A stretch of 64,000 nucleotides of DNA, from positions 7,307,501-7,371,500 of the forward strand of contig NZ_CP060295.1 in NCBI RefSeq assembly GCF_014302995.1, read 5' to 3'. The notes under the pieces are model-generated. The model did no database searches and was not told the DNA's origin. It saw nothing but the letters and a program-made list of their open reading frames with translations. Shown piece after piece: positions 1 through 64,000 of the stretch. Both the position numbers and the translations under genes were made by a program. This DNA comes from Variovorax sp. PAMC26660. Lineage in GTDB: Bacteria > Pseudomonadota > Gammaproteobacteria > Burkholderiales > Burkholderiaceae_C. Position 1 is the first letter of the stretch. Every line of letters begins with the position of its first letter.

Positions 1-416
1 GCGGCTCGGACGCGGCGAAAGACCTGATCGGCGGGCGCGTGCAGTACATGTTCGACTCGGCTTCGTCGGCCATCATCACCTCGGCCACGGGCAAGGTGAA
101 GGTGCTGGCCATCGCGGCGAACGCGCGCATCGCCGCGCTGCCCGACGTTCCCACCTTCGCCGAACAAGGCTATGCAGGGCTCGACTTGCCGAGCTGGCTC
201 GGCTTCTACGGGCCGGCGCACATGCCGGCGCCGGTGGTCGCGAAGCTCAACGCGGCGCTCACGCGCGTGCTGGCGATGCCGCAGGTGCGCGAGTTCTACC
301 TCTCGGGTGGCTACGAAGCCGGCGCAACGACGCCGGAAGAATTCGCCGGCATCACGCGCTCGACCTATGAGCGCTGGGGTGCGCTGGTGCAGCAGGTAGG
401 CTTGTCCAAGCAATGA
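1..416 (+). CDS. Bug-family (TctC-like) solute-binding protein, C-terminal part, 5' end outside window
   Basis: The reading frame is open from the left edge (frame of base 3) to a TGA at 414-416, so only the C-terminal third of a binding protein is present. The visible part has the Bug/TctC hallmarks: GSDAAKDLIGGRVQYMFD, then ALPDVPTFAEQG and WLGFYGPAHMPAPVV. Members of this family are periplasmic receptors for carboxylates or other small organic anions, either of tripartite tricarboxylate transporters or orphaned. Its stop codon overlaps the start of the next gene (ATGA), which encodes a paralogue, so the two are probably co-transcribed. The ligand cannot be told from the sequence. Confidence 0.9.
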   Translation, partial: GSDAAKDLIGGRVQYMFDSASSAIITSATGKVKVLAIAANARIAALPDVPTFAEQGYAGLDLPSWLGFYGPAHMPAPVVAKLNAALTRVLAMPQVREFYLSGGYEAGATTPEEFAGITRSTYERWGALVQQVGLSKQ

Positions 417-1417
417 CTCCCTCTTTTTTCATCGCCAGGCGCAGCCTCACCGCGTGGATCGCACTGGGCGCCGCTGCCCTGCCGCTGGCCACGCTCGCGG
501 CCCAGCCCGCGGCCTTTCCGGAAAAGGGCCGCAGCATCCGCATCGTGCTCGGCCTTGCGGCGGGTGGCGCCTCCGATTCGCAGGCGCGCTTCGTCGCCAA
601 CAAGCTCGGCGAGGTGCTGCAGACGCCGGTGATCGTCGAAAACCGGCCGGGCGCGAGCTTCATCCTCGCGACGGAAGAGGTGATCCGCGCGGCGCCCGAC
701 GGCTACACCTTCATGTACGCGCCCTCTTCCGTGGTGGCGCAGAACCCGCAGACGCTGGCACAGGTGCGCTACGACCCGTTCAAGGATCTCACGCCGATCT
801 CGCTCGGCGCACGCGGGCCGCTGGTGCTGACCGTACACACCAGCGTGCCGGCACGCAACGTGCAGGAGCTGGTGGCCTACATCAAGGCCAATCCGGGGAA
901 GATGAGCTACGCCTCGTTCGGCACCGGCACCTCGTCGCACATCTACGGCGAGGCGTTCGCGCGGCAGGCCGGGCTGGACGTGGTGCATGTGCCCTACAAG
1001 GGCGGCGCCGATGCGGCGAAAGACTTTCTGGCGGGCCGCGTGCAGTACTACTTCGACGCGGCGCCCAACGCCATCCAGAACACGGCCACCGGCAAGGTCC
1101 GCATGCTGGCGGTGGCGGCGCCCAAACGCAGCCCGATGCTGCCCGACGTGCCGACGATGACCGAGCAAGGCGTGAGCGGCGTCGACATGGCGAGCTGGCT
1201 GGGCTTCTACGGGCCGGCGCGCATGCCGGCGCCGGTGGTCGCGAAGCTCAACGCCGCGCTGGCGCAGGTGCTGGCCATGCCGGCCACGCGCGACTTCTTT
1301 CGGCAGGGCGCCTACGAAGCCGAATCGTCGACCCCGCAGCAACTGGCCGACCTGACACGCACGACCTACGACCAGTGGGCCGGCACGATCCGCAAGCTGG
1401 GCCTCACCAAGCAGTGA
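413..1417 (+). CDS. Bug-family tripartite tricarboxylate transporter substrate-binding protein
   Basis: A 334-residue protein of the usual Bug length. Residues 1-30 form a signal peptide ending near LATLAAQPA. The mature part shows IRIVLGLAAGGASDSQAR near the start, VPYKGGADAAKDFLAGR in the middle and LPDVPTMTEQG / WLGFYGPARMPAPVV near the end. It is predicted to be a periplasmic binding protein for a carboxylate-type ligand. The start is the ATG that overlaps the preceding paralogue's stop by 4 bp. The two proteins are very alike over their shared C-terminal region, which suggests a tandem duplication. No TctA/TctB membrane genes are in the window, as is common for the expanded Bug families of Burkholderiales. 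Confidence 0.93.
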   Translation: MTPSFFIARRSLTAWIALGAAALPLATLAAQPAAFPEKGRSIRIVLGLAAGGASDSQARFVANKLGEVLQTPVIVENRPGASFILATEEVIRAAPDGYTFMYAPSSVVAQNPQTLAQVRYDPFKDLTPISLGARGPLVLTVHTSVPARNVQELVAYIKANPGKMSYASFGTGTSSHIYGEAFARQAGLDVVHVPYKGGADAAKDFLAGRVQYYFDAAPNAIQNTATGKVRMLAVAAPKRSPMLPDVPTMTEQGVSGVDMASWLGFYGPARMPAPVVAKLNAALAQVLAMPATRDFFRQGAYEAESSTPQQLADLTRTTYDQWAGTIRKLGLTKQ

Positions 1418-1427
1418 GGGCCGGGGG

Positions 1428-2288
1428 TCAGCCCAGAAACGCCAGCAGCCGCGCGTTGACCTGCGCGGCGCGCTCGTACTGCACCCAGTGCCCGGCGCCG
1501 TCGATCACCGTGCCTTCGCGGTCCGGCCCTTCTGCCACCAGTTGCGCCACCAGCGGTCGCGGGTCGGCAGTGACGTCGTATTCGCCCCAGAGCAGCAGCG
1601 TCGGCACGCCCAGCGCGTCGAGCGCGGTCTGCAGGCCGCCCGCGAGCGACACCTCCTTGCTGCGAAAGCGCGTGCCATGGCAGGAGATGTCGTGGATCTC
1701 GAAGGCCAGCGGGTCGATGGCCGCCTTGTCGTGCAGCATCAGCGCCCCCAGGTTGTGCAGCAGCGCGGCGCGTTCCGCCTCGCGGTCGGGTGCGGCGCGC
1801 CAGTTGATCATTTGCACCGTCATGCGACGCAGCGTGCCGTGGCCGCCGCTGCCCATGAGCGCCAGGCGCCGGATTGCGCCGCGCTGCACCGCGAAGCGGG
1901 CGGCGGTCAGGCCGCCGAAGGAAAAGCCGCCCAGGTCGATGGGCGTGCCCGCGCCGATCAGCGCGTCGAGCGTCCCGCCGAGCGCCTTCAGCAGCGGCGG
2001 GAGCGAATCTTCGCCGGGTGCCACGCGGGGCAGCGCATCCGAATCGTGAAAGCCCGGCATGTCGGGCAGCCAGAGCGTGCGGCCGGCCGACAGCGCCTCG
2101 GCGTTGCGCAGCCAGTGCATCCAGCTGCCGTGGCCGCCGTGCAGCAACACCAGCGGCGGCTTCGAGGTGTCGGTGCCGAAGCGGCGCCAGCGCACGCGCA
2201 CGCCTTCGTGCACCGGGTCGTGGTGCGTGGAAAGCGCATCGATGCGCGCGATCTCGGTGCGGGCCTGTTCCATGGTGCCGGCGCTCAT
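1428..2288 (-). CDS. alpha/beta hydrolase
   Basis: A 286-residue alpha/beta-hydrolase fold protein. It shows LLHGGHGSWMHW (oxyanion-hole HG), the nucleophile elbow GGFSFGGLTA with Ser as nucleophile, a late acid in LLLWGEYDVTADPRP and a C-terminal His in VIDGAGHWVQYE. These are the catalytic Ser/Asp/His of the family; substrate unknown. The reading frame stays open far upstream, but ATG at 2288 is preferred because it overlaps the stop of the cytochrome b561 gene by 4 bp, so the two are translationally coupled. It converges on the Bug-family gene with only about 10 bp between stops. Confidence 0.85.
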   Translation of the reverse strand: MSAGTMEQARTEIARIDALSTHHDPVHEGVRVRWRRFGTDTSKPPLVLLHGGHGSWMHWLRNAEALSAGRTLWLPDMPGFHDSDALPRVAPGEDSLPPLLKALGGTLDALIGAGTPIDLGGFSFGGLTAARFAVQRGAIRRLALMGSGGHGTLRRMTVQMINWRAAPDREAERAALLHNLGALMLHDKAAIDPLAFEIHDISCHGTRFRSKEVSLAGGLQTALDALGVPTLLLWGEYDVTADPRPLVAQLVAEGPDREGTVIDGAGHWVQYERAAQVNARLLAFLG

Positions 2289-2845
2289 GGCAGCATCCGC
2301 TGGAGTTCGGCTTCGCCGTCGAGAAACTGGTGCTTGAGAGCGCCCAGCACATGCAGCCCGAACATCACGTAAAGCACATAGCCGGCCCAGGTGTGCACAC
2401 CGCCAAGCACGGTGTGCCAGGTTTCCTTGGCGACGGGCTCGACGGCCATGATCCAGCCGATGCGCGGCCACTCGAACAGCCCGAAGAGCTGCATCGGATG
2501 CGTGGCCGCGTCCTTCCAGGCCGAGTCGTGCATCCAGCCTGACAGCGGCAGCAAGACCATCAGCAGGTAAAGCACGCCGTGGGCCGCATGCGCGGCGAAG
2601 CGTTCGAGCGGCCCGTACGAACCGGGCATCGCCGGTGGCCGGTGCGTGGCACGCCACAGAAGCCGCAGGATCACGAGCCCCAGCACGGTGATGCCGATCG
2701 ATTTGTGGGTGTCGACGGCGGGGCGCACCCAGTCGTCGGGGTAATGGTCGACCAGCAGGATCAGTGCGATGTTGATGGCCATGAGCACCGCGATCAGCCA
2801 ATGCAGTGCAATGGCGGTTCGGGTGTAGCGGGTTTGTGCAAGCAT
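2285..2845 (-). CDS. cytochrome b561 family protein
   Basis: A 186-residue membrane protein with four predicted transmembrane helices. Conserved histidines sit in ALHWLIA, DTHKSIG, AHAAHGVLY and GLHVLGALKH, the pattern of bacterial cytochrome b561 in which His pairs ligate two b-type hemes. Likely role is inner-membrane electron transfer, possibly superoxide to ubiquinone as described for E. coli CybB; the electron partners here are unknown. It is the first gene of a two-gene leftward unit with the hydrolase. It is divergent from the glycosyltransferase; the intervening 128 bp must hold both promoters, although no clear one is visible. Confidence 0.9.
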   Translation of the reverse strand: MLAQTRYTRTAIALHWLIAVLMAINIALILLVDHYPDDWVRPAVDTHKSIGITVLGLVILRLLWRATHRPPAMPGSYGPLERFAAHAAHGVLYLLMVLLPLSGWMHDSAWKDAATHPMQLFGLFEWPRIGWIMAVEPVAKETWHTVLGGVHTWAGYVLYVMFGLHVLGALKHQFLDGEAELQRMLP

Positions 2846-2973
2846 GCGGGGAATTTTCGGGCGGAGGCCGACTCAGTCAGTGGCGCTTTCGATTGTCCCG
2901 GCTTTGTCCTGGGCCTTTTGAAACCGCTGGCCGATTTTTCGCGTATCACCGTTCGTCGCCCGGGCACATCCTC

Positions 2974-4446
2974 TTGAACGATTCCCTCCAACGCGCCTTC
3001 GTGGCTGCATCACCGCGCCTGTCCACCCCCCGCACCCCGCTGCGAAGCTGGCTGATTCACGGCGGCGTGCTCGTGCTGTGGGCCCTGCTCTTCGCCATGG
3101 CCTTTCGCGTCGGCAACGTGCGGGCCTGGTCGGTCGGCGTGGCCTATGTGCTGTACGACACCGTGCTGCTGCTGTTCGTCGGCTGGATGACCTTGCCGAT
3201 CCTGCGGCCACGGCCCGTGCCTGTTGCGCCGGCCGAAGCGGGCCGCATGCGCCGCAACACGCTGGGTGTGATCGTCGCATCGCACAACGAAGCGGCGGTG
3301 CTGCCCGTGACGCTGGCCGCGCTGCTCGGCCAGAGCGACGTGCCCGACCGCATCGTGATTGCGGACGACGGCTCCAGCGACGGCACCGCCGAATTGCTCA
3401 CCACCCGCTATGGCCTCGTCGAACCGGCTTTTGGCGAACTGAGCGCAGCCAGCACCACGCACCCCGGCCTGACATGGCTGCGGCTGCCGCACGGCGGCAA
3501 GGCGGTGGCATTGAACGCGGCCATTCTCTGCATCGACACCGACACGGTGCTCACGGTGGACGGCGACACGCTGCTCGACCACAAGGCCATCGCCGCCGTT
3601 CGCCATGCGTTTTCTTCCGAGCCGAACCTGGTGGCGGCCACGGGCGTCATCACGCCGGTGTGCAGCCGCACGCTGGCGGGGCGCTGCTTCCAGTGGTTCC
3701 AGACTTACGAATACATCCGCAACTTTCTCTCGCGTTATGCGTGGATGCGCGTCAACGGTCTCCTGCTGATCTCGGGCGCCTTCGCGGGCTTCCGGCTCGA
3801 CGCGGTGCGCGCGGTCGGTGGCTTCGACACCGATTGCCTGGTGGAGGACTACGAACTCATCCATCGCCTGCATCGCCATGCCCAGGCGCACGGCCTGCCG
3901 TGGACTGTGCGCGTGCTCGGCGATGCGCAGGCGCACACCGACGCGCCGAGCAGCACGGGTGCCTTCCTGCGTCAGCGCCGGCGCTGGTTCGGCGGCTTCC
4001 TGCAGACGCAGTACTGGTATCGCGCGATGGTGGGCGACCGGCGCTATGGCTGGCTCGGTATCGCGATGCTGCCGGTGAAGGCGATCGACACGCTGCAACC
4101 GCTCTACGGGCTGGCCGCATTCGGGCTCTTGCTGATGTACCTGGTGCGAGGCAACTTCGGCGTGCTCGCACCGGTGGCCGGCGTGATCGGCGCGAAGATC
4201 GTGCTCGACCTCGCCTTTCATCTGTGGTCGGTGTTTCTTTACCGACGCTGGATCGGCCAGCACAGCGAGGCCAACATGGTTCAAGCGGTCCTCGCCGCGC
4301 TGATCGAGCCCTTCACCTTTCAGATCCTGCGGCACACGGGTGCTGCGTGGGGCTGGTGGACCTTCCTGACAGGGCGCGGCACATGGGGGCGGCAGACGCG
4401 CGTGGGGCTGGTCGATGCGGATGGGGTTGGGCGTCGCGGGTCTTAG
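2974..4446 (+). CDS. membrane-bound family 2 glycosyltransferase
   Basis: About 490 residues. Two N-terminal transmembrane helices are followed by a GT-A domain with VIVASHNEAAVL, IVIADDGSSDGT and the metal-binding VDGDT. An acidic CLVEDYEL and the (Q/R)xxRW-type motif RQRRRW follow, then three or four C-terminal helices. This is the layout of processive GT2 synthases such as PgaC, BcsA or hyaluronan synthase, which polymerise a sugar from a nucleotide donor and export it across the inner membrane. The product cannot be assigned, and no pga or bcs partner genes lie nearby. The start is uncertain: TTG at 2974 is used, GTG at 3001 is possible, and no convincing ribosome-binding site precedes either. 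Confidence 0.85.
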   Translation: MNDSLQRAFVAASPRLSTPRTPLRSWLIHGGVLVLWALLFAMAFRVGNVRAWSVGVAYVLYDTVLLLFVGWMTLPILRPRPVPVAPAEAGRMRRNTLGVIVASHNEAAVLPVTLAALLGQSDVPDRIVIADDGSSDGTAELLTTRYGLVEPAFGELSAASTTHPGLTWLRLPHGGKAVALNAAILCIDTDTVLTVDGDTLLDHKAIAAVRHAFSSEPNLVAATGVITPVCSRTLAGRCFQWFQTYEYIRNFLSRYAWMRVNGLLLISGAFAGFRLDAVRAVGGFDTDCLVEDYELIHRLHRHAQAHGLPWTVRVLGDAQAHTDAPSSTGAFLRQRRRWFGGFLQTQYWYRAMVGDRRYGWLGIAMLPVKAIDTLQPLYGLAAFGLLLMYLVRGNFGVLAPVAGVIGAKIVLDLAFHLWSVFLYRRWIGQHSEANMVQAVLAALIEPFTFQILRHTGAAWGWWTFLTGRGTWGRQTRVGLVDADGVGRRGS

Positions 4447-4464
4447 GTTTGTCTGTTCTTGGTG

Positions 4465-4761
4465 CCGCTGTTGTTCAGGGCACTGTTTTTCAAGACGGGT
4501 TCATTCGGGGCGAGTGCGAATGACACCAGGTGCTCCCCTCCGCGAATGTCCCCCGCTTCGCTCCTCCTTTATTTCGCTGCGGGGAGCACCTGGCGTCATT
4601 CACACTGGGGCACGCTGCTGGTGATCGCCGATCAACGACCGCTCTGAGCGCTCACGTCGATACGGGGCTCTTTTTCGCGAAATAAAGGAGGAGCGAAGCG
4701 GGGGACATTCGCGAAAAAGAGCACCGTGTCGGCGTGAGTGCCGCCCTGAACAGCAAGCGCC
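4465..4761 (+). repeat. dispersed double-hairpin repeat, copy 1
   Basis: Fills most of the gene-free stretch 4447-4787. Stem-loop A has 25-nt arms at 4514-4538 and 4581-4605. Stem-loop B has arms at about 4658-4680 and 4709-4731. The loop of A (4541-4577) and the loop region of B (4677-4713) are exact 37-nt reverse complements. A stretch at 4465-4482 resembles the complement of the right end (4742-4760), so the element may have imperfect terminal inverted repeats. It lies between the glycosyltransferase and the convergent dioxygenase gene. No protein-coding capacity is evident; open frames across it look like chance. Confidence 0.9.
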
Positions 4762-4787
4762 AAGAATTACACCCGACAACACAAATA

Positions 4788-5615
4788 TCAAACAGCCCCG
4801 AAGCGATAGCTGGACACCACAAGCCCGCCCATGAACGCGTCCTCGTGGTACACGCGCTCCCCAGCATCGGCCTCGGCCGCACCCACCGCCACCATCAACG
4901 GAATCAGGTGCTCTTCACGTGGATGCGCCATCCGCGCCGAAGGAGCAGCGGCCCAGTTCAGCAACTGTTCGCTGCGCTCGCTGGGTTTGCCCTGCACCAC
5001 CGCCTCGTCGAGCCAGTCGTCGAAGGCCTTCGACACACCATGTGCCTGCGGACCGAAATTGCGCAGGTTGTGATAGCTCAGGCCGCTGCCGATGATCAGC
5101 ACGTTCTCGTCGCGCAGCGGTGCCAGCGCACGGCCCAGCGCCAGATGCTCGGCCGGGTCGAGCCCGCGCCGCAGCGACAACTGCACCACCGGCACGTCGG
5201 CCTTGGGGTACATCGCGGCCATCGGCGCGAACATGCCATGGTCGTAACCGCGCTCGGGATCGATCTGCACCGGCAGCCCTGCGGCGGCAATCAGCGCCTG
5301 CACGCGCTGCGCGAGTTCGGGCGAACCCGGCGCGTCGTAGTGCACTTCGTAGGTGTGGGCCGGGAAGCCGCCGTAGTCGTAAATCATGGGAGGCTTCGGA
5401 TTGCCCTGCACCGTGAAGGCAGGCGCCTCCCAATGTGCCGACACCATGAGGATCGCGCTGGGCGTGCGGCCGATCTGCCTTGGCATGTCGGCGAGCGAGG
5501 CGGCAAGCTGGTCGTAGGTCGGGCCCATTTCCTTTTTCATCCAGGGCCAGGGGCCACCGCCGTGGGAGATGAAGTAGGTCGGCAGGCGTGAGGTGTTCGT
5601 GTTGTCGTGGGTCAA
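4788..5615 (-). CDS. LigB-family extradiol dioxygenase (DODA/YgiD-like)
   Basis: A 275-residue class III extradiol dioxygenase domain protein. It shows YFISHGGGPW near the N-terminus (metal-binding His), SAHWEAP, RGYDHGMFAPM and GSGLSYHNLRNFG, the conserved His-containing motifs of the 4,5-DOPA dioxygenase/YgiD group. These enzymes open catechol-type rings using a non-heme metal. The frame runs much further upstream. TTG at 5615 is preferred because AAGGAG lies 7 nt before it and the length then fits the family; an ATG at 5654 would add 13 residues but has a ribosome-binding site only 2-3 nt away. It is divergent from a LysR regulator that probably controls it. Substrate unknown. Confidence 0.85.
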   Translation of the reverse strand: MTHDNTNTSRLPTYFISHGGGPWPWMKKEMGPTYDQLAASLADMPRQIGRTPSAILMVSAHWEAPAFTVQGNPKPPMIYDYGGFPAHTYEVHYDAPGSPELAQRVQALIAAAGLPVQIDPERGYDHGMFAPMAAMYPKADVPVVQLSLRRGLDPAEHLALGRALAPLRDENVLIIGSGLSYHNLRNFGPQAHGVSKAFDDWLDEAVVQGKPSERSEQLLNWAAAPSARMAHPREEHLIPLMVAVGAAEADAGERVYHEDAFMGGLVVSSYRFGAV

Positions 5616-5652
5616 GTCGATGCTCCTTGAAGGCGTTGCATCGACTGTAGAC

Positions 5653-5710
5653 ATTTCCTCCCAGGAAATCGACAAGCTAGGATGCATCGAATCAGTTCCC
5701 CACAGGAAAT
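5653..5710. promoter_or_regulatory. candidate LysR operator between dioxygenase and LysR genes
   Basis: A perfect inverted repeat ATTTCCT-CCC-AGGAAAT occupies 5653-5669, and a further AGGAAAT half-site is at 5704-5710, in the short gap between the divergent dioxygenase and LysR genes. LysR-type regulators typically bind interrupted dyads in such a gap, so this is a plausible binding site for the adjacent regulator. Function is inferred from position and symmetry only. Confidence 0.5.
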
Positions 5711-5726
5711 CTTCAAAGAGGCTCAC

Positions 5727-6671
5727 ATGGACCAGATGACCAGCCTGCGCGTGTTCCGCGAAGTCGTCGAGGCCGGCAGCTTCGTGGCCGCGGCCGGGCG
5801 CCTGGGCATGTCGCCGCCGATGGCCAGCAAGCACGTGGCCCAGCTCGAGAAGTCGCTCGGCGCGCGGCTGCTGCACCGTTCGAGCCGGCACCTGAGCCTG
5901 ACCGAAGCCGGCACCGCCTGGTACGAGCAGAGCCGCCGCGCGCTCGACCTGCTCGACGCGGCCGAAGCCGCCATCGGCCAGACCAGCGAAACGCCGCGCG
6001 GCCAGCTCAAGGTGAGCGCGCCGGTCTGGTGTGCCACGCCGCGCTTTGCGCGCGTGCTGGCCGACTACCGCGAACGCTATCCGGAGGTGCTGGTCGACAT
6101 GCACCTCGAAAACCGCAAGGTCGATCTCGCGGCCGACGGCTACGACCTTGCACTGCGCGCCACGCAGGAACTGTCGTCCGCGTTGATCGCCCGGCCGCTG
6201 TGCCGCGTGCCCTTCTACCTCGCGGGCACACCGGCGTACCTGAAGCGCGCGGGCGGCGACCCCGACCTGCCCGCCGACCTGGCGCGCTTTGGCGCCATCG
6301 TGCCCAGCTACGTGAACCTGGACAACCTCGCGCTCAAGGGGCCGGGCGGGCGGATGTTTCCGCTGCGCCTCACACCGGCCATGCGCTCCGACGACACCAC
6401 GCTCACGCTGCATGCGGTGCGCGCCGGCATGGGCATCGCCTTCATGCCGCTGTGGCTGATCGACGACGACCTTGCGCAAGGCAAGCTGGTGCGGCTGCTG
6501 CCCGACTTCGATTCACCACCCGTCACGCTTTTTGCCGTGTACACGAGCCGGCAGTACATGTCGCCCAAGCTGCGTACTTTCATCGACTTCCTGAGCGAAC
6601 GGCTGGGTGGCCTGCAACCAAAGGCTGCGCCCCGGGCGGTGCCTGCCGAAGAGAAAGCTCGCAGGCCCTAG
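5727..6671 (+). CDS. LysR-family transcriptional regulator
   Basis: 314 residues. The N-terminal winged helix-turn-helix covers about residues 1-60, with FREVVEAGSFVAAAGRLGMSP and KHVAQLEKSLGARLLHRSSR. The type 2 periplasmic-binding effector domain follows (about 90-295). It resembles the CrgA/DmlR-like LysR subgroup common in Burkholderiales. ATG at 5727 is chosen over an in-frame ATG 15 codons upstream because it starts the conserved MDQMTSLRVF segment and follows a purine-rich AAAGAG. It is divergent from the LigB dioxygenase gene, its likely target. The effector is unknown. Confidence 0.9.
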   Translation: MDQMTSLRVFREVVEAGSFVAAAGRLGMSPPMASKHVAQLEKSLGARLLHRSSRHLSLTEAGTAWYEQSRRALDLLDAAEAAIGQTSETPRGQLKVSAPVWCATPRFARVLADYRERYPEVLVDMHLENRKVDLAADGYDLALRATQELSSALIARPLCRVPFYLAGTPAYLKRAGGDPDLPADLARFGAIVPSYVNLDNLALKGPGGRMFPLRLTPAMRSDDTTLTLHAVRAGMGIAFMPLWLIDDDLAQGKLVRLLPDFDSPPVTLFAVYTSRQYMSPKLRTFIDFLSERLGGLQPKAAPRAVPAEEKARRP

Positions 6672-6756
6672 AAGGAGCGTTCAGAGAACGCACCTTTTCG
6701 GGGCAAGGTCATGCATGCGCGGCTAAAGTTGCGAGCTATCTGGGAGACCGCTCGCC

Positions 6757-8613
<1,857 letters not shown>

Positions 8614-8620
8614 TCGGCAG

Positions 8621-9049
8621 TCAGGTCGGCAGCGCGCCGGCCTCGTACTGCTGCACGAACTCCCCGCTCGGCGGGATCGGCTTGATGATGTCGATCAGCA
8701 CGCCGTTGGGGTCGCTGGTGATGAAGTGACGCTGGCCGAAGGCTTCGTCACGCAGCGACAGCAGGATCGGCAGGCCGGCCGCCTTCAGCCGGTCGTGGAC
8801 CGCATCGGGGTCGTCCACCTCGAAGTTCAACAGCAGGCCACCCACCGCCTGCCCGCGCGCGGGTGCCGGAATCGTCTCGTGCCGCCCGTCGAGCACGGCG
8901 AGGTTGACCGCTGCGTCGCCCTCCAATTGCAGATGCACGTACCAGTCGCTCGTGAACAGCGCCGTGAAGCCGAAGTGCTGCTGGTAGAAGGCCGCCGTTG
9001 CGGCGACGTCATGGGTCATGACCACGGGGTAGAAGCTCGTTACTTTCAT
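8621..9049 (-). CDS. VOC (glyoxalase/bleomycin resistance) family protein
   Basis: 142 residues with the paired beta-alpha-beta-beta-beta modules of the vicinal oxygen chelate superfamily: [18 protein letters not shown] at the start, [13 protein letters not shown] and [18 protein letters not shown] towards the end. Members are metal-dependent isomerases, dioxygenases or antibiotic-binding proteins; the reaction cannot be assigned. The gene is divergent from a TetR regulator, with two similar candidate operators between them, so it is probably under that repressor's control. Confidence 0.87.
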
Positions 9050-9074
9050 GGCGCTCTTCCTTTCATATAAAACA

Positions 9075-9123
9075 TACAGACTGAATGTAAGTTAAATATT
9101 AATCCACAAACAGGCTGCATGTA
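9075..9123. promoter_or_regulatory. tandem candidate TetR operators
   Basis: Two related 15-mers lie in the short gap between the VOC and TetR genes: TACAGACTGAATGTA at 9075-9089 and AACAGGCTGCATGTA at 9109-9123, 34 bp apart from start to start. Both share ACAG-CTG-ATGTA, and the first has TACA/TGTA dyad ends. The region is AT-rich compared with its surroundings. TetR repressors often bind such sites in a divergent promoter and repress both genes. Assignment is inferred. Confidence 0.5.
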
Positions 9124-9133
9124 AATTAGGGCG

Positions 9134-9730
9134 ATGGTCAAAGCCCCCACACGCACCAACCGCGAACGCACCGAAACCACCCGCCTCGCGCTGATCGAGG
9201 CAGCCCGCACTTTGTTCGTCAGCAAGGGCTATGGCGACACTTCCACGCCAGAGATCGCGGTGGCTGCAGGCATCACGCGCGGGGCGCTCTATCACCACTT
9301 CACCGACAAGCGCGATCTGTTCAGGCAGGTGCTGGTGCGCGAGTCGGAAGCTGTGGCCGCCGACATCGAAGCGGCCACGCCCGAGCAGCTTGCGCCGCGC
9401 GAGGCGCTGGTCGAAGGAAGCGAGGCTTACCTGAACGCGATGACTGTGCCGGGCCGCACCAGGCTGCTGCTTATTGACGGCCCCGCAGTGCTCGGCATGA
9501 CGGAGATCATGGCCATGGACGACGCGAACGCGGCGAACTCGCTGCGCCAGGGCTTGATCCAGGCCGACATGGGACGGGGCGAGGTGTCGGTCGATGCGCT
9601 GTCCCAGTTGCTGTCGGCCGCCTTCGACCGGGCAGCGCTGGAAATCGACGCAGGCGCCGACACCAAGGAGGTGCGGTCGGCGATGCGCTGGCTGCTGGAG
9701 CAGGCACTCGGGGCGGAGAAAAAGCGCTGA
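9134..9730 (+). CDS. TetR/AcrR-family transcriptional regulator
   Basis: 198 residues. The N-terminal helix-turn-helix is classic: ALIEAARTLFVSKGY, STPEIAVAAGITRGALYHHF and TDKRDLFRQVL (residues 18-65). The remainder is an all-helical ligand-binding domain, AT-rich in neither codon nor base use. It is divergent from the VOC protein gene and most likely represses it and itself through the two candidate operators in between. It converges, across repeat copy 2, on tssF. The inducer is unknown. Confidence 0.92.
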   Translation: MVKAPTRTNRERTETTRLALIEAARTLFVSKGYGDTSTPEIAVAAGITRGALYHHFTDKRDLFRQVLVRESEAVAADIEAATPEQLAPREALVEGSEAYLNAMTVPGRTRLLLIDGPAVLGMTEIMAMDDANAANSLRQGLIQADMGRGEVSVDALSQLLSAAFDRAALEIDAGADTKEVRSAMRWLLEQALGAEKKR

Positions 9731-10024
9731 TCTGCTGTTGTTTCGGGTGCGGGTGCGAGTTCATTCGGGGCGGGTGCGAATGACACCAGGTGCTCCCCTC
9801 CGCGAATGTCCCCCGCTTCGCTCCTCCTTTATTTCGCTGCGGGGAACACCCGGTGCCATTCGCACTGGGGCACGCTGCTGGTGAACCTGCGATCAACAAC
9901 CGCTCTGTCCAACGCTCACGTCGATACGGGGCTCTTTTTCGCGAAATAAAGGAGGAGCGAAGCGGGGGACATTCGCGAAAAAGAGCACCGTGTCGGCGGG
10001 AGCGTCGCCCTGAACAGCAGCGCT
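9731..10024 (+). repeat. dispersed double-hairpin repeat, copy 2
   Basis: Occupies nearly all of the gap between the TetR gene and tssF (9731-10059). The strongly conserved part runs from about 9759 to 10023 and has the same order as copy 1: stem-loop A, a 60-nt linker, stem-loop B, then the CGCCCTGAACAGCAG end. The 37-nt complementary loops are intact. The right arm of stem A has diverged (GGGGAACACCCGG), so this copy's stem A carries mismatches. No coding capacity is evident. Confidence 0.9.
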
Positions 10025-10059
10025 AACCGGAATCCCCACGACAGCCCTCTCACAGACTC

Positions 10060-11940
10060 TCAAACGATCCCACGCCCACCCATCCGCACCGGCCACTTGG
10101 CAACAGTCCCGCGCTGCATCGATTCGAGCACCGTCTGCGTGAACACATTGATGCTCACGTGCCGCGCGAGGTAGTGCTCCAGCACCAGCCCCAGCAGATA
10201 CGGGCTCGTGCCCGAGAAGCCCTCTTCGTCCACGCTCAGCGTGCATTGCACGCCACGCCCGTAGATCAGCGGCCCCGCACCCGGCAGGCGCCGCGTGACC
10301 GGCTGGATGCGCGAGCCGACGAGGCTGTCGATCTGGCGGGCCAGCACGTCGTTGTCGGCCGTCACGAACAGCCGCAGCATGTCGCGCAACGCCTGCGCGC
10401 CCTCGCGATGCGGCATGTCGGCCAACGGCAGATGGTTGAAGCCCAACTGGCGAATCAGCCGCCACGCGATTTCGCGCTGCGCGAACGGCGACTTGGGCGT
10501 GCTCGGCGGGCGGATCAGGCCCACCGCCGACACCGGGATCGAATCGGCCACGGCCAGGTCGGAATGCCCGTTGCGCGGCACCAGGCACGGCAGGTCGCGG
10601 TTGGTGAGCATCGCCTTCACCGACAGGTAGCGCAGGCTGTCGGGGTACGGCGCCTCGTGCTGGTCGACCAGCGACAGGAACACCTCGGTGCCGATGTAGG
10701 GCGTGCGCGTGCCGTACTTGCGCGCCGTGTCGGACACCAGCCGCGGCTCGCGCCGCACCGAGAAGTAGCGGCCGTAGTTGCCTTCGTCTTCGTTGAGCGT
10801 CTGGTAGAGCGGGCGGAACTCCAGCTCCGCCGTGGTCTGCGCCTGCTGCCCCCCGATGCGCTGGACCGAGTAGACCTCGAAGTCCAGTGGACGCGAGCGA
10901 TCGGGCACCAGGTGAAATTCAGGCTGTGCCGCATTCAGTTCGATGCGGTCGGTGCGCCGCTCGAACAGATTGACCACCGGCGTGCTGAACAACGCGAACT
11001 GCCCCGCATCGACCAGCGAACCCAGCGCGCCCGGCGGCTTGCTCAGGAGCACGACGATCTCGACCTCCTTGCCGGGCACGCGCGCCAGACCGGGCGCGAG
11101 CTGCGTGAGCGTGAAGAAGTAGAAGCGCTCGGGGCAGGCGAAGTACTCGTGCAGCAGGTTGTGACCATGGAAGGTGTTCCACGCCAGCGGCAGCAACCCC
11201 TCGCCCGGCGCCAGCCCCTCATGCACCAGCGCGCCATCTGTCACCACGTGCGGCCGCTCCATCAGCTTGCCGGGCTCGCCGACGAAGGTCGCCACCGCCG
11301 AGGTGTGCAGCAACTCGAACAGGTGCGAGGCGACCTGCTCGTTGCCGCGCAGGTACACGGGCAGGCGGTCGAGTCCCACCAGCGCGCTGAAACCCATCTC
11401 GCCCACGATGCGCAGGCGCAAGCGCAGCGCGCCCGTCACCTGCACATGCGGCGGCACATAGCGCTCCAGCGCGGGAATGTCGGGTGGCGCGCCGGTGAGC
11501 TTGGCGTCGACGATCTCGAAGGGCCACAGCGTCACGTCCTGGCTGGAGCGGAACTCGCACGGCGTTTCCTCGCCCGTAGGCACGCGCGCATGGAAGGCCG
11601 TGCCGCGCGGCACCACGAAGCCGCGCGTGAAGTCGCCCTCCTTCACGCTGGGGTGCAGTTGCGCCACCGCCATCGACGGCGTGGGGCTCAGGTAGTTCGG
11701 ATACAGCACCTCCAGCAGCCGCTGCGTGAAGCGCGGAAACTCCGCGTCCAGCTTGATCTGCATGCGCGCCGACATGAAGCTGAAAGACTCGATCAGCCGC
11801 TCCACATACGGGTCGGCCACTTCGATGCCGTGCATGCCCAGGCGGCGCGCGATCTTCGGATGCGAGCTGGCGAACTCGCTCGCCGCCTCCCGCATGTAGA
11901 CCAGTTCCTTGTTGTAGTAATCCAGAAGTCGGGGTTCCAT
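10060..11940 (-). CDS. tssF: type VI secretion system baseplate subunit TssF
   Basis: 626 residues, the usual TssF length. The N-terminal signature is intact: LLDYYNKELVYMREAASEFA, HPKIARRLGM, DPYVERLIESFSFM and FPRFTQRLLEVLYPNYL. The middle holds SLRYLSVKAMLTNRDLP and the C-terminus FVGTSPYLLG-like and VFTQTVLESM segments typical of VasA/ImpG. TssF forms a wedge of the T6SS baseplate with TssE, TssG and TssK in the cytoplasm. It follows tssE by 55 bp on the same strand. In most T6SS clusters tssG comes next, but here the gene ends at repeat copy 2 and an unrelated regulator, so tssG must be elsewhere or lost. Confidence 0.95.
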   Translation of the reverse strand: MEPRLLDYYNKELVYMREAASEFASSHPKIARRLGMHGIEVADPYVERLIESFSFMSARMQIKLDAEFPRFTQRLLEVLYPNYLSPTPSMAVAQLHPSVKEGDFTRGFVVPRGTAFHARVPTGEETPCEFRSSQDVTLWPFEIVDAKLTGAPPDIPALERYVPPHVQVTGALRLRLRIVGEMGFSALVGLDRLPVYLRGNEQVASHLFELLHTSAVATFVGEPGKLMERPHVVTDGALVHEGLAPGEGLLPLAWNTFHGHNLLHEYFACPERFYFFTLTQLAPGLARVPGKEVEIVVLLSKPPGALGSLVDAGQFALFSTPVVNLFERRTDRIELNAAQPEFHLVPDRSRPLDFEVYSVQRIGGQQAQTTAELEFRPLYQTLNEDEGNYGRYFSVRREPRLVSDTARKYGTRTPYIGTEVFLSLVDQHEAPYPDSLRYLSVKAMLTNRDLPCLVPRNGHSDLAVADSIPVSAVGLIRPPSTPKSPFAQREIAWRLIRQLGFNHLPLADMPHREGAQALRDMLRLFVTADNDVLARQIDSLVGSRIQPVTRRLPGAGPLIYGRGVQCTLSVDEEGFSGTSPYLLGLVLEHYLARHVSINVFTQTVLESMQRGTVAKWPVRMGGRGIV

Positions 11941-11995
11941 GAATGCGTCGATTCCCTGAAGAGTGATGGGCGGGGCGTGGGACGTGACGGGCGCT

Positions 11996-12583
11996 TCACC
12001 GCGCCGTGCTGATCACGCTCATGCGGCTGGTTTCAAGATCGACCGCGCTCTGCACCGTGAGCTCCAGCGGGTAGGGCCGCAGATTGATCATGGCGCGAAT
12101 CTCGAACAGCAGGACGTTGTATTCCTCGGCCGCGCCGCCCTCCTTCATGAGCGGCACCACCGTCACCGTTTCGGGAATGAGGCGAGGCTCGTAGTCCTGG
12201 ATGGCGCGGCGAATGATGCGTTCGATGTCCACCCACTTGCGCTCCGACAGGTAGCTGCCCGCCAGCGGCGGCACGCCGAAGTTGATGCTGGAAGACGCCG
12301 CATCGGCATGGCGCGTGCGGCCGATCAGGTCTTCGGCGTTGGTGGTGTTCAGCAGATGGGCCAGGTCGCGCTGCACGATGTCGCGCATTTGCGCCGGCGT
12401 GACGGTGTAGTCCGAAGGCGACTCCGAGGTACGACTGGGCGCCTCGTCGCGCAGACGGTCGAACAGCGTGGGCAGAAGCTGTGCATTGACCCGTGCTGCA
12501 GTGGCATCGGCCGGGCGGGGCGGACGGGCGCCGGGGTGGGCCGGATGGGACCCGGTGAACGGAGACTGCTCGGTGAGTCGCAT
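11996..12583 (-). CDS. tssE: type VI secretion system baseplate subunit TssE (gp25-like)
   Basis: 195 residues. The N-terminal ~60 residues are Pro/Ala-rich. The C-terminal gp25-like domain shows INFGVPPLAGSYLSERKWVD, IERIIRRAIQDYEPRLIPET and LLFEIRAMINLRPYPLEL, matching TssE, the homologue of phage T4 gp25 that nucleates sheath assembly. It is co-directional with tssF, 55 bp apart. The ATG at 12583 has no clear Shine-Dalgarno, so the true start may lie further in. No other tss gene is present on either side. Confidence 0.92.
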   Translation of the reverse strand: MRLTEQSPFTGSHPAHPGARPPRPADATAARVNAQLLPTLFDRLRDEAPSRTSESPSDYTVTPAQMRDIVQRDLAHLLNTTNAEDLIGRTRHADAASSSINFGVPPLAGSYLSERKWVDIERIIRRAIQDYEPRLIPETVTVVPLMKEGGAAEEYNVLLFEIRAMINLRPYPLELTVQSAVDLETSRMSVISTAR

Positions 12584-12817
12584 GGGGAGCGGGAGATCGG
12601 TCGGGCTGGGGAGGGCCAGAGTCTTGCGTGGATGTCAGTTGCGCATTGCAAACAATCGTCACATCTACGAAGCCAGGGGCGAGAAAGGCGCGCAAACCGG
12701 GGATATGTCATGGGGGTGGCCCTTCGCAAGCGCCTACAGCACACGCCGCCCCTTGCCGACAGTCGCAACGCCCCTGCAGCGCGATGCTGAAGCTGTCGTC
12801 AACAACGGAGTCCTCGC

Positions 12818-12892
12818 GTGAATTCCATCATCTACATCGTCGGTCTGGTCGTGGTCGTTGTGGCCGTGCTTTCGTTCTTCGGCCTTCGCTGA
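12818..12892 (+). CDS. 24-residue single-span membrane peptide
   Basis: A GTG-started frame of 24 codons follows CGGAG at a 7-nt spacing. The peptide is almost entirely one hydrophobic helix (MNSIIYIVGLVVVVV, then AVLSFFGLR) with a C-terminal Arg. A perfect 18-bp terminator hairpin follows 28 nt later, so the gene is a self-contained transcription unit. I recall near-identical short hypothetical proteins in other Comamonadaceae, but cannot check this here. Function unknown. Confidence 0.6.
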   Translation: MNSIIYIVGLVVVVVAVLSFFGLR

Positions 12893-12920
12893 GACCGGGC
12901 ACGCGTCAACGACTCGCACG

Positions 12921-12960
12921 CCATGACAAACGGGGCCGCTCGCGGCCCCGTTTGTCATGG
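12921..12960. terminator. perfect 18-bp stem terminator
   Basis: Arms 12921-12938 and 12943-12960 are exact complements around a CTCG tetraloop, GC-rich in the middle and ending in AAAC/GTTT towards the base. It follows the 24-residue peptide gene and precedes the DUF2868 gene, so it should end transcription of the former. Confidence 0.8.
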
Positions 12961-13032
12961 GCGCCCGCAGCGCGCCGGGCATAATTCGCGCGCCCTGCCG
13001 CTGCGCCGGGCTTTACTTGCGAAGGGCCCCTG

Positions 13033-14427
13033 TTGACCAACACCGCGCTGCGCGAATCTCCCTTTCCGGATGCGGTGATCACCGAGGCGATCCGATGGGC
13101 CGAACAGAACGGCCCGCTCGACGACGCGCAAGCCATGCGCACAGCCGCCACTCGCGCGGCCGACGGGCAGGCACAGATCACCGACCGCGCACTGCAACTG
13201 GGAGAACGCCTCGGCCTGCAACCCGAACTGGCACGCGCCCGCCAATGGGCGCCGTGGGTGCTGCTCGGGCTGGTGGCACTGATCGTTGTCGCGGGCCTCG
13301 GCCTCGCCGGCAATGTGGTCGGCGGTGGAGAACGCCACATCAACGTGATCGTGGCGCTCGTCAGCCTGCTGGGCCTGCATGCGCTGACGCTGCTGCTCTG
13401 GCTGGTCGGCCTGTGGCTTCCCCTTGGCTCGTTCAACACCGCATCGCTCGGCTGGATCTGGCTGTCGCTCACCGCCCGCGTGGCCGGCGGCAAACGCGGC
13501 CAGGCGCCGATGCTGGTGCGCGCCACCACCGGCCTCCTGACGCGCGCCCGACTGCTGCCCTGGGCCTTCGGGCTCGTGAGCCACGGCATCTGGTCGCTGT
13601 CGTTCGCCGTCGTTCTGGCCGCGATGCTGTTCGCGCTCGCGTTTCGCAGCTACACGCTGAGCTGGGAAACGACGATCCTCGATCCCGCCTTCTTCGTGCG
13701 CGCGGTCCAGGTGCTGGGCTGGGCGCCGGCGCAACTCGGCTTTCCGGTGCCTGATGCCGCGACCGTGCTGGCTGCCGCGCCCGGCGCTGCGGGCCAGCGC
13801 ACTTGGGCGTTGTGGCTGACCGGCTGCATCGTGGTCTACGGGCTGCTGCCGCGTCTGGCGCTGGTGCTGCTCAGCGCAGCCATCTGGAAGCGCCGCAGCA
13901 AGGCGCTTCAACCCGACTGGCGCGAGCCGTACTACCGCAAGCTGCTGGCCCGCTTCGCCGCCCTTGCGCCGGCTGCCATCGTCGATGCCGACCCCGGACG
14001 CGTTCGTGGTGCGGTGCCCACCGGGCTGTCTGCTTCCGAACAGCAGGACATGCTGTTCGTCATCGGCTTCGAGTTGCCGCCGGACATGCCGTGGCCGCCG
14101 GCCACCCTGCCCGCCGACGCCACGCAGGTGCTGCGCATCGACGGCAGCGCCCCCGCACGTCGCGCGCTGCTCGACCAACTGGCGCAGGCGCACCCGCGCA
14201 CCGTGCTGCTGGTGTGCCATGCCGCATCGAGCCCCGACCGTGGCACCGAACGCTTCGTGCGCGAAGTGCTGGCACATTGCGGCGAATGCCGGCTGTGGCT
14301 GGCCGAAGCGCCCGGCGCCGCGGCAACGCAACGCTGGCTCGACTGGCTGCGCGACAGTGGCCTCGAACGCATCGCGGCCAGCGACAAGCTCGACACCGCA
14401 TTGCAGGGACTGGGACCCACAGCATGA
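13033..14427 (+). CDS. DUF2868 domain-containing membrane protein
   Basis: 464 residues. A soluble N-terminal segment is followed by predicted transmembrane stretches at about 75-97 (VLLGLVALIVVAGLGLAG), 108-135, 180-200 and 260-285, then a cytosolic C-terminal half. This matches the DUF2868 family. It is the invariable partner of the downstream DUF3482 GTPase in many beta- and gamma-proteobacteria, and the two genes overlap by ATGA here. A membrane anchor or regulator for that GTPase is a reasonable guess, but no function is established. The TTG start has GAAGGG 6 nt upstream. Confidence 0.85.
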   Translation: MTNTALRESPFPDAVITEAIRWAEQNGPLDDAQAMRTAATRAADGQAQITDRALQLGERLGLQPELARARQWAPWVLLGLVALIVVAGLGLAGNVVGGGERHINVIVALVSLLGLHALTLLLWLVGLWLPLGSFNTASLGWIWLSLTARVAGGKRGQAPMLVRATTGLLTRARLLPWAFGLVSHGIWSLSFAVVLAAMLFALAFRSYTLSWETTILDPAFFVRAVQVLGWAPAQLGFPVPDAATVLAAAPGAAGQRTWALWLTGCIVVYGLLPRLALVLLSAAIWKRRSKALQPDWREPYYRKLLARFAALAPAAIVDADPGRVRGAVPTGLSASEQQDMLFVIGFELPPDMPWPPATLPADATQVLRIDGSAPARRALLDQLAQAHPRTVLLVCHAASSPDRGTERFVREVLAHCGECRLWLAEAPGAAATQRWLDWLRDSGLERIAASDKLDTALQGLGPTA

Positions 14428-15836
14428 CGTCACCCATCCGCATCGCCGTGGTCGGCCACACCAACGCGGGCAAGACCTCGCTGCTGCGCACGCTCACGCG
14501 GCGCGTCAATTTCGGCGAAGTGTCGCAGCGCCCCGGCACCACGCGCCATGTCGAATCGGTCGACCTCGAAGTGAACGGGCAAGCCGCCGTGCGCTTCTTC
14601 GATACACCGGGCCTGGAAGATGCCGTCGCCCTGCGCGAACACCTCGCAGGCTTCGATGCGCAAGCCACGCCGCCCGAGCGCATCCGCCAGTTCCTGCAGG
14701 GCCCCGAAGCCCACGGCGTGTTCGAGCAGGAAGCCAAGGTGCTGCGCACCATGCTCGACATCGACGCGGCCTTCCTCGTGATCGACGTGCGCGAGCCGGT
14801 GCTGCCGAAGTTCCGCGACGAAATCGAGCTGCTCAACTCCTGCGCGCGCCCCGTGCTGCCGGTGCTGAACTTCGTGCGCGACGCCGCCAGCCGCGAGGCA
14901 GCATGGAAAGAACTGCTCTCCGCCTACGGCCTGCATGTGCAGGTGCGCTTCGATGCGGCCGCCCCTTTCGTCGGCGCGGAGCAGGACCTGTACAACGACC
15001 TCGCCACATTGCTGCGCGACCGCCGCGACCAGTTGCGCGGCGTGGTCGATGCGCTGGACGCCGAAGCCGGCCAGCGCCGGCAGTCCGCCTGCGCACGCAT
15101 CGCCGCCTTGCTGGTCGATGCCGCGGCCGTGCGCCGCACCGTCTCTGCCACCGAGTTCGCAGACACGGCGCGTCGACAAACGCTGGTCACCGCGTTGCAG
15201 AAGGCCGTGTTCGACAAGGCACAGCGCTGCACCGACGACCTGCTCGCGCTCTACGGCTTCCGCCAGGGCGACGCCGACGAAGCACCGCTGCCCATGATCG
15301 AAGGCCGCTGGACGCTCGACTTCTTCAGCCCCGAAGCCATGAAGGACGCAGGCCTGCGACTGGGCAAGGGCGCCGTCATCGGTGCCGCTGTGGGCGTGGT
15401 CGCCGACCTGGCCGTGGCCGGCATCTCGCTCGGCGCGGGCGCGGCCCTGGGCGGCGCCATCGGCGGTGCGGTCTCGCAAGGCTGGGGGCCGCTGGGCCGC
15501 AAGATCGCCAACAAGCTGCGCGACGTGCACGAACTCACGGTCGAAGACGGCGTGCTGTTCGCGCTGGTCGCATGGCAGCTCAAGCTCACGCAGGCGCTGG
15601 AGCAGCGCGGCCATGCGGCCACGCAGCGCATCAGCGCCGAGACGCCGAAAGACGGCGATGCACCCACGCGCGCCGCGGCGGCTGCGGTGCGCGTAGCGCA
15701 ACCGGCGCGCAATCACCCCGAATGGGAATCGACCGGCGGCGTGGTGCGCAGCTTCTGGCGCCCTTCACCCCAACGCGAAGCCCTGGTTGCGGACCTCGGG
15801 CACGAACTGCAGCGGGCCTTCGACCAAGAGGCCTGA
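14424..15836 (+). CDS. GTPase with DUF3482 domain
   Basis: 470 residues. The N-terminal G domain is of the Era/TrmE type: P-loop VVGHTNAGKTSL (G1), QRPGTTRH (G2), FFDTPGLED (G3) and LNFVRD in place of the usual NKxD (G4). The C-terminal DUF3482 region contains a glycine-rich hydrophobic stretch (about 310-350: GAVIGAAVGVVADLAVAG, then GAALGGAIGGAV) that may contact the membrane. ATG at 14424 overlaps the DUF2868 stop, so the pair is translationally coupled. It converges with 6 bp to spare on the enoyl-CoA hydratase gene. Cellular role unknown. Confidence 0.88.
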   Translation: MTSPIRIAVVGHTNAGKTSLLRTLTRRVNFGEVSQRPGTTRHVESVDLEVNGQAAVRFFDTPGLEDAVALREHLAGFDAQATPPERIRQFLQGPEAHGVFEQEAKVLRTMLDIDAAFLVIDVREPVLPKFRDEIELLNSCARPVLPVLNFVRDAASREAAWKELLSAYGLHVQVRFDAAAPFVGAEQDLYNDLATLLRDRRDQLRGVVDALDAEAGQRRQSACARIAALLVDAAAVRRTVSATEFADTARRQTLVTALQKAVFDKAQRCTDDLLALYGFRQGDADEAPLPMIEGRWTLDFFSPEAMKDAGLRLGKGAVIGAAVGVVADLAVAGISLGAGAALGGAIGGAVSQGWGPLGRKIANKLRDVHELTVEDGVLFALVAWQLKLTQALEQRGHAATQRISAETPKDGDAPTRAAAAAVRVAQPARNHPEWESTGGVVRSFWRPSPQREALVADLGHELQRAFDQEA

Positions 15837-15842
15837 GTCGCG

Positions 15843-16643
15843 TCAGCCTGCACCGACGGCCGCATGCTGCGGCGTGACCTTGGCCAGCGACTTGTCGACG
15901 AAGGCGCCCAGCCGCGTCTGCACTTCGCCGCCGGTCTGCACCACTGCCGCCATCAACGATTCGGCGAACATGCCGTCGGTGGCCGACATGTCGGCGATGC
16001 GGCTGATCGACGTGACCATCGCGTAGTTGGACAGCGCGGCATTCTTCGCCACCCGCTTGGCGAGCGCGAGCGCAGCGCGCAGGCTTTCGCCGGGCACGGA
16101 GATCTCGTGCGCAAGGCCCAGCGTCATGCCGGCCTTGGCGGTCAGCACGCGGCCGGTCAGCATCATCTCGACCATGCGGCCCGGCGTGATGATGCGCGCC
16201 ACGCGCACCGTGGCACCGCCGCCGGTGAAGATCCCTTTCTGCCCTTCAGGCAGCGCGAAGTAGGTGGTCGGGTCGGCCACGCGCACATGCGTTGCGGCCG
16301 CCAGTTCCAGCCCGCCGCCGACCACCGCGCCATGCAGCGCCGCGACGACCGGAATGCCGCCGTACTGGATCTTGTCGAAGGTGCTGTGCCAGCGCTGGCA
16401 CACGCGCATGAAGTCGACCGCCGTGCGTTCCTTGTCGTGGTGTTCCTTCAGGTCGAGCCCCGCGCAGAAATGCGGGCCCGCACCGGTCAGCACGACGGCC
16501 CTGGCCTCGCGCGGCAGCGAAGAGAACACGCTGTCCAGCTCGGCCAGCGTGGCCTCGTCGATGGCGTTGCGCTTGGCGGGGCGGTTCAGGGTGACGACGA
16601 CGACCTCTTCGTCCATGTGGACGGTGACGTTTTTCTGGCTCAC
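15843..16643 (-). CDS. crotonase/enoyl-CoA hydratase family protein
   Basis: 266 residues of crotonase fold. VTLNRPAKRNAID starts the domain, GAGPHFCAGLDLKEH forms the first half of the oxyanion hole, and ALHGAVVGGGLELAAATHVRVA carries the second half and a catalytic-region Glu. FALPEGQKGIFTGGGATVRV follows. It probably hydrates or isomerises an acyl-CoA in fatty or aromatic acid breakdown; the exact substrate is open. GTG at 16643 is chosen because AAGGAG lies 7 nt upstream. It is divergent from an AraC-type regulator that could control it. Confidence 0.88.
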   Translation of the reverse strand: MSQKNVTVHMDEEVVVVTLNRPAKRNAIDEATLAELDSVFSSLPREARAVVLTGAGPHFCAGLDLKEHHDKERTAVDFMRVCQRWHSTFDKIQYGGIPVVAALHGAVVGGGLELAAATHVRVADPTTYFALPEGQKGIFTGGGATVRVARIITPGRMVEMMLTGRVLTAKAGMTLGLAHEISVPGESLRAALALAKRVAKNAALSNYAMVTSISRIADMSATDGMFAESLMAAVVQTGGEVQTRLGAFVDKSLAKVTPQHAAVGAG

Positions 16644-16785
16644 GGCAAAGCTCCTTGAATATTGCGGATTCCGCCAACGACGTGGGCGGTGCTTCAGGGC
16701 TACGATATCGCCGGCCGCGCCAGTCCAGCTTGCAGATCGCGCCCATTCATTTGCAAAATCCGCCAGATCGTTCCCGCCTTCAAAG

Positions 16786-17826
16786 ATGACCCCACACCCG
16801 GCGACGGCCGCGGACGAGCGCTCCACCGTCCCCATCAGCTTCCTGCAGAACATGCTCAGCGGCGCCCGCCGGCACCTGAGCCCGCATGACATCGACGCGC
16901 TGGCCACGCAGGCCGGCATCTCGCCGCAACTGCTGCGGCAAGACGGTGCGCGCGTCACCCGCGAGCAGTTCGTGAAGATGTACGAGCGCATCGCGCTCTT
17001 CATGGGCGATGAAATGCTCGGCCTGTGGTCGCGGCCCATCCGCGCGGGCGCACTCAAGTACCTCGGGCTCAGCCTGCTCGATGCGCCTTCGCTGATGGTC
17101 GCGATGTATCGCTTCACGCGCTTCTGGAACCTGCTGCTCGACGATTACCGCCTGCGCATGGTGCGAGCCCACGGCGTGGCGACCATCACCATCGCGCCAC
17201 GGCAAGACAGCACCACGCCGACGCCCTTCGGCCATGAGTTGATGGTCAAGCTGATTCATGGCGTCGCCTCGTGGTTGCTCGGGCGGCAGTTGCCGGTGCA
17301 AGGCGTTGGCTTTGCCTTCCCTCGCCCCGCGAAGTTCGACGAATACGCGAAGCTGTTTCCGGGCCCGGTGCTGTTCGGCCAGGACGCCAGCTCGGTCAGT
17401 TTTTCCGAGACGGTGCTGCGCCAGACTTTCCGGCGCACGCGTGGCGAGTTGCTCGACTTCGTTCGCCGGGCACCGGACGACTGGATCTTCGTGACCTTCG
17501 ACCACGACACGACGACATCGCAGGTGCGCGACTTCGTGGCCGCGCGTCTCGCGAGCGGCGCGTCGCTGGGCGAGGCTGCTGTGTCGCTGCACATGTCGGA
17601 GCGCGCGCTGTCACGCAAGCTCGCCACGGAGGGCACGAGCTTTCGCGCGGTCAAGGAAGAGGTGCGGCGCGACCTCGCGATCCAGCGGCTGGTGAAGACG
17701 CGCGAGCCGATCGACCGGATCGCGGCTTCGGTCGGGTTCGACAACACGCCGGCTTTTCATCGTGCCTTTCGCACGTGGACGGGGAGCACGCCACGCGGCT
17801 ATCGGCGGCGGGCTTCGCCTGTCTGA
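16786..17826 (+). CDS. AraC-family regulator with arabinose-binding-like N-terminal domain
   Basis: 346 residues. The N-terminal two-thirds match the OruR/ArgR-type effector domain found with AraC regulators (about 20-210). The C-terminal helix-turn-helix pair is clear: SLGEAAVSLHMSERALSRKL, then IDRIAASVGFDNTPAFHRAF and WTGSTPRGYRR. It should activate or repress transcription in response to a small ligand. It is divergent from the enoyl-CoA hydratase gene across 142 bp, the likely target. The ATG at 16786 follows an AAAG; no stronger start is visible. Repeat copy 3 follows it. Confidence 0.88.
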   Translation: MTPHPATAADERSTVPISFLQNMLSGARRHLSPHDIDALATQAGISPQLLRQDGARVTREQFVKMYERIALFMGDEMLGLWSRPIRAGALKYLGLSLLDAPSLMVAMYRFTRFWNLLLDDYRLRMVRAHGVATITIAPRQDSTTPTPFGHELMVKLIHGVASWLLGRQLPVQGVGFAFPRPAKFDEYAKLFPGPVLFGQDASSVSFSETVLRQTFRRTRGELLDFVRRAPDDWIFVTFDHDTTTSQVRDFVAARLASGASLGEAAVSLHMSERALSRKLATEGTSFRAVKEEVRRDLAIQRLVKTREPIDRIAASVGFDNTPAFHRAFRTWTGSTPRGYRRRASPV

Positions 17827-17840
17827 GGCATTCGTTCTTT

Positions 17841-18125
17841 GACGCTGCTTGGGAGCGGGTTCATTCGGGGCGAGTGCGAATGACACCGGGAGCTCCCCTC
17901 CGCGAATGTCCCCCGCTTCGCTCCTCCTTTATTTCGCTGCGGGGAGCACCCGGCGTCATTCGCACAGGACGCGCTGCTGATGTACCGCCGATCAACCACA
18001 TCTCTGTCCAGCGCTCGCGCCGATACGGGGCTCTTTTTCGCGAAATAAAGGAGGAGCGAAGCGGGGGACATTCGCGAAAAAGAGCACCGTGTCGGCGGGA
18101 GCGACGCCCTGAACAGCAGCGCCCC
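17841..18125 (+). repeat. dispersed double-hairpin repeat, copy 3
   Basis: Fills the gap between the AraC-type gene and the YcaQ-like gene (17827-18182). The best-conserved span is 17858-18124. The complementary 37-nt loops are intact. Stem A carries the G-C version of the base pair that is A-T in copy 1 (left ACACCGGGAG, right GCACCCGGCG), plus one mismatch. Unlike copies 1 and 2 it sits between two co-directional genes. No coding capacity is seen. Confidence 0.9.
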
Positions 18126-18182
18126 AAAACACACAACAGCAAGACGAAGCGAAAAACAGCCACCTGTGCTGCAATTCGCCCC

Positions 18183-19274
18183 ATGGCTGACCCGACCCTA
18201 GACGACCTTCGCCGCTATGCGGTAGCGCGCACCCTCTTCAAGCCCACCACATTGCCGGGCGCAATCCGCCAACTCGGCTTCGTGCAAGCCGACCCGATCC
18301 GGGCCCCGGCGCGCGCGCAAGACCTGACACTTCGCCACCGCGTGAAGGACTACCGCGCTGGCGATCTCGAAAACCGCTACACCCGGCTAGCCATCGAGGA
18401 AGACTGCCTCGTCAACTACGGCTTCCTGCCGCGTGAACATCTCGCGCTGATGCATCCACGCGAAGCCAAGCGCGCATGGGACGCCGACACGCGGCGCAAG
18501 GCAGCTGAAGTACTGGCCTATGTGCAGGAACACGGCCCGGTGCATCCGCGCCAGGTCGAACAGCATTTCGCTCACGGCAGCGTGAAGAACTACTGGGGCG
18601 GATCGAGCAACGCGACCACGCACCTGCTCGATGGCCTGCACTACCGGGGGATGCTGCGCGTGGTTCGGCGCGACAGCGGCACGCGCGTCTATGAGGCGGT
18701 GACGCACGAGCCCGCGGACGACAGCCCCGCCGGCCGTGCACAACGCGCCGCCGCGCTGATCGCGCTGGTGGTGCGCAAGTACGCGCCGCTGCCCGCAGCA
18801 AGCCTGACGTATCTCGTGCGCCTGCTGGGCTACGGCGCCCCGCATCTTTCGACGCAGACGCAGGCCGCCCTGCGCCTGGCCCGCGAAGAACTTGCCAGTT
18901 GCCGCATCGACGGCACGACCTGGTACTGGCCCGCCGACGAAAACCCCGCTTCGCGGCGCCACGCACCCGACGACGCGGTGCGCTTGCTCGCGCCCTTCGA
19001 CCCGGTGGTGTGGGACCGCCGCCGCTTCGAGTTGCTGTGGGGTTGGACATACAAGTTCGAGGCCTACACGCCCGCGCCGAAGCGCCAGTTCGGCTACTAC
19101 GCGCTGCCGATGCTGTGGCACGACCGCGTGATCGGCTGGGCCAACGTGACGGCGCCCGAAGGCCGTCTGCAGCCGGCCTTCGGCTATGTCGACAAGAAGC
19201 CACGCGACGCGGCGTTTCGCGCGGCGCTCGACGACGAACTGCATCGCATGACGCAGTTCCTGGCCGGCCGCTGA
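18183..19274 (+). CDS. winged-helix DNA glycosylase of the YcaQ/AlkX (DUF1006) family
   Basis: 363 residues with the tandem winged-helix architecture of the HTH_42 family. The catalytic Q-x-D motif is visible as GFVQADPI (Gln35, Asp37), followed by RAPARAQDL. FDPVVWDRRRFELLWGWTYKFEAYTP near residue 280-310 and RQFGYYALPMLW are strongly conserved family segments. Characterised members (E. coli YcaQ, Streptomyces AlkZ) are DNA glycosylases that unhook interstrand crosslinks and excise bulky N-alkylated bases. The ATG lies 58 bp beyond repeat copy 3. No other repair gene is adjacent, though mutL lies 16 kb away. Confidence 0.87.
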   Translation: MADPTLDDLRRYAVARTLFKPTTLPGAIRQLGFVQADPIRAPARAQDLTLRHRVKDYRAGDLENRYTRLAIEEDCLVNYGFLPREHLALMHPREAKRAWDADTRRKAAEVLAYVQEHGPVHPRQVEQHFAHGSVKNYWGGSSNATTHLLDGLHYRGMLRVVRRDSGTRVYEAVTHEPADDSPAGRAQRAAALIALVVRKYAPLPAASLTYLVRLLGYGAPHLSTQTQAALRLAREELASCRIDGTTWYWPADENPASRRHAPDDAVRLLAPFDPVVWDRRRFELLWGWTYKFEAYTPAPKRQFGYYALPMLWHDRVIGWANVTAPEGRLQPAFGYVDKKPRDAAFRAALDDELHRMTQFLAGR

Positions 19275-19290
19275 TGCGACCGCTTCTCTC

Positions 19291-19567
19291 TATAATCGCG
19301 CCCCTCAGCCAGCCGCCCGACAAGGGCCCGCCAGCCGTCTTCGAAGGAACGAAGACGACAGCCGCACAGGACCGACGCCATGCCGTCGCGACCGGTGGCT
19401 GACCCTCCCCCGCGACGCCACAAGACCCACAACACCAGCCGTTTGCCCACCCCGGGCACGCGACCGGTCGCGCGCGTCGCACTCATCATTTGATTCGAGA
19501 AGCCATGGCACGCCGCGAGCGCGTGCCGCAGCCACTCCCCTATCGCAGGACACAGGAGAAGCTGCAC
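19291..19567 (+). promoter_or_regulatory. long leader of the TonB receptor gene with -10 box and hairpin
   Basis: A TATAAT at 19291-19296 could be a -10 box; its -35 is weak. That would give a leader of about 270 nt before the receptor ATG. Within it, CGTCTTCG (19336-19343) and CGAAGACG (19350-19357) form a perfect 8-bp stem with the loop AAGGAA. An AnGGA-type loop is what CsrA/RsmA proteins recognise, but one site is weak evidence. No known riboswitch could be matched, and there is no open frame of interest. Confidence 0.3.
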
Positions 19568-21748
19568 ATGACATCCAGAAACCGCCAACAATTTCGCCTC
19601 TCGCACTGCCGCCGGGCCACGCTCGCAGCCACCGCACTGGCGCTGAGCGCCGCCGCACCGGCCTATGCCGAGGACAAGGACGAAACCGGCGAGCCGCGCA
19701 GGGCGCTGCCCACCGTCACCGTGTCGGGCGACTCGGGCGAAACCGCACACGGCCCCGTGACCGGCTTCGTCGCCAAGCGCGGCGGCAGCGCGACCAAGAC
19801 CGACACGCCGCTGATCGAAACGCCGCAGGCCATCTCGGTCGTCACCCGCGACCAGATGGAGGCGCAGGGCGTGCTCACGCTGCGCGAAACCACCAACTAC
19901 ACGGCCGGCGTGGTGTCGAGCTACTTCGACAGCCGCGTCGATTCGTTCAAGGTGCGCGGCGGCGACGCGGTGCAATACCTCGATGGCCTGCAGCGCGGCT
20001 ACGGCGTCTACAACACAACCAAAGCCGAGCCGTACACGCTGGAGCGCGTCGAGCTGCTGCGCGGCCCCTCGTCGGTGCTCTACGGCCAGGGCGGGGTTGG
20101 CGGCGTGCTCAACCTCGTCTCGAAGCGGCCGCAGGCCGAGACGCAGCGCGAGGTGCAACTGCAATGGGGCAACTACAACCGCAAGCAGATCGCGGCCGAT
20201 TTCACCGGCGCGCTCGATACCGAAGGCAAGTGGCTCTATCGCCTCGTGACCGTGGGGCGCGACAGCGGCACGCAGGTCGACCACGTGGCCGACGACCGCG
20301 TCGTGGTCGCGCCCTCGCTGACCTGGCGCCCGAGCGCGGACACCTCGCTCACGCTGCAGGCGCTCTACCAGAAGGACAAGAGCGGCTCGCTGATCGGCTT
20401 CTTTCCATGGCAAGGCACGCTGCAGCCTTCGCTCTACGGGCCGATCCCGACCTCGACCTTCACCGGCGAGCCGGGCTTCGACCGCTACGACTCGCGCAAC
20501 AGCTCGCTCGGCTACCTGTTCAGCCACCGCCTCAACGACACCTGGACCTTCCGGCAGAACCTGCGCGCGACCGAAAGCAAGGTGATCTACAACACGTCGT
20601 ACACCAGCTTCACCGCCAATCGCCTCACCCGGCGGCCCGCGCGGCCGGTGTTCAACGCCGACCAGCGCACCATCGAACGCGACCTGAGCAGCGACATCAA
20701 CGGCGGCAAGATGCTGCTGCTCGACAACCAGGCCGAAGCCCACTTCAAGACCGGCGAGGCAGAGCACACACTGCTGGTCGGGGCCGACTTCCAGCGCAAC
20801 ACCACGTCCAAGCTGTCGGGCCGCGGGCGCGCCGGAGCGCTCGATGTCTACGCGCCGGTCTACGGCAACTACACGCCGCCGACCAGCTACACGCGCTCGC
20901 CCGAGGTGGTGCAAAAGCAGGTCGGCATCTACGCGCAGGACCAGGTCAAGTACGGCCGCTGGATCGGCCTGCTGGGCCTGCGCCATGACAAGGCGACCAC
21001 CAACACCGAAGGCCGGCCCACTGCAACGGCCGACGACAAGGCCACCACCAAGCGCGCGGGCCTGATCTACCTGGCCGACGGTGGCTGGGCGCCCTACCTG
21101 AGCTATGCCGAATCGTTCCTGCCGCTGGGTGGCGTCGACCTGAACAACACGCCCTTCAAGCCGCAACGCGGCAAGCAGTGGGAAGCCGGCATCAAGTGGG
21201 AGCCCGAAGGCCAGCGCACCTCGTTCATGGCCGCCGTGTACGACCTGCGCGACACCAACCGCAAGACCACCGACCCGACCAATCCGCTCAACAACGTGCA
21301 GCTTGGCGAAGTGCACGTGAAAGGCCTGGAGCTGGAATACAAGGGCAGCATCGCGCGCGACTGGGACTGGATCGCCTCGTACGCCTACACCGACGCACGC
21401 GTATCGCGCAGCAACGGCTCGGACCTGGGCAAGCGCATCTCCGGCGTGCCCAAGCACACGGCCTCGGCCTGGGTGACACGCCGCTTCTCCATTGGCGGCG
21501 TGCCCGGCTTCTCGGTGGGTGGCGGCGTGCGCTACCTCGGTGAATCGTGGGACGGCATGGACGGCATCCGCACACCCTCGGCCACGCTGTTCGATGCGAT
21601 GGTCGCCTGGGACAACGGCCCTCTGCGCCTGTCGCTCAACATCGCCAACCTGACCGACAAGGTGCAGATCACGACCTGCCTGGCGCGCGGCGACTGCTTC
21701 TACGGCCAGCGCCGTACAGTGACGGCGAATGCGGCGTATCGCTTCTGA
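19568..21748 (+). CDS. TonB-dependent siderophore receptor
   Basis: 726 residues. A signal peptide ends in SAAAPAYA (about residue 36). The plug domain starts with TDTPLIETPQAISVVTRDQMEAQG (split here by residues typical of the family) and has the GPSSVLYGQGGVGGVLNLVSKRP segment. A 22-strand barrel follows and ends in the outer-membrane signature ANAAYRF. This is the FhuE/FpvA/FoxA class that imports ferric siderophores across the outer membrane with TonB. The ATG at 19568 follows a GGAGAAG ribosome-binding site; an in-frame codon 26 residues upstream would add a charged tail before the signal peptide. The siderophore cannot be named, and no biosynthesis or ABC uptake genes are adjacent. Confidence 0.92.
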   Translation: MTSRNRQQFRLSHCRRATLAATALALSAAAPAYAEDKDETGEPRRALPTVTVSGDSGETAHGPVTGFVAKRGGSATKTDTPLIETPQAISVVTRDQMEAQGVLTLRETTNYTAGVVSSYFDSRVDSFKVRGGDAVQYLDGLQRGYGVYNTTKAEPYTLERVELLRGPSSVLYGQGGVGGVLNLVSKRPQAETQREVQLQWGNYNRKQIAADFTGALDTEGKWLYRLVTVGRDSGTQVDHVADDRVVVAPSLTWRPSADTSLTLQALYQKDKSGSLIGFFPWQGTLQPSLYGPIPTSTFTGEPGFDRYDSRNSSLGYLFSHRLNDTWTFRQNLRATESKVIYNTSYTSFTANRLTRRPARPVFNADQRTIERDLSSDINGGKMLLLDNQAEAHFKTGEAEHTLLVGADFQRNTTSKLSGRGRAGALDVYAPVYGNYTPPTSYTRSPEVVQKQVGIYAQDQVKYGRWIGLLGLRHDKATTNTEGRPTATADDKATTKRAGLIYLADGGWAPYLSYAESFLPLGGVDLNNTPFKPQRGKQWEAGIKWEPEGQRTSFMAAVYDLRDTNRKTTDPTNPLNNVQLGEVHVKGLELEYKGSIARDWDWIASYAYTDARVSRSNGSDLGKRISGVPKHTASAWVTRRFSIGGVPGFSVGGGVRYLGESWDGMDGIRTPSATLFDAMVAWDNGPLRLSLNIANLTDKVQITTCLARGDCFYGQRRTVTANAAYRF

Positions 21749-21849
21749 AGAAAATCCCCGCGCGGCCGAAGGTCTGGCGCGCCGGCGACATCTTGTGCGC
21801 GGGGGCTGCTCCTAGAATCGCGCCGTTGTCCGGTTCGCCGGACGGCAAG

Positions 21850-22009
21850 CGTTCTCAGGGCGGGGCGAAACTCCCCACCGGCGGTAATGGCAGCGAAAGC
21901 TGCACGAGCCCGCGAGCGCCTTTGGCTTGCTGCAACGCGCAAGCCGAAGGGTCAGCAGATTTCGGTGCAATTCCGAAGCCGACGGTCACAGTCCGGATGA
22001 AAGAGAGCG
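21850..22009 (+). promoter_or_regulatory. FMN riboswitch (RFN element)
   Basis: The conserved FMN aptamer is easy to read: GTTCTCAGGGCGGGGCGAAA, CCCCACCGGCGGTAAT, AGCCCGCGAGCG, GGTCAGCAGATTTCGGTG, AATTCCGAAGCCGACGGTCA and CAGTCCGGATGAAAGAGA. Together these cover the core junction and the closing P1 arms. FMN binding shuts off the downstream gene. A short hairpin GCGGG-TCGG-CCCGC (22016-22029) followed by CGCTTCTTT may serve as part of the expression platform. It lies 100 bp upstream of ribH, its obvious target. Confidence 0.97.
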
Positions 22010-22109
22010 CGAAATGCGGGTCGGCCCGCGCGCTTCTTTCACAGAGCGCGCGAGTTGCCCTGTGGTTTCGTGCGCCCTGATTCAGGAAACCTGCTTCAAG
22101 AGGCACACC

Positions 22110-22622
22110 ATGAGTCAGATCAACGACCTTCCCCTCTCCGCCATTGCCGCATCGGATTCGCCGCGCGGCCAGCGCATCGCTTTCGTCGAGGCGCAGTGGC
22201 ATTCCGACATCGTCCACCAGGCACGCGATGCCTTCCTTGCCGAAATGGAACGGCTCGGCGTGGCGCGCGACCTCATCGACATCTTCGATGTGCCGGGCGC
22301 CTTCGAGATTCCGTTGCATGCCAAGCGACTGGCCAACTCGGGCAAGTACGCGGGCATCGTCGCGTGCGCGCTGGTGGTCGACGGCGGCATCTACCGCCAC
22401 GAGTTCGTCGCGAGCACTGTCGTCAGCACGCTGATGTCGCTGCAGCTGGAGACCGACGTGCCGATCTTCTCGGCCGTGCTCACGCCGCATCACTTCCACG
22501 AGCATGTGGAGCATCGCAAGTACTTCCACCGCCATTTCGCGGTCAAGGGCACCGAAGTGGCCGAGGCCTGCTTCAACACGCTCGAAGGCCTGAAGAAAGT
22601 CGACGCGCTGCTGGCGGCGTGA
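22110..22622 (+). CDS. ribH: 6,7-dimethyl-8-ribityllumazine synthase (type II-like)
   Basis: 170 residues. RIAFVEAQWHSDIVHQARDAFLAEM, DIFDVPGAFEIPLHAKRLA and VVDGGIYRHEFVAS match lumazine synthase. It condenses 5-amino-6-ribitylamino-uracil with a four-carbon phosphate in riboflavin synthesis. The sequence (VPGAFEIPLHAKRL, PHHFHEH) is closer to the RibH2/type II enzymes of Brucella and rhizobia than to the standard icosahedral RibH. ATG at 22110 follows AAGAGG by 6 nt. It is controlled by the FMN riboswitch just upstream and is the only riboflavin gene here, so a second, housekeeping ribH probably lies elsewhere. Confidence 0.93.
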   Translation: MSQINDLPLSAIAASDSPRGQRIAFVEAQWHSDIVHQARDAFLAEMERLGVARDLIDIFDVPGAFEIPLHAKRLANSGKYAGIVACALVVDGGIYRHEFVASTVVSTLMSLQLETDVPIFSAVLTPHHFHEHVEHRKYFHRHFAVKGTEVAEACFNTLEGLKKVDALLAA

Positions 22623-22654
22623 CAACAGGCGCAAGCCTGCAGTAATCTGGACGG

Positions 22655-23338
22655 ATGACTTCCTCATCCGCCGCCAGCGACCGCTACACCCTCTACGGCG
22701 CGCCCGGCTCGGGCGCCACGCCGATCCACGCCGCGCTGACGCTGATCGGCGCGCAGGTCGACACGGTCGACGTCGCCACATGGGAGAGCGAGTCCGAGCG
22801 CGAACGCATGGCCGGCGTCAACCCGATGCGGCAGGTGCCCGCGCTCGTGCTGCCTTCGGGCGAGGTCATGACAGAGAGCGCGGCCATCCTGATCTGGCTG
22901 GGCGATCGCTATCCGGAAGCCAGCCTCTGCCCCGCACCGGATGATCCGATGCGCGCGCGCTACCTGCGCTGGATGGTCTACCTGCCGGCCGCCATCTATT
23001 CATTGCTCTGGGTGCGCGACGACCCGAAGCGACTCGTGCCCGACCCCACCGCGCAACCCGCGATGCTCGAGCGCACGGCAGAGCGCATCGCTCACTGCTG
23101 GCACTTGATGGACACGCAGATCGACGAGCCTGCGCCCTACCTTTTCGGCGAGAAACTGAGCATGCTCGACCTGTACGTGACCGTGATGTCGCGCTGGACG
23201 CCGCAGCGCCGGCGCTTCTACCGCGTGGCGCCGCGCATGACCCCGGTGGTGCGGCGCGTGGATGCCGATCCGCGGCTGGCCGATTTCTGGGCCGCGCGCT
23301 TTCCCTTCACGACAGACCACAACGCCCAGACAAACTGA
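22655..23338 (+). CDS. glutathione S-transferase family protein
   Basis: 227 residues. The N-terminal thioredoxin-like domain runs from YTLYGAPGSGATPIHAAL to the glutathione-binding VPALVLPSGEVMTESAAILIWL (cis-Pro and ES dipeptide). The C-terminal helical domain ends with LFGEKLSMLDLYVTVMSRW, the usual N-capping Asp motif. Likely a cytosolic conjugating or reductase GST of unknown substrate. It follows ribH by 32 bp on the same strand and may be read from the same promoter. Confidence 0.88.
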   Translation: MTSSSAASDRYTLYGAPGSGATPIHAALTLIGAQVDTVDVATWESESERERMAGVNPMRQVPALVLPSGEVMTESAAILIWLGDRYPEASLCPAPDDPMRARYLRWMVYLPAAIYSLLWVRDDPKRLVPDPTAQPAMLERTAERIAHCWHLMDTQIDEPAPYLFGEKLSMLDLYVTVMSRWTPQRRRFYRVAPRMTPVVRRVDADPRLADFWAARFPFTTDHNAQTN

Positions 23339-23364
23339 CACCCGACCTTTTGAACATCGACACC

Positions 23365-23745
23365 ATGACCGCACGCACCCCGACCACCGCCTACCCGATG
23401 ACCATCTTCCACAAGCCCAACTGCAGCACCTCGCGCAATGTGCTGGGCCTCATCCGCGAAAGCGGCGTGGAACCCGAGATCGTGCTGTACCTGGAAACGC
23501 CGCCCTCGAAGAAGAAGCTGCGCGAACTGGCGAAGGCCATGGGCATGGGCGCGCGCGACCTGCTGCGCACGAAGGAGACGCCTTATGAAGAACTGAGCCT
23601 GGCCGATCCGAAATGGACCGACGACCAGTTGTTCGACTTCATCGTCTCGCATCCGATCCTGCTGCAGCGGCCCATCGTGGTGTCGCCGCGCGGCACGCTG
23701 ATGTGCCGGCCGTGGGAGCGGGTGCGCGAGATCCTGCCGGCCTGA
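23365..23745 (+). CDS. ArsC/Spx-family arsenate reductase-like protein
   Basis: About 126 residues from the ATG at 23365; TTG at 23350 and ATG at 23398 are also possible because none has a clear ribosome-binding site. The domain begins IFHKPNCSTSRNVLGL, with the catalytic Cys of glutaredoxin-dependent arsenate reductases. It continues with DLLRTKETPYEEL, HPILLQRPIVVSPRG and a final RPWERVREIL, matching the ArsC fold including the RPI segment. The family reduces arsenate using glutathione/glutaredoxin, but many stand-alone members have untested roles. No ars operon is nearby. Confidence 0.88.
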   Translation: MTARTPTTAYPMTIFHKPNCSTSRNVLGLIRESGVEPEIVLYLETPPSKKKLRELAKAMGMGARDLLRTKETPYEELSLADPKWTDDQLFDFIVSHPILLQRPIVVSPRGTLMCRPWERVREILPA

Positions 23746-23748
23746 CAA

Positions 23749-24822
23749 CTAGGCCACAGCCTCCTGCGCGAGCCCCCACGCGACGTGCTCGCGCACGAGT
23801 TCGCTCGGGTGCGCGATGCGTGTGGCCAGTGCTTCCTGCGCACCGTCTTCGCCCGACCGCACCGCATTGCCCAACGCCACCGCAATATTGCGCAACCAGC
23901 GCTCATGCCCGATGCGCCGGATCGGACTGCCTTCGGTGCGGCGCAGAAAGTCCTCTTCGCTCCACGCGAACAGCTCGGCCAGCGTGCGGCCCGTGAGCCC
24001 TTCGCGCGCGTCGAAGTCGGGCAGCTCGCTCTTCTTGGCGAACTTATTCCAGGGGCAGATCAACTGGCAGTCGTCGCAGCCGTAGATGCGGTTGCCCATC
24101 AGCGGCCGCAATTCCAGCGGTATCGGGCCGCCGTGCTCGATGGTCAGGTACGAGATGCAGCGCCGCGCGTCCAGCCGATGCGGCGCGATGATGGCCTGCG
24201 TCGGGCACACGTCGATGCAGGCGCTGCAACTGCCGCAGTGCGCGGTCACGGGCTCGCTCGGCGGCAGTTCCATGTCGACGTAGATCTCGCCCAGGAAGAA
24301 CATCGAACCCGCGTTGCGGTCCAGCACCAGCGTGTGCTTGCCGCGCCAGCCCTGTCCGCTGCGCGAGGCCAGCTCGGCTTCGAGCACCGGGGCCGAGTCG
24401 GTGAAGGCGCGATGGCCGAAGGGCCCGACCTCTTCGGCGATGCGCTCGGCCAGCTTGGCGAGCCGGTTGCGCAGCACCTTGTGGTAGTCGCGGCCCCGCG
24501 CATAGACCGACACGATGGCCTCGCCGGGTCGCTCAAGGCGGTCGAACTCGATGGCCTGCCACTCGGGATCGGTGTCGCGTGGCAGGTAGTCCATGCGCGC
24601 GGTGATCACGCTCACCGTGCCTGGCACCAGCTCGGCCGGACGCGCGCGGCGGGTGCCGTGCGTTGCCATGTATTGCATCTCGCCATGGAACCCATGAGCC
24701 AGCCATTGCATCAGACCGTCCTCGGCGCTCGATAAATCGACGCCCGCGATTCCGATTTGGGAGAATCCGAGTTCCCGGGCCAATGCCTGAATACGAACAA
24801 CGAGTGGATGGCTGACGATCAC
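23749..24822 (-). CDS. queG: tRNA epoxyqueuosine(34) reductase QueG
   Basis: 357 residues. Two ferredoxin-type 4Fe-4S motifs, CGSCSACIDVCPTQAI and CDDCQLICPWNKFA, sit around residues 190-250. AFTDSAPVLE carries the conserved Asp, and the C-terminal HEAT-like segment is present. QueG uses cobalamin to reduce epoxyqueuosine to queuosine in the tRNA wobble position. The start is taken as GTG at 24822 (VIVSHPLVVRIQ); this would overlap the divergent tsaE start by 15 bp, and the next in-frame candidate is not better. It converges on the ArsC-like gene with 3 bp between stops. Confidence 0.93.
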   Translation of the reverse strand: MIVSHPLVVRIQALARELGFSQIGIAGVDLSSAEDGLMQWLAHGFHGEMQYMATHGTRRARPAELVPGTVSVITARMDYLPRDTDPEWQAIEFDRLERPGEAIVSVYARGRDYHKVLRNRLAKLAERIAEEVGPFGHRAFTDSAPVLEAELASRSGQGWRGKHTLVLDRNAGSMFFLGEIYVDMELPPSEPVTAHCGSCSACIDVCPTQAIIAPHRLDARRCISYLTIEHGGPIPLELRPLMGNRIYGCDDCQLICPWNKFAKKSELPDFDAREGLTGRTLAELFAWSEEDFLRRTEGSPIRRIGHERWLRNIAVALGNAVRSGEDGAQEALATRIAHPSELVREHVAWGLAQEAVA

Positions 24823-25314
24823 TTGCCGATTGTAGAAACGCCCAAGGGCGCCCGCATGCTGCGCTGGCGCAGCGAAGCCGACACCGATGCTTTTGCGCGA
24901 TCGCTCGCCGCCTCGCCTGCGTTGCGCGATGCCTTCATCGCGCTCGAAGGCGACCTGGGCGCCGGCAAGACCACTTTTGTACGACACCTGCTGCGCGCCC
25001 TCGGCATCGAGGGCCGCATCAAGAGCCCGACCTATGCCGTGGTCGAGCCGCACGAAGCGCCCGACGGGCTTGCGATCTTCCATTTCGACTTCTACCGTTT
25101 CGCCGATCCGCGCGAATGGGACGACGCGGGCTTTCGCGACATCTTCGCGGGCCCCGGCCTCAAGCTGGCCGAATGGCCAGAAAACGCCGCGGGCCGCACA
25201 CCACCTGCCGACCTAGCTATTAAAATAGAAGCAATGATTGACGACACACGCAGCGTGACCCTCCTCGCGAACACCCCTCGCGGCAGCGATCTGCTGGCGC
25301 GCATCGCCGCATGA
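24808..25314 (+). CDS. tsaE: tRNA threonylcarbamoyladenosine biosynthesis ATPase TsaE
   Basis: 168 residues. Walker A is LEGDLGAGKTTFVRHLL (about residue 50), followed by SPTYAVVE, FHFDFYRF and LKLAEWPE, the TsaE signature order. TsaE works with TsaB and TsaD to form t6A37 in ANN-decoding tRNAs. Two short tracts are less GC-rich than the rest (ATTAAAATAGAAGCAATG). ATG at 24808 is used; an in-frame ATG at 24856 is an alternative. Its stop overlaps the amiC start by ATGA, the common tsaE-amiC arrangement, and it is divergent from queG. Confidence 0.93.
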   Translation: MADDHLPIVETPKGARMLRWRSEADTDAFARSLAASPALRDAFIALEGDLGAGKTTFVRHLLRALGIEGRIKSPTYAVVEPHEAPDGLAIFHFDFYRFADPREWDDAGFRDIFAGPGLKLAEWPENAAGRTPPADLAIKIEAMIDDTRSVTLLANTPRGSDLLARIAA

Positions 25315-26837
25315 AGGCGGCCGGCCTGAAACGGCGCGTGCTGCTGCAAGGCGGCAGCATCGCGCTGATGCTCGGCGTGCACCAGATCGCCCGCGGTGCC
25401 AGCATCATCGCCGTGCGGGTCTGGCCCGCCGCCGACTACACCCGCGTGACCATCGAGTCCGACACCCGCCTCAACTCGCAGCAGCTCGTGGTCGGCAGCC
25501 CGCCCCGGCTGGCCGTCGACATCGAGGGCATCGACCTGAACCCAGAACTGCGCGAGCTGGTCGGCAAGATCAAGCCCGGCGACCCGTTCATCAACGGCCT
25601 GCGCGTCGGGCAGAACGCGCCGAAGGTGGTGCGCATCGTGTTCGACCTGAAGCAGGCCGTGGTGCCGCAGGTGTTCTCGCTGGCGCCCGTAGCCGCCTAC
25701 AAGCACCGGCTGGTGCTCGACCTGTACCCCGAGCAGGCCATCGACCCGATGGAAGCGCTGATCGCCGAGCGCCTGCGCGACGCGCCCAAATCCACCGCGG
25801 GCAGCAACAACAACGGCACGGCCGTGGCGGGCATTTCGCCTTCGCCCGCACCGCCACCGGGTGTTGCACCTCCCCCGGTGCGCCCCGCCGTGCCCGCCGG
25901 CGACCCGCTGGGCGAACTGATGGCGCAGCAATCGACGCGCCCCGGCCCGTCCACCGTGGCACCACCCGTCGTGGCGGGGAACGACCGTCCGACCGCTCCA
26001 CCCGTGTTCGTGGCGCCGCCACCGCCCGTGGTCGGCACGGCACCGGTCAGGCCCGTCGCGCCGCCACCACCCGTGGCTGTCGCGCGCAGCGGCGCCACCG
26101 CGAGCCGCACCGATCGCATCATCATCGTGGCGCTCGACCCCGGCCATGGCGGTGAAGACCCCGGCGCCATCGGCCCGGCCGGCACGCGCGAGAAAGACAT
26201 CGTGCTGCAGGTCGCGCACCGCCTGCGCGAGCGCATCAACGCGGGCAGCGTCAACGGCAGCCCGATGCGCGCCTTTCTCACCCGCGACGCCGACTTCTTC
26301 GTGCCGCTGGGCGTGCGCGTGCAGAAGGCGCGGCGCGTGCAGGCCGACCTGTTCGTGAGCATCCATGCCGACGCATTCACCACGCCCGCCGCGCGCGGCG
26401 CCAGCGTGTTCGCGCTGAGCCAGAGCGGTGCGTCGAGCAGCGCCGCGCGCTGGATGGCCAACAAGGAGAACGACGCCGACAAGGTCGGCGGCGTCAACGT
26501 CGGCGGCCACGAGGCGCAGGTGCAACGCGCCCTGCTCGACATGAGCACCACCGCACAGATCAACGACAGCCTGAAGCTCGGTGGCGCGATGCTGGGCGAG
26601 ATCAAGAACATCGGTGCGCGGCTGCACAAGGGCCAGGTCGAACAGGCCGGCTTCGCGGTGCTGAAGGCGCCGGACATTCCCAGCGTGCTGGTGGAAACCG
26701 CCTTCATCAGCAACCCTGAAGAAGAAGCCAATCTGCGGCGCGTGGACTACCAGGAAAGCCTGGCCGACGCGCTCATGCGCGGCATCCAGCGCTACTTCGC
26801 GCAGAACCCGCCGCTGGCACGCAGCCGACAGCTCTGA
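25311..26837 (+). CDS. amiC: N-acetylmuramoyl-L-alanine amidase AmiC
   Basis: 508 residues. LKRRVLLQGG at the N-terminus is a twin-arginine export signal. An AMIN domain (about 30-145) targets the septum. A Pro/Ala-rich linker (160-260) leads to the Amidase_3 domain with ALDPGHGGEDPGA (zinc His and Glu), SIHADAF (zinc His) and PSVLVETAFISN (catalytic Glu). The enzyme cleaves the stem peptide from MurNAc during daughter-cell separation in the periplasm. It is translationally coupled to tsaE. Confidence 0.94.
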   Translation: MKAAGLKRRVLLQGGSIALMLGVHQIARGASIIAVRVWPAADYTRVTIESDTRLNSQQLVVGSPPRLAVDIEGIDLNPELRELVGKIKPGDPFINGLRVGQNAPKVVRIVFDLKQAVVPQVFSLAPVAAYKHRLVLDLYPEQAIDPMEALIAERLRDAPKSTAGSNNNGTAVAGISPSPAPPPGVAPPPVRPAVPAGDPLGELMAQQSTRPGPSTVAPPVVAGNDRPTAPPVFVAPPPPVVGTAPVRPVAPPPPVAVARSGATASRTDRIIIVALDPGHGGEDPGAIGPAGTREKDIVLQVAHRLRERINAGSVNGSPMRAFLTRDADFFVPLGVRVQKARRVQADLFVSIHADAFTTPAARGASVFALSQSGASSSAARWMANKENDADKVGGVNVGGHEAQVQRALLDMSTTAQINDSLKLGGAMLGEIKNIGARLHKGQVEQAGFAVLKAPDIPSVLVETAFISNPEEEANLRRVDYQESLADALMRGIQRYFAQNPPLARSRQL

Positions 26838-26990
26838 TTGCGGCGGGCAGCCTTTGTAAAGCGAAGGTACGCCCTGCTGTCCCACGCCACCCGGCCCGCG
26901 AGACCGCACAGGCAGGCGCGGCAGGCTCCTACACCCGCTGCACCGCGCTTTTGGACATGATGAGCCATCACTCCTCGAAAGGTGGACCTC

Positions 26991-27278
26991 ATGAACACAC
27001 GTCTCTGGATCGCTGCAGCTGCAGCCACTTCAGTCATGACCATTGCGGGCTGCGCCAGCGGCCCCAACCAGAACCTCGGTACCGGCGTCGGTGCGGTAGG
27101 CGGGGCGCTGGTGGGACATGCCATCGGTGGGAACACCGGGGCCACATTGGGTGGCGCGGCCATCGGCGGCATCATCGGCAACCAGGTGGGTCGTAACGCC
27201 GACGAACGCAACTATTACAACCAGCAGCGTTATCCATCGGGCAGCGGCTACTACCCGAGCAACGGCCCGAACTACTGA
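26991..27278 (+). CDS. glycine-zipper lipoprotein
   Basis: 95 residues. A lipoprotein signal peptide ends in the lipobox TIAGC (Cys21). Then comes a glycine-zipper segment with repeated small residues (GVGAVGGALVGHAIGG, TGATLGGAAIGGIIG), as in the SlyB/OmpA-2-like and YMGG families. The C-terminal tail is Tyr/Asn/Gly-rich. It is probably an outer-membrane-associated lipoprotein. ATG at 26991 follows AAAGGTGG. A terminator follows within 30 bp, so it is monocistronic. Confidence 0.82.
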   Translation: MNTRLWIAAAAATSVMTIAGCASGPNQNLGTGVGAVGGALVGHAIGGNTGATLGGAAIGGIIGNQVGRNADERNYYNQQRYPSGSGYYPSNGPNY

Positions 27279-27306
27279 TCCGCTCGCTGCCTGAACCCAC
27301 AAAAAG

Positions 27307-27330
27307 AAACGCGCCCTCGGGCGCGTTTTT
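27307..27330. terminator. intrinsic terminator between glycine-zipper lipoprotein and DedA genes
   Basis: AAACGCGCCC (27307-27316) pairs with GGGCGCGTTT (27319-27328), leaving a TC or CTCG loop, and is followed by further T residues. A-rich sequence on the other side lets it work in both directions for the two convergent genes. Confidence 0.85.
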
Positions 27331-27355
27331 CATGGGTTGAACCGGAAAAAGATGA

Positions 27356-28024
27356 TCAGGCCTGCGGCACCTGCGCCGCGCGTGCCTTCTCGGCCTTCGA
27401 GGCACGCCACGCGCCATAGATGGCCAGCAGGCCCGGCACGAAGATCAGCGCCCAGATGATCTTGTCCAGATGCTGCCGCACGAACGGCAGATTGCCGAAG
27501 AAGTAGCCCGCCGTCGCGATGCCCAGCACCCAGATCAGCGCACCCACCACATTGAACATGGTGAACTTCGCGCGATTCATTTCCGCCACGCCCGCCACGA
27601 ACGGAGCGAAGGTGCGAATGAAGGGCATGAAGCGCGCCAGGATGATGGTGATGCCGCCGTAGCGTTCGTAGAAGCCGTGGGCCTGGTCGAACGCCTTGCG
27701 GTTGAAGAAGCGGGAGTTTTCCCAATGGAACACCTTCGGCCCGAAGTAACGGCCGATCGAGTAGTTGCACTGGTCGCCCAGAATGGCCGCCGCGATCAGG
27801 ATGCCGCAGGCCAGCGGAAAGCTCATGAGCCCCGCGCCGCACAGCGCGCCAACGATGAAGAGCAGCGAATCCCCGGGCAGGAACGGCATCACCACCGCCC
27901 CCGTCTCCACGAAGACGATCAAAAAGAGCAGTGCATAGACCCACGGGCCATAGGCGATGACGAAGGCCTCGAGGTGTTTGTCGACGTGAAGGATGAAGTC
28001 GACGAGAAGGCTGATGATTTCCAT
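27356..28024 (-). CDS. DedA family membrane protein
   Basis: 222 residues with the DedA/SNARE-associated core: FVETGAVVMPFLPGDSLLF, LGDQCNYSIGRYFG, ERYGGITIILARFMPFIRTFAPFVAG and about five hydrophobic segments. The conserved acidic residue (ETG) and the FxPxxR arginines are present. Recent work ties the family to undecaprenyl-phosphate or phospholipid translocation across the inner membrane; E. coli members are collectively essential. It is divergent from the GNAT gene. Confidence 0.93.
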   Translation of the reverse strand: MEIISLLVDFILHVDKHLEAFVIAYGPWVYALLFLIVFVETGAVVMPFLPGDSLLFIVGALCGAGLMSFPLACGILIAAAILGDQCNYSIGRYFGPKVFHWENSRFFNRKAFDQAHGFYERYGGITIILARFMPFIRTFAPFVAGVAEMNRAKFTMFNVVGALIWVLGIATAGYFFGNLPFVRQHLDKIIWALIFVPGLLAIYGAWRASKAEKARAAQVPQA

Positions 28025-28071
28025 GGGCGCGGATTATCCTTGTTGAACCCGAACGCACCCTGAATCCCCCC

Positions 28072-28569
28072 ATGTTGAACATACGCCCCGCCCTCGATGC
28101 AGACTGGCCCGCCATCTGGGCCGTCCTCGAACCCACCTTCCGCCGTGGCGACACCTACACCTACGCCACCGACGTGACCGAAGAGCAGGCGCGCCATTCC
28201 TGGACCCAGGTGCCCACCGCGACCTTCGTGGCCTGCAACGAAGCAGGCACGGTGCTGGGCACCTACGTCATCAAGCCCAATCAGCCTGGCCAGGGCTCGC
28301 ATGTGAGCAACTGCGGCTATGTGGTGTCCGATGCCGCGCGCGGCCTGGGCGTCGCCTCGGCGCTGTGCGAACACTCGCAGCAAGAGGCCCTGCGCATGGG
28401 CTTTCGCGCGATGCAGTTCAACTTCGTGGTGTCCACCAACGAAGGCGCCGTGCGGCTCTGGCGCAAGATGGGCTTTGCCATCGTCGGCACCCTGCCCGGC
28501 GCATTCAGGCATCCGCAGCACGGCTACGTGGACGCCTTCGTCATGTTCAAGCAGTTGCAACCTCAATAA
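28072..28569 (+). CDS. GNAT-family N-acetyltransferase
   Basis: 165 residues. IRPALDADWPAIWAVLEP opens the fold, NCGYVVSDAARGLGVASALCEHS is the acetyl-CoA-binding motif A (with R/Q-x-x-G-x-A in modified form), and FVVSTNEGAVRLWRKMGFAIVGTLPGAF is motif B. It transfers an acetyl group from acetyl-CoA to an unknown amine. It starts 47 bp from the divergent dedA start and is followed 24 bp later by the dienelactone hydrolase gene, so the two may be co-transcribed. Confidence 0.88.
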   Translation: MLNIRPALDADWPAIWAVLEPTFRRGDTYTYATDVTEEQARHSWTQVPTATFVACNEAGTVLGTYVIKPNQPGQGSHVSNCGYVVSDAARGLGVASALCEHSQQEALRMGFRAMQFNFVVSTNEGAVRLWRKMGFAIVGTLPGAFRHPQHGYVDAFVMFKQLQPQ

Positions 28570-28593
28570 AACAACCACCCGGAGACACACACG

Positions 28594-29808
28594 ATGACAG
28601 GTCAATACATCCAGATGAAAGCCGCTGACGGCAGCGGCAGCTTTCGCGGCTACCTCGCATTGCCCGAAGGCGGCACCGGCCCGGGGCTGGTGATCGCGCA
28701 GGAAATCTTCGGCATCAACCACACCATGCGCGAGGTGGCCGACTACTACGCCGAAGAAGGCTATGTGGCGCTGGTGCCCGACCTGTTCTGGCGGCAGGAG
28801 CCGAACGTGGAACTCGGCTACAGCGAGGCCGACTGGCAGCGCGCCTTCGCGCTGTACGGCGGCTTCGATGAAGCCAAGGGCATGCAAGACATGCAGACCG
28901 CCATCGATGCATTGCGAGGCCGCACCGAAGTGACGGACAAGAAGGTCGGCGTGCTCGGCTTCTGCCTGGGCGGCAAGCTGGCGTACCTGTCGGCCTGCCG
29001 CACCGACGCCGATGCGGTGGTCGGCTACTACGGCGTGGGCATCGATGCCGCGCTCGACGAGGCCGACAAGATCAAGTGCCCGCTGACGCTGCACGTGGCC
29101 GAGCTCGACAAGTTCTGCCCGCCCGAAGCGCGAGACCGCATCGTGCAGACGCTCAAGGGCCGCCCGGGCGTTTCGCTGTACGTGTACCCCGGCATGGACC
29201 ACGCCTTCGCGCGTGCCGGTGGCGAACACTTTCACAAGCCCTCGGCGTTGATGGCGCACGAGCGCAGCATCGCCACGTTGAAGGACGCCATCGGCCCGAA
29301 CTACGACCTGTCGGCGCTGTGGGACAAGCACTGCGAATACGAGTTCGGCACGCGTAACGTCGACGACACCATGAGCACCATGGTGGCCGAGCCCTACGTC
29401 AATCACATCCCGACGATGACCGGCGGCGTGGGCTACAAGGCGTTGCACGCCTTCTATACGAACCACTTCGTCAACAGCAACCCGCCCGACACCGCGCTCA
29501 CGTCGATCTCGCGCACCGTGGGCGCCACGCAGGTGGTTGATGAACTGCTCTTCAGCTTCACGCACACCACCGAGATTCCGTGGATGCTGCCGGGCGTGAA
29601 GCCCACCGGCAAGCGCGTGGAAATTCCTTTGCTCGCGGTCATCAAGTTCCGCGGCAACAAGCTCTATCACGAGCACATCTACTGGGACCAGGCCAGCGTG
29701 CTGGTGCAGGTCGGCCTGCTCGACGCCAAGCTGCTGCCGGTGGCGGGCATCGAGACGGCGCGCAAGCTGCTGGACGAGAACCTGCCGTCGAACTCCCTGC
29801 TCGCGTGA
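28594..29808 (+). CDS. dienelactone hydrolase fused to NTF2/SnoaL-like domain
   Basis: 404 residues. Residues 1-235 are a dienelactone hydrolase: AQEIFGINHTMR (the Glu near the nucleophile), GFCLGGKLAY (nucleophilic Cys), HVAELDKFCPPE (Asp) and GMDHAFAR (His). The extra ~165 residues (240-404: YEFGTRNVDDTM, PYVNHIPTMTGGVGY, FHGNKLYHEHIYWDQASVL-like) form an NTF2/SnoaL-type cone. Stand-alone dienelactone hydrolases end near residue 235. The hydrolase opens muconolactone-type rings in chloro-aromatic breakdown, but many family members act on other esters. A GGAG ribosome-binding site precedes the ATG, and a LysR gene follows 10 bp later. Confidence 0.88.
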   Translation: MTGQYIQMKAADGSGSFRGYLALPEGGTGPGLVIAQEIFGINHTMREVADYYAEEGYVALVPDLFWRQEPNVELGYSEADWQRAFALYGGFDEAKGMQDMQTAIDALRGRTEVTDKKVGVLGFCLGGKLAYLSACRTDADAVVGYYGVGIDAALDEADKIKCPLTLHVAELDKFCPPEARDRIVQTLKGRPGVSLYVYPGMDHAFARAGGEHFHKPSALMAHERSIATLKDAIGPNYDLSALWDKHCEYEFGTRNVDDTMSTMVAEPYVNHIPTMTGGVGYKALHAFYTNHFVNSNPPDTALTSISRTVGATQVVDELLFSFTHTTEIPWMLPGVKPTGKRVEIPLLAVIKFRGNKLYHEHIYWDQASVLVQVGLLDAKLLPVAGIETARKLLDENLPSNSLLA

Positions 29809-29818
29809 ATGCCCGCGG

Positions 29819-30757
29819 ATGAAAAGGATCGACCCCCGGCTCCTGCAGGCTTTTGTGGCGGTTGCCCGCGAGGGGTCGGTGTCCCGCGGGGCGCAGCGCC
29901 TCTTTCTCACGCAGCCGGCGGTGAGCCTCCAGCTCAAGGAACTCGGTGCGCTGGTCGAGCTGGAACTGTTCCAGCGCACGCCCACCGGCCTGCTGCTGAC
30001 ACGGGACGGCGCCGCGTTGCTGAACCACGCCGAGCACGCGCTCGAGGGCCTGAACGACTTCGCCATTGCCGCTGAACGCATGAAAGGCGGCGTGAGGGGA
30101 TCGCTGCGCATCGGCACCATCCTCGACCCGGAGTTCACCCGCCTCAGCTCGCTGCTCAAGGAACTGGTGACGCTGGCGCCCGAACTCGAAACCGAGCTGC
30201 ACCACGGCACCAGCGGCGAGGTGCTCGCCAAGCTCTTGAACAAGGAGCTGGACATCGGCTTCTACCTGGGCGACCCGAACGCGAGCGACCTGCCGCAAGC
30301 CAGCTCGGCCTCGCGCCGCAATGAAGGCAAGACCTTTCATTCGCAGGTGCTGACCCGCTTCTCCTACCAGGTGATCGGCCCGAGCGGCTGGGCGCCCCAG
30401 GTGATGGGGCGCGACTGGCCGGACCTGATCTGCCTGCCGTGGGTGCTGGCACCGCCAACCTCGTCGCACTCGCGCCTGCTGGCACCGGTACTGCAAGCAC
30501 GCGGGCTGGTGCTGAAGAAAGCGGCACAGGCCGATCAGGAGTCGTCGATGCTCGCGCTGGTGCGGGCGGGTGTGGGCATCTCGTTGGCGCGCGATGCCGT
30601 GGCACTGCGCGCCAGCCAGCGCGACGGGCTGGTGATTGCGGACCGGGTCAGCATCGAGAGCGACCTGCGCTTCATCTGCCTGGCCGGATCGCTCAAGCGC
30701 CAGGAAGTGGCCTGCGCGGTGCAGGCCCTGTCGCGCGCCTGGCGGATCGCGTTCTGA
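29819..30757 (+). CDS. LysR-family transcriptional regulator
   Basis: 312 residues. The winged helix starts at once (LLQAFVAVAREGSVSRGAQRLFLTQPAVSLQLKEL), and the effector domain spans about 90-300. It lies 10 bp downstream of the dienelactone hydrolase gene on the same strand, unlike the usual divergent LysR layout, so it may be co-transcribed with its target. Effector unknown. It converges on the MFS gene. Confidence 0.9.
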   Translation: MKRIDPRLLQAFVAVAREGSVSRGAQRLFLTQPAVSLQLKELGALVELELFQRTPTGLLLTRDGAALLNHAEHALEGLNDFAIAAERMKGGVRGSLRIGTILDPEFTRLSSLLKELVTLAPELETELHHGTSGEVLAKLLNKELDIGFYLGDPNASDLPQASSASRRNEGKTFHSQVLTRFSYQVIGPSGWAPQVMGRDWPDLICLPWVLAPPTSSHSRLLAPVLQARGLVLKKAAQADQESSMLALVRAGVGISLARDAVALRASQRDGLVIADRVSIESDLRFICLAGSLKRQEVACAVQALSRAWRIAF

Positions 30758-30770
30758 TCAATGAGCAGAA

Positions 30771-32123
30771 CTAAGCCCGTGGCAATGCGGCGCCCTTGAG
30801 CGCCGCGTCCGCGCGCGGCGTTTCGCGCGCCGTGGCCACCACCGTGCGCCAGCCCTTCGGCATCAACGCCAGCATCAGCGCCGCCAGCAGTGCCGCGCTG
30901 CCGAGCGTGTAGAGCCCGGCGGCAGAACCGCCGTGGTTCTGCTCGACATAGGTGCGCAAGCTGGGCGCCACGAAGCCGCCCAGGTTGCCGATGGAATTCA
31001 CCAACGCGATGCCGGTGGCAATGCCGAGCCCCGACAGCCGCTCCGACAGGAAGGCATAGAAGATCGGCGTGCCCGACAGGTAGGTCGAGGCACCGATCGA
31101 CAGTGCCGCGATCGCGAAGATCGGCGAGCCGTGCGCCGACAGGCACACGCAAATACCGAAGATCGTGTACAGCGATGCCACAGTGACGCGCCGACGTTCA
31201 TGGTGGCGGTCCGACCAGCGCGTGACGAAGAAGACGACGAACAGCGCCAGCAGCCACGGAATGCTGGTGACAAAGCCCACCATCAGCCCGATCTTCTGGC
31301 CCAGGATCTGCGCCACCTGGCTCGGGAGATAGAAGATCAGGCCATAGGCCGCGATCTGCACGATGAAGAAGTTCACCGCGAAGAACATCACCTTCGGATT
31401 GCGCAGCGTCTGCATCACCGTGTGCGGGCTGTCGACCGATTTTTCCGCCGCCTCCTGGTCTAGCACCGCCTGCAGCGCGTTCTGCTCTGCGGACGTGAGC
31501 CACTTCGCGTTGCTCGGCCTGTCGACGATGACGAAGAACGCGATGATGCCGACCACGATCGCCATCACGCCTTCGATGAGGAACATCCACTCCCAGCCCT
31601 TCAGGCCACCGACGCCGTGCATGTCGAGCAGCGCACCCGAGATTGGCCCGCCGATGACCAGCGCGCCTGCAAAGCCGAACAACAGGATGCCGTTGGCCTG
31701 CGCCCGCACCTTGGCGGGAAACCAGTAGGTCAGCGTCAGCAGTACGCCCGGATAGAAGCCCGCCTCCGCGATGCCGAGCAGGAACCGCAGCACGTAGAAC
31801 GACATCTCGGTGGTCGCGAACATCATGGCCGACGCCACGAGCCCCCAGGTCACCATGATCCGGCACAGCCAGATGCGCGGGCCGACGCGCGAAAGAATCA
31901 CGTTGCTCGGCACTTCGAAGATGGCGTAGCTCACGAAGAAGATGCCGGCGCCGAGTGCGAAGGCGCTGTCGCTGATGCCGGTGTCGATCTGCAGCGCGTT
32001 CTTCGCGAAGCCGACGTTGACGCGATCGAGGATCGACATGATGTACATGACGATCAACATGGGAAGAAGGCGCCATCGCGCCTTGCTGACGGCCGAACTG
32101 ACCAGCGTGCTGTAAGGGTTCAT
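30771..32123 (-). CDS. MFS transporter, anion:cation symporter (ACS) type
   Basis: 450 residues with 12 predicted helices. MYIMSILDRVNVGFAK in helix 1 and LGIAEAGFYPGVLLTLTYWFP in helix 4 are the hallmarks of the ACS family, whose members import organic or sugar acids with protons. ATG at 32123 follows CAGGAG at 7 nt. It lies downstream of an IlvD/Edd dehydratase gene on the same strand, separated by repeat copy 4. Together they suggest uptake and dehydration of a sugar acid, but the repeat and its own ribosome-binding site leave co-transcription open. Confidence 0.9.
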   Translation of the reverse strand: MNPYSTLVSSAVSKARWRLLPMLIVMYIMSILDRVNVGFAKNALQIDTGISDSAFALGAGIFFVSYAIFEVPSNVILSRVGPRIWLCRIMVTWGLVASAMMFATTEMSFYVLRFLLGIAEAGFYPGVLLTLTYWFPAKVRAQANGILLFGFAGALVIGGPISGALLDMHGVGGLKGWEWMFLIEGVMAIVVGIIAFFVIVDRPSNAKWLTSAEQNALQAVLDQEAAEKSVDSPHTVMQTLRNPKVMFFAVNFFIVQIAAYGLIFYLPSQVAQILGQKIGLMVGFVTSIPWLLALFVVFFVTRWSDRHHERRRVTVASLYTIFGICVCLSAHGSPIFAIAALSIGASTYLSGTPIFYAFLSERLSGLGIATGIALVNSIGNLGGFVAPSLRTYVEQNHGGSAAGLYTLGSAALLAALMLALMPKGWRTVVATARETPRADAALKGAALPRA

Positions 32124-32211
32124 TTTTTGTCTCCTGGTAATTTTTTTATGTGTGGGTCGCTGTTGAGGAATTGCCTGAAACCACGCTTGTAGTACGGGTT
32201 GTTTTTCTTTC

Positions 32212-32483
32212 GGGCGCTTTTGTTCGGGGCGGGTGCGAATGACACCGGGTGCTCCCCTCCGCGAATGTCCCCCGCTTCGCTCCTCCTTTATTTCGCTGCG
32301 GGGAGCACCCGGCGTCATTCGCACAGGGACACGCTGCTGGTGATCGCCGATCAACGACCGCTCTGAGCGCTCACGTCGATACGGGGCTCTTTTTCGCGAA
32401 ATAGAGGAGGAGCGAAGCGGGGGACATTCGCGAAAAAGAGCACCGTGTCGGCGTGAGCGTCGCCCTGAACAGCAGCGCCCCAA
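32212..32483 (+). repeat. dispersed double-hairpin repeat, copy 4
   Basis: Lies between the IlvD/Edd and MFS genes (gap 32124-32504), in the same orientation as copies 1-3 but antisense to both neighbours. The left end GGGCGCTTTTGTTCGGGGCG (32212-32231) and the right end CGCCCTGAACAGCAGCGCCC (32461-32480) are near-perfect complements, so this copy shows the terminal inverted repeat best. One loop carries an A-to-G change (AAATAGAGG) that still allows a G-U pair with its partner. Confidence 0.9.
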
Positions 32484-32504
32484 ACAGCAAAGCAAGCTTT
32501 CACC

Positions 32505-34292
32505 CTAGTGATTCCGACGCGGAATACCCGCCGTCTGCGCCACCCGCTGGTACTTGGTCGCAGGCTTGAGCACCATGCCTTCCGACAGCGTGTCCACCAT
32601 CGAACGTTGAATCTCCTGCCACGGCGTCTGGCTCGCCGGAATCGGGTAGCCACCCTTGGCCTCCAGTTGGCGCGCGCGTTCCTGCAACTCTTCGTCGCTC
32701 ACCAGCATGTTGACCGTGCGGTGCTTCAGGTCCACACGCACCTTGTCACCTGTCTGCAGCAAGGCCAGGCCCGCACCCGCCGCAGCCTCCGGCGATGCGT
32801 TCAGGATCGAGGGCGATCCCGAGGTGCCCGACTGCCGGCCATCACCGATGCACGGCAGCGCCGACACGCCGCTCTTCAGCAGATGCGCAGGCGCCCGCAT
32901 GTTCACCACTTCCGACGAACCCGGATGCCCGATGGGCCCCACGCCGCGCATGAACAGGATGCACGACGAGTCGATGTCCAACGCAGGATCTTCGATGCGG
33001 CGTTCGTAGTCTTCCGGGCCATCGAAAACAATCGCGCGGCCGACGAAAGCGTCGAGGTCGCCCGGCGCGCTGAGATAGCGCGCCCTGAACTCGTCAGAGA
33101 TCACGCTGGTCTTCATGATCGCGCTGTCGAACAGGTTGCCCGACATCACGAGGAAGCCGGCGTTCTCTCTCAAGGGCTCCTTGAACGGCCGGATCACGTC
33201 GGCGTCTTTCACCCGCGCATCGGCGCAGTTGACGGCCAGGGTCTTGCCGTTGACCGTGAGCGCGTCTTCACGAATCAGGCCGTTGCGGTGCAGCTCCGCC
33301 ACCACGGCCGGCACGCCACCGGCACGGAAGAACTCTTCGCCCAGGTACTTGCCGGCCGGCTGCATGTCGAGCAGCAGCGGCACGTCGAGCCCCACGGTTT
33401 CCCAGTCCTGGATGACCAGATCGACACCCGCATGCTTGGCCACCGCGATCAGATGGATGGGCGCATTGGTCGAGCCGCCGATGGCCGAGTTGACGACGAT
33501 CGCATTTTCAAAAGCCGCGCGCGTCAGGATGTCCGAGGGCTTCAGGTCCTCGCGCACCATCTCCACGATGCGGCGCCCGGTCTCGTAGGCCATCTGCCCG
33601 CGTTCGCGGTACGGGGCCGGAATGGCCGCGCAACCCGGCAGGCTCATGCCCAGTGCTTCCGCCAGCGCGTTCATCGTCGAGGCCGTGCCCATCACGTTGC
33701 AATGGCCGATCGACGGCACCGTGGAGCCGACCAGGTCGATGTAGCCGGGAAAGTCGATGCTGCCCTTGGCGAACAACTCGCGCGCCTTGAACAGCGTGGT
33801 GCCGGTTCCGGTGCGCTGCCCGTCGTGCCAACCGTTGAGCATCGGCCCGCCCGAAAGAATGATGGCGGGAATGTTCGCGGTGGCCGCGGCCATCAATGCG
33901 GCCGGCGTCGTCTTGTCGCAGCCGGTGGTCAGCACGACACCGTCGATGGGGTAGCCAGTCAGCGTCTCGACCAGGCCCAGGTATGCCAGGTTGCGGTCGA
34001 GCGCTGCCGTAGGGCGTCGGCCGTTTTCCTGGATCGGGTGCATCGGGAACTCCATCGCGATGCCGCCCATTTCGCGGATGCCTTCGCGCACGCGCAGCGC
34101 GAGTTCGCGGTGGTGCCGGTTGCAGGGGGTCAGGTCGGAGCCGCTTTGCGCGATGCCGATGATGGGTTTGCCAGACTGAAGCTCTTCCCGCGTGAGGCCG
34201 TAGTTCAGATACCAGGCCAGATGCAGGACCGAGAGTTCGCTGTGCTCAGGGTTGTTGAACCACGAGGCGGAGCGCAGGGGACGGGTTGTCAT
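32505..34292 (-). CDS. IlvD/Edd-family dehydratase, probably a sugar-acid dehydratase
   Basis: 595 residues. The three iron-sulfur Cys regions are visible: [24 protein letters not shown] and [23 protein letters not shown] and [24 protein letters not shown] near the C-terminus are also conserved. The sequence looks more like the L-arabinonate/D-xylonate-type branch than like biosynthetic IlvD ([20 protein letters not shown] at the N-terminus). It would dehydrate an aldonic acid to a 2-keto-3-deoxy acid. ATG at 34292 is preceded by AAGGA. The neighbouring ACS-type transporter fits a sugar-acid pathway. The substrate is inferred, not shown. Confidence 0.87.
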
Positions 34293-34571
34293 GGGTTTTA
34301 TTCCTTCGGGGTGGGGCTGAAGGGATGCGTGAAACGGCCTTGGCCGGGGTCCGCGCCGGGTGTTCCGCGGGACGTGCATCACCTTGGCGCGGCGGGGCCG
34401 CGCAACGGCAATTTCGTGGGCTGTCTCCTGTGCGTTCTTGTTGTGCGACGGGAGCTTAGGTGGGCAGGTCTTCGAGCGCCAATGAGATCGCCTGAGGGCG
34501 ATATAAGCGCTCCAAATACGCCCGAAACCCTGCCGGACGGCCCGGTCTGGCCGCGCTCCTAGAATGCCCTG

Positions 34572-36479
34572 GTGAGCGCCCTTCCCTCCCCCACCCCTCT
34601 GTCTGCCTCCCTCTCCGAACGCCGCCCGATCCGCGAGCTTCCCGACGAACTGATCAGCCAGATCGCCGCCGGCGAAGTGGTCGAACGGCCCGCCTCGGTG
34701 GTGCGCGAGCTGCTGGACAACGCGCTCGACGCCGGCGCCAGACAGATCACGATGCGGCTGGCCTCGGGCGGTGTGCGGCTGATTTCGATCGAAGACGATG
34801 GCCTGGGCATTCCGCGCGAAGAACTCACGGTGGCCCTGCGCCGCCATGCCACCAGCAAGATCGCGAGCCTGAACGACCTTGAAACCGTTGGCACGATGGG
34901 CTTTCGCGGCGAGGCACTGGCGGCCATCAACGCGATTGCCGAACTCAGCATCCAGTCGCGCTTTGCCGGTGCCGACAGTGCCTTCTCGCTCGACGGCCGC
35001 ACCGGCGAGCTGCGGCCGGTGGCCCGTTCCACCGGCACCACGGTCGAGGTGCGCGAGCTGTTCTTCGCAACGCCCGCGCGCCGCAAGTTCCTAAAGACCG
35101 ACGCCACCGAGCTGGCCCACTGCATCGAAGCGGTGCGCCGCCATGCGCTGGCACGGCCCGAGGTGGGCTTCTCAATCTGGCACGACGGCAAGCTGGTCGA
35201 GCAGTGGCGCGCCGCCAGCACGCGCGAGCAGCGGCTGGCCGATGCCCTGAGCGACGACTTCGTGACGCAGAGCGTGGCGGTCGAGCGCGAAGGCGGTCCG
35301 GTGCGCGTGATCGGCCGCGCCGGCATTCCCGACGCGGCGCGCTCGCGCGGCGACCAGCAGTTCTTTTATGTCAACGGCCGCTTCGTGCGCGACAAGGTGC
35401 TGTCGCACGCCGTTCGCAGCGCTTATGAAGACGTGCTGCACGGCCACCGCCAGCCGATCTACGCGCTGTACCTCGAGATCGATCCGGCGCGGGTCGACGT
35501 GAACGTGCACCCGACCAAGATCGAAGTGCGCTTTCGCGATGGTCGCGAGGTGCACCAGGCGGTGCGACATGCCATCGAGGACGCGCTGGCGGCACCGCGT
35601 GCCGGAGACGCCGTGGCACCTTCAGGGCCGCCGCAACCCTTCTTCAAGCCGAATCCGCTGCCGTCGAATGCCAGTTGGGCGCAGCCCGCCATGAATTTCG
35701 TGGCCCAGGAACGCGGTGCCGGCGATTTCGAGGCCATGTGGCCGCGACGCACCGAGCAATCGGGACACGAGCCGGAGTCGGCGTCTTCGCAATGGCCGCT
35801 GACCGGCGCCGCGCCGATGACCTTCCGCACGCCTGTCGGGCTGCCTTCGGATGCGGACTCCGAAACCGCCGCGCCCCTGGCCACCAACGAGGAAGCCTGG
35901 CCGCTGGGCCGCGCGCTGGCGCAATTGCAGGGCATCTACATCCTGGCCGAGAACAGCCAGGGCCTCGTGGTCGTCGACATGCATGCGGCGCACGAGCGCA
36001 TCGTCTACGAGCGCCTGAAGACGCAGCTCGACGGCGCGGCCATCAGCAGCCAGCCGCTGCTGATTCCCGCCACCTTCGCGGCCACGCCGCAGGAAGTGGC
36101 GACGGCCGAGGCCTGTGCGGCGGTGCTGCCCACGCTGGGGCTGGAAATCACGCCTTTCTCACCGCGCACGCTCGCGGTGCGCGCCGTGCCCGGAACGCTG
36201 GCGGATGGCGACCCCGTGGAGCTTGCGCGCAGCGTTCTGGCCGAACTGGCCCAGCACGACGCCAGCACCGTGGTGCAGCGCGCGCAGAACGAATTGCTGT
36301 CCACCATGGCCTGCCACGGTGCCGTGCGGGCCAACCGCAAGCTCACCATCGACGAAATGAACGCACTGTTACGTCAGATGGAAGCGACCGAGCGTTCGGA
36401 CCAGTGCAACCACGGCCGGCCCACCTGGCGGCAGCTCTCCATCCGCGAGCTGGACAGCCTGTTTATGCGCGGCCGATAG
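34572..36479 (+). CDS. mutL: DNA mismatch repair protein MutL
   Basis: 635 residues. The GHKL ATPase motifs are [48 protein letters not shown] and the [10 protein letters not shown] segment. The C-terminal dimerisation domain carries [12 protein letters not shown], a variant of the DQHA(X)2E(X)4E endonuclease motif, so this MutL probably nicks DNA, in keeping with bacteria that lack MutH. The start is GTG at 34572. A terminator hairpin overlaps its stop codon. miaA follows after one intervening hydrolase gene, an arrangement like the mutL-miaA order of other proteobacteria. Confidence 0.96.
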
Positions 36480-36497
36480 CCGAATCGGCCCTTTTTT
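36471..36497 (+). terminator. intrinsic terminator overlapping the mutL stop codon
   Basis: GGCCGAT (36471-36477) pairs with ATCGGCC (36484-36490) and is followed by CTTTTTTG. The left arm includes the last mutL codons and the first base of the TAG stop. Confidence 0.8.
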
Positions 36498-36667
36498 GAG
36501 GGTTTTCGAGGGTTTTGGACGGTCATCCCCACAGCAGGCACGCACGTTGCATGGACTCGTGCAAAGCGCCGTCGAGCGTTGTTTCGGAGGGTTACCGGGG
36601 CGCAATGTTGGCGTGCCGCGGTGAAAGCCAATGAACTTTTCCGCCGACTTCGCTGTCCCTCAACCCC

Positions 36668-37633
36668 ATGATGAAACGCTGGACCCTCCTCGCGTCAGTC
36701 TTTTCGCTTTGCGCCCTGCTGGCCGCCGGCTGCTCCACGCTTGACGAACAGCAGCGCGAATGGATCTTCCAGCCCAGCGACCGCAGCTGGGGCAACACCG
36801 CCACCATGACCGAAGGCATGGAGGACGTGTGGATCGACTTCCAGTCCTCCATCAGCGGCGAGCCCGCGCGACTGCACGGCCTGTGGCTGGGTGGCGCGCC
36901 CGAGACCACCGACACGCCCGTGCTGCTGTACCTGCACGGCGCGCGCTACAACGTGGCCGGCTCGGCGCCGCGCATCCAGCGCATGCACGAGCTGGGCTTC
37001 TCGGTGCTGGCCATCGATTACCGCGGCTTCGGCAAAAGCTCCAAGGGCCTGCCCTCGGAAGAATCGGCACGCGAAGACGCCCGCGCCGCCTGGACCTGGC
37101 TGGCCGCACGCCACCCCAAGCAGCATCGCTACATCTTCGGCCACTCGCTCGGCGGCGCCATCGGCATCGACCTGGCCGCCCATGTGAACGACGAAAGCGG
37201 CGTGATCGTGGAGAGCACCTTCACCTCGATCGCCGACGTGGTGAGCGGTTTCAAGTGGGGCTGGCTGCCCTTCGGCCCGTTCATCACGCAGCGCTTCGAG
37301 GCCATCAACACAGTCAAGCAGATCGGCGCGCCGCTGCTGGTGGTGCATGGCACGGCCGACAGCCTCATCAACCCCACGCTGGGCCGCAAGCTCTATGACG
37401 CGGCCACCGTGCCCAAGCTGTTCGTGCTGGTCGAGGGTGGCTCGCACCACAACACGAATTCGATCGGCGAGACGCAGTACCGCGCGGCGCTGGCGCAGTT
37501 GTTCCGCATGAAGCCGGAAAGCACGGTCGCCGCCAACCGGCCGCCACCCCGGCTCGCGCCGCCGGCAGGGGCGCTCACGCCGCAGGATGTGCGCGGCCAG
37601 ACGCAGGCACAGGCGGCACCCGCCGCCATCTGA
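36668..37633 (+). CDS. alpha/beta hydrolase lipoprotein (serine aminopeptidase S33-like)
   Basis: 321 residues. The signal peptide ends in the lipobox LLAAGC. The hydrolase domain shows [13 protein letters not shown], the nucleophile elbow [11 protein letters not shown], the acid in [12 protein letters not shown] and the His in GGSHHNT. It is related to the BEM46/YqkD-type esterases. It probably acts at the periplasmic side of a membrane. It sits between mutL and miaA, 188 bp from the former, after a terminator. The C-terminal 35 residues are Pro/Ala/Gln-rich and probably unstructured. Confidence 0.86.
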
Positions 37634-37719
37634 GCACCAGCCACGCAGGGCGCCACCAGCGCGCCGTGCGAGACCTCCGGCACGGAAGGACACGCGCCAT
37701 TTGCTACCCTCGGCGCACC

Positions 37720-38721
37720 ATGTCTTCCAGCTTCGCTCCGGCCGCCAAGGCCGCGCCTCCCGCTTCCCCACGCTACATCGCACTTGCCGGCCCCACCGCC
37801 TCTGGCAAGACCGCCGCCGCCTTGGCGCTGGCGCGCACGCGGGCGGTGGAAATCATCAGCGTCGATTCGGCCCTCGTCTATCGGGGCATGGACATCGGCA
37901 CCGCCAAGCCCAGCCCCGCCGAACAGGCCCAGGTGCCGCATCACCTGATCGATATCCTCGATCCGCGCGACAGCTACAGCGCCGCCGCCTTCGTGGCCGA
38001 CGCCACGCGGCTCATCGACGAGATCCGTGGGCGTGGTGCGCTGCCCCTGCTGGTCGGCGGCACGATGCTTTATTTCAAGGCCTTGTTCGATGGCATCGAT
38101 GCCATGCCCGCAGCAGATGCCGCCGTGCGCGCACGCATCGATGCCGAGGCCGCAACCCTTGGCTGGCCCGCCATGCACGCACGGCTGGCTCAGGTCGACC
38201 CCGTCACGGCCGCGCGGCTCGCGCCGCAAGACAGCCAGCGCATCCAGCGTGCGCTCGAGGTGTGGGAAAGCAGCGGCCAGCCCCTGTCCAGCTTTCATGC
38301 GAGCGACAACAAGACGGCCAAGGCCGTGGAAGGCGGCGTGTTGTTCTCGCTCGAACCCACCGATCGCGCGTGGCTGCATGCGCGCATCGCCGAGCGCTTC
38401 GACGCCATGCTCGCAGCCGGCTTCATCGACGAAGTGAAGACGCTGCGCGCGCGCGGCGACCTTTCGCCCGGCCTGCCCTCGATGCGCTGCGTGGGCTACC
38501 GGCAGGCCTGGGAAATGCTCGACGCCTGCGGCACTGCAGCGCCCGATGCCAAGGCATTGAATGACCTGCGCGAACGCGGCATCGCCGCCACGCGACAGCT
38601 CGCCAAGCGGCAGATCACCTGGCTGCGCAGCATGCCCACGCGCACCGTGATCGCCTGCGACGCACCCGACGCGGTGCAAACCGCCGTTCAACTCATCACA
38701 TCGATCACAAGCCCCGGATGA
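37720..38721 (+). CDS. miaA: tRNA dimethylallyltransferase MiaA
   Basis: 333 residues. The P-loop is [34 protein letters not shown] and [17 protein letters not shown] follow, and [12 protein letters not shown] and [12 protein letters not shown] complete the family pattern. MiaA adds a dimethylallyl group to A37 of tRNAs that read UNN codons. ATG at 37720 is chosen over the longer upstream frame because the extension is Arg-rich and unconserved. The stop overlaps the ATG of the ABC ATPase gene. Confidence 0.95.
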
Positions 38722-39371
38722 CGCTGCGCATTTCCAACCTCGGCAAGCACTACGGTGACGCGCCTGTCTTCGAGAACGTGACGCTCGGCGTCGAGCCAGG
38801 AGAGTTCGTCGCCATCGTGGGCGAATCGGGTGTCGGCAAGTCGACGCTGCTCAACTGCATGGCCGGGCTCGACACGTGGGACCAGGGCAGCGTGACGCAC
38901 GACGGCACCGACATCGGCGCGCTCGATGGCGAGGCCTGTGCGCTCTGGCGCCGCAAGCACGTCGGCTTCGTGTTCCAGGCATTTCATGTGCTGCCGCACC
39001 TGGACGTGGCGCAGAACGTGTCGTTGCCGCTGATGCTGCTGGGCCAGCATCGCGGCGACGAGGGCCGCGTCGCCCACATGCTCGAAGCGGTCGGCCTGCC
39101 CGGCATGGGCGCACGGCTGCCGCAGACGCTGTCGGGCGGCCAGTTGCAGCGCGTGGCCATCGCGCGTGCGCTGGTGCACTGCCCCGCCCTGCTGCTGGCC
39201 GACGAGCCCACGGGCAATCTCGACCCGACCACCGCCGCGAAAGTGATGGAACTGCTGATCGGCCAGACGCGCGAGCACGGCGCCTCGCTGGTGCTGGTGA
39301 CGCACTCCGAGAGCGCGGCCGCCCGCGCGGACCGCCTGCTGCACCTGACAGCAAGCGGCATCCGCGCCTGA
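38718..39371 (+). CDS. LolD-type ABC transporter ATP-binding protein
   Basis: 217 residues. Walker A is [14 protein letters not shown], the signature [14 protein letters not shown] and Walker [13 protein letters not shown]; the DEPTGNLD form is typical of MacB/LolD/FtsE ATPases that work with FtsX-type permeases. It overlaps miaA by 4 bp. No permease is adjacent; the nearest, a FtsX-type permease, starts 4.6 kb downstream on the same strand and is the likely partner (inference). Confidence 0.9.
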
Positions 39372-39387
39372 CGATTTCTTTGCTTGC

Positions 39388-40353
39388 TTACTGCTGCGGC
39401 GCGAGGAAGCTCGCGTAGCGCGACAGATCGACGTTGCCGCCGCTGATCACGATGCCCACGCGCTGGCCCGCAATCGCCTTGCCCGCGGCGATGGCACCCG
39501 CAAAGGCCAGGCAGCCGGTCGGCTCGACCACCATCTTCATGCGCTCGGCGAAGAAGCGCATCGCATCGACCAGTTGTGCGTCGGTCACCGTGAAGATGTC
39601 GTTCACGTCGCGCTTGATGATGCCGAAGGTGTACTCGCCAAGGTGCTGCGTCTGCGCGCCATCGGCAATGGTCTTGGGCGTTTCGATGTGCACGATCTTC
39701 CCGGCGCGAAACGACTGCTGGCCGTCGTTGCCCGCCTCGGGCTCGACACCGTAGACCTTGCAATCGGGCGACAACGCGCGCGCCGACAGCGCCGAGCCCG
39801 ACAGCAACCCGCCACCGCCCAGGCACACGAACAGGTGGTCGAGCGGGCCGGTTTCCTCGATCAGCTCCTTCACGGCCGTGCCCTGCCCCGTCAGCACATC
39901 CGGGTGGTCGTAGGGCGGAATCATCGTCATGCCGCGCTCTTGCGCAAGCCGCTTCGTCAGCGCCTCGCGGTCTTCGGTGAAACGGTCGTACATCACGACT
40001 TCGGCACCGTAGCCCTTGGTGGCCGCGACCTTGGCGGCCGGTGCGTCCTTGGGCATGACGATCACGGCCGGCATCGACAGCAGGCGCGCCGACAGCGCGA
40101 TGGCCTGCGCATGGTTGCCTGAAGAAAAAGCGATCACGCCGCCCTTGCGCTGCGCGGCGTCGAACTTCGACAGCGCGTTGAAGGCGCCGCGAAACTTGAA
40201 CGCGCCCATGCGCTGGAAGTTCTCGCACTTGAAGAAGAACTGGGCACCCCAGCGCTCGTCAGCGGTGCTTGAACGCAGCACCGGCGTGCGATGGGCATGG
40301 CCCTCAAGCCGCGCGGCCGCGGCGATGACGTCGTCGTAGGTAGGTAGTTGCAT
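39388..40353 (-). CDS. threonine/serine dehydratase, fold type II PLP enzyme
   Basis: 321 residues. The PLP-binding Lys is in MGAFKFRGAFN, the SSGNHAQAIAL loop binds substrate carboxylate, and CLGGGGLLSGSAL binds the PLP phosphate. It lacks the C-terminal ACT-like domain of IlvA, so it is the catabolic or serine-racemase-like class. The sequence resembles threo-3-hydroxyaspartate ammonia-lyases and Thr/Ser dehydratases; which substrate is used is not clear. It converges on the LolD-type ATPase gene and is divergent from the YCII/ECF42 pair. Confidence 0.88.
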   Translation of the reverse strand: MQLPTYDDVIAAAARLEGHAHRTPVLRSSTADERWGAQFFFKCENFQRMGAFKFRGAFNALSKFDAAQRKGGVIAFSSGNHAQAIALSARLLSMPAVIVMPKDAPAAKVAATKGYGAEVVMYDRFTEDREALTKRLAQERGMTMIPPYDHPDVLTGQGTAVKELIEETGPLDHLFVCLGGGGLLSGSALSARALSPDCKVYGVEPEAGNDGQQSFRAGKIVHIETPKTIADGAQTQHLGEYTFGIIKRDVNDIFTVTDAQLVDAMRFFAERMKMVVEPTGCLAFAGAIAAGKAIAGQRVGIVISGGNVDLSRYASFLAPQQ

Positions 40354-40538
40354 GGCGGTATCTTGACTGAAAACGTGGGGGCAAATATTGCATCGACTCA
40401 GGACGCCTGAGCCGAACGCCTGGCGACTTTGCCGAAAGCCTTCGGCATTTTCAATGACCCAGGTCCACAGGGGCAGCATCCCCTGGGATATGGAGGCGAT
40501 GTTCGCGCCGTTGGTTCAGGCTCGGGCTGTTTAGCTAA

Positions 40539-40666
40539 CCAGCAGCGTGTCCTGTGCGAATGACGCCAGGTGCTCCCCGCAGCGAAATAAAGGAGGAGCA
40601 AAGCGGGGGACATTCGCACAGGGGAGCACCTGGCGTCATTCGCACTCGCCCCGAACGCGCACGCCC
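40539..40666 (-). repeat. dispersed repeat, copy 5: inverted half copy (stem-loop A only)
   Basis: Read on the minus strand, this copy has the left end (GTTCGGGGCGAGTGCGAATG), stem-loop A with perfect 25-nt arms (about 40554-40578 and 40621-40645), the loop core in the expected sense, and the first ~18 nt of the linker up to CACGCTGCTGG. It then stops abruptly; stem-loop B and the right end are absent. It lies in the 491-bp gap between the dehydratase and YCII genes. Outside the repeat and the candidate promoter, that gap (40354-40538, 40667-40764) shows nothing I can name. Confidence 0.88.
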
Positions 40667-40764
40667 CGAACTCACAGGCCAGGACAGCAAGCCAAACAGG
40701 GGATTCCGGGCATTGCGCCAAACCGTATTCGCGTAAAAAATAATCGCTTCGACACAAGGCTTCG

Positions 40765-40791
40765 TGTCGAAATGACCGGCGGCGGGCCGTC
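40765..40791 (+). promoter_or_regulatory. candidate ECF42 self-promoter
   Basis: TGTCGA at 40765-40770, a 17-bp spacer, then CGTC at 40788-40791, 54 bp before the YCII start. These match the signature reported for ECF42 sigma factors (TGTCGA at -35, CG[A/T]C at -10). The -35 box is also part of an inverted repeat TTCGACAC/GTGTCGAA (40748-40755, 40764-40771). Autoregulation of the pair is inferred. Confidence 0.6.
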
Positions 40792-40844
40792 ATTGGGGTG
40801 AGCGATCTTGCTCAAGCCAATCTTTTCCATGACGGAGAGACACC

Positions 40845-41216
40845 ATGCAATACATGTTGATGTTCTATCAGCCCGCAGCCGAATTCGAACAACGCGACGA
40901 CGCCTCCTCGCAGGCCTACCGGGCCAGCTGGATCGCGTACGCCGACGCCGTGCGACAGGCCGGCATTTCACTCGGCGGCCACGGACTCTTCCCGCCGATG
41001 ACCGGCACCACCCTGCGCGTGCGCGGCGACAAGCGCCAGGTGCAGGACGGCCCCTTCGCCGACACCAAGGAACAACTCGGCGGCTACTTCGTCGTCGACG
41101 TGCCCGACCTCGATGCCGCACTCGAATGGGCCGAACGCGCACCCTGCGCCACCAGCGGCGGAGTGGAGGTGCGCCCTGTCTTCATGGCCACGGCCATGGC
41201 AGCGGCCACCGCGTGA
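40845..41216 (+). CDS. YCII-related (DGPF) protein
   Basis: 123 residues: MQYMLMFYQ at the start, then GHGLFPPMTGTTLRVRGDKRQ and the hallmark QDGPFADTKEQLGGYFVVDVPDLDAALEWA. The DGPF tetrapeptide defines the partner proteins of ECF42 sigma factors. YCII-like folds resemble ferredoxin-like dehydrogenases, and the role of DGPF proteins is unsettled. A GGAGAG ribosome-binding site precedes the ATG. The next gene starts within its stop codon (GTGA), so the pair is tightly coupled. Confidence 0.9.
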   Translation: MQYMLMFYQPAAEFEQRDDASSQAYRASWIAYADAVRQAGISLGGHGLFPPMTGTTLRVRGDKRQVQDGPFADTKEQLGGYFVVDVPDLDAALEWAERAPCATSGGVEVRPVFMATAMAAATA

Positions 41217-42445
41217 ACGGCCCGGCGGCTCATCAGGCCGCCGAACGGGCGGCCCGCGAGTCTTACGGGCGACTGCTGGCCATCCTGTCGGCGCGCACGC
41301 ACGACATCGCGGCGTCGGAAGACGCCCTCTCCGATGCCTTCGCGCGTGCGCTCGAACGCTGGCCCGCGGACGGCATTCCCGACAAGCCCGACGCCTGGCT
41401 GCTGAGCGTGGCGCGGCACCGCAAGCTCGACGCCTGGCGCCACACCCGCGTGCAGGACAAGGCCACGCAAACGCTGCTGCTGCTTGCCGGCGAGGCGGAC
41501 CTGGCCGATGCCGAAGGCGCGACCGTGCCCGACGAACGGCTGCGCCTGCTCTTCGTGTGCGCGCATCCGGCCATCGACGCGCCGGCCCGCGCCCCGCTGA
41601 TGCTGCAGACCGTGCTCGGCCTCGACGCGGCCCGCATGGCCGGCGCCTTTCTCACCGCGCCCTCCACGCTCGGCCAGCGGCTGGTGCGCGCCAAGGCCCG
41701 CATCCGCGCCGCCGGCATTCCCTTCGAGTACCCGCAGCCGCGCGACCTGCCGCAGCGGCTGCAGGACGTGCTCGACGGCATCTACGCCGCCTACGGCACC
41801 GGCTGGGAAGATGTCGACGGCGCCGATGCGCTGCCGCGCGGCCTGACGGCCGAGGCCATCGACCTGGGCCGCATCCTCTGCCACCTGATGCCCGACGAGC
41901 CCGAGCCGCTGGGCCTGCTGGCACTGATGCTGTTCTGCGAAAGCCGCACGGCGGCGCGGCGCAGCGAGACAGGTGCATACGTGCCACTCGACCAGCAGGA
42001 CATCACACGCTGGAACCACGAACTGCTCGCGCAGGCCGAACACCATCTGCGGCAAGCCTCGGGCATGGGCTCGCTCGGCGCCTACCAACTGGAAGCGGCC
42101 ATCCAGTCGGCGCATTGCGAGCGCCGCGCCGGCGCCCCGGTGCCACCCGAAACGCTGGTGGCCTTGTACAACGGCCTGCTGGCGCTGCGCCCGAGCATCG
42201 GCGCACAGGTCAGCCGCGCCTGTGCCTTGGCGAACGCACGAGGGCCGGACATCGGCCTGCAGGCGCTCGATGCGATTCCCGCCGATGAAGTAACCAGCTA
42301 CCAGCCCTTCTGGGCCGCCCGCGCGCATCTGCTCGCAGCCGGTGGCGTGCGCGCCGCAGCGCGGCAGGCCTACGACCGTGCCATCGGGTTGAGTGCCAAT
42401 GCGGCGGTGCGCGGCTACCTGGGTGCGATGGCCGCCCGGCTTTGA
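41213..42445 (+). CDS. ECF42-type RNA polymerase sigma factor with C-terminal extension
   Basis: 410 residues. Region sigma2 (SYGRLLAILSARTHDIAASEDALSDAFARALERW, PDKPDAWLLSVARHRKLDAWR) and sigma4 (LMLQTVLGLDAARMAGAFLTAPSTLGQRLVRAKARIR) are followed by a ~220-residue extension rich in helix pairs (TPR-like) that ends with PFWAARAHLLAAGG. This is the layout of ECF42, which lacks a classical anti-sigma factor; the extension is reported to be needed for activity. GTG at 41213 overlaps the DGPF stop. The candidate promoter upstream of the pair matches the ECF42 consensus. Confidence 0.9.
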   Translation: MNGPAAHQAAERAARESYGRLLAILSARTHDIAASEDALSDAFARALERWPADGIPDKPDAWLLSVARHRKLDAWRHTRVQDKATQTLLLLAGEADLADAEGATVPDERLRLLFVCAHPAIDAPARAPLMLQTVLGLDAARMAGAFLTAPSTLGQRLVRAKARIRAAGIPFEYPQPRDLPQRLQDVLDGIYAAYGTGWEDVDGADALPRGLTAEAIDLGRILCHLMPDEPEPLGLLALMLFCESRTAARRSETGAYVPLDQQDITRWNHELLAQAEHHLRQASGMGSLGAYQLEAAIQSAHCERRAGAPVPPETLVALYNGLLALRPSIGAQVSRACALANARGPDIGLQALDAIPADEVTSYQPFWAARAHLLAAGGVRAAARQAYDRAIGLSANAAVRGYLGAMAARL

Positions 42446-42487
42446 ACCGTCGACTTCTTCAGGCTGCTGGCGTTGGCACGCCGCGCA

Positions 42488-43906
42488 TCACTGCGTCACC
42501 ACGACAGGCTCGCTCGCCCGCTGCGCGTCGAGCTGGCTGCCCCCCTGCGACAACGTGACACCCACCACCGCATTCCCCTCGCCACGCTTGAAGACGAACT
42601 GCGCGCCGATGGTGGCCACGACAAAGCGGTCGTTGCCGGTGGGCATCAGCGCGCTGTAGCCGCGCCCGGTCTCGCGCACCAGCAGCTTGGCGCCGCGCAC
42701 GGTGAAGGTCAGCGACATGGTCTTGCTGACGCGGAACTCGCCCCTGTAGTCTTCCAGCCGCGCGGGATCGACGGGCACCTCGACCGTCGGCACCGGGTAG
42801 CGGCTCTTGCCGATGGCCAGGAACACGGCCTGCATCGGTGCGCGCGTGTTGCTGCTGAGCATGATCATGGCTTCGCCGGTGTCGGGCGCGAGCAGCCAGA
42901 GCGTGCGGTAGCCCTCGGTCACGCCTGCGTGGTAATAGGTGCGCCGTGCGCCTTCGGTGCCGCGCACCATCACCGCATAGCCGATCTCCGCGCCCTCATA
43001 GCGCGCCAGCGGCGTGAGCATGCGCACAGCGGCCGGGCCGAGCGGGCCGCTGGCACCGGCCAGGATCGCGCGGCTGAAGGTCAGCATGTCGGCGGCGGTG
43101 GAACGCAGCGCGCTGGCCGGCGAGTAGGCCAGCATGTCCAGCAACTGCTGGCGGCGGTCGCCGGCGAAGGCCGGGGCCATGCGCGAGGCCTTGTCGCCGA
43201 GCGGGATCACGGTGTCGTTCATGCCCAGCGGTTCGGTGATGCGCGCGCGCACCAGCTCGCCCCATGAGGTGTTGTAGCGCTCGCCCAGCAGCAGCCCGAG
43301 CAGGGCCATGCCGAAGTTGCTGTAGTTTCCTTCGCAGGGCGCCGCGGCGGCGGTGAGCTTGATGCGGGTGAGCGCAGCCCAGAACATTGGCTTGTCGAAG
43401 GTGCGGAACTGCTCGGCCAGCGCCGGGCCGCCGGCCACGCCATCGGCCATCACGGGCATGCAGCCGGTGTGCGTGACGAGCTGGCGCAGCGTCACCGCGG
43501 CCACGGGGGGCGACAGGCCCTCGACCTTGCCGGCGAGCAGCTTGCCGACGGTGTCGTCGAGCTTCAGGTCGCCGCGCTCCACGGCTTGTGCGAGCAGCAG
43601 GCCGGTGAAGACCTTGGTGACGGAGCCGATCTCGAACATCGGCTGCTCGGCGCTGTTGGACTCGATGGCACGCGGCGTCGAAGGCGGCTCGGGGTTGTAG
43701 GCCGCGCCGTAGGCGGCCTTGCCGTTGCGCAAGGTGCCGATGACAAGCGTGCCGCGCTCGGCGCCGAGTGCGGCCTTGGCCAGCACTGTCGGGTCGCTCG
43801 CCAGCGTGAGCGGCACCAACTGGGCGGCCGCGTTGCCCGCCAGCAGCGACAGAAGAAGCCAGGCCGCGAACCAGCGGGGGTACAGGGCGGGAGACAGCAG
43901 CCGCAT
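42488..43906 (-). CDS. serine hydrolase of the class C beta-lactamase family
   Basis: 472 residues. A signal peptide ends near GNAAAQ. The beta-lactamase/transpeptidase-like domain has the nucleophile in SVTK (about residue 95), the YSN motif (Tyr-x-Asn) and the HAG triad in YYHAGVTEG in place of KTG. A ~100-residue C-terminal beta domain follows (EDYRGEFRVSKTMSLTFTV), similar to DUF3471 extensions. It may be an esterase, D-aminopeptidase or penicillin-interacting protein; beta-lactam hydrolysis cannot be claimed. It is divergent from the FtsX-type permease gene across 82 bp. Confidence 0.88.
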   Translation of the reverse strand: MRLLSPALYPRWFAAWLLLSLLAGNAAAQLVPLTLASDPTVLAKAALGAERGTLVIGTLRNGKAAYGAAYNPEPPSTPRAIESNSAEQPMFEIGSVTKVFTGLLLAQAVERGDLKLDDTVGKLLAGKVEGLSPPVAAVTLRQLVTHTGCMPVMADGVAGGPALAEQFRTFDKPMFWAALTRIKLTAAAAPCEGNYSNFGMALLGLLLGERYNTSWGELVRARITEPLGMNDTVIPLGDKASRMAPAFAGDRRQQLLDMLAYSPASALRSTAADMLTFSRAILAGASGPLGPAAVRMLTPLARYEGAEIGYAVMVRGTEGARRTYYHAGVTEGYRTLWLLAPDTGEAMIMLSSNTRAPMQAVFLAIGKSRYPVPTVEVPVDPARLEDYRGEFRVSKTMSLTFTVRGAKLLVRETGRGYSALMPTGNDRFVVATIGAQFVFKRGEGNAVVGVTLSQGGSQLDAQRASEPVVVTQ

Positions 43907-43988
43907 CGTCGGAATCCTCAGGCGTCATCGAAGAGGTGCCATCGTGCCACGGCAGGTGTAACACCGTGCGCACCGTGACAATCGGGCG

Positions 43989-46595
43989 ATGCGCGCATTG
44001 CTCACCACCTTCTCCTGGCAGGAACTCCGCCACCACCCCTGGCGCAACGCGGCGGCCGTGCTGGCGGTGATGCTGGGCGTGGCACTCGCGTTCTCCGTGC
44101 AGTTGATCAACGCCTCGGCACTCGACGAATTCTCCAGCGCCGTGCGCTCGGTGAACGGCCAGCCCGACCTTGAAGTGCGCGCCGTGCAAGGAGGCTTCGA
44201 CGAAGCTGTGTTCGCAAAGCTGGCGCAGCAACCGCAGGTGACGCTCGCGAGCCCGGTGCTCGAATTCCAGGGACTGGCGCTGGCGGGCGGCGAACGCCAG
44301 GTGCCGATGCGCGTGATCGGTGTCGATGCGCTGGTGCTGCCCACCATCGCGCCTGCGCTGATGCCGCAGCCCGCTGCGGGTGCCGACCGCTTCGCACTGT
44401 TCGCGCCGGGCCATGTGTTTTTGAACGCCGCTGCGCGTAGCGTGCTGGGCCTGCCGTCGCAAGCCGATGCCGGCGCGACGGAGACGGTGCAACTGCGCAG
44501 CGGCGACGCATGGCAGCGGCTCGACGTGGCTGGCCATGTCGCCGCCAGCGGCGCGGCGCTCGCAGTGATGGACATTGCCGCGGCCCAGGAGCTGTTCGGC
44601 CAGATCGGCCAACTCAGCCGCATCGACCTGCGACTCGCACCCGGCACCGACCGCGCGGCCTTCATCGCTTCACTGCAGCAATCGCCGGGCTGGCCCGCAG
44701 GCGTGCAGTTCGCCGAGCCGGGCGATGCAGCCGAACGCGTGAGCAACCTGTCGCGTGCCTACCGCGTCAACCTCACGGTGCTGGCGCTGGTCGCGCTGTT
44801 CACCGGCGCCTTTCTCGTCTTCTCGGTGCTCGCGCTCAGCGTGGCCAAGCGCGCGCAGCAGTTCGCGCTGCTCGGCGTACTGGGCCTGACACCGCGCGAG
44901 CGGCTGCGGCTGGTGCTGACCGAATCGCTGGTGCTGGGCCTGATCGGCAGCGCGGCCGGCATCGCGCTCGGCACCGCGCTCGCAGCCTTCGCGCTACGGG
45001 TGCTCGGCGGCGACCTGGGCGGCGGCTACTTCGAAGGCGTCGCGCCCAAGCTGCACTGGAGCAGCGGCTCGGCGGCGCTGTACGGCGGCCTCGGCGTGCT
45101 GGCCGCGCTGGTCGGCGGCTGGTGGCCGGCGCGCGCCGCGCAAGCCTTGCCCGAGGCGCAAACGCTCAAGGGCCTGGGCGCCGCGCCCACGCAGGGCAAC
45201 AGCCACTGGCTGGCGTTAGGGCTGATCGCCATCAGCGTGGTGTTGGCGAACATCCCGGCCATCGGCGGCATTCCGGTCGCGGCTTACTTGTCCGTGGCCT
45301 GCCTGCTGGTCGGTGGCATCACTGCCCTGCCCTGGCTGATCGCGTTGCTGTACGACCGCGTGGCACCCGTGTTCGCGCAGCGCGTGCTGCCGATGCTGGC
45401 CGTCGAGCGCGCGCGGCGCATGCGTGGCACGGCGGCCGTGGCGGTGAGTGGCGTGGTAGCGAGCCTGAGCCTTGCCGTAGCGCTCACCGTGATGGTCGCG
45501 AGCTTCCGCGATTCGGTCACGCACTGGCTCGACGTGGTGCTGCCGGCGGACCTGTATGTGCGCGCCACATCCGGAGGACGCGGCAGCAACACCGGCAACA
45601 GCAGCAGCACCGACACCGCGACGTTTCCGCCGGCCTTCGTGCAGGCGCTGGCGCAATTGCCCGGCGTGGCGCGCACGGGCACGCTGCGCACCCAGTCGCT
45701 GCAGCTCGATGCCTCCCGCCCGACCGTGGCGCTGATCGCGCGCAGTCTTGAAGGCAGCGCAGCGCAGTCGCTGCCGCTGGTGGGCGCCGCGTTGCCGGTG
45801 CCCGAGGGACAGATCGGCATCTACGTGAGCGAGCCGATGGCCGAGCTGTACGGCGCGAAACCGGGAACGACGTTCGCGCCGATGTCGGGCGCCATGGCTG
45901 CGGCCGCCTCATCGAAAACGGCGCCCGTCTTTTTCGTCGCGGGCGTCTGGCGTGACTACGCGCGGCAGTTCGGCGCGATCACGATGGATGCGCGCGACTT
46001 CGAGCGCATCACCGGCGAGCGCAACGTGAGCGACGTGGCACTGTGGCTCGAGGCGGGCGCGTCGGAAGGCGCCGTGCAGGCCGGCGTGCGCAAGCTGGCG
46101 GCGCAACAGGGCGGCGCGTCTTCGGAGTCGGTCGAGATTTCTTCCGTGGGACAGATCCGCACGACCTCGCTGCGCATCTTCGATCGCAGCTTCGCGGTGA
46201 CCTACTGGCTGCAGGCGGTGGCCATTGCCATCGGGCTCTTCGGCATTGCGGCGAGCTTCAGCGCGCAGGTGCTGGCGCGGCGCAAGGAGTTCGGGCTGCT
46301 CGCGCACCTGGGGTTCACGCGGCGGCAGGTGCTGGCTGTCGTGGCGGGCGAAGGCGCTGCGTGGACGGCCATCGGTGCCGTGGCAGGGCTGGTGCTCGGG
46401 CTGGCTGTGTCGGTGGTGCTGGTGAAGGTGGTGAACCCGCAGAGCTTCCACTGGAGCATGGACTTGCTGGTGCCTTGGTCGCGGCTGCTGGTGCTTTGTG
46501 CGGCAGTGGTGGCAGCCGGCACGGTGACTGCCTGGATGGCGGGGCGGGCTGCGGCCGGCAAGGACGTGGTCCTGGCAGTCAAGGAAGACTGGTAG
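43989..46595 (+). CDS. FtsX-type ABC transporter permease
   Basis: 868 residues. Four-helix FtsX units appear at both ends: the N-terminal helix (LAVMLGVALAFSVQLI), a first core at about 255-385 (VALFTGAFLVFSVLALS, GLTPRERLRLVLTESLVLGL), a middle pair of helices, and a second core at about 735-865 (SFSAQVLARRKEFGLLAHLG). Large periplasmic domains lie between. This is the layout of the AttF/AttG or YbbP permeases. No ATPase is adjacent, but a LolD-type ATPase (38718-39371) and an AttH-like lipocalin (50369-51433) lie on the same strand on either side. Confidence 0.9.
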   Translation: MRALLTTFSWQELRHHPWRNAAAVLAVMLGVALAFSVQLINASALDEFSSAVRSVNGQPDLEVRAVQGGFDEAVFAKLAQQPQVTLASPVLEFQGLALAGGERQVPMRVIGVDALVLPTIAPALMPQPAAGADRFALFAPGHVFLNAAARSVLGLPSQADAGATETVQLRSGDAWQRLDVAGHVAASGAALAVMDIAAAQELFGQIGQLSRIDLRLAPGTDRAAFIASLQQSPGWPAGVQFAEPGDAAERVSNLSRAYRVNLTVLALVALFTGAFLVFSVLALSVAKRAQQFALLGVLGLTPRERLRLVLTESLVLGLIGSAAGIALGTALAAFALRVLGGDLGGGYFEGVAPKLHWSSGSAALYGGLGVLAALVGGWWPARAAQALPEAQTLKGLGAAPTQGNSHWLALGLIAISVVLANIPAIGGIPVAAYLSVACLLVGGITALPWLIALLYDRVAPVFAQRVLPMLAVERARRMRGTAAVAVSGVVASLSLAVALTVMVASFRDSVTHWLDVVLPADLYVRATSGGRGSNTGNSSSTDTATFPPAFVQALAQLPGVARTGTLRTQSLQLDASRPTVALIARSLEGSAAQSLPLVGAALPVPEGQIGIYVSEPMAELYGAKPGTTFAPMSGAMAAAASSKTAPVFFVAGVWRDYARQFGAITMDARDFERITGERNVSDVALWLEAGASEGAVQAGVRKLAAQQGGASSESVEISSVGQIRTTSLRIFDRSFAVTYWLQAVAIAIGLFGIAASFSAQVLARRKEFGLLAHLGFTRRQVLAVVAGEGAAWTAIGAVAGLVLGLAVSVVLVKVVNPQSFHWSMDLLVPWSRLLVLCAAVVAAGTVTAWMAGRAAAGKDVVLAVKEDW

Positions 46596-46602
46596 CCCTT
46601 GT

Positions 46603-46644
46603 TCTTTCCCGGGGCCGGGGTGCGCCCCCTGCCCCGGGAAAGAA
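46603..46644. terminator. terminator hairpin between permease and penicillin acylase genes
   Basis: TTCTTTCCCGGGGC (46603-46616) pairs exactly with GCCCCGGGAAAGAA (46631-46644); the loop can pair further (GGGG/CCCC). On the minus strand it follows TTTTT. It lies between two convergent stops and could serve both. Confidence 0.75.
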
Positions 46645-46648
46645 AAAC

Positions 46649-49189
46649 TCACTTGCCGGGCGTGAGCTGAATCCTCTCCACGGTCTCTTTCTCGACCGCC
46701 GACCGGGTGTAGACCAGCGGCACGTACTTCCCTTCCAGCCATAGCGGCGCCAGGTCCCGATAGTTCGGGCTGTCCGGGTTCCCCGATTGCCCCGGCGTGT
46801 TGATGACCCGCGAAGCATCCCAGTTGCCCACGTCCAGCACCATGCGGAACGAAGCCCCCGCCGTCAGCTTGTAGTCGCTCGCGCGGTAGGTGGCGGCCAT
46901 CGGCGTGAAGGAAGAGCCGGACATCGGCCAGTCGCCCACGTCCAGCTTCTTGCGCGTCGCCGCATCGACGACGCCGCCCAGCGGATGCCGGAACTCCGCG
47001 CGATGCAAGGTGCCCCACTTCCATGCCGCCGGGTCGGGCCCGAGCTTGGCGGAAAGCTCCTGCATCGCGGCCGGCAAGGTCTTCAGCAGCAAGGCATCGC
47101 GCTGTTCGTTGGTCATCCATCCGAACGGGTTCTCCAGCAGCAGCACCATGCGCGTGTTGTCGCCCGGTGCGGCCAGCGCGGCGGCGCTGTCGCCGGCCCC
47201 GGCCTTGAGCACGGCCGCACGCAAGGGCTTGCTGCTCCACACCTCGTACAGCGCGGCGGCTCCGCTGTCGCGGTCCATGGTGCCGTCCCAGCCCTGCAAC
47301 ATGCGCAGGGCCGTCGCGGTCTGCGCGTCGTCGCTGCGCAGGCCGGCCAGCAGCTTCAGCACGCGCTGCGCCGGCGTCGCGACGATGTCGTTCTGCATGC
47401 GCTCCGAATCCTCGATGGTGAAGCGCGAACCCGCCGCCACCTTGGCCGCGAACAGCTCCTTGAGCCGGCGTGCGCGGGCCGCATCGCTCCATTCGTAGCC
47501 GACACCTTTCTTCGCGGCGGGATGGTCGGGCGGAATGTTGTTCTCGTTGGCAGTCACGACGTAGCCGCGCGCCGGGTTGAACTCCGATGGCAGTTCGTCG
47601 CCATTGCGAAAGCCCGACCACTCGTAGCGACCATCGCCCGGCACCGGCATGAGCCCGTCCCAGTTGGGGCGGATCGGCGTGAGGCCGCCCGGAATCCAGC
47701 CGACGTTGCCGCTGGTGTCCGCATAGACCTGGTTCTCGCCCGGTGCGCCCCAGCGGTTCATGGCCGCGCGGAACTGGTCCCAGTTGCGCGCGCGCATGTA
47801 GTCCATCGAACCGAAATACGGCGCCATGCCGGGCTCCAGCCAGGCTGCGCGCAAGGCATATGCACGCGACTTGCGCGGCTCGGACAGCAGCACCGGGCCG
47901 TGGCGCGTGAAGGTGTTGACCACCTCGCGCGGCGTGCTTTCACCTCTGACCGCGATGCGCTCCCTGACGTGCGTCATCGGCTCCCAGCGGCCCTGGTAGC
48001 GGTACTCGTCCGGGTTGCGCGGGTTGAGCTGGTACACGTACAGGTCTTCCTGGTCCATGTAGAAGCGCGTGAGACCGAAGGCGATGGTGCCGTTGTGGCC
48101 GATCGACAGGCCGGGCAGGAAGGGCTCGCCCGCGCCGATGGCGTCCATGCCGGGCGCGCTCAGGTGCGTCATGTAGCGCAGGCTCGGCGCGCCGTGGGCA
48201 CGGTGCGGATCGTTGGCCAGGATGGGGCGTCCGGTGGCCGTGAGCTTGGGCGAGATCACCCAGTTGTTGCTGCCGTAGGCGCCGGTCGGGTCGCCTTGCG
48301 CGGCTTGCTCTTGCTGCGCCCTCGCCGCAACCGACTCGGCGCTGCCGGGCAGCAAGGCGACCGGCGTGGAGGCAGCACCTGTGTTCAAACCCACCCGCGT
48401 GTTGGCCTTGGTGAACTGCGGCGGCTCGGTCGCTCGCATGTAGGCGGCGCGCAGCTCGGCCGCCGGAATGTTGCAAGGGTCCAGGCCCGGCGGCACGCGG
48501 GGCGTGACCGGCGGATCGAGTTCGCGGCGCAGCCAGTCGGCCTTGATGCCGGCACCGCCCGCGCAGAAGGCCTTGGCGCGGTCAATCTCCGAAGTGAAGT
48601 TGAGCGTGAGCCCGTGGTGCCGGATGCGCACCACGTCCTCGGGCGACCACATCGCCGGCTGATAGTCCAGCAGCGCGAACTCGGGCGGCAGCAGCGCGGG
48701 CTGCGCACGCACCTGTGCCACGTAGGCATTGACGCCGGCCGTGAACGCCTCCGCCACGCGCTTGGCGTCGGAGCCGTAGGCCAGCCATTCGCGGTACATG
48801 TCGCCGCGATAGAGCACGGCGCGCGCGGCGCGGTCGCTCTCGACCCAGGCGGGGCCGAAGTCCTTCGCCATTTCGCCGAGGCCGCGCTTGCGCCACAGGT
48901 CCATCTGCCACAGCCGGTCGCGCGCGGCGATGAAGCCCTGCGCCACGAAGGCGTCGTAGAGCGTGCCCGCATAAAGGTGCGGCACGCCCCAGCGATCGAC
49001 CAGCACCTCGGCCGGTTTCTCCAGGCCCGGCACGGCGAAGGATGAGGAGGGGCGCTGCGGCGTCGTCCCCTTGTCGGGAGGCCCCGATGCGCAGCCGGCG
49101 AGCGCGAGGACCGCGAACGCAACAGCGCCGATGGAATGCCTTTGACTTAACGAGCGCCGCGATGCGGGGCGCAGGTTTGTTCTTTTCAT
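46649..49189 (-). CDS. penicillin acylase family protein (Ntn hydrolase), lipoprotein
   Basis: 846 residues. A lipoprotein signal ends in LALAGC. The alpha part has DRWGVPHLYAGTLYDAFVAQGFIAARDRLWQMDLWRKRGLG. After a spacer, GSNNWVISPKLTATGRPILANDPH gives the beta chain's N-terminal Ser of the autocatalytic site, followed by GLSIGHNGTIAFGLTRFYMDQEDLYV. The family processes itself into two chains and cleaves amides such as penicillins, acyl-homoserine lactones or other acyl-amides. This class often quenches quorum signals, but the substrate here is unknown. Its C-terminus (GNPDSPNYRDLAPLWLEGKYVPL) is the conserved family end. Confidence 0.92.
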   Translation of the reverse strand: MKRTNLRPASRRSLSQRHSIGAVAFAVLALAGCASGPPDKGTTPQRPSSSFAVPGLEKPAEVLVDRWGVPHLYAGTLYDAFVAQGFIAARDRLWQMDLWRKRGLGEMAKDFGPAWVESDRAARAVLYRGDMYREWLAYGSDAKRVAEAFTAGVNAYVAQVRAQPALLPPEFALLDYQPAMWSPEDVVRIRHHGLTLNFTSEIDRAKAFCAGGAGIKADWLRRELDPPVTPRVPPGLDPCNIPAAELRAAYMRATEPPQFTKANTRVGLNTGAASTPVALLPGSAESVAARAQQEQAAQGDPTGAYGSNNWVISPKLTATGRPILANDPHRAHGAPSLRYMTHLSAPGMDAIGAGEPFLPGLSIGHNGTIAFGLTRFYMDQEDLYVYQLNPRNPDEYRYQGRWEPMTHVRERIAVRGESTPREVVNTFTRHGPVLLSEPRKSRAYALRAAWLEPGMAPYFGSMDYMRARNWDQFRAAMNRWGAPGENQVYADTSGNVGWIPGGLTPIRPNWDGLMPVPGDGRYEWSGFRNGDELPSEFNPARGYVVTANENNIPPDHPAAKKGVGYEWSDAARARRLKELFAAKVAAGSRFTIEDSERMQNDIVATPAQRVLKLLAGLRSDDAQTATALRMLQGWDGTMDRDSGAAALYEVWSSKPLRAAVLKAGAGDSAAALAAPGDNTRMVLLLENPFGWMTNEQRDALLLKTLPAAMQELSAKLGPDPAAWKWGTLHRAEFRHPLGGVVDAATRKKLDVGDWPMSGSSFTPMAATYRASDYKLTAGASFRMVLDVGNWDASRVINTPGQSGNPDSPNYRDLAPLWLEGKYVPLVYTRSAVEKETVERIQLTPGK

Positions 49190-49283
49190 GTGTCTCGTCT
49201 CCTGCCTGTTGATGGCAGCGCACAGTATCCCGATTTACGCGCCGGGTGGGGGTTACAAGGCATGACTTGTAGACTGGCGCGCT

Positions 49284-50366
49284 ATGCAGCAGCAAACCCC
49301 CTCTTCCTCTTCTTTCTGCAGCGGCTGGCTCGGCGGTGCCATCCGCCGCATCGAGGCCGACTACCAGCGCAGTGCCGACACGCACCTCATCCCGCTGCCC
49401 ATGCCCGCGCTCGCCGCGCAGGGCATCGACCTGTACCTGAAAGACGAGTCGACGCACCCGACCGGCAGCCTCAAGCACCGGCTCGCGCGTTCGCTCTTTC
49501 TCTATGCGCTGTGCAACGGCTGGGTGCGCGAAGGCACGACCATCGTCGAAGCCTCGAGCGGCTCGACGGCGGTGAGCGAGGCTTACTTCGCGCGACTGCT
49601 GGGCCTGCCCTTCATCGCGGTGATGCCGCGCACCACCTCGCCCGAGAAGATCGCGCAGATCGCCTTCTACGGCGCGAGCTGCCACTTCGTCGACCATGCG
49701 GCGCAGGTGTACGAAGAGGCGCGTGCACTGGCCGAGCGCACCGGCGGCCACTACATGGACCAGTTCACGTACGCCGAGCGCGCCACCGACTGGCGCGGCA
49801 ACAACAACATCGCCGAGAGCATGTTCCAGCAGATGGCGCGCGAGCGGCATCCGGTGCCCAGGTGGATCGTGGTGGGCGCCGGCACCGGCGGCACCAGCGC
49901 CACCATCGGGCGCTACCTGCGCTTTCGCTGCCACGACACCCAGGTGTGCGTGCCAGACCCCGAAGGCTCGGTGTTCTCGGCCTATCACCGCACGGGCGAT
50001 GCCACGCTGACGGCCGTGGGCTCGCGCATCGAAGGCATTGGCCGGCCGCGCGTGGAGCCCAGCTTCATCCGCACGCTGGTCGACCGCATGATCGAAGTGC
50101 CGAACCTCGATTCGGTGGCGGCGATGCATGCGCTGTCGGCGCTGCTGGGGCGCAAGGTCGGCCCGTCGACCGGCACCAACTTCATCGGCATGCTCGCCGT
50201 GGCGCAGGAGATGCGCGCGGCCGGCCAACAGGGCTCGATTCTTTCGCTGCTGTGCGATGCGGGCGAGCGCTACCTGCCGAGCTATCACGACGCGGCGTGG
50301 GTGCGAAACGCCTTCGGCGACATCGGCCCGGCGCAGCAGCGCATCGACGCGCTGGTTGCGGCTTGA
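49284..50366 (+). CDS. PLP-dependent cysteine synthase family protein
   Basis: 360 residues, fold type II. The PLP Lys is in [14 protein letters not shown], the substrate loop is [13 protein letters not shown], and the phosphate-binding loop is [19 protein letters not shown]-terminal SxG-like segment is visible ([10 protein letters not shown]). This resembles Cds1-like L-cysteine desulfhydrases and cysteine synthase homologues of Actinobacteria and Proteobacteria rather than CysK/CysM. It likely acts on cysteine in the cytosol. It lies between the penicillin acylase (divergent) and the AttH-like gene, which starts 3 bp after its stop. Confidence 0.88.
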
Positions 50367-50368
50367 CG

Positions 50369-51433
50369 ATGCCTGCGTCTTTCGCGCTGTCGCGGCGCGG
50401 CTTGCTGCTCGCCGCGCTGTGCGCGGGGCCGGCGGCCTGGGCGCTGCCTGCGCGCACGCTGCAGTTTCCGCGCGACTTCGGCAGCCACCCTGATCTGCAC
50501 ACCGAGTGGTGGTACATCACGGGCCACGCGAAGACTGCGGCCGGACGCGAGTTCGGCTTTCAGGTCACCTTCTTCCGTTCACGCGTCGAGGCCGCGCAGA
50601 ACATGCGCTCGGCCTTCGCGGCGAAGAACCTCGTGTTCGCGCATGCGGCCGTCACCGATCTCGAAGGCCGCGTGCTGCTGCATGACCAGCGCATTGCGCG
50701 CGCGGGCTTCGGTGTGGCATCGGCGAGCGAGGCGGACACCGACGTGCGTATTCGCGACTGGTCGCTGGTGCGCAAGGACGGTAGCTATTCGGCGCGCATT
50801 CCAGCCGGCGAGTTCACGCTCGACCTGCGTTTCACGCCGACACAGCCGGTGCTGCTGCAAGGCAACGCCGGCCTCTCGCGCAAGGGACCCGACGAAGCAC
50901 AAGCGAGCTACTACTACAGCGAGCCGCAGCTCAAGGCACAGGGCAAGCTGACGCTCAAGGGACAGGCCTTCGAGGTCGATGGCGCGGCTTGGCTCGATCA
51001 CGAGTGGAGCGAGGCGTTGATGCACCCCGAAGCCGTAGGCTGGGACTGGATCGGCATGAACCTGGACGACGGCAGCACACTCACGGCCTTTCATCTGCGC
51101 CGTGCCGATGGCAGCGGGCTGTGGGCCGGTGGTTCTTTCCGTCCGCAGGGCGGAGCGGCGCGCATCTTCAAGAACGACGAAGTGCATTTCGAGAGCGTGG
51201 ACTCATGGACCAGTCCGCGCACGCAGGCGAAGTACCCGACGCAGTGGCGCGTGCAGACGCCATCAGGAAATTTCGTGGTGCGTGCGCTGCTGAACGACCA
51301 GGAGCTGGACAGCCGGGGATCGACGGGTGGAGTGTACTGGGAAGGGTTGAGCGAACTGCTCGATGACCAGGGGCGCCGCGTGGGCCGCGGCTACCTGGAA
51401 ATGACGGGCTACGCTGCGCCGCTGCGACTTTGA
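50369..51433 (+). CDS. AttH/CrtC-type lipocalin-like protein
   Basis: 354 residues. LSRRGLLLAALCAGPAAWA is a Tat-type signal. FPRDFGSHPDLHTEWWYITGH, GREFGFQVTFFR, AWLDHEWS and WDWIGMNLDDGSTLTAFHLRR are hallmarks of the two-domain lipocalin family that includes AttH and hydroxyneurosporene hydratase CrtC. In most genomes it sits with a LolD-type ATPase and a FtsX permease (att system), thought to move or modify a lipid-like molecule in the periplasm. Here it is 3.8 kb from the permease and 11 kb from the ATPase. ATG at 50369 overlaps no gene but follows the PLP enzyme by 2 bp. Confidence 0.88.
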   Translation: MPASFALSRRGLLLAALCAGPAAWALPARTLQFPRDFGSHPDLHTEWWYITGHAKTAAGREFGFQVTFFRSRVEAAQNMRSAFAAKNLVFAHAAVTDLEGRVLLHDQRIARAGFGVASASEADTDVRIRDWSLVRKDGSYSARIPAGEFTLDLRFTPTQPVLLQGNAGLSRKGPDEAQASYYYSEPQLKAQGKLTLKGQAFEVDGAAWLDHEWSEALMHPEAVGWDWIGMNLDDGSTLTAFHLRRADGSGLWAGGSFRPQGGAARIFKNDEVHFESVDSWTSPRTQAKYPTQWRVQTPSGNFVVRALLNDQELDSRGSTGGVYWEGLSELLDDQGRRVGRGYLEMTGYAAPLRL

Positions 51434-51482
51434 TGGCGATGCGGCCAGGAAGCCTGACCGCATCGCCACTCAGCGCTTTTTT
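51434..51482 (+). terminator. intrinsic terminator after the AttH-like gene
   Basis: TGGCGATGCGG (51434-51444) pairs exactly with CCGCATCGCCA (51458-51468), starting right after the stop codon, and a T6 run follows at 51477-51482. It lies between two convergent genes. Confidence 0.75.
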
Positions 51483-51483
51483 C

Positions 51484-54400
51484 TCAATGCCAGTTGGCAG
51501 CGATCACCTGACTCAGGCTGCTCTGGCAATTCGCAGGCAACGTGGTCTGGCCTGCAGCAGGCGGGGAGAAACCCGCCATGGCCTGAACAAGGTTCTGCAC
51601 CTGACCGTCCAGTAGCGTCTTGCCGTTGCTGGATTTGAATTGTTCGACGTGGTACTGGCCGCCCAGGTACCAGTTGTCGACCACCAACTTGTCATTGGTT
51701 CCGATCAGGCTGACCTCCAGATCATTGCCCGTTTGACGGAACCACAGTTGATCGGCACTCGAATCGAACGAGGCGACGTCGGTATTGCCGGTCGTCGCAT
51801 CGTTCTCGCTGATGTGATCGCCCCCATAGCCTCGTCCCATCAGATAGGTATCGTTCCCGTCTCCGCCGCTCAACGTGTCGTTGCCGCCTCGTCCATCAAG
51901 GAAGTCGTTTCCTGCACCGCCATTCAGCGTATTGGCTTGTCCATTGCCGATCAATGTATTGTTCAGCGCGTTGCCGGTGAGCGTGGTCGCGGCACCCAAC
52001 AGCACACCGTTTTCTACATTCGCCGCCAGTGCTGTGTTCACGCCCGCGTAGACGGTGTCGATGCCCTCGTTCGCAGCCTCGACCGCCGTATCGTCGATGT
52101 TGTCGATGTAGTAGGTATCGTTGCCCACGCCGCCCGCCATGCGGTCGGCGCCTTGTGCACCATCCAGGATGTTGTCGCCGGCATTTCCGGTCAGTACGTT
52201 CGCAAGCTCGTTGCCGGTCGCGTTGATGTTGTACGTGCCGACCAGGCTGAGGTTCTCCTGGTTCTTGCCCAGCGTCCACGAAACGGAGGACTGGACCGTA
52301 TCGACACCGGCATTGGCGTCTTCGGAAACCGTGTCCAACTGGTTGTCCACCAAGTAGGTATCGTTGCCCGTTCCGCCCACCAGGTCGTCGGCCTCCGCTC
52401 CGCCATCGAGCCGGTTGTCCCCGGCATTGCCCACGAGGCGATTGCGCTGCCCATTGCCGGTGGCGTTGAGATTTGCAGTACCCGTGAGCACCAGCACTTC
52501 GACGTCGTCAGGCAATTGATAGCTCACACTGGACTGCACAGTGTCGTAGCCACCGCCGGGCAACTCGTTGACCTTGTCACCGGCGTTGTCGACGACGTAG
52601 GCATCGTCACCCGTGCGTCCGGTCATGCTGTCGACGCCTGCCAGGCCATTGATCGTGTTGGCGCCCGCGTCTCCTGTCAAGGCGTCGTTTCCGGCAGTGC
52701 CTGCTATCGGCAAAGGTTGCACCGGTCCGGCAACCAGGGGTGACGCGATTGCCAGAGGCGCCGCACCGGGCACCGAGATTCCACTCACCTTGGACGCCGG
52801 CAACGGTGTTGCATCCGCACTGCCCGCAAAGATGAAATGGGCGGCGATCAGGGCGGCCGGTTCTACCGCAGACACTCCGACCGACACGACCGACTGCCCT
52901 TCCACCTGCGCCAATACACGCGTGATGAATGTGCCGTTGATGTTCAGCGCCTTGTTGATCTTGAGCTGGCTGAAATCCTTGATCCAGGCAAACTGGCTCA
53001 GATCGATCTTGTCCGCCGCCAGTTCGAAATCCGAGATCAGATTGCTGGTGCCGATGTCATTGCCGTAGAAGCCCATCGTCGGCGAACCACCGCCATCCGG
53101 CGCGACCAGAAAGCGGTCCGCTCCCGCGCCACCCGTCCGCACACCCGTGCCGGGCTGCCGCGTCGCGTACGAAATGCGGCCTTGATCGCCGTCGAGTACC
53201 AAGACGTCGTTGCCAGCGCCGCCGTCCAGAGTGTCCAGCCCCGCGCCGCCCAGCAGCTTGTCGTTGCCTCCGTTGCCCAGCAGAACATCGTTACCCGCAC
53301 CACCGATCAGCAGGTCATCATCCTCCGTGCCTGGTTGCAGGGTGTTGCTGTCGGTGCCTCCGGTAGAGCCTTGGCCAGCCTGTTGCCAGGCCTGCAGCGT
53401 GGCCTGCGACTCAAAGAACTGGAACTGGGTCGTGCCGAGTTGGCTCACCAGACGATTGCGCACCAGGACGCCTTGGCCGTCGCCCAGGTCCAATTGGACA
53501 TCTGCTCCCACTTGCGTGCGGACGAGGGTGGCGAAGTTCAGGCTTGCAAAGCCCACCAGCGCTATGGTTTCCGGAGCACCCGCATTGTTGCCTATTGCAA
53601 AATCGACGATCACGTCCTGTGCTCCGGCATTCTTGCCGATGACGAAAAGATCGCTGCCCGCGCCGCCAGTGAGCACATCATTGCCCTTGCCGCCGTCCAG
53701 CGTGTCGTTGCCGTCCCCCCCGTTGATGACGTCTGAACCACGTCCACCCAGCAACACATTGTTCAGCGCGTTTCCCGTCAGGGTGTCGTTGCCATCGCCA
53801 CCCATCGCAATCTCGATGTCGCCAATGAGGATGTTCAACGACCTGCCTGCAATCGTGCTGGTGCTGCCATTGCTCAGGTTGATCGTGCTGTTTCCCGTGA
53901 CGGCGCTTGCATTGATGATGTCGGTTCCACTATTGCTGTCCACCAATGTGCTCGGGAGCTGGACATTGGGTATTCGGGTAGCGCCGATGAATTCATCTTT
54001 GCCACGGAATTCATCGGTGTAAACATACACGTCGTTGGTGTCGGCCTTCTTGCCATACAGGTCAAGCTTCCAGTTCTTGAGCGTGCCGGCATTGCCGGTG
54101 GCAGCGTCAATGACTTGCAATGTCCAATTGCCCGCACTTTGCTCGCCGAGCACATGGGTGGTGCTGAAGCTGAAGCTCAACGGCCCCGACGACGCATTGC
54201 CCAGATCGGTGGCAGCACTGCCCGGCGCCTTGTCGGGCCGGTTGACGAGGATGCTCTCGGTTCCCCCGGGTGAGATCAGCTTGATGATCAGGTCGCCCCA
54301 ACGCTGGTGGTCCAGTTCGAGCGTGACTTGCGCGCTCTCGACCTCCACGCCGCCGCCCATGGCGAGCGTGCGCGCGACCATGCCGGTGCCGTCGGGAATC

Positions 54401-57400
54401 GCCGCGTTGAGGACCCCGCTGGATGCGGTCGTCACGAACTCGTTCGCGAATGTGCTCTGTTCGGTCCAGGTTTCAGCCAGCCGTACCGCGGCGCGGGCAT
54501 CGACCTTGCCGAAGCCATAGTCGTGGCTGGCATGCATGCCGCCGCCATTCCAGGTCTTGGCGCCGTTCGTGACCCAATCGGTTCCATTGGGGTCGCTCAC
54601 TTTCGTCGCCGTCATTGCCAGGATGGTCTGGATGTCGCGGTAACCCAATGCAGGGTTGGCTTCAAGCATCAGGGCAATGACCCCTGACACGATCGGTGCC
54701 GCGAAGCTGGTGCCCTGGCTGGTGCCGTAGTCGGCCCCGAAGGTCGAGCCGTTGTCAGCGACGAGTTCGCGGCTGGTCGAATCGATGTTGCTGCCCGGTG
54801 CCGACACCAGAATGGAGGCGCCCGGGTTGCTGAAGGGCTTGCTTCCCAATTGCAGAGTACCCAGATCGCCTGGCGCGTTGATGCTGCCCGCAACGATCAC
54901 GGCCCGATTGGCAGTGAGCGCGTTGTAGTTGGTATTGGCACCCGTTGCGCGGTCGTTGCCGCCCGCCATCACGATCGCCGTGCCCAAACCGTTTCGACCG
55001 TGGGCGATGGCGTCAAGAATTCCGGTCTCGAGATTGCCCGCCGGCACCACGTTCAGACCGAAGCTTGTGGAAGCGCCCCACGAGTTGTTGACCACGTCAA
55101 AATTCTTGAACTTGGCCAGCGCGTTGCTGATTTCCTGACTGAGCTTGCCGACTTCCAGACTTTCGCCCTGGATGTAGTGACCCGCAAGCGTTGCGTTGTA
55201 GGCCACGCCGATGCCGCCCTCGCCGTTGCGTGCCGCGACCATGACGCCAGCCACCATCGTGGCGTGACTGCTGAAGGTTTGCGGCGTGTCATTTCGGCCG
55301 TTCGCATCCAGTTTGCTCAGCCACGCCTTGTCGGCATTGGGCTGCAGATCGGGATGACGATAGTCGAACACCTCAGGGCCCGTGCTGAATGCACCACCCG
55401 GTTCGAACTGGCCGATTCTGATGCCCTTGCCGGTGTAGTCCTGCCACACGGGGATGACGTTGACATCGCTCAGATACCACTGCTCCACGGCAAGCGGGTC
55501 GCTGGGCAGATCACCGGTTTGCAGGAACACGGCCGCTTTCATGGGCTCGGTCTGGCCGGTGGCGCTGTTGCTCACTTCTGTGAAATGGCCTTCTGCATCC
55601 TGCACCTTGTACTTGAAGCCCATCACTCCGGTGTAGCTTGCATCGGGCGTGAAAAGCACATCGCCGCTGGCAGTGAGCGCGACGGCTCCACCCTTGGCGT
55701 CGAGCACCTCGGTGATCTTGAGCTGGCCGATGTCGCTGTCCCAATCGCGGTCGTTGAGCAGCAGCTGGTTCTTGGACAACAGATGCGCAGCGGTTCGGCT
55801 CAAGGCCTGACCAGCCGAATTGACGGTCAGAACGTCCTTGACCGGCAGCGGACTGCCAATGGTCAAGTCGACGCGGCTGACGTCGGCGAAGCTGAGTTTC
55901 TCGATGCCGGTCAGCGTGTCGGCACCGTCCTGCCCGGTGCGGGTATCGATCACGCGGTAGCGGGTACTTCCGTTTGCGCTGTCGAGCTTGGTGATGCGGT
56001 AGTCGGCATAGCTGCCGGCGTACTGGGCAACATCAATGCCGTCGCCGCCATTCAGGTTGTCGTCGCCCCGTCCACCAATGAGCACGTCGTTGCCTGCGCC
56101 GCCATTCAGGCTGTCGTCTTCCAGGCCACCGTCGAGCACATCGTCGCCAGCACCGCCGAGCAACTGGTCGCGCCCGCGGTGGCCGCGAATCAGATCGTTG
56201 CTCGCGCCGCCGTCGAGCGTGTCGTCGCCATCCTCGCCGGACAGCACGTCGTTGGCAGCGCCGCCGATGATCACGTCGTTTCCGGCTCCGCCGCGCACGA
56301 CCACGGTGGAGCGGCCTCCGCCTACAAAGACATCGTTTCCGGCACCACCGACAGCCATCTCGATGTTGCTCTGACTCAGGTTGAGCGAGACGCCCTGTGC
56401 TCCTACCACCTGGGCGATGTCGAACCCATCGCCACCGTCGATACGCTTGTCTGCGGCGTCGATCAGCAGCACATCGTCTCCAGCACCGCCGACGAGGGTG
56501 TCCGCGCCTGTGCCTCCGGCCAGCCAGTTGTTCGCAGCGTCGCCCGTCAGGGTGTCATTGCCCGCACCGCCCGTCAGGTTGCGCACCTTGAGAGAAGCGG
56601 CGTCGAGGGTCTCGTTGACGGAGGCCGTGGTGTTCTTCGACACATAGGCGGTGGTGGCACCTGCCCCACTTGTGCCGTTCTCGGTGGCAACGGTGATACC
56701 AGTGCCGGTCTGCGTGACGGTGCTGCCAGCAGGATTGGCGAGGAAGTTGGCCGCAATGGCTTCTCGGCTGACGCCGTTTTGCGTGAAAGTGCCTCGTGCC
56801 AGCACTTCGTTGCCGTCGCGCACTTCGCCGCTTTGCGCTGTGGCGGCCAAGTTGATGGCAGTGATGCCCAGATCGGCAAAGGTCTTGAGTTCGCCCGCAT
56901 CTGTCTTGCCGTCATGGTTGGCATCGACCCACATGCGCAGGGTGTTCCAGGCCGCGTCCGTCGCGGTGAACTGGCTGTCGGCGTTGCTGTCGAGGCTTTT
57001 GAGGGCTGCGAAGCCATTCGCATACGGCTTGGTGCCACCAACACCGTTGGAGCCGGCCACGCCGTTGTAGTACTCGCTCAGCGTCTCGCGAATGTTGTTG
57101 ATCTTGCCGTCGCCGTTGAGGTCGTGCACGACGATGCCGTCCTGCGCGCTGACCCAGCCGGTTTGCTCCAGCGAGCCACCGTCGTTGTCGGCGTCGAAGA
57201 GGACGGGCGACGCGCCGTAACTGGTGAGCTTGACGCCATCGCCGTTGAGGTCCAGCACCAGCGGGTCAACGGGGAAAAGGTTGAAATTGAAGCTGGAAGC
57301 GTTGTTCAGGCTGCTGCCGAAGAGGTCGTAGTTGACCGGGCCAGCCACCGGGTCGGTATTGCCGATGCTGCCGGTGTTGGAGATGGGCAGGCCCAGACCA

Positions 57401-57798
57401 CTCGATGCGTTGATGTCAAGACCCAGATTGGCATTGCCTGGACGAAGCCCATCGGTGATCGCGTAGCCGATTACCGCCCGGTTGCCGGTAGCGGTGTTGA
57501 CGTTCCAGAAGTTGTTGGCGATGCCAACGGTGTAGCTGCCAGCGGAAACCAGGTTGTTGTTGCTTGCGCTCGGACCCAGGCTGGTGCCGTCGGGCGTTGG
57601 CGTTTCGCTGGGTGCGGGCGCGGTGGTGACGGTGCTCAGGGTGACCGTGTTGATCTCCGTTCCGTTGGCCTGAGGAGCAGCCATGACAACGCCGTTGGCA
57701 TCGAATTGCTGGACTGTGACTTGGTCCAACTGGGAGGTACCGGGCAAATAGGTGCTGGTCGTGGAAATATGCCCCCCCAGAAGCGCCCCAAGGAGCAA
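51484..57798 (-). CDS. giant RTX protein: body with subtilase (S8), P domain and RTX repeats (frame broken near 57775)
   Basis: This frame encodes about 2,100 residues with no plausible start of its own; it continues the N-terminal frame (57779-58795) once one G is removed from a run of seven. Along the body (numbering from 57798): an EF-hand-like [11 protein letters not shown] (about 185), RTX nonapeptides GGAGNDTL (410-590), a cadherin-like stretch, then peptidase S8 with GQFEPGG (about 796, where the catalytic Asp is normally found), SSHATMVAG (about 844, His) and GTSFAAP (about 1030, Ser). A P/homo-B domain (about 1150-1250) and more RTX blocks follow, then a C-terminal haemolysin-type segment. 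Such proteins leave the cell through type I secretion and bind calcium outside. ATG codons near 57684 could start a shorter product. Confidence 0.85.
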
Positions 57799-58795
57799 TT
57801 TCAGTGCGTCTGATCAAATTATTGCCAACATCGAATAATTGAATTACCTCCTTATTTGTGTCGTAATTGATACTATCAATCAATGTCGCACCACCATCGA
57901 GATTTGAAGTCACGATCTGAGAATTTGGCCTAGGCCGAGGAGCCCCGATCCCGACAGTCGCTCGCGGGTCATAGCTGTTCAAAATTGATCCGCTGTTGGT
58001 GCTGGCTGTGACTGTCCAATAGCCATTATCATCTTGCGTGACGCTGGATATTTCGTCCTTCTTGAATCCAGTAAAAGCTTGCGCAAACGCTCTCATATTT
58101 TGCTCAAAATATGAAACCCCACCATCAGAAGTGGATGGAGTTTTCTGCAAATAACTATCTCTTGCGCCCAGAGCCGCTCTCTCAAATTTCTGCACGGCAG
58201 TCAAAGTTGGATTGGCATAGATTTCAGCTAGCAGAAAGTCCAGCCCCATTGAAGAGCCATCGCCTCCGGCAGAAAACGAGATTTTATCTACCACAAATGT
58301 CCGGCCATTGACAACAAACTTTTTTCCTTGCAACTGTGAATCGGCAAGAGCTTCGAATGCAACAGCGCGGCCTTCAATAACGCCTCGGGCGAGGCTGTAA
58401 TCTCCTGGGCTCTTGTAGTTGCCGATTTGGGGCATACCAATGGAAGGATCTCGATTGTCCGCATCGTGCTGTAATTCGTGTCCTCCCTCAATTGCAATGT
58501 AGAGTGAATTGTAAAAAATCTGCTCAGGCGTTCCGGTCCTGAAATAATCTTGCGATATATAAACGCCGTTTGCGCGCTCGCTCGTGCCAGCCTCAAAGAA
58601 TATTCCTTTTTCCGTGCTAATGACGTATGGCACATTGGCTGCAGCGGAAGATTCATACTTTGCAGCCAAAGCAGGCGACGCATTAATGATATCCATTTGA
58701 AGCTGCGTCCATTTGGCGGCTGGCGCACTCACATCATCCTTGGTTTGAAAAAATGGTTTCCCATTGGCCATTTTACTATCCAATGAAACTGTCAT
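57416..58795 (-). CDS. N-terminal module of the RTX protein with HELQH metallopeptidase motif (frameshifted)
   Basis: A 459-codon frame. The first ~339 codons (58795-57779) look real; past the G7 run at 57772-57778 the residues are typical of a wrong frame. Removing one G would fuse it to the RTX body for a protein of about 2,436 residues. The domain has [12 protein letters not shown] (His106, Glu107, His110) and downstream Glu in [13 protein letters not shown] (141 or 148), a gluzincin-like HExxH...E arrangement, so it may be a zinc peptidase. It is markedly more AT-rich than the RTX body. An AGGAGG 7 nt before the ATG overlaps the upstream lipoprotein's stop, so the two are coupled. No signal peptide, as expected for a type I substrate. 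Confidence 0.75.
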
Positions 58796-58805
58796 TTAAA
58801 TCCTC

Positions 58806-59405
58806 CTATTTGTGAATTTCAGACACAGAAACACTTAGCAAACACTTATCCCGCTCACCGACATAGATATAAACAATCTGCTCTCTGGCATCGTAAAACT
58901 GAGAAATTTTTGACACGACCGGCCAATTTTCAGGGCGAACGCCGAAGACGGCGCTCTCTGGAATGGGCGTGAATTCTTTTGAAAATATCTCTTCGACTTG
59001 CCATTGCTTAAGACAGCCTGGCGTATCTATTTTTATTTTCATAATTCTTTCTCCATGCAGTCCCAACCATTTTTCCGTCAAAATAAAATTACCGTAAAAA
59101 TCCCCCTCATCCATTCGAACAGCCTCTCCCGTCCCGTATCCAAATTCCTCGGGATCGAGCCAATTTTTAGGGAGTTTATTTAATTTATAGCCAATTACTC
59201 TTCTATAGAATTCTGGCTTTCCAAGCAAATCCCTCTCAAATCCTTCGCTTAAATAACGAAGAAGATTTTCAGTTGTCTGTACTTTTTTTGACGAAAATTC
59301 CGTCGAATTCAAATAACCCACGGAAGAAGAACACGCCGACAGTAGCAGCGCGGCCATCACTCCTACTTTCCAAAACGCAGATCTATTTTTTGAATTTCTC
59401 TTCAT
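58806..59405 (-). CDS. AT-rich lipoprotein gene upstream of the RTX protein
   Basis: 199 residues. The signal peptide ends in LLLSAC, so a lipidated Cys is expected. The mature part is charged, with LLRYLSEGFERDLLG, YKLNKLPKNWLDPEEFGYG and a C-terminal VYIYVGERDKCLLSVSVSE. I do not recognise a family. The gene is far more AT-rich than its neighbours and lies 10 bp upstream of the RTX gene. In polymorphic secreted toxins a small lipoprotein beside a toxin domain is often the immunity protein, which makes this a candidate. ATG at 59405 is preferred over an upstream codon at 59438 because it opens the signal peptide directly; neither has a strong ribosome-binding site. Confidence 0.75.
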   Translation of the reverse strand: MKRNSKNRSAFWKVGVMAALLLSACSSSVGYLNSTEFSSKKVQTTENLLRYLSEGFERDLLGKPEFYRRVIGYKLNKLPKNWLDPEEFGYGTGEAVRMDEGDFYGNFILTEKWLGLHGERIMKIKIDTPGCLKQWQVEEIFSKEFTPIPESAVFGVRPENWPVVSKISQFYDAREQIVYIYVGERDKCLLSVSVSEIHK

Positions 59406-59477
59406 ATTTAAATTCTTGAGGCAATTTCCCCCGAGCATTCGGCGGTCGCCGAAATTGATTCAAAATTTACAGCCGAT

Positions 59478-60961
59478 CTACCGCTCCCTCATGCTTTCGC
59501 TCGTGGCCTTCTGAACCGGACTGAGCAGGAATTCAATAACCCGCCGCTTTCCCGTCTTGATCTCCGCTGTCAGGTTCATCCCCGGAGACAACTTGATCGG
59601 CCTGCCATCCACATCGATGGTTGTGTTGCCGAGGCTCAGCGTCACCGGGAAAATCGCCCCGCGCTTCTCGTCATTCACCGCATCCGCAGTCACTGTCTTC
59701 ACGGTCGCGTTCACCGTGCCGTAGCGCGTGTACGGAAACGTCTCCAGCTTGATCGCCGCTTCCTGCCTTGGGCTCACGAAGCCGATGTCCTTGTTGTCCA
59801 GCGTCACCTCGGCGGTCACTTCGGCCCCATCGGGCACGATCACCATCAAGGGTTGGGCTTCCGTGACCACACCGCCTTCCGTGTGCGTGACCAGTTGCTG
59901 CACCGTGCCGGCCACTGGCGCCTTCAAGGTCGTCAGGCGCTCGCGCTGACCCGCCTTGGCCAGGTCCTGCGTGCCTTGCTGTCTCTTGAGCTCGGCCGCT
60001 GCTTCGCGCGTTCTGAGGCTGTGCTTGGTCTCGGCGATGTAGGCAGACCTGGTGTTCTCGCTCTCCCTCAGCGTGGCATTGGCCTCGGCCAGCCTTGCGC
60101 GCTGGGTGGCCAGGTCGCGTTCCAGCTCGATGCGTTCTCTCGTGCGGTCCTGGTTCGCATGGCTGGACATGAACCCCTGGTTGGCCAGCTGATGGAAGTC
60201 GGCTTCTCTCTGCTTGGCAATCGGCACCGTCGTCTCCAGCTTGGCGACCATCTCGCGCACCGTGGCGATCTCCGCCTGGCGTCGGTTGATCTCGGAGGCT
60301 GCCTTGGCCAACTTGGCCGTGATGTCGCTCCACTCGTCGCTCAGTTGGGCTTGGGTTGCGCTCGTGTCGACGTCTGTCCACCCGCTGGGGATGGTCTTGC
60401 CCAGCTCGGGGGTACGGGAGGTTGCTGATGACCCATTGAGCGCCTGCAGCAGCGCGCGCGTGCGCAGCACCTCGGATTGCACAGACTTCAGTTGCTCGTC
60501 GATGCTGGTCTTGTCGGCGTTGGCGGTGGTGGGGTCGAGTTCGACCAAAGCTTGACCAGCCTCGACATGGTCCCCGTCCCTGACCAACACACGCTTGACC
60601 ACGCTCACCTCCAGCGGCTGGATGATCTTGGTGCGCTCGCTCACGATGATCTTGCCGGGCGCCACGGCCACGATGTCGATCTGCCCGAAGATGGACCAGG
60701 TCAGCGCAATGAGGAACAGCGCAATCAGCGCATAGGCCAGTCGCCTGGGGGCGGGATGTACGGGGGTGTCCTGCAGGCTCAGGGCTGCAGGCAGGAACGC
60801 GGCTTCATCGGACAGGCGCCTGGGCCCGGCCAGTTCGTGGCGGTGCTTCCAGGCGGCTTTGAAGATGGCCTTGTAGCGCCCCAGCAGTTCGAAGACCGGG
60901 TGCCGCATGTCCCGCGCGTGCGGCGCGTTGGCCGCGGGAGCGGTGGTGGAGACTTCCGGCG

Positions 60962-60965
<4 letters not shown>
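59478..60965 (-). CDS. type I secretion membrane fusion protein, HlyD family
   Basis: 495 residues. One transmembrane helix at about 76-98 (LAYALIALFLIALTWSIFG) follows a cytosolic tail. The lipoyl halves are GKIIVSERTKIIQPLEVSVVKRVLVRDGDHVEAGQALVEL and ERLTTLKAPVAGTVQQLVTHTEGGVV, with a long coiled coil between (about 140-345). The C-terminal beta-barrel has the KLSPGMNLTAEIKTGKR end of HlyD/LktD. It bridges the inner-membrane ABC transporter to a TolC-type channel, which is not in the window. It overlaps the ABC gene's stop by 4 bp. Confidence 0.94.
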
Positions 60966-63220
<2,255 letters not shown>

Positions 63221-63716
63221 TCACCCTCTCCCTTTTTTGAACTCTGCGGTTCAAGTCTTCGGAAGATATCCGTGGATGCCTGTTCTTTGTCGAGCGCCGC
63301 GAAAAGATAAATGCCCGAGGGCGGGAAACAACGCAATGTCAACTCGAGACACTTATATTTCTCAATCATTCCCCCTATGAGCCGAACCAACACGGGCCGC
63401 GCCTCTGCGCAGTTCGATAAGCACGATGATCTCGTCCACGATCTCTGCGCGGAACACGAGCACGAACATTCGGCACGCGACCCGGACCAGGAAACTGGCG
63501 AGTTCGCCAAACTTGTTCTCGGACACCGTCAACGGCCCCACCAGCTTGCCCCCGCTCGGCGTCCAAGGGCGCTGCGTTGGCCGCAGTTACCCGAAGGGCT
63601 ATGCCTGGACCACTGAGGCTGCCGCCGTGCAACCCCAACGCAAGGCCTGACAACCAGCGCGAGCTTCAATGCGTTGGGAATGCACACACCCCCACGATTT
63701 CAAAACCGGAGGATCC
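63221..63716. other. divergent intergenic region, 496 bp
   Basis: Lies between the leftward type I secretion unit and the rightward YXWGXW gene. The left part (63240-63370) is AT-richer and could hold the secretion promoter; GGGAGAGGG precedes that ATG by 3 nt. On the minus strand, 63362-63541 is an open frame of 59 codons from a GTG with protein-like content (FGELASFLVRVACRMFVLVF, AEIVDEIIVLIELRRG). A plus-strand frame that shares its wobble positions is also open, and I cannot tell which, if either, is used. Confidence 0.4.
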
Positions 63717-64000
63717 ATGAAGATTCGACTCGCCGCGCTCGGCATGGCCAGCGCTTTTGCATTGCTGGCCACGCCTCTTGGCGCGAACGCACAGGTCTCG
63801 GTGAACATCAACGTTCCCGGGTTGGTCATGGTGGCGCCGCCGCCGCCACGCTACGAGGCACCACCACCGCCCCGTGGCGGTTATGTCTGGGTGCCGGGCC
63901 GCTGGGCCTGGGATGGCCGCGCCTACGCATGGCGACGCGGCGGCTGGCAGCCCGCGCGCTCGGGCTATGCCTATGCCCCGGGCCGCTGGATCGAAGACCG
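63717..64000 (+). CDS. YXWGXW-repeat protein, 3' end outside window
   Basis: The first 94 residues are visible. A signal peptide ends near LGANAQ. The mature chain starts VSVNINVPGLVMVAPPPPRYEAPPPPR (split here for length), then GYVWVPGRWAWDGRAYAWRRGGW and a second GYAYAPGRW unit, the Tyr-x-Trp-x-x-Gly-x-Trp repeat of the YXWGXW family. Such small secreted or envelope proteins are common in beta-proteobacteria; function unknown. GGAGG lies 7 nt before the ATG at 63717. Confidence 0.85.
   Translation, partial: MKIRLAALGMASAFALLATPLGANAQVSVNINVPGLVMVAPPPPRYEAPPPPRGGYVWVPGRWAWDGRAYAWRRGGWQPARSGYAYAPGRWIED

Follow-up and report, generated by a model that had tools for sequence, protein, structure and literature searches.

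The window analysed here is a 64,000-nt stretch of DNA from Variovorax sp. PAMC26660, positions 7307501–7371500 of a single contig of 7,388,698 bp. It contains several copies of a sequence that forms two neighbouring hairpins, and the question is what kind of element carries different stems but one motif, in opposite directions, in its two loops. Four full copies and one inverted half copy are found, by repeat families D1, D2 and D4 and by covariance model R1, where an initial annotation had placed them. Copy 1 had been given as 4465–4761; the location is right, but the element proper, between its inverted ends, is approximately 4504–4756. The features are as follows.

4504–4756, plus strand: copy 1 of the twin-hairpin element (sequence; repeat families D1, D2 and D4; 48-copy consensus)
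4504–4512 and 4742–4750: inverted ends of copy 1, TTCGGGGCG and CGCCCTGAA (sequence)
4517–4602, motif on the minus strand: hairpin A of copy 1 (R1, 98.9 bits)
4541–4577, minus strand: 37-nt loop core of hairpin A, copy 1, exact complement of 4677–4713
4652–4737, motif on the plus strand: hairpin B of copy 1 (R1, 92.0 bits)
4677–4713, plus strand: 37-nt loop core of hairpin B, copy 1, GCGAAAT-A-AAGGAGGA-[GCGAAGC]-GGGGGACATTCGC(G) (motif comparison)
9777–9862, minus strand: hairpin A of copy 2 (R1, 97.3 bits)
9916–10001, plus strand: hairpin B of copy 2 (R1, 88.8 bits)
17877–17962, minus strand: hairpin A of copy 3 (R1, 98.4 bits)
18015–18100, plus strand: hairpin B of copy 3 (R1, 89.7 bits)
32236–32321, minus strand: hairpin A of copy 4 (R1, 102.3 bits)
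32371–32456, plus strand: hairpin B of copy 4 (R1, 88.6 bits)
40557–40642, plus strand: half copy, hairpin A alone and inverted relative to the full copies, in a region of about 40540–40670 (R1, 94.9 bits; tip mutated to GCAAAGC)

Neighbouring genes were identified by Pfam and encode a glycosyltransferase and LigB (copy 1), TetR and TssF (copy 2) and MFS and IlvD (copy 4) proteins, with AraC to the left of copy 3. The TssF gene, of a type VI secretion system, is at positions 10060–11940 on the minus strand, adjoins copy 2 and scores 754.8 bits.

The two cores of copy 1, read base by base, are exact 37-nt reverse complements, as had been claimed. The design described earlier, with different stems and one motif in opposite directions in the two loops, is borne out, and the sequence is a dispersed extragenic repeat. 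The 37-nt core is present as described but is internally structured, i.e., it consists of an internal loop and a tip hairpin. DNA folding of positions 4509–4610 gives -34.8 kcal/mol for hairpin A (z -7.3), and folding of positions 4646–4744 gives -36.1 kcal/mol for hairpin B (z -8.4). An alignment of 48 copies from the PAMC26660 genome displays the order hairpin A, variable middle and hairpin B between the ends TTCRGGGCG and CGCCCTGAA(CAGCAGC). The unit is approximately 250 bp, with short inverted ends and two head-to-head hairpins whose motifs are about 110 nt apart. A single arm is 86–108 nt in length with a GC content of 56–77%.

The head-to-head (minus-plus) arrangement is found in 107 of 109 close hairpin pairs, and the other two are minus-minus. 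The motifs of the 107 pairs are separated by 107–113 nt in 98 cases, by 49–71 nt in seven, and by 207 and 210 nt in two. One additional same-strand neighbouring hairpin is present in G667. A larger composite with a gene between the arms was considered and rejected: the wide pair in L244 represents two hairpins behind two separate genes. Reading of the wide pairs in L247 and L254 shows no obvious gene separating the hairpins.

Stems are maintained with compensatory changes. In 60 Variovorax-type hairpins (two from L062, which is another genus), the named structure is paired in 95.6% of cells, with both sides changed in 25 of 33 stem pairs. None of 500 shuffles is as high, and slid versions of the structure are paired in at most 46.9%. 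The result partly reflects the difference between A stems and B stems. A wider count shows 97.3% pairing and changes in 27 of 31 pairs, but it is weaker in that the alignment was fitted to the model and 23 of the 112 rows are opposite strands. The changes demonstrate folding and not function, because hairpin-templated repair can also yield double changes.

Outside PAMC26660 the core resolves into a long stem ending in GCGAAAT/ATTCGC, followed by an unpaired purine box with sides AAGGRGGA and GGRGGACA, and then by the tip hairpin. Each hairpin combines a covarying stem with the cap AT-N-AAGGRGGA-[tip hairpin]-GGRGGACA. In none of the 186 rows examined is the box a perfect palindrome. Its two variable positions change together: A/G is present in 176 rows, G/A in 8, A/A in 2 and G/G in none (p = 1.5e-12 if rows are taken as independent; they share ancestry). 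This linkage and the non-palindromic form argue for a constraint on the purine box, as judged from the aligned sequences. G·A pairs are predicted within the box, and a G-quadruplex made by the four GG tracts was considered as a possibility.

The tip hairpin varies between copies, e.g., GCGAAGC, GGCCGCAGGCC and GGGGCGCAGCCCC. Tip loops are of the C-GNA-G type in 156 of 186 rows, or in 86 of 109 once loci retrieved with the core pattern are set aside, and are rarer (26 of 48) in a mainly non-Variovorax set. Control hairpins in the same loci have GNA or TNC triloops in 7 of 82 cases. DNA mini-hairpins in which two or more G-C pairs close a GNA loop are described as exceptionally stable, with a Tm of 78 °C for GCGAAGC (PMC4686876). 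The element resembles these in that it has the tip GCGAAGC itself and GNA-type loops in most other tips, and the DNA form would be favoured because such loops are exceptionally stable in DNA. The molecules described in that source differ in being synthetic aptamers, presented there with no link to repeats. The 33 nt outside the element ends, read towards the element, are rich in T and G (mean 0.59–0.74); such flanks are seen in PAMC26660 and in other copies, both after stops and before starts.

In the PAMC26660 genome of 7.39 Mb, the 20-mer GCGAAGCGGGGGACATTCGC matches 169 times forward and 168 times in reverse with up to two mismatches, and the reversed-pattern control has no match in either direction. 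The genome-wide search for the core that the initial annotation had suggested thus reveals abundant inverted pairs. The two 20-mer starts are 151, 152, 154 or 155 nt apart in the 48 aligned copies. A B-core match is present 66–80 nt beyond all 40 full-length A-hairpin 60-mers that were scored, from 185 candidates; one of these matches is partial, with 78% identity. All four full copies in the window do point the same way, but their common orientation is local, with 24 plus and 16 minus among the 40 genome-wide.

Relatives were searched with R1 at E values up to 1e-4 with strict filters, counting the best matches per genome (at most 43 for Variovorax and 14 for the family). The element is widespread: matches are found in 84 of 101 Variovorax genomes and in 139 of 299 genomes of the host family, i.e., nearly half of those sampled, representing 78 of 141 genera. 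There is no R1 match at this threshold in 17 of the Variovorax and 160 of the family genomes. The 26-base core occurs in at least 120 stretches of species genomes, and all 80 among the titled matches listed are Variovorax; a one-mismatch core match outside this genus is present in 2 of the 299 family genomes. In a sample of the class, 4 of 369 genomes have R1 matches, namely PAMC26660, one genome of the same family and two in another family (f14). The f14 pairs are also minus-plus, with stems that look unrelated to those of the Variovorax element. Copy number within Variovorax varies widely, from no model match to 169 core pairs. The approximately 169 inverted core pairs of PAMC26660 compare with 1 and 6 covariance-model matches in the two nearest genomes (ilvD identity 90% and 89%).

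Among other records, the phage sequences searched contain no match and the plasmid sequences searched contain three matching Variovorax replicons. At least 80 stretches of viral contigs fit a loose pattern, two of them with an R1 match, on the IMG/VR contigs L398 (690–779) and L405 (5471–5570). In Variovorax sp. KBW07 many contigs (e.g., L098, L117, L131 and L141) seem to end inside or near a hairpin, as though assembly broke at the repeat. No Rfam 15 family reached its gathering score among the copies searched, and copy 1 produced only two animal microRNA models with E values of 1.9 and 3.8, far below the cut-offs. The sole above-threshold Rfam match in the window is an FMN riboswitch elsewhere, at 21847–22012 on the plus strand (103.9 bits). 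A literature search for the exact core sequence found no paper.

Gene contexts were determined with a home-made codon-based caller trained on 14 genes of the window. Because the training genes include Pfam-supported ones, the match between caller and Pfam in the window is no independent check. The earlier statement that every copy lies between genes extends to the 48 copies examined from the genome, none of which is inside a predicted gene; a few predicted genes overlap the edge of an element. The 48 copies are in 30 tandem, 17 convergent and 1 divergent contexts. In other genomes the 86 classified contexts are 59 tandem, 25 convergent and 2 divergent, with 68 hairpin groups less than 300 nt from a locus end, four without a gene on one side, three far from genes and three single hairpins inside predicted genes excluded before the count. 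The 45 neighbouring gene pairs of the window are 22 tandem, 12 convergent and 11 divergent. Divergent contexts therefore comprise 3 of 134 elements versus 11 of 45 window gene pairs (p = 1.8e-5). The element starts a median of about 30 nt behind a stop codon, and 62 of 64 distances are below 70 nt, with the edge approximated. Where the flanking genes are in tandem, hairpin B is the arm next to the upstream stop in 23 of 30 PAMC26660 copies and 31 of 35 others, or 54:11 combined (n = 65, p = 6e-8). A stricter script, which classified 20 PAMC26660 copies, gives 14:2 in tandem contexts. Single hairpins have the motif on the transcript strand in 8 cases and on the opposite strand in 15, with no clear preference.

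The element is real and widespread, is of the REP-repeat kind, and is located just behind genes in many members of the family. We regard it as a REPIN-like repeat without a known mobiliser that is kept at gene 3' ends, and set it beside the repeat class BRE, discussed below, by description only. In its full form this reading has about an even chance of being correct: the element would be a non-autonomous dispersed repeat, widespread in the family and strongly multiplied in this Variovorax, that persists almost only behind stops and is copied by an enzyme acting in trans. This enzyme, encoded elsewhere and distinct from Y1/RAYT, would recognise the folded single strand, and the recognised part may be the conserved purine box around the very stable tip hairpin in both arms. 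It would copy the unit to new sites, with copies surviving where harm is small, and hairpins in place would probably help to shape the upstream transcript at its 3' end. Dispersal, the common architecture, the compensatory stem changes, the unpaired box with its linked positions, filled and empty sites in different species, and the placement and direction relative to predicted genes are all directly observed; movement in trans, recognition of a DNA single strand and effects on transcripts are inferred. More tentatively, the element may represent a distinct mobile-repeat class of head-to-head DNA hairpins, in which a dedicated RAYT-independent factor reads AAGGRGGA/GGRGGACA around a GNA mini-hairpin, with insertion or survival behind stops in an orientation preferred relative to transcription, and with spread over at least 78 genera of one family and into another family of the class.

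The gene positions could also be those of a functional element at transcript 3' ends, with hairpins that act as terminators or protect the mRNA upstream of them, and with the right orientation selected, a possible but somewhat doubtful explanation. The short distances behind stops, the rarity of divergent contexts and the direction of hairpin B in tandem contexts all agree with it, as does an element behind ilvD that is common to four species though the tips differ. Such strong orientation with respect to the gene upstream fits a transcript-acting element more naturally than a parasite, and this counts against the view of a mobile repeat. However, on reading the sequence, the hairpins are not followed by the U-tract of an intrinsic terminator, copy number ranges from zero model matches to 169 core pairs within one genus, and the single hairpins show no preference for a transcript strand. 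Through their placement at stop codons and their orientation bias, the copies amount to a large natural experiment on the tolerances and requirements of 3' flanks.

For the REPIN-like repeat copied in trans, presence and absence at one site can be compared at ilvD. Four Variovorax genomes have an element between ilvD and the adjacent gene, and four others lack it at that junction. The shared copies have nearly constant stems and changing tips, one of which is damaged. PAMC26660 also has a copy behind ilvD, but with a different gene on the other side. Gene order at the window copies differs in the nearest relatives, and the comparison of filled and empty sites is among other species. No clear target-site duplication was found in the 48 copies over 14,175 combinations of length and offset, with a best excess of 6 versus 1.0 expected.

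A REP/BIME/REPIN proper, moved by the single Y1 (RAYT) transposase of the genome, is an improbable identity for the element. The inverted hairpin doublet, extragenic and in high copy, would suit it, and 97 of the 101 Variovorax genomes have a match to a Y1 (RAYT-like) gene, in almost every case a single one (a gene of this type is at 1471–2166 in L061). Within the genus, match number (best 43 or fewer per genome) correlates with RAYT score (Spearman 0.60, n = 97), which could result from both following phylogeny. However, there is no R1 match within 1.5 kb at 30 Y1 loci, out of about 100 Y1 matches, and no 16-mer of the PAMC26660 RAYT flanks recurs in 246 kb of loci from that genome. The element and Y1 are not associated across the family: 106 genomes have both, 33 the element only, 116 Y1 only and 44 neither (p = 0.51). 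These 33 genomes without a PF01797 match, of the 139 positive for the element, include some drafts; element-bearing genomes without any Y1 match are, e.g., G020 and the single-contig G340. RAYT was rejected as mobiliser by this lack of adjacency and co-occurrence, despite the correlation within the genus, and no other mobilising gene for the element was identified. The element appears independent of the transposase that usually accompanies REP repeats; it is therefore not filed as a RAYT-moved REPIN, though it is held to work like one. It can serve to test the rule that REP-like doublets depend on a RAYT, because the architecture is kept without the association.

The initial annotation had named no repeat class with this design, which does not stand. 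REPINs, as described in PMC3116915, are inverted REP doublets that can adopt either a single long hairpin or a clover fold, and have the same plan; BRE is described in PMC3110155. Like REPINs and BIMEs as PMC3116915 presents them, the element is extragenic, high-copy and non-autonomous and has two conserved inverted hairpin motifs and both folds. The inverted motif pair with a spacer is seen in the minus-plus pairs (107 of 109), and the high extragenic copy number in the 169 and 168 core matches and in 48 of 48 copies outside predicted genes. Unlike REPINs, the arms have variable stems with a conserved internal loop and are not a 16-mer palindrome. The repeat does not flank RAYT in any of the 30 Y1 loci, and 33 of 139 carriers are without a RAYT match. 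REP palindromes have a GTAG or CGTC tag at one end, according to the description in PMC3733652; on reading, no conserved end tag is visible in alignment A1. None of six genera of the host group is named in PMC3733652, and among the papers listed on REPIN/RAYT with Burkholderia or Variovorax none, judging by the listing, deals with such repeats in the host family.

The BRE (Beta-proteobacterial repeat element, Hot et al. 2011) is described in PMC3110155 as approximately 90 bp, with a full-length range of 75–91 bp and a mean GC of 69%, mostly intergenic, and found in Comamonadaceae and Bordetella. None of the 13 Bordetella loci in Table 3 of that paper is between divergent genes, and one copy is in the bprJ1 (80 nt) and bprJ2 transcript region. 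Published BRE coordinates include NC_002929 3605317–3605401 and 2208359–2208448. One arm of the element is similar, by description, in length, GC, host range and gene context (PMC3110155); at 86–108 nt and GC 0.56–0.77 its ranges overlap those of BRE but are not identical. The BREs described in PMC3110155 are single or in tandem with few nucleotides between, with no head-to-head pair in that description. Close hairpins of the element have the same orientation in only 2 of 109 pairs, plus the one neighbour in G667. BRE is the best literature lead for one arm, on its description. MITE-like repeats (Correia/NEMIS, ERIC) are short and dispersed, have inverted ends and fold into hairpins, all of which the element shares. 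The element differs from these in having no clear target duplication, ends of only about 9 bp, and its conserved part in the loops.

REP sites are described as binding gyrase or IHF, and the conserved unpaired purine box, its linked positions and the near-fixed spacing could likewise represent a binding site for a chromosome-organising or DNA-repair protein. This has little probability against so patchy a distribution, with 17 of the 101 Variovorax genomes and 160 of the 299 from the family lacking a match at the R1 threshold.

The complementarity of the loops was proposed earlier to serve a switch or kissing complex. The long-range-paired fold is the predicted minimum in all four window copies, so this part of the proposal is retained; for copy 1 the RNA fold is -149.5 kcal/mol with long-range pairs versus -125.3 kcal/mol with pairs limited to 110 nt. 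Of 17 elements from other genomes whose RNA was folded, 12 have at least 70 cross pairs, even with differing tips. However, the stronger long-range fold is produced automatically by two inverted copies of one motif. Within PAMC26660 the two tips agree in 29 of 31 pairs. Elsewhere in the genus they agree in 18 of 61 pairs, and this set favours identical tips, as the exact core served to retrieve many of its loci. Among 15 further pairs, two of which are also Variovorax, the tips agree in 2. Selection for a complete duplex is not borne out, as tips usually differ elsewhere; full complementarity is not conserved and kissing or switching is therefore unlikely as the selected function. An RNA switch or kissing complex using both loops in full is the least probable explanation, for all that the copy 1 cores are exact complements, given tips that differ in 43 of 61 and 13 of 15 pairs. 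The long-range structure itself would still be possible according to the predicted folds.

Single hairpins in L100, L113, L159, L160 and L173 have an A-type arm on one side of the core and a B-type arm on the other. These hybrids were apparently made by recombination between cores. Elsewhere in the window, an open frame of 2104 aa at 51484–57798 on the minus strand carries a 54-nt repeat family with 10 copies.
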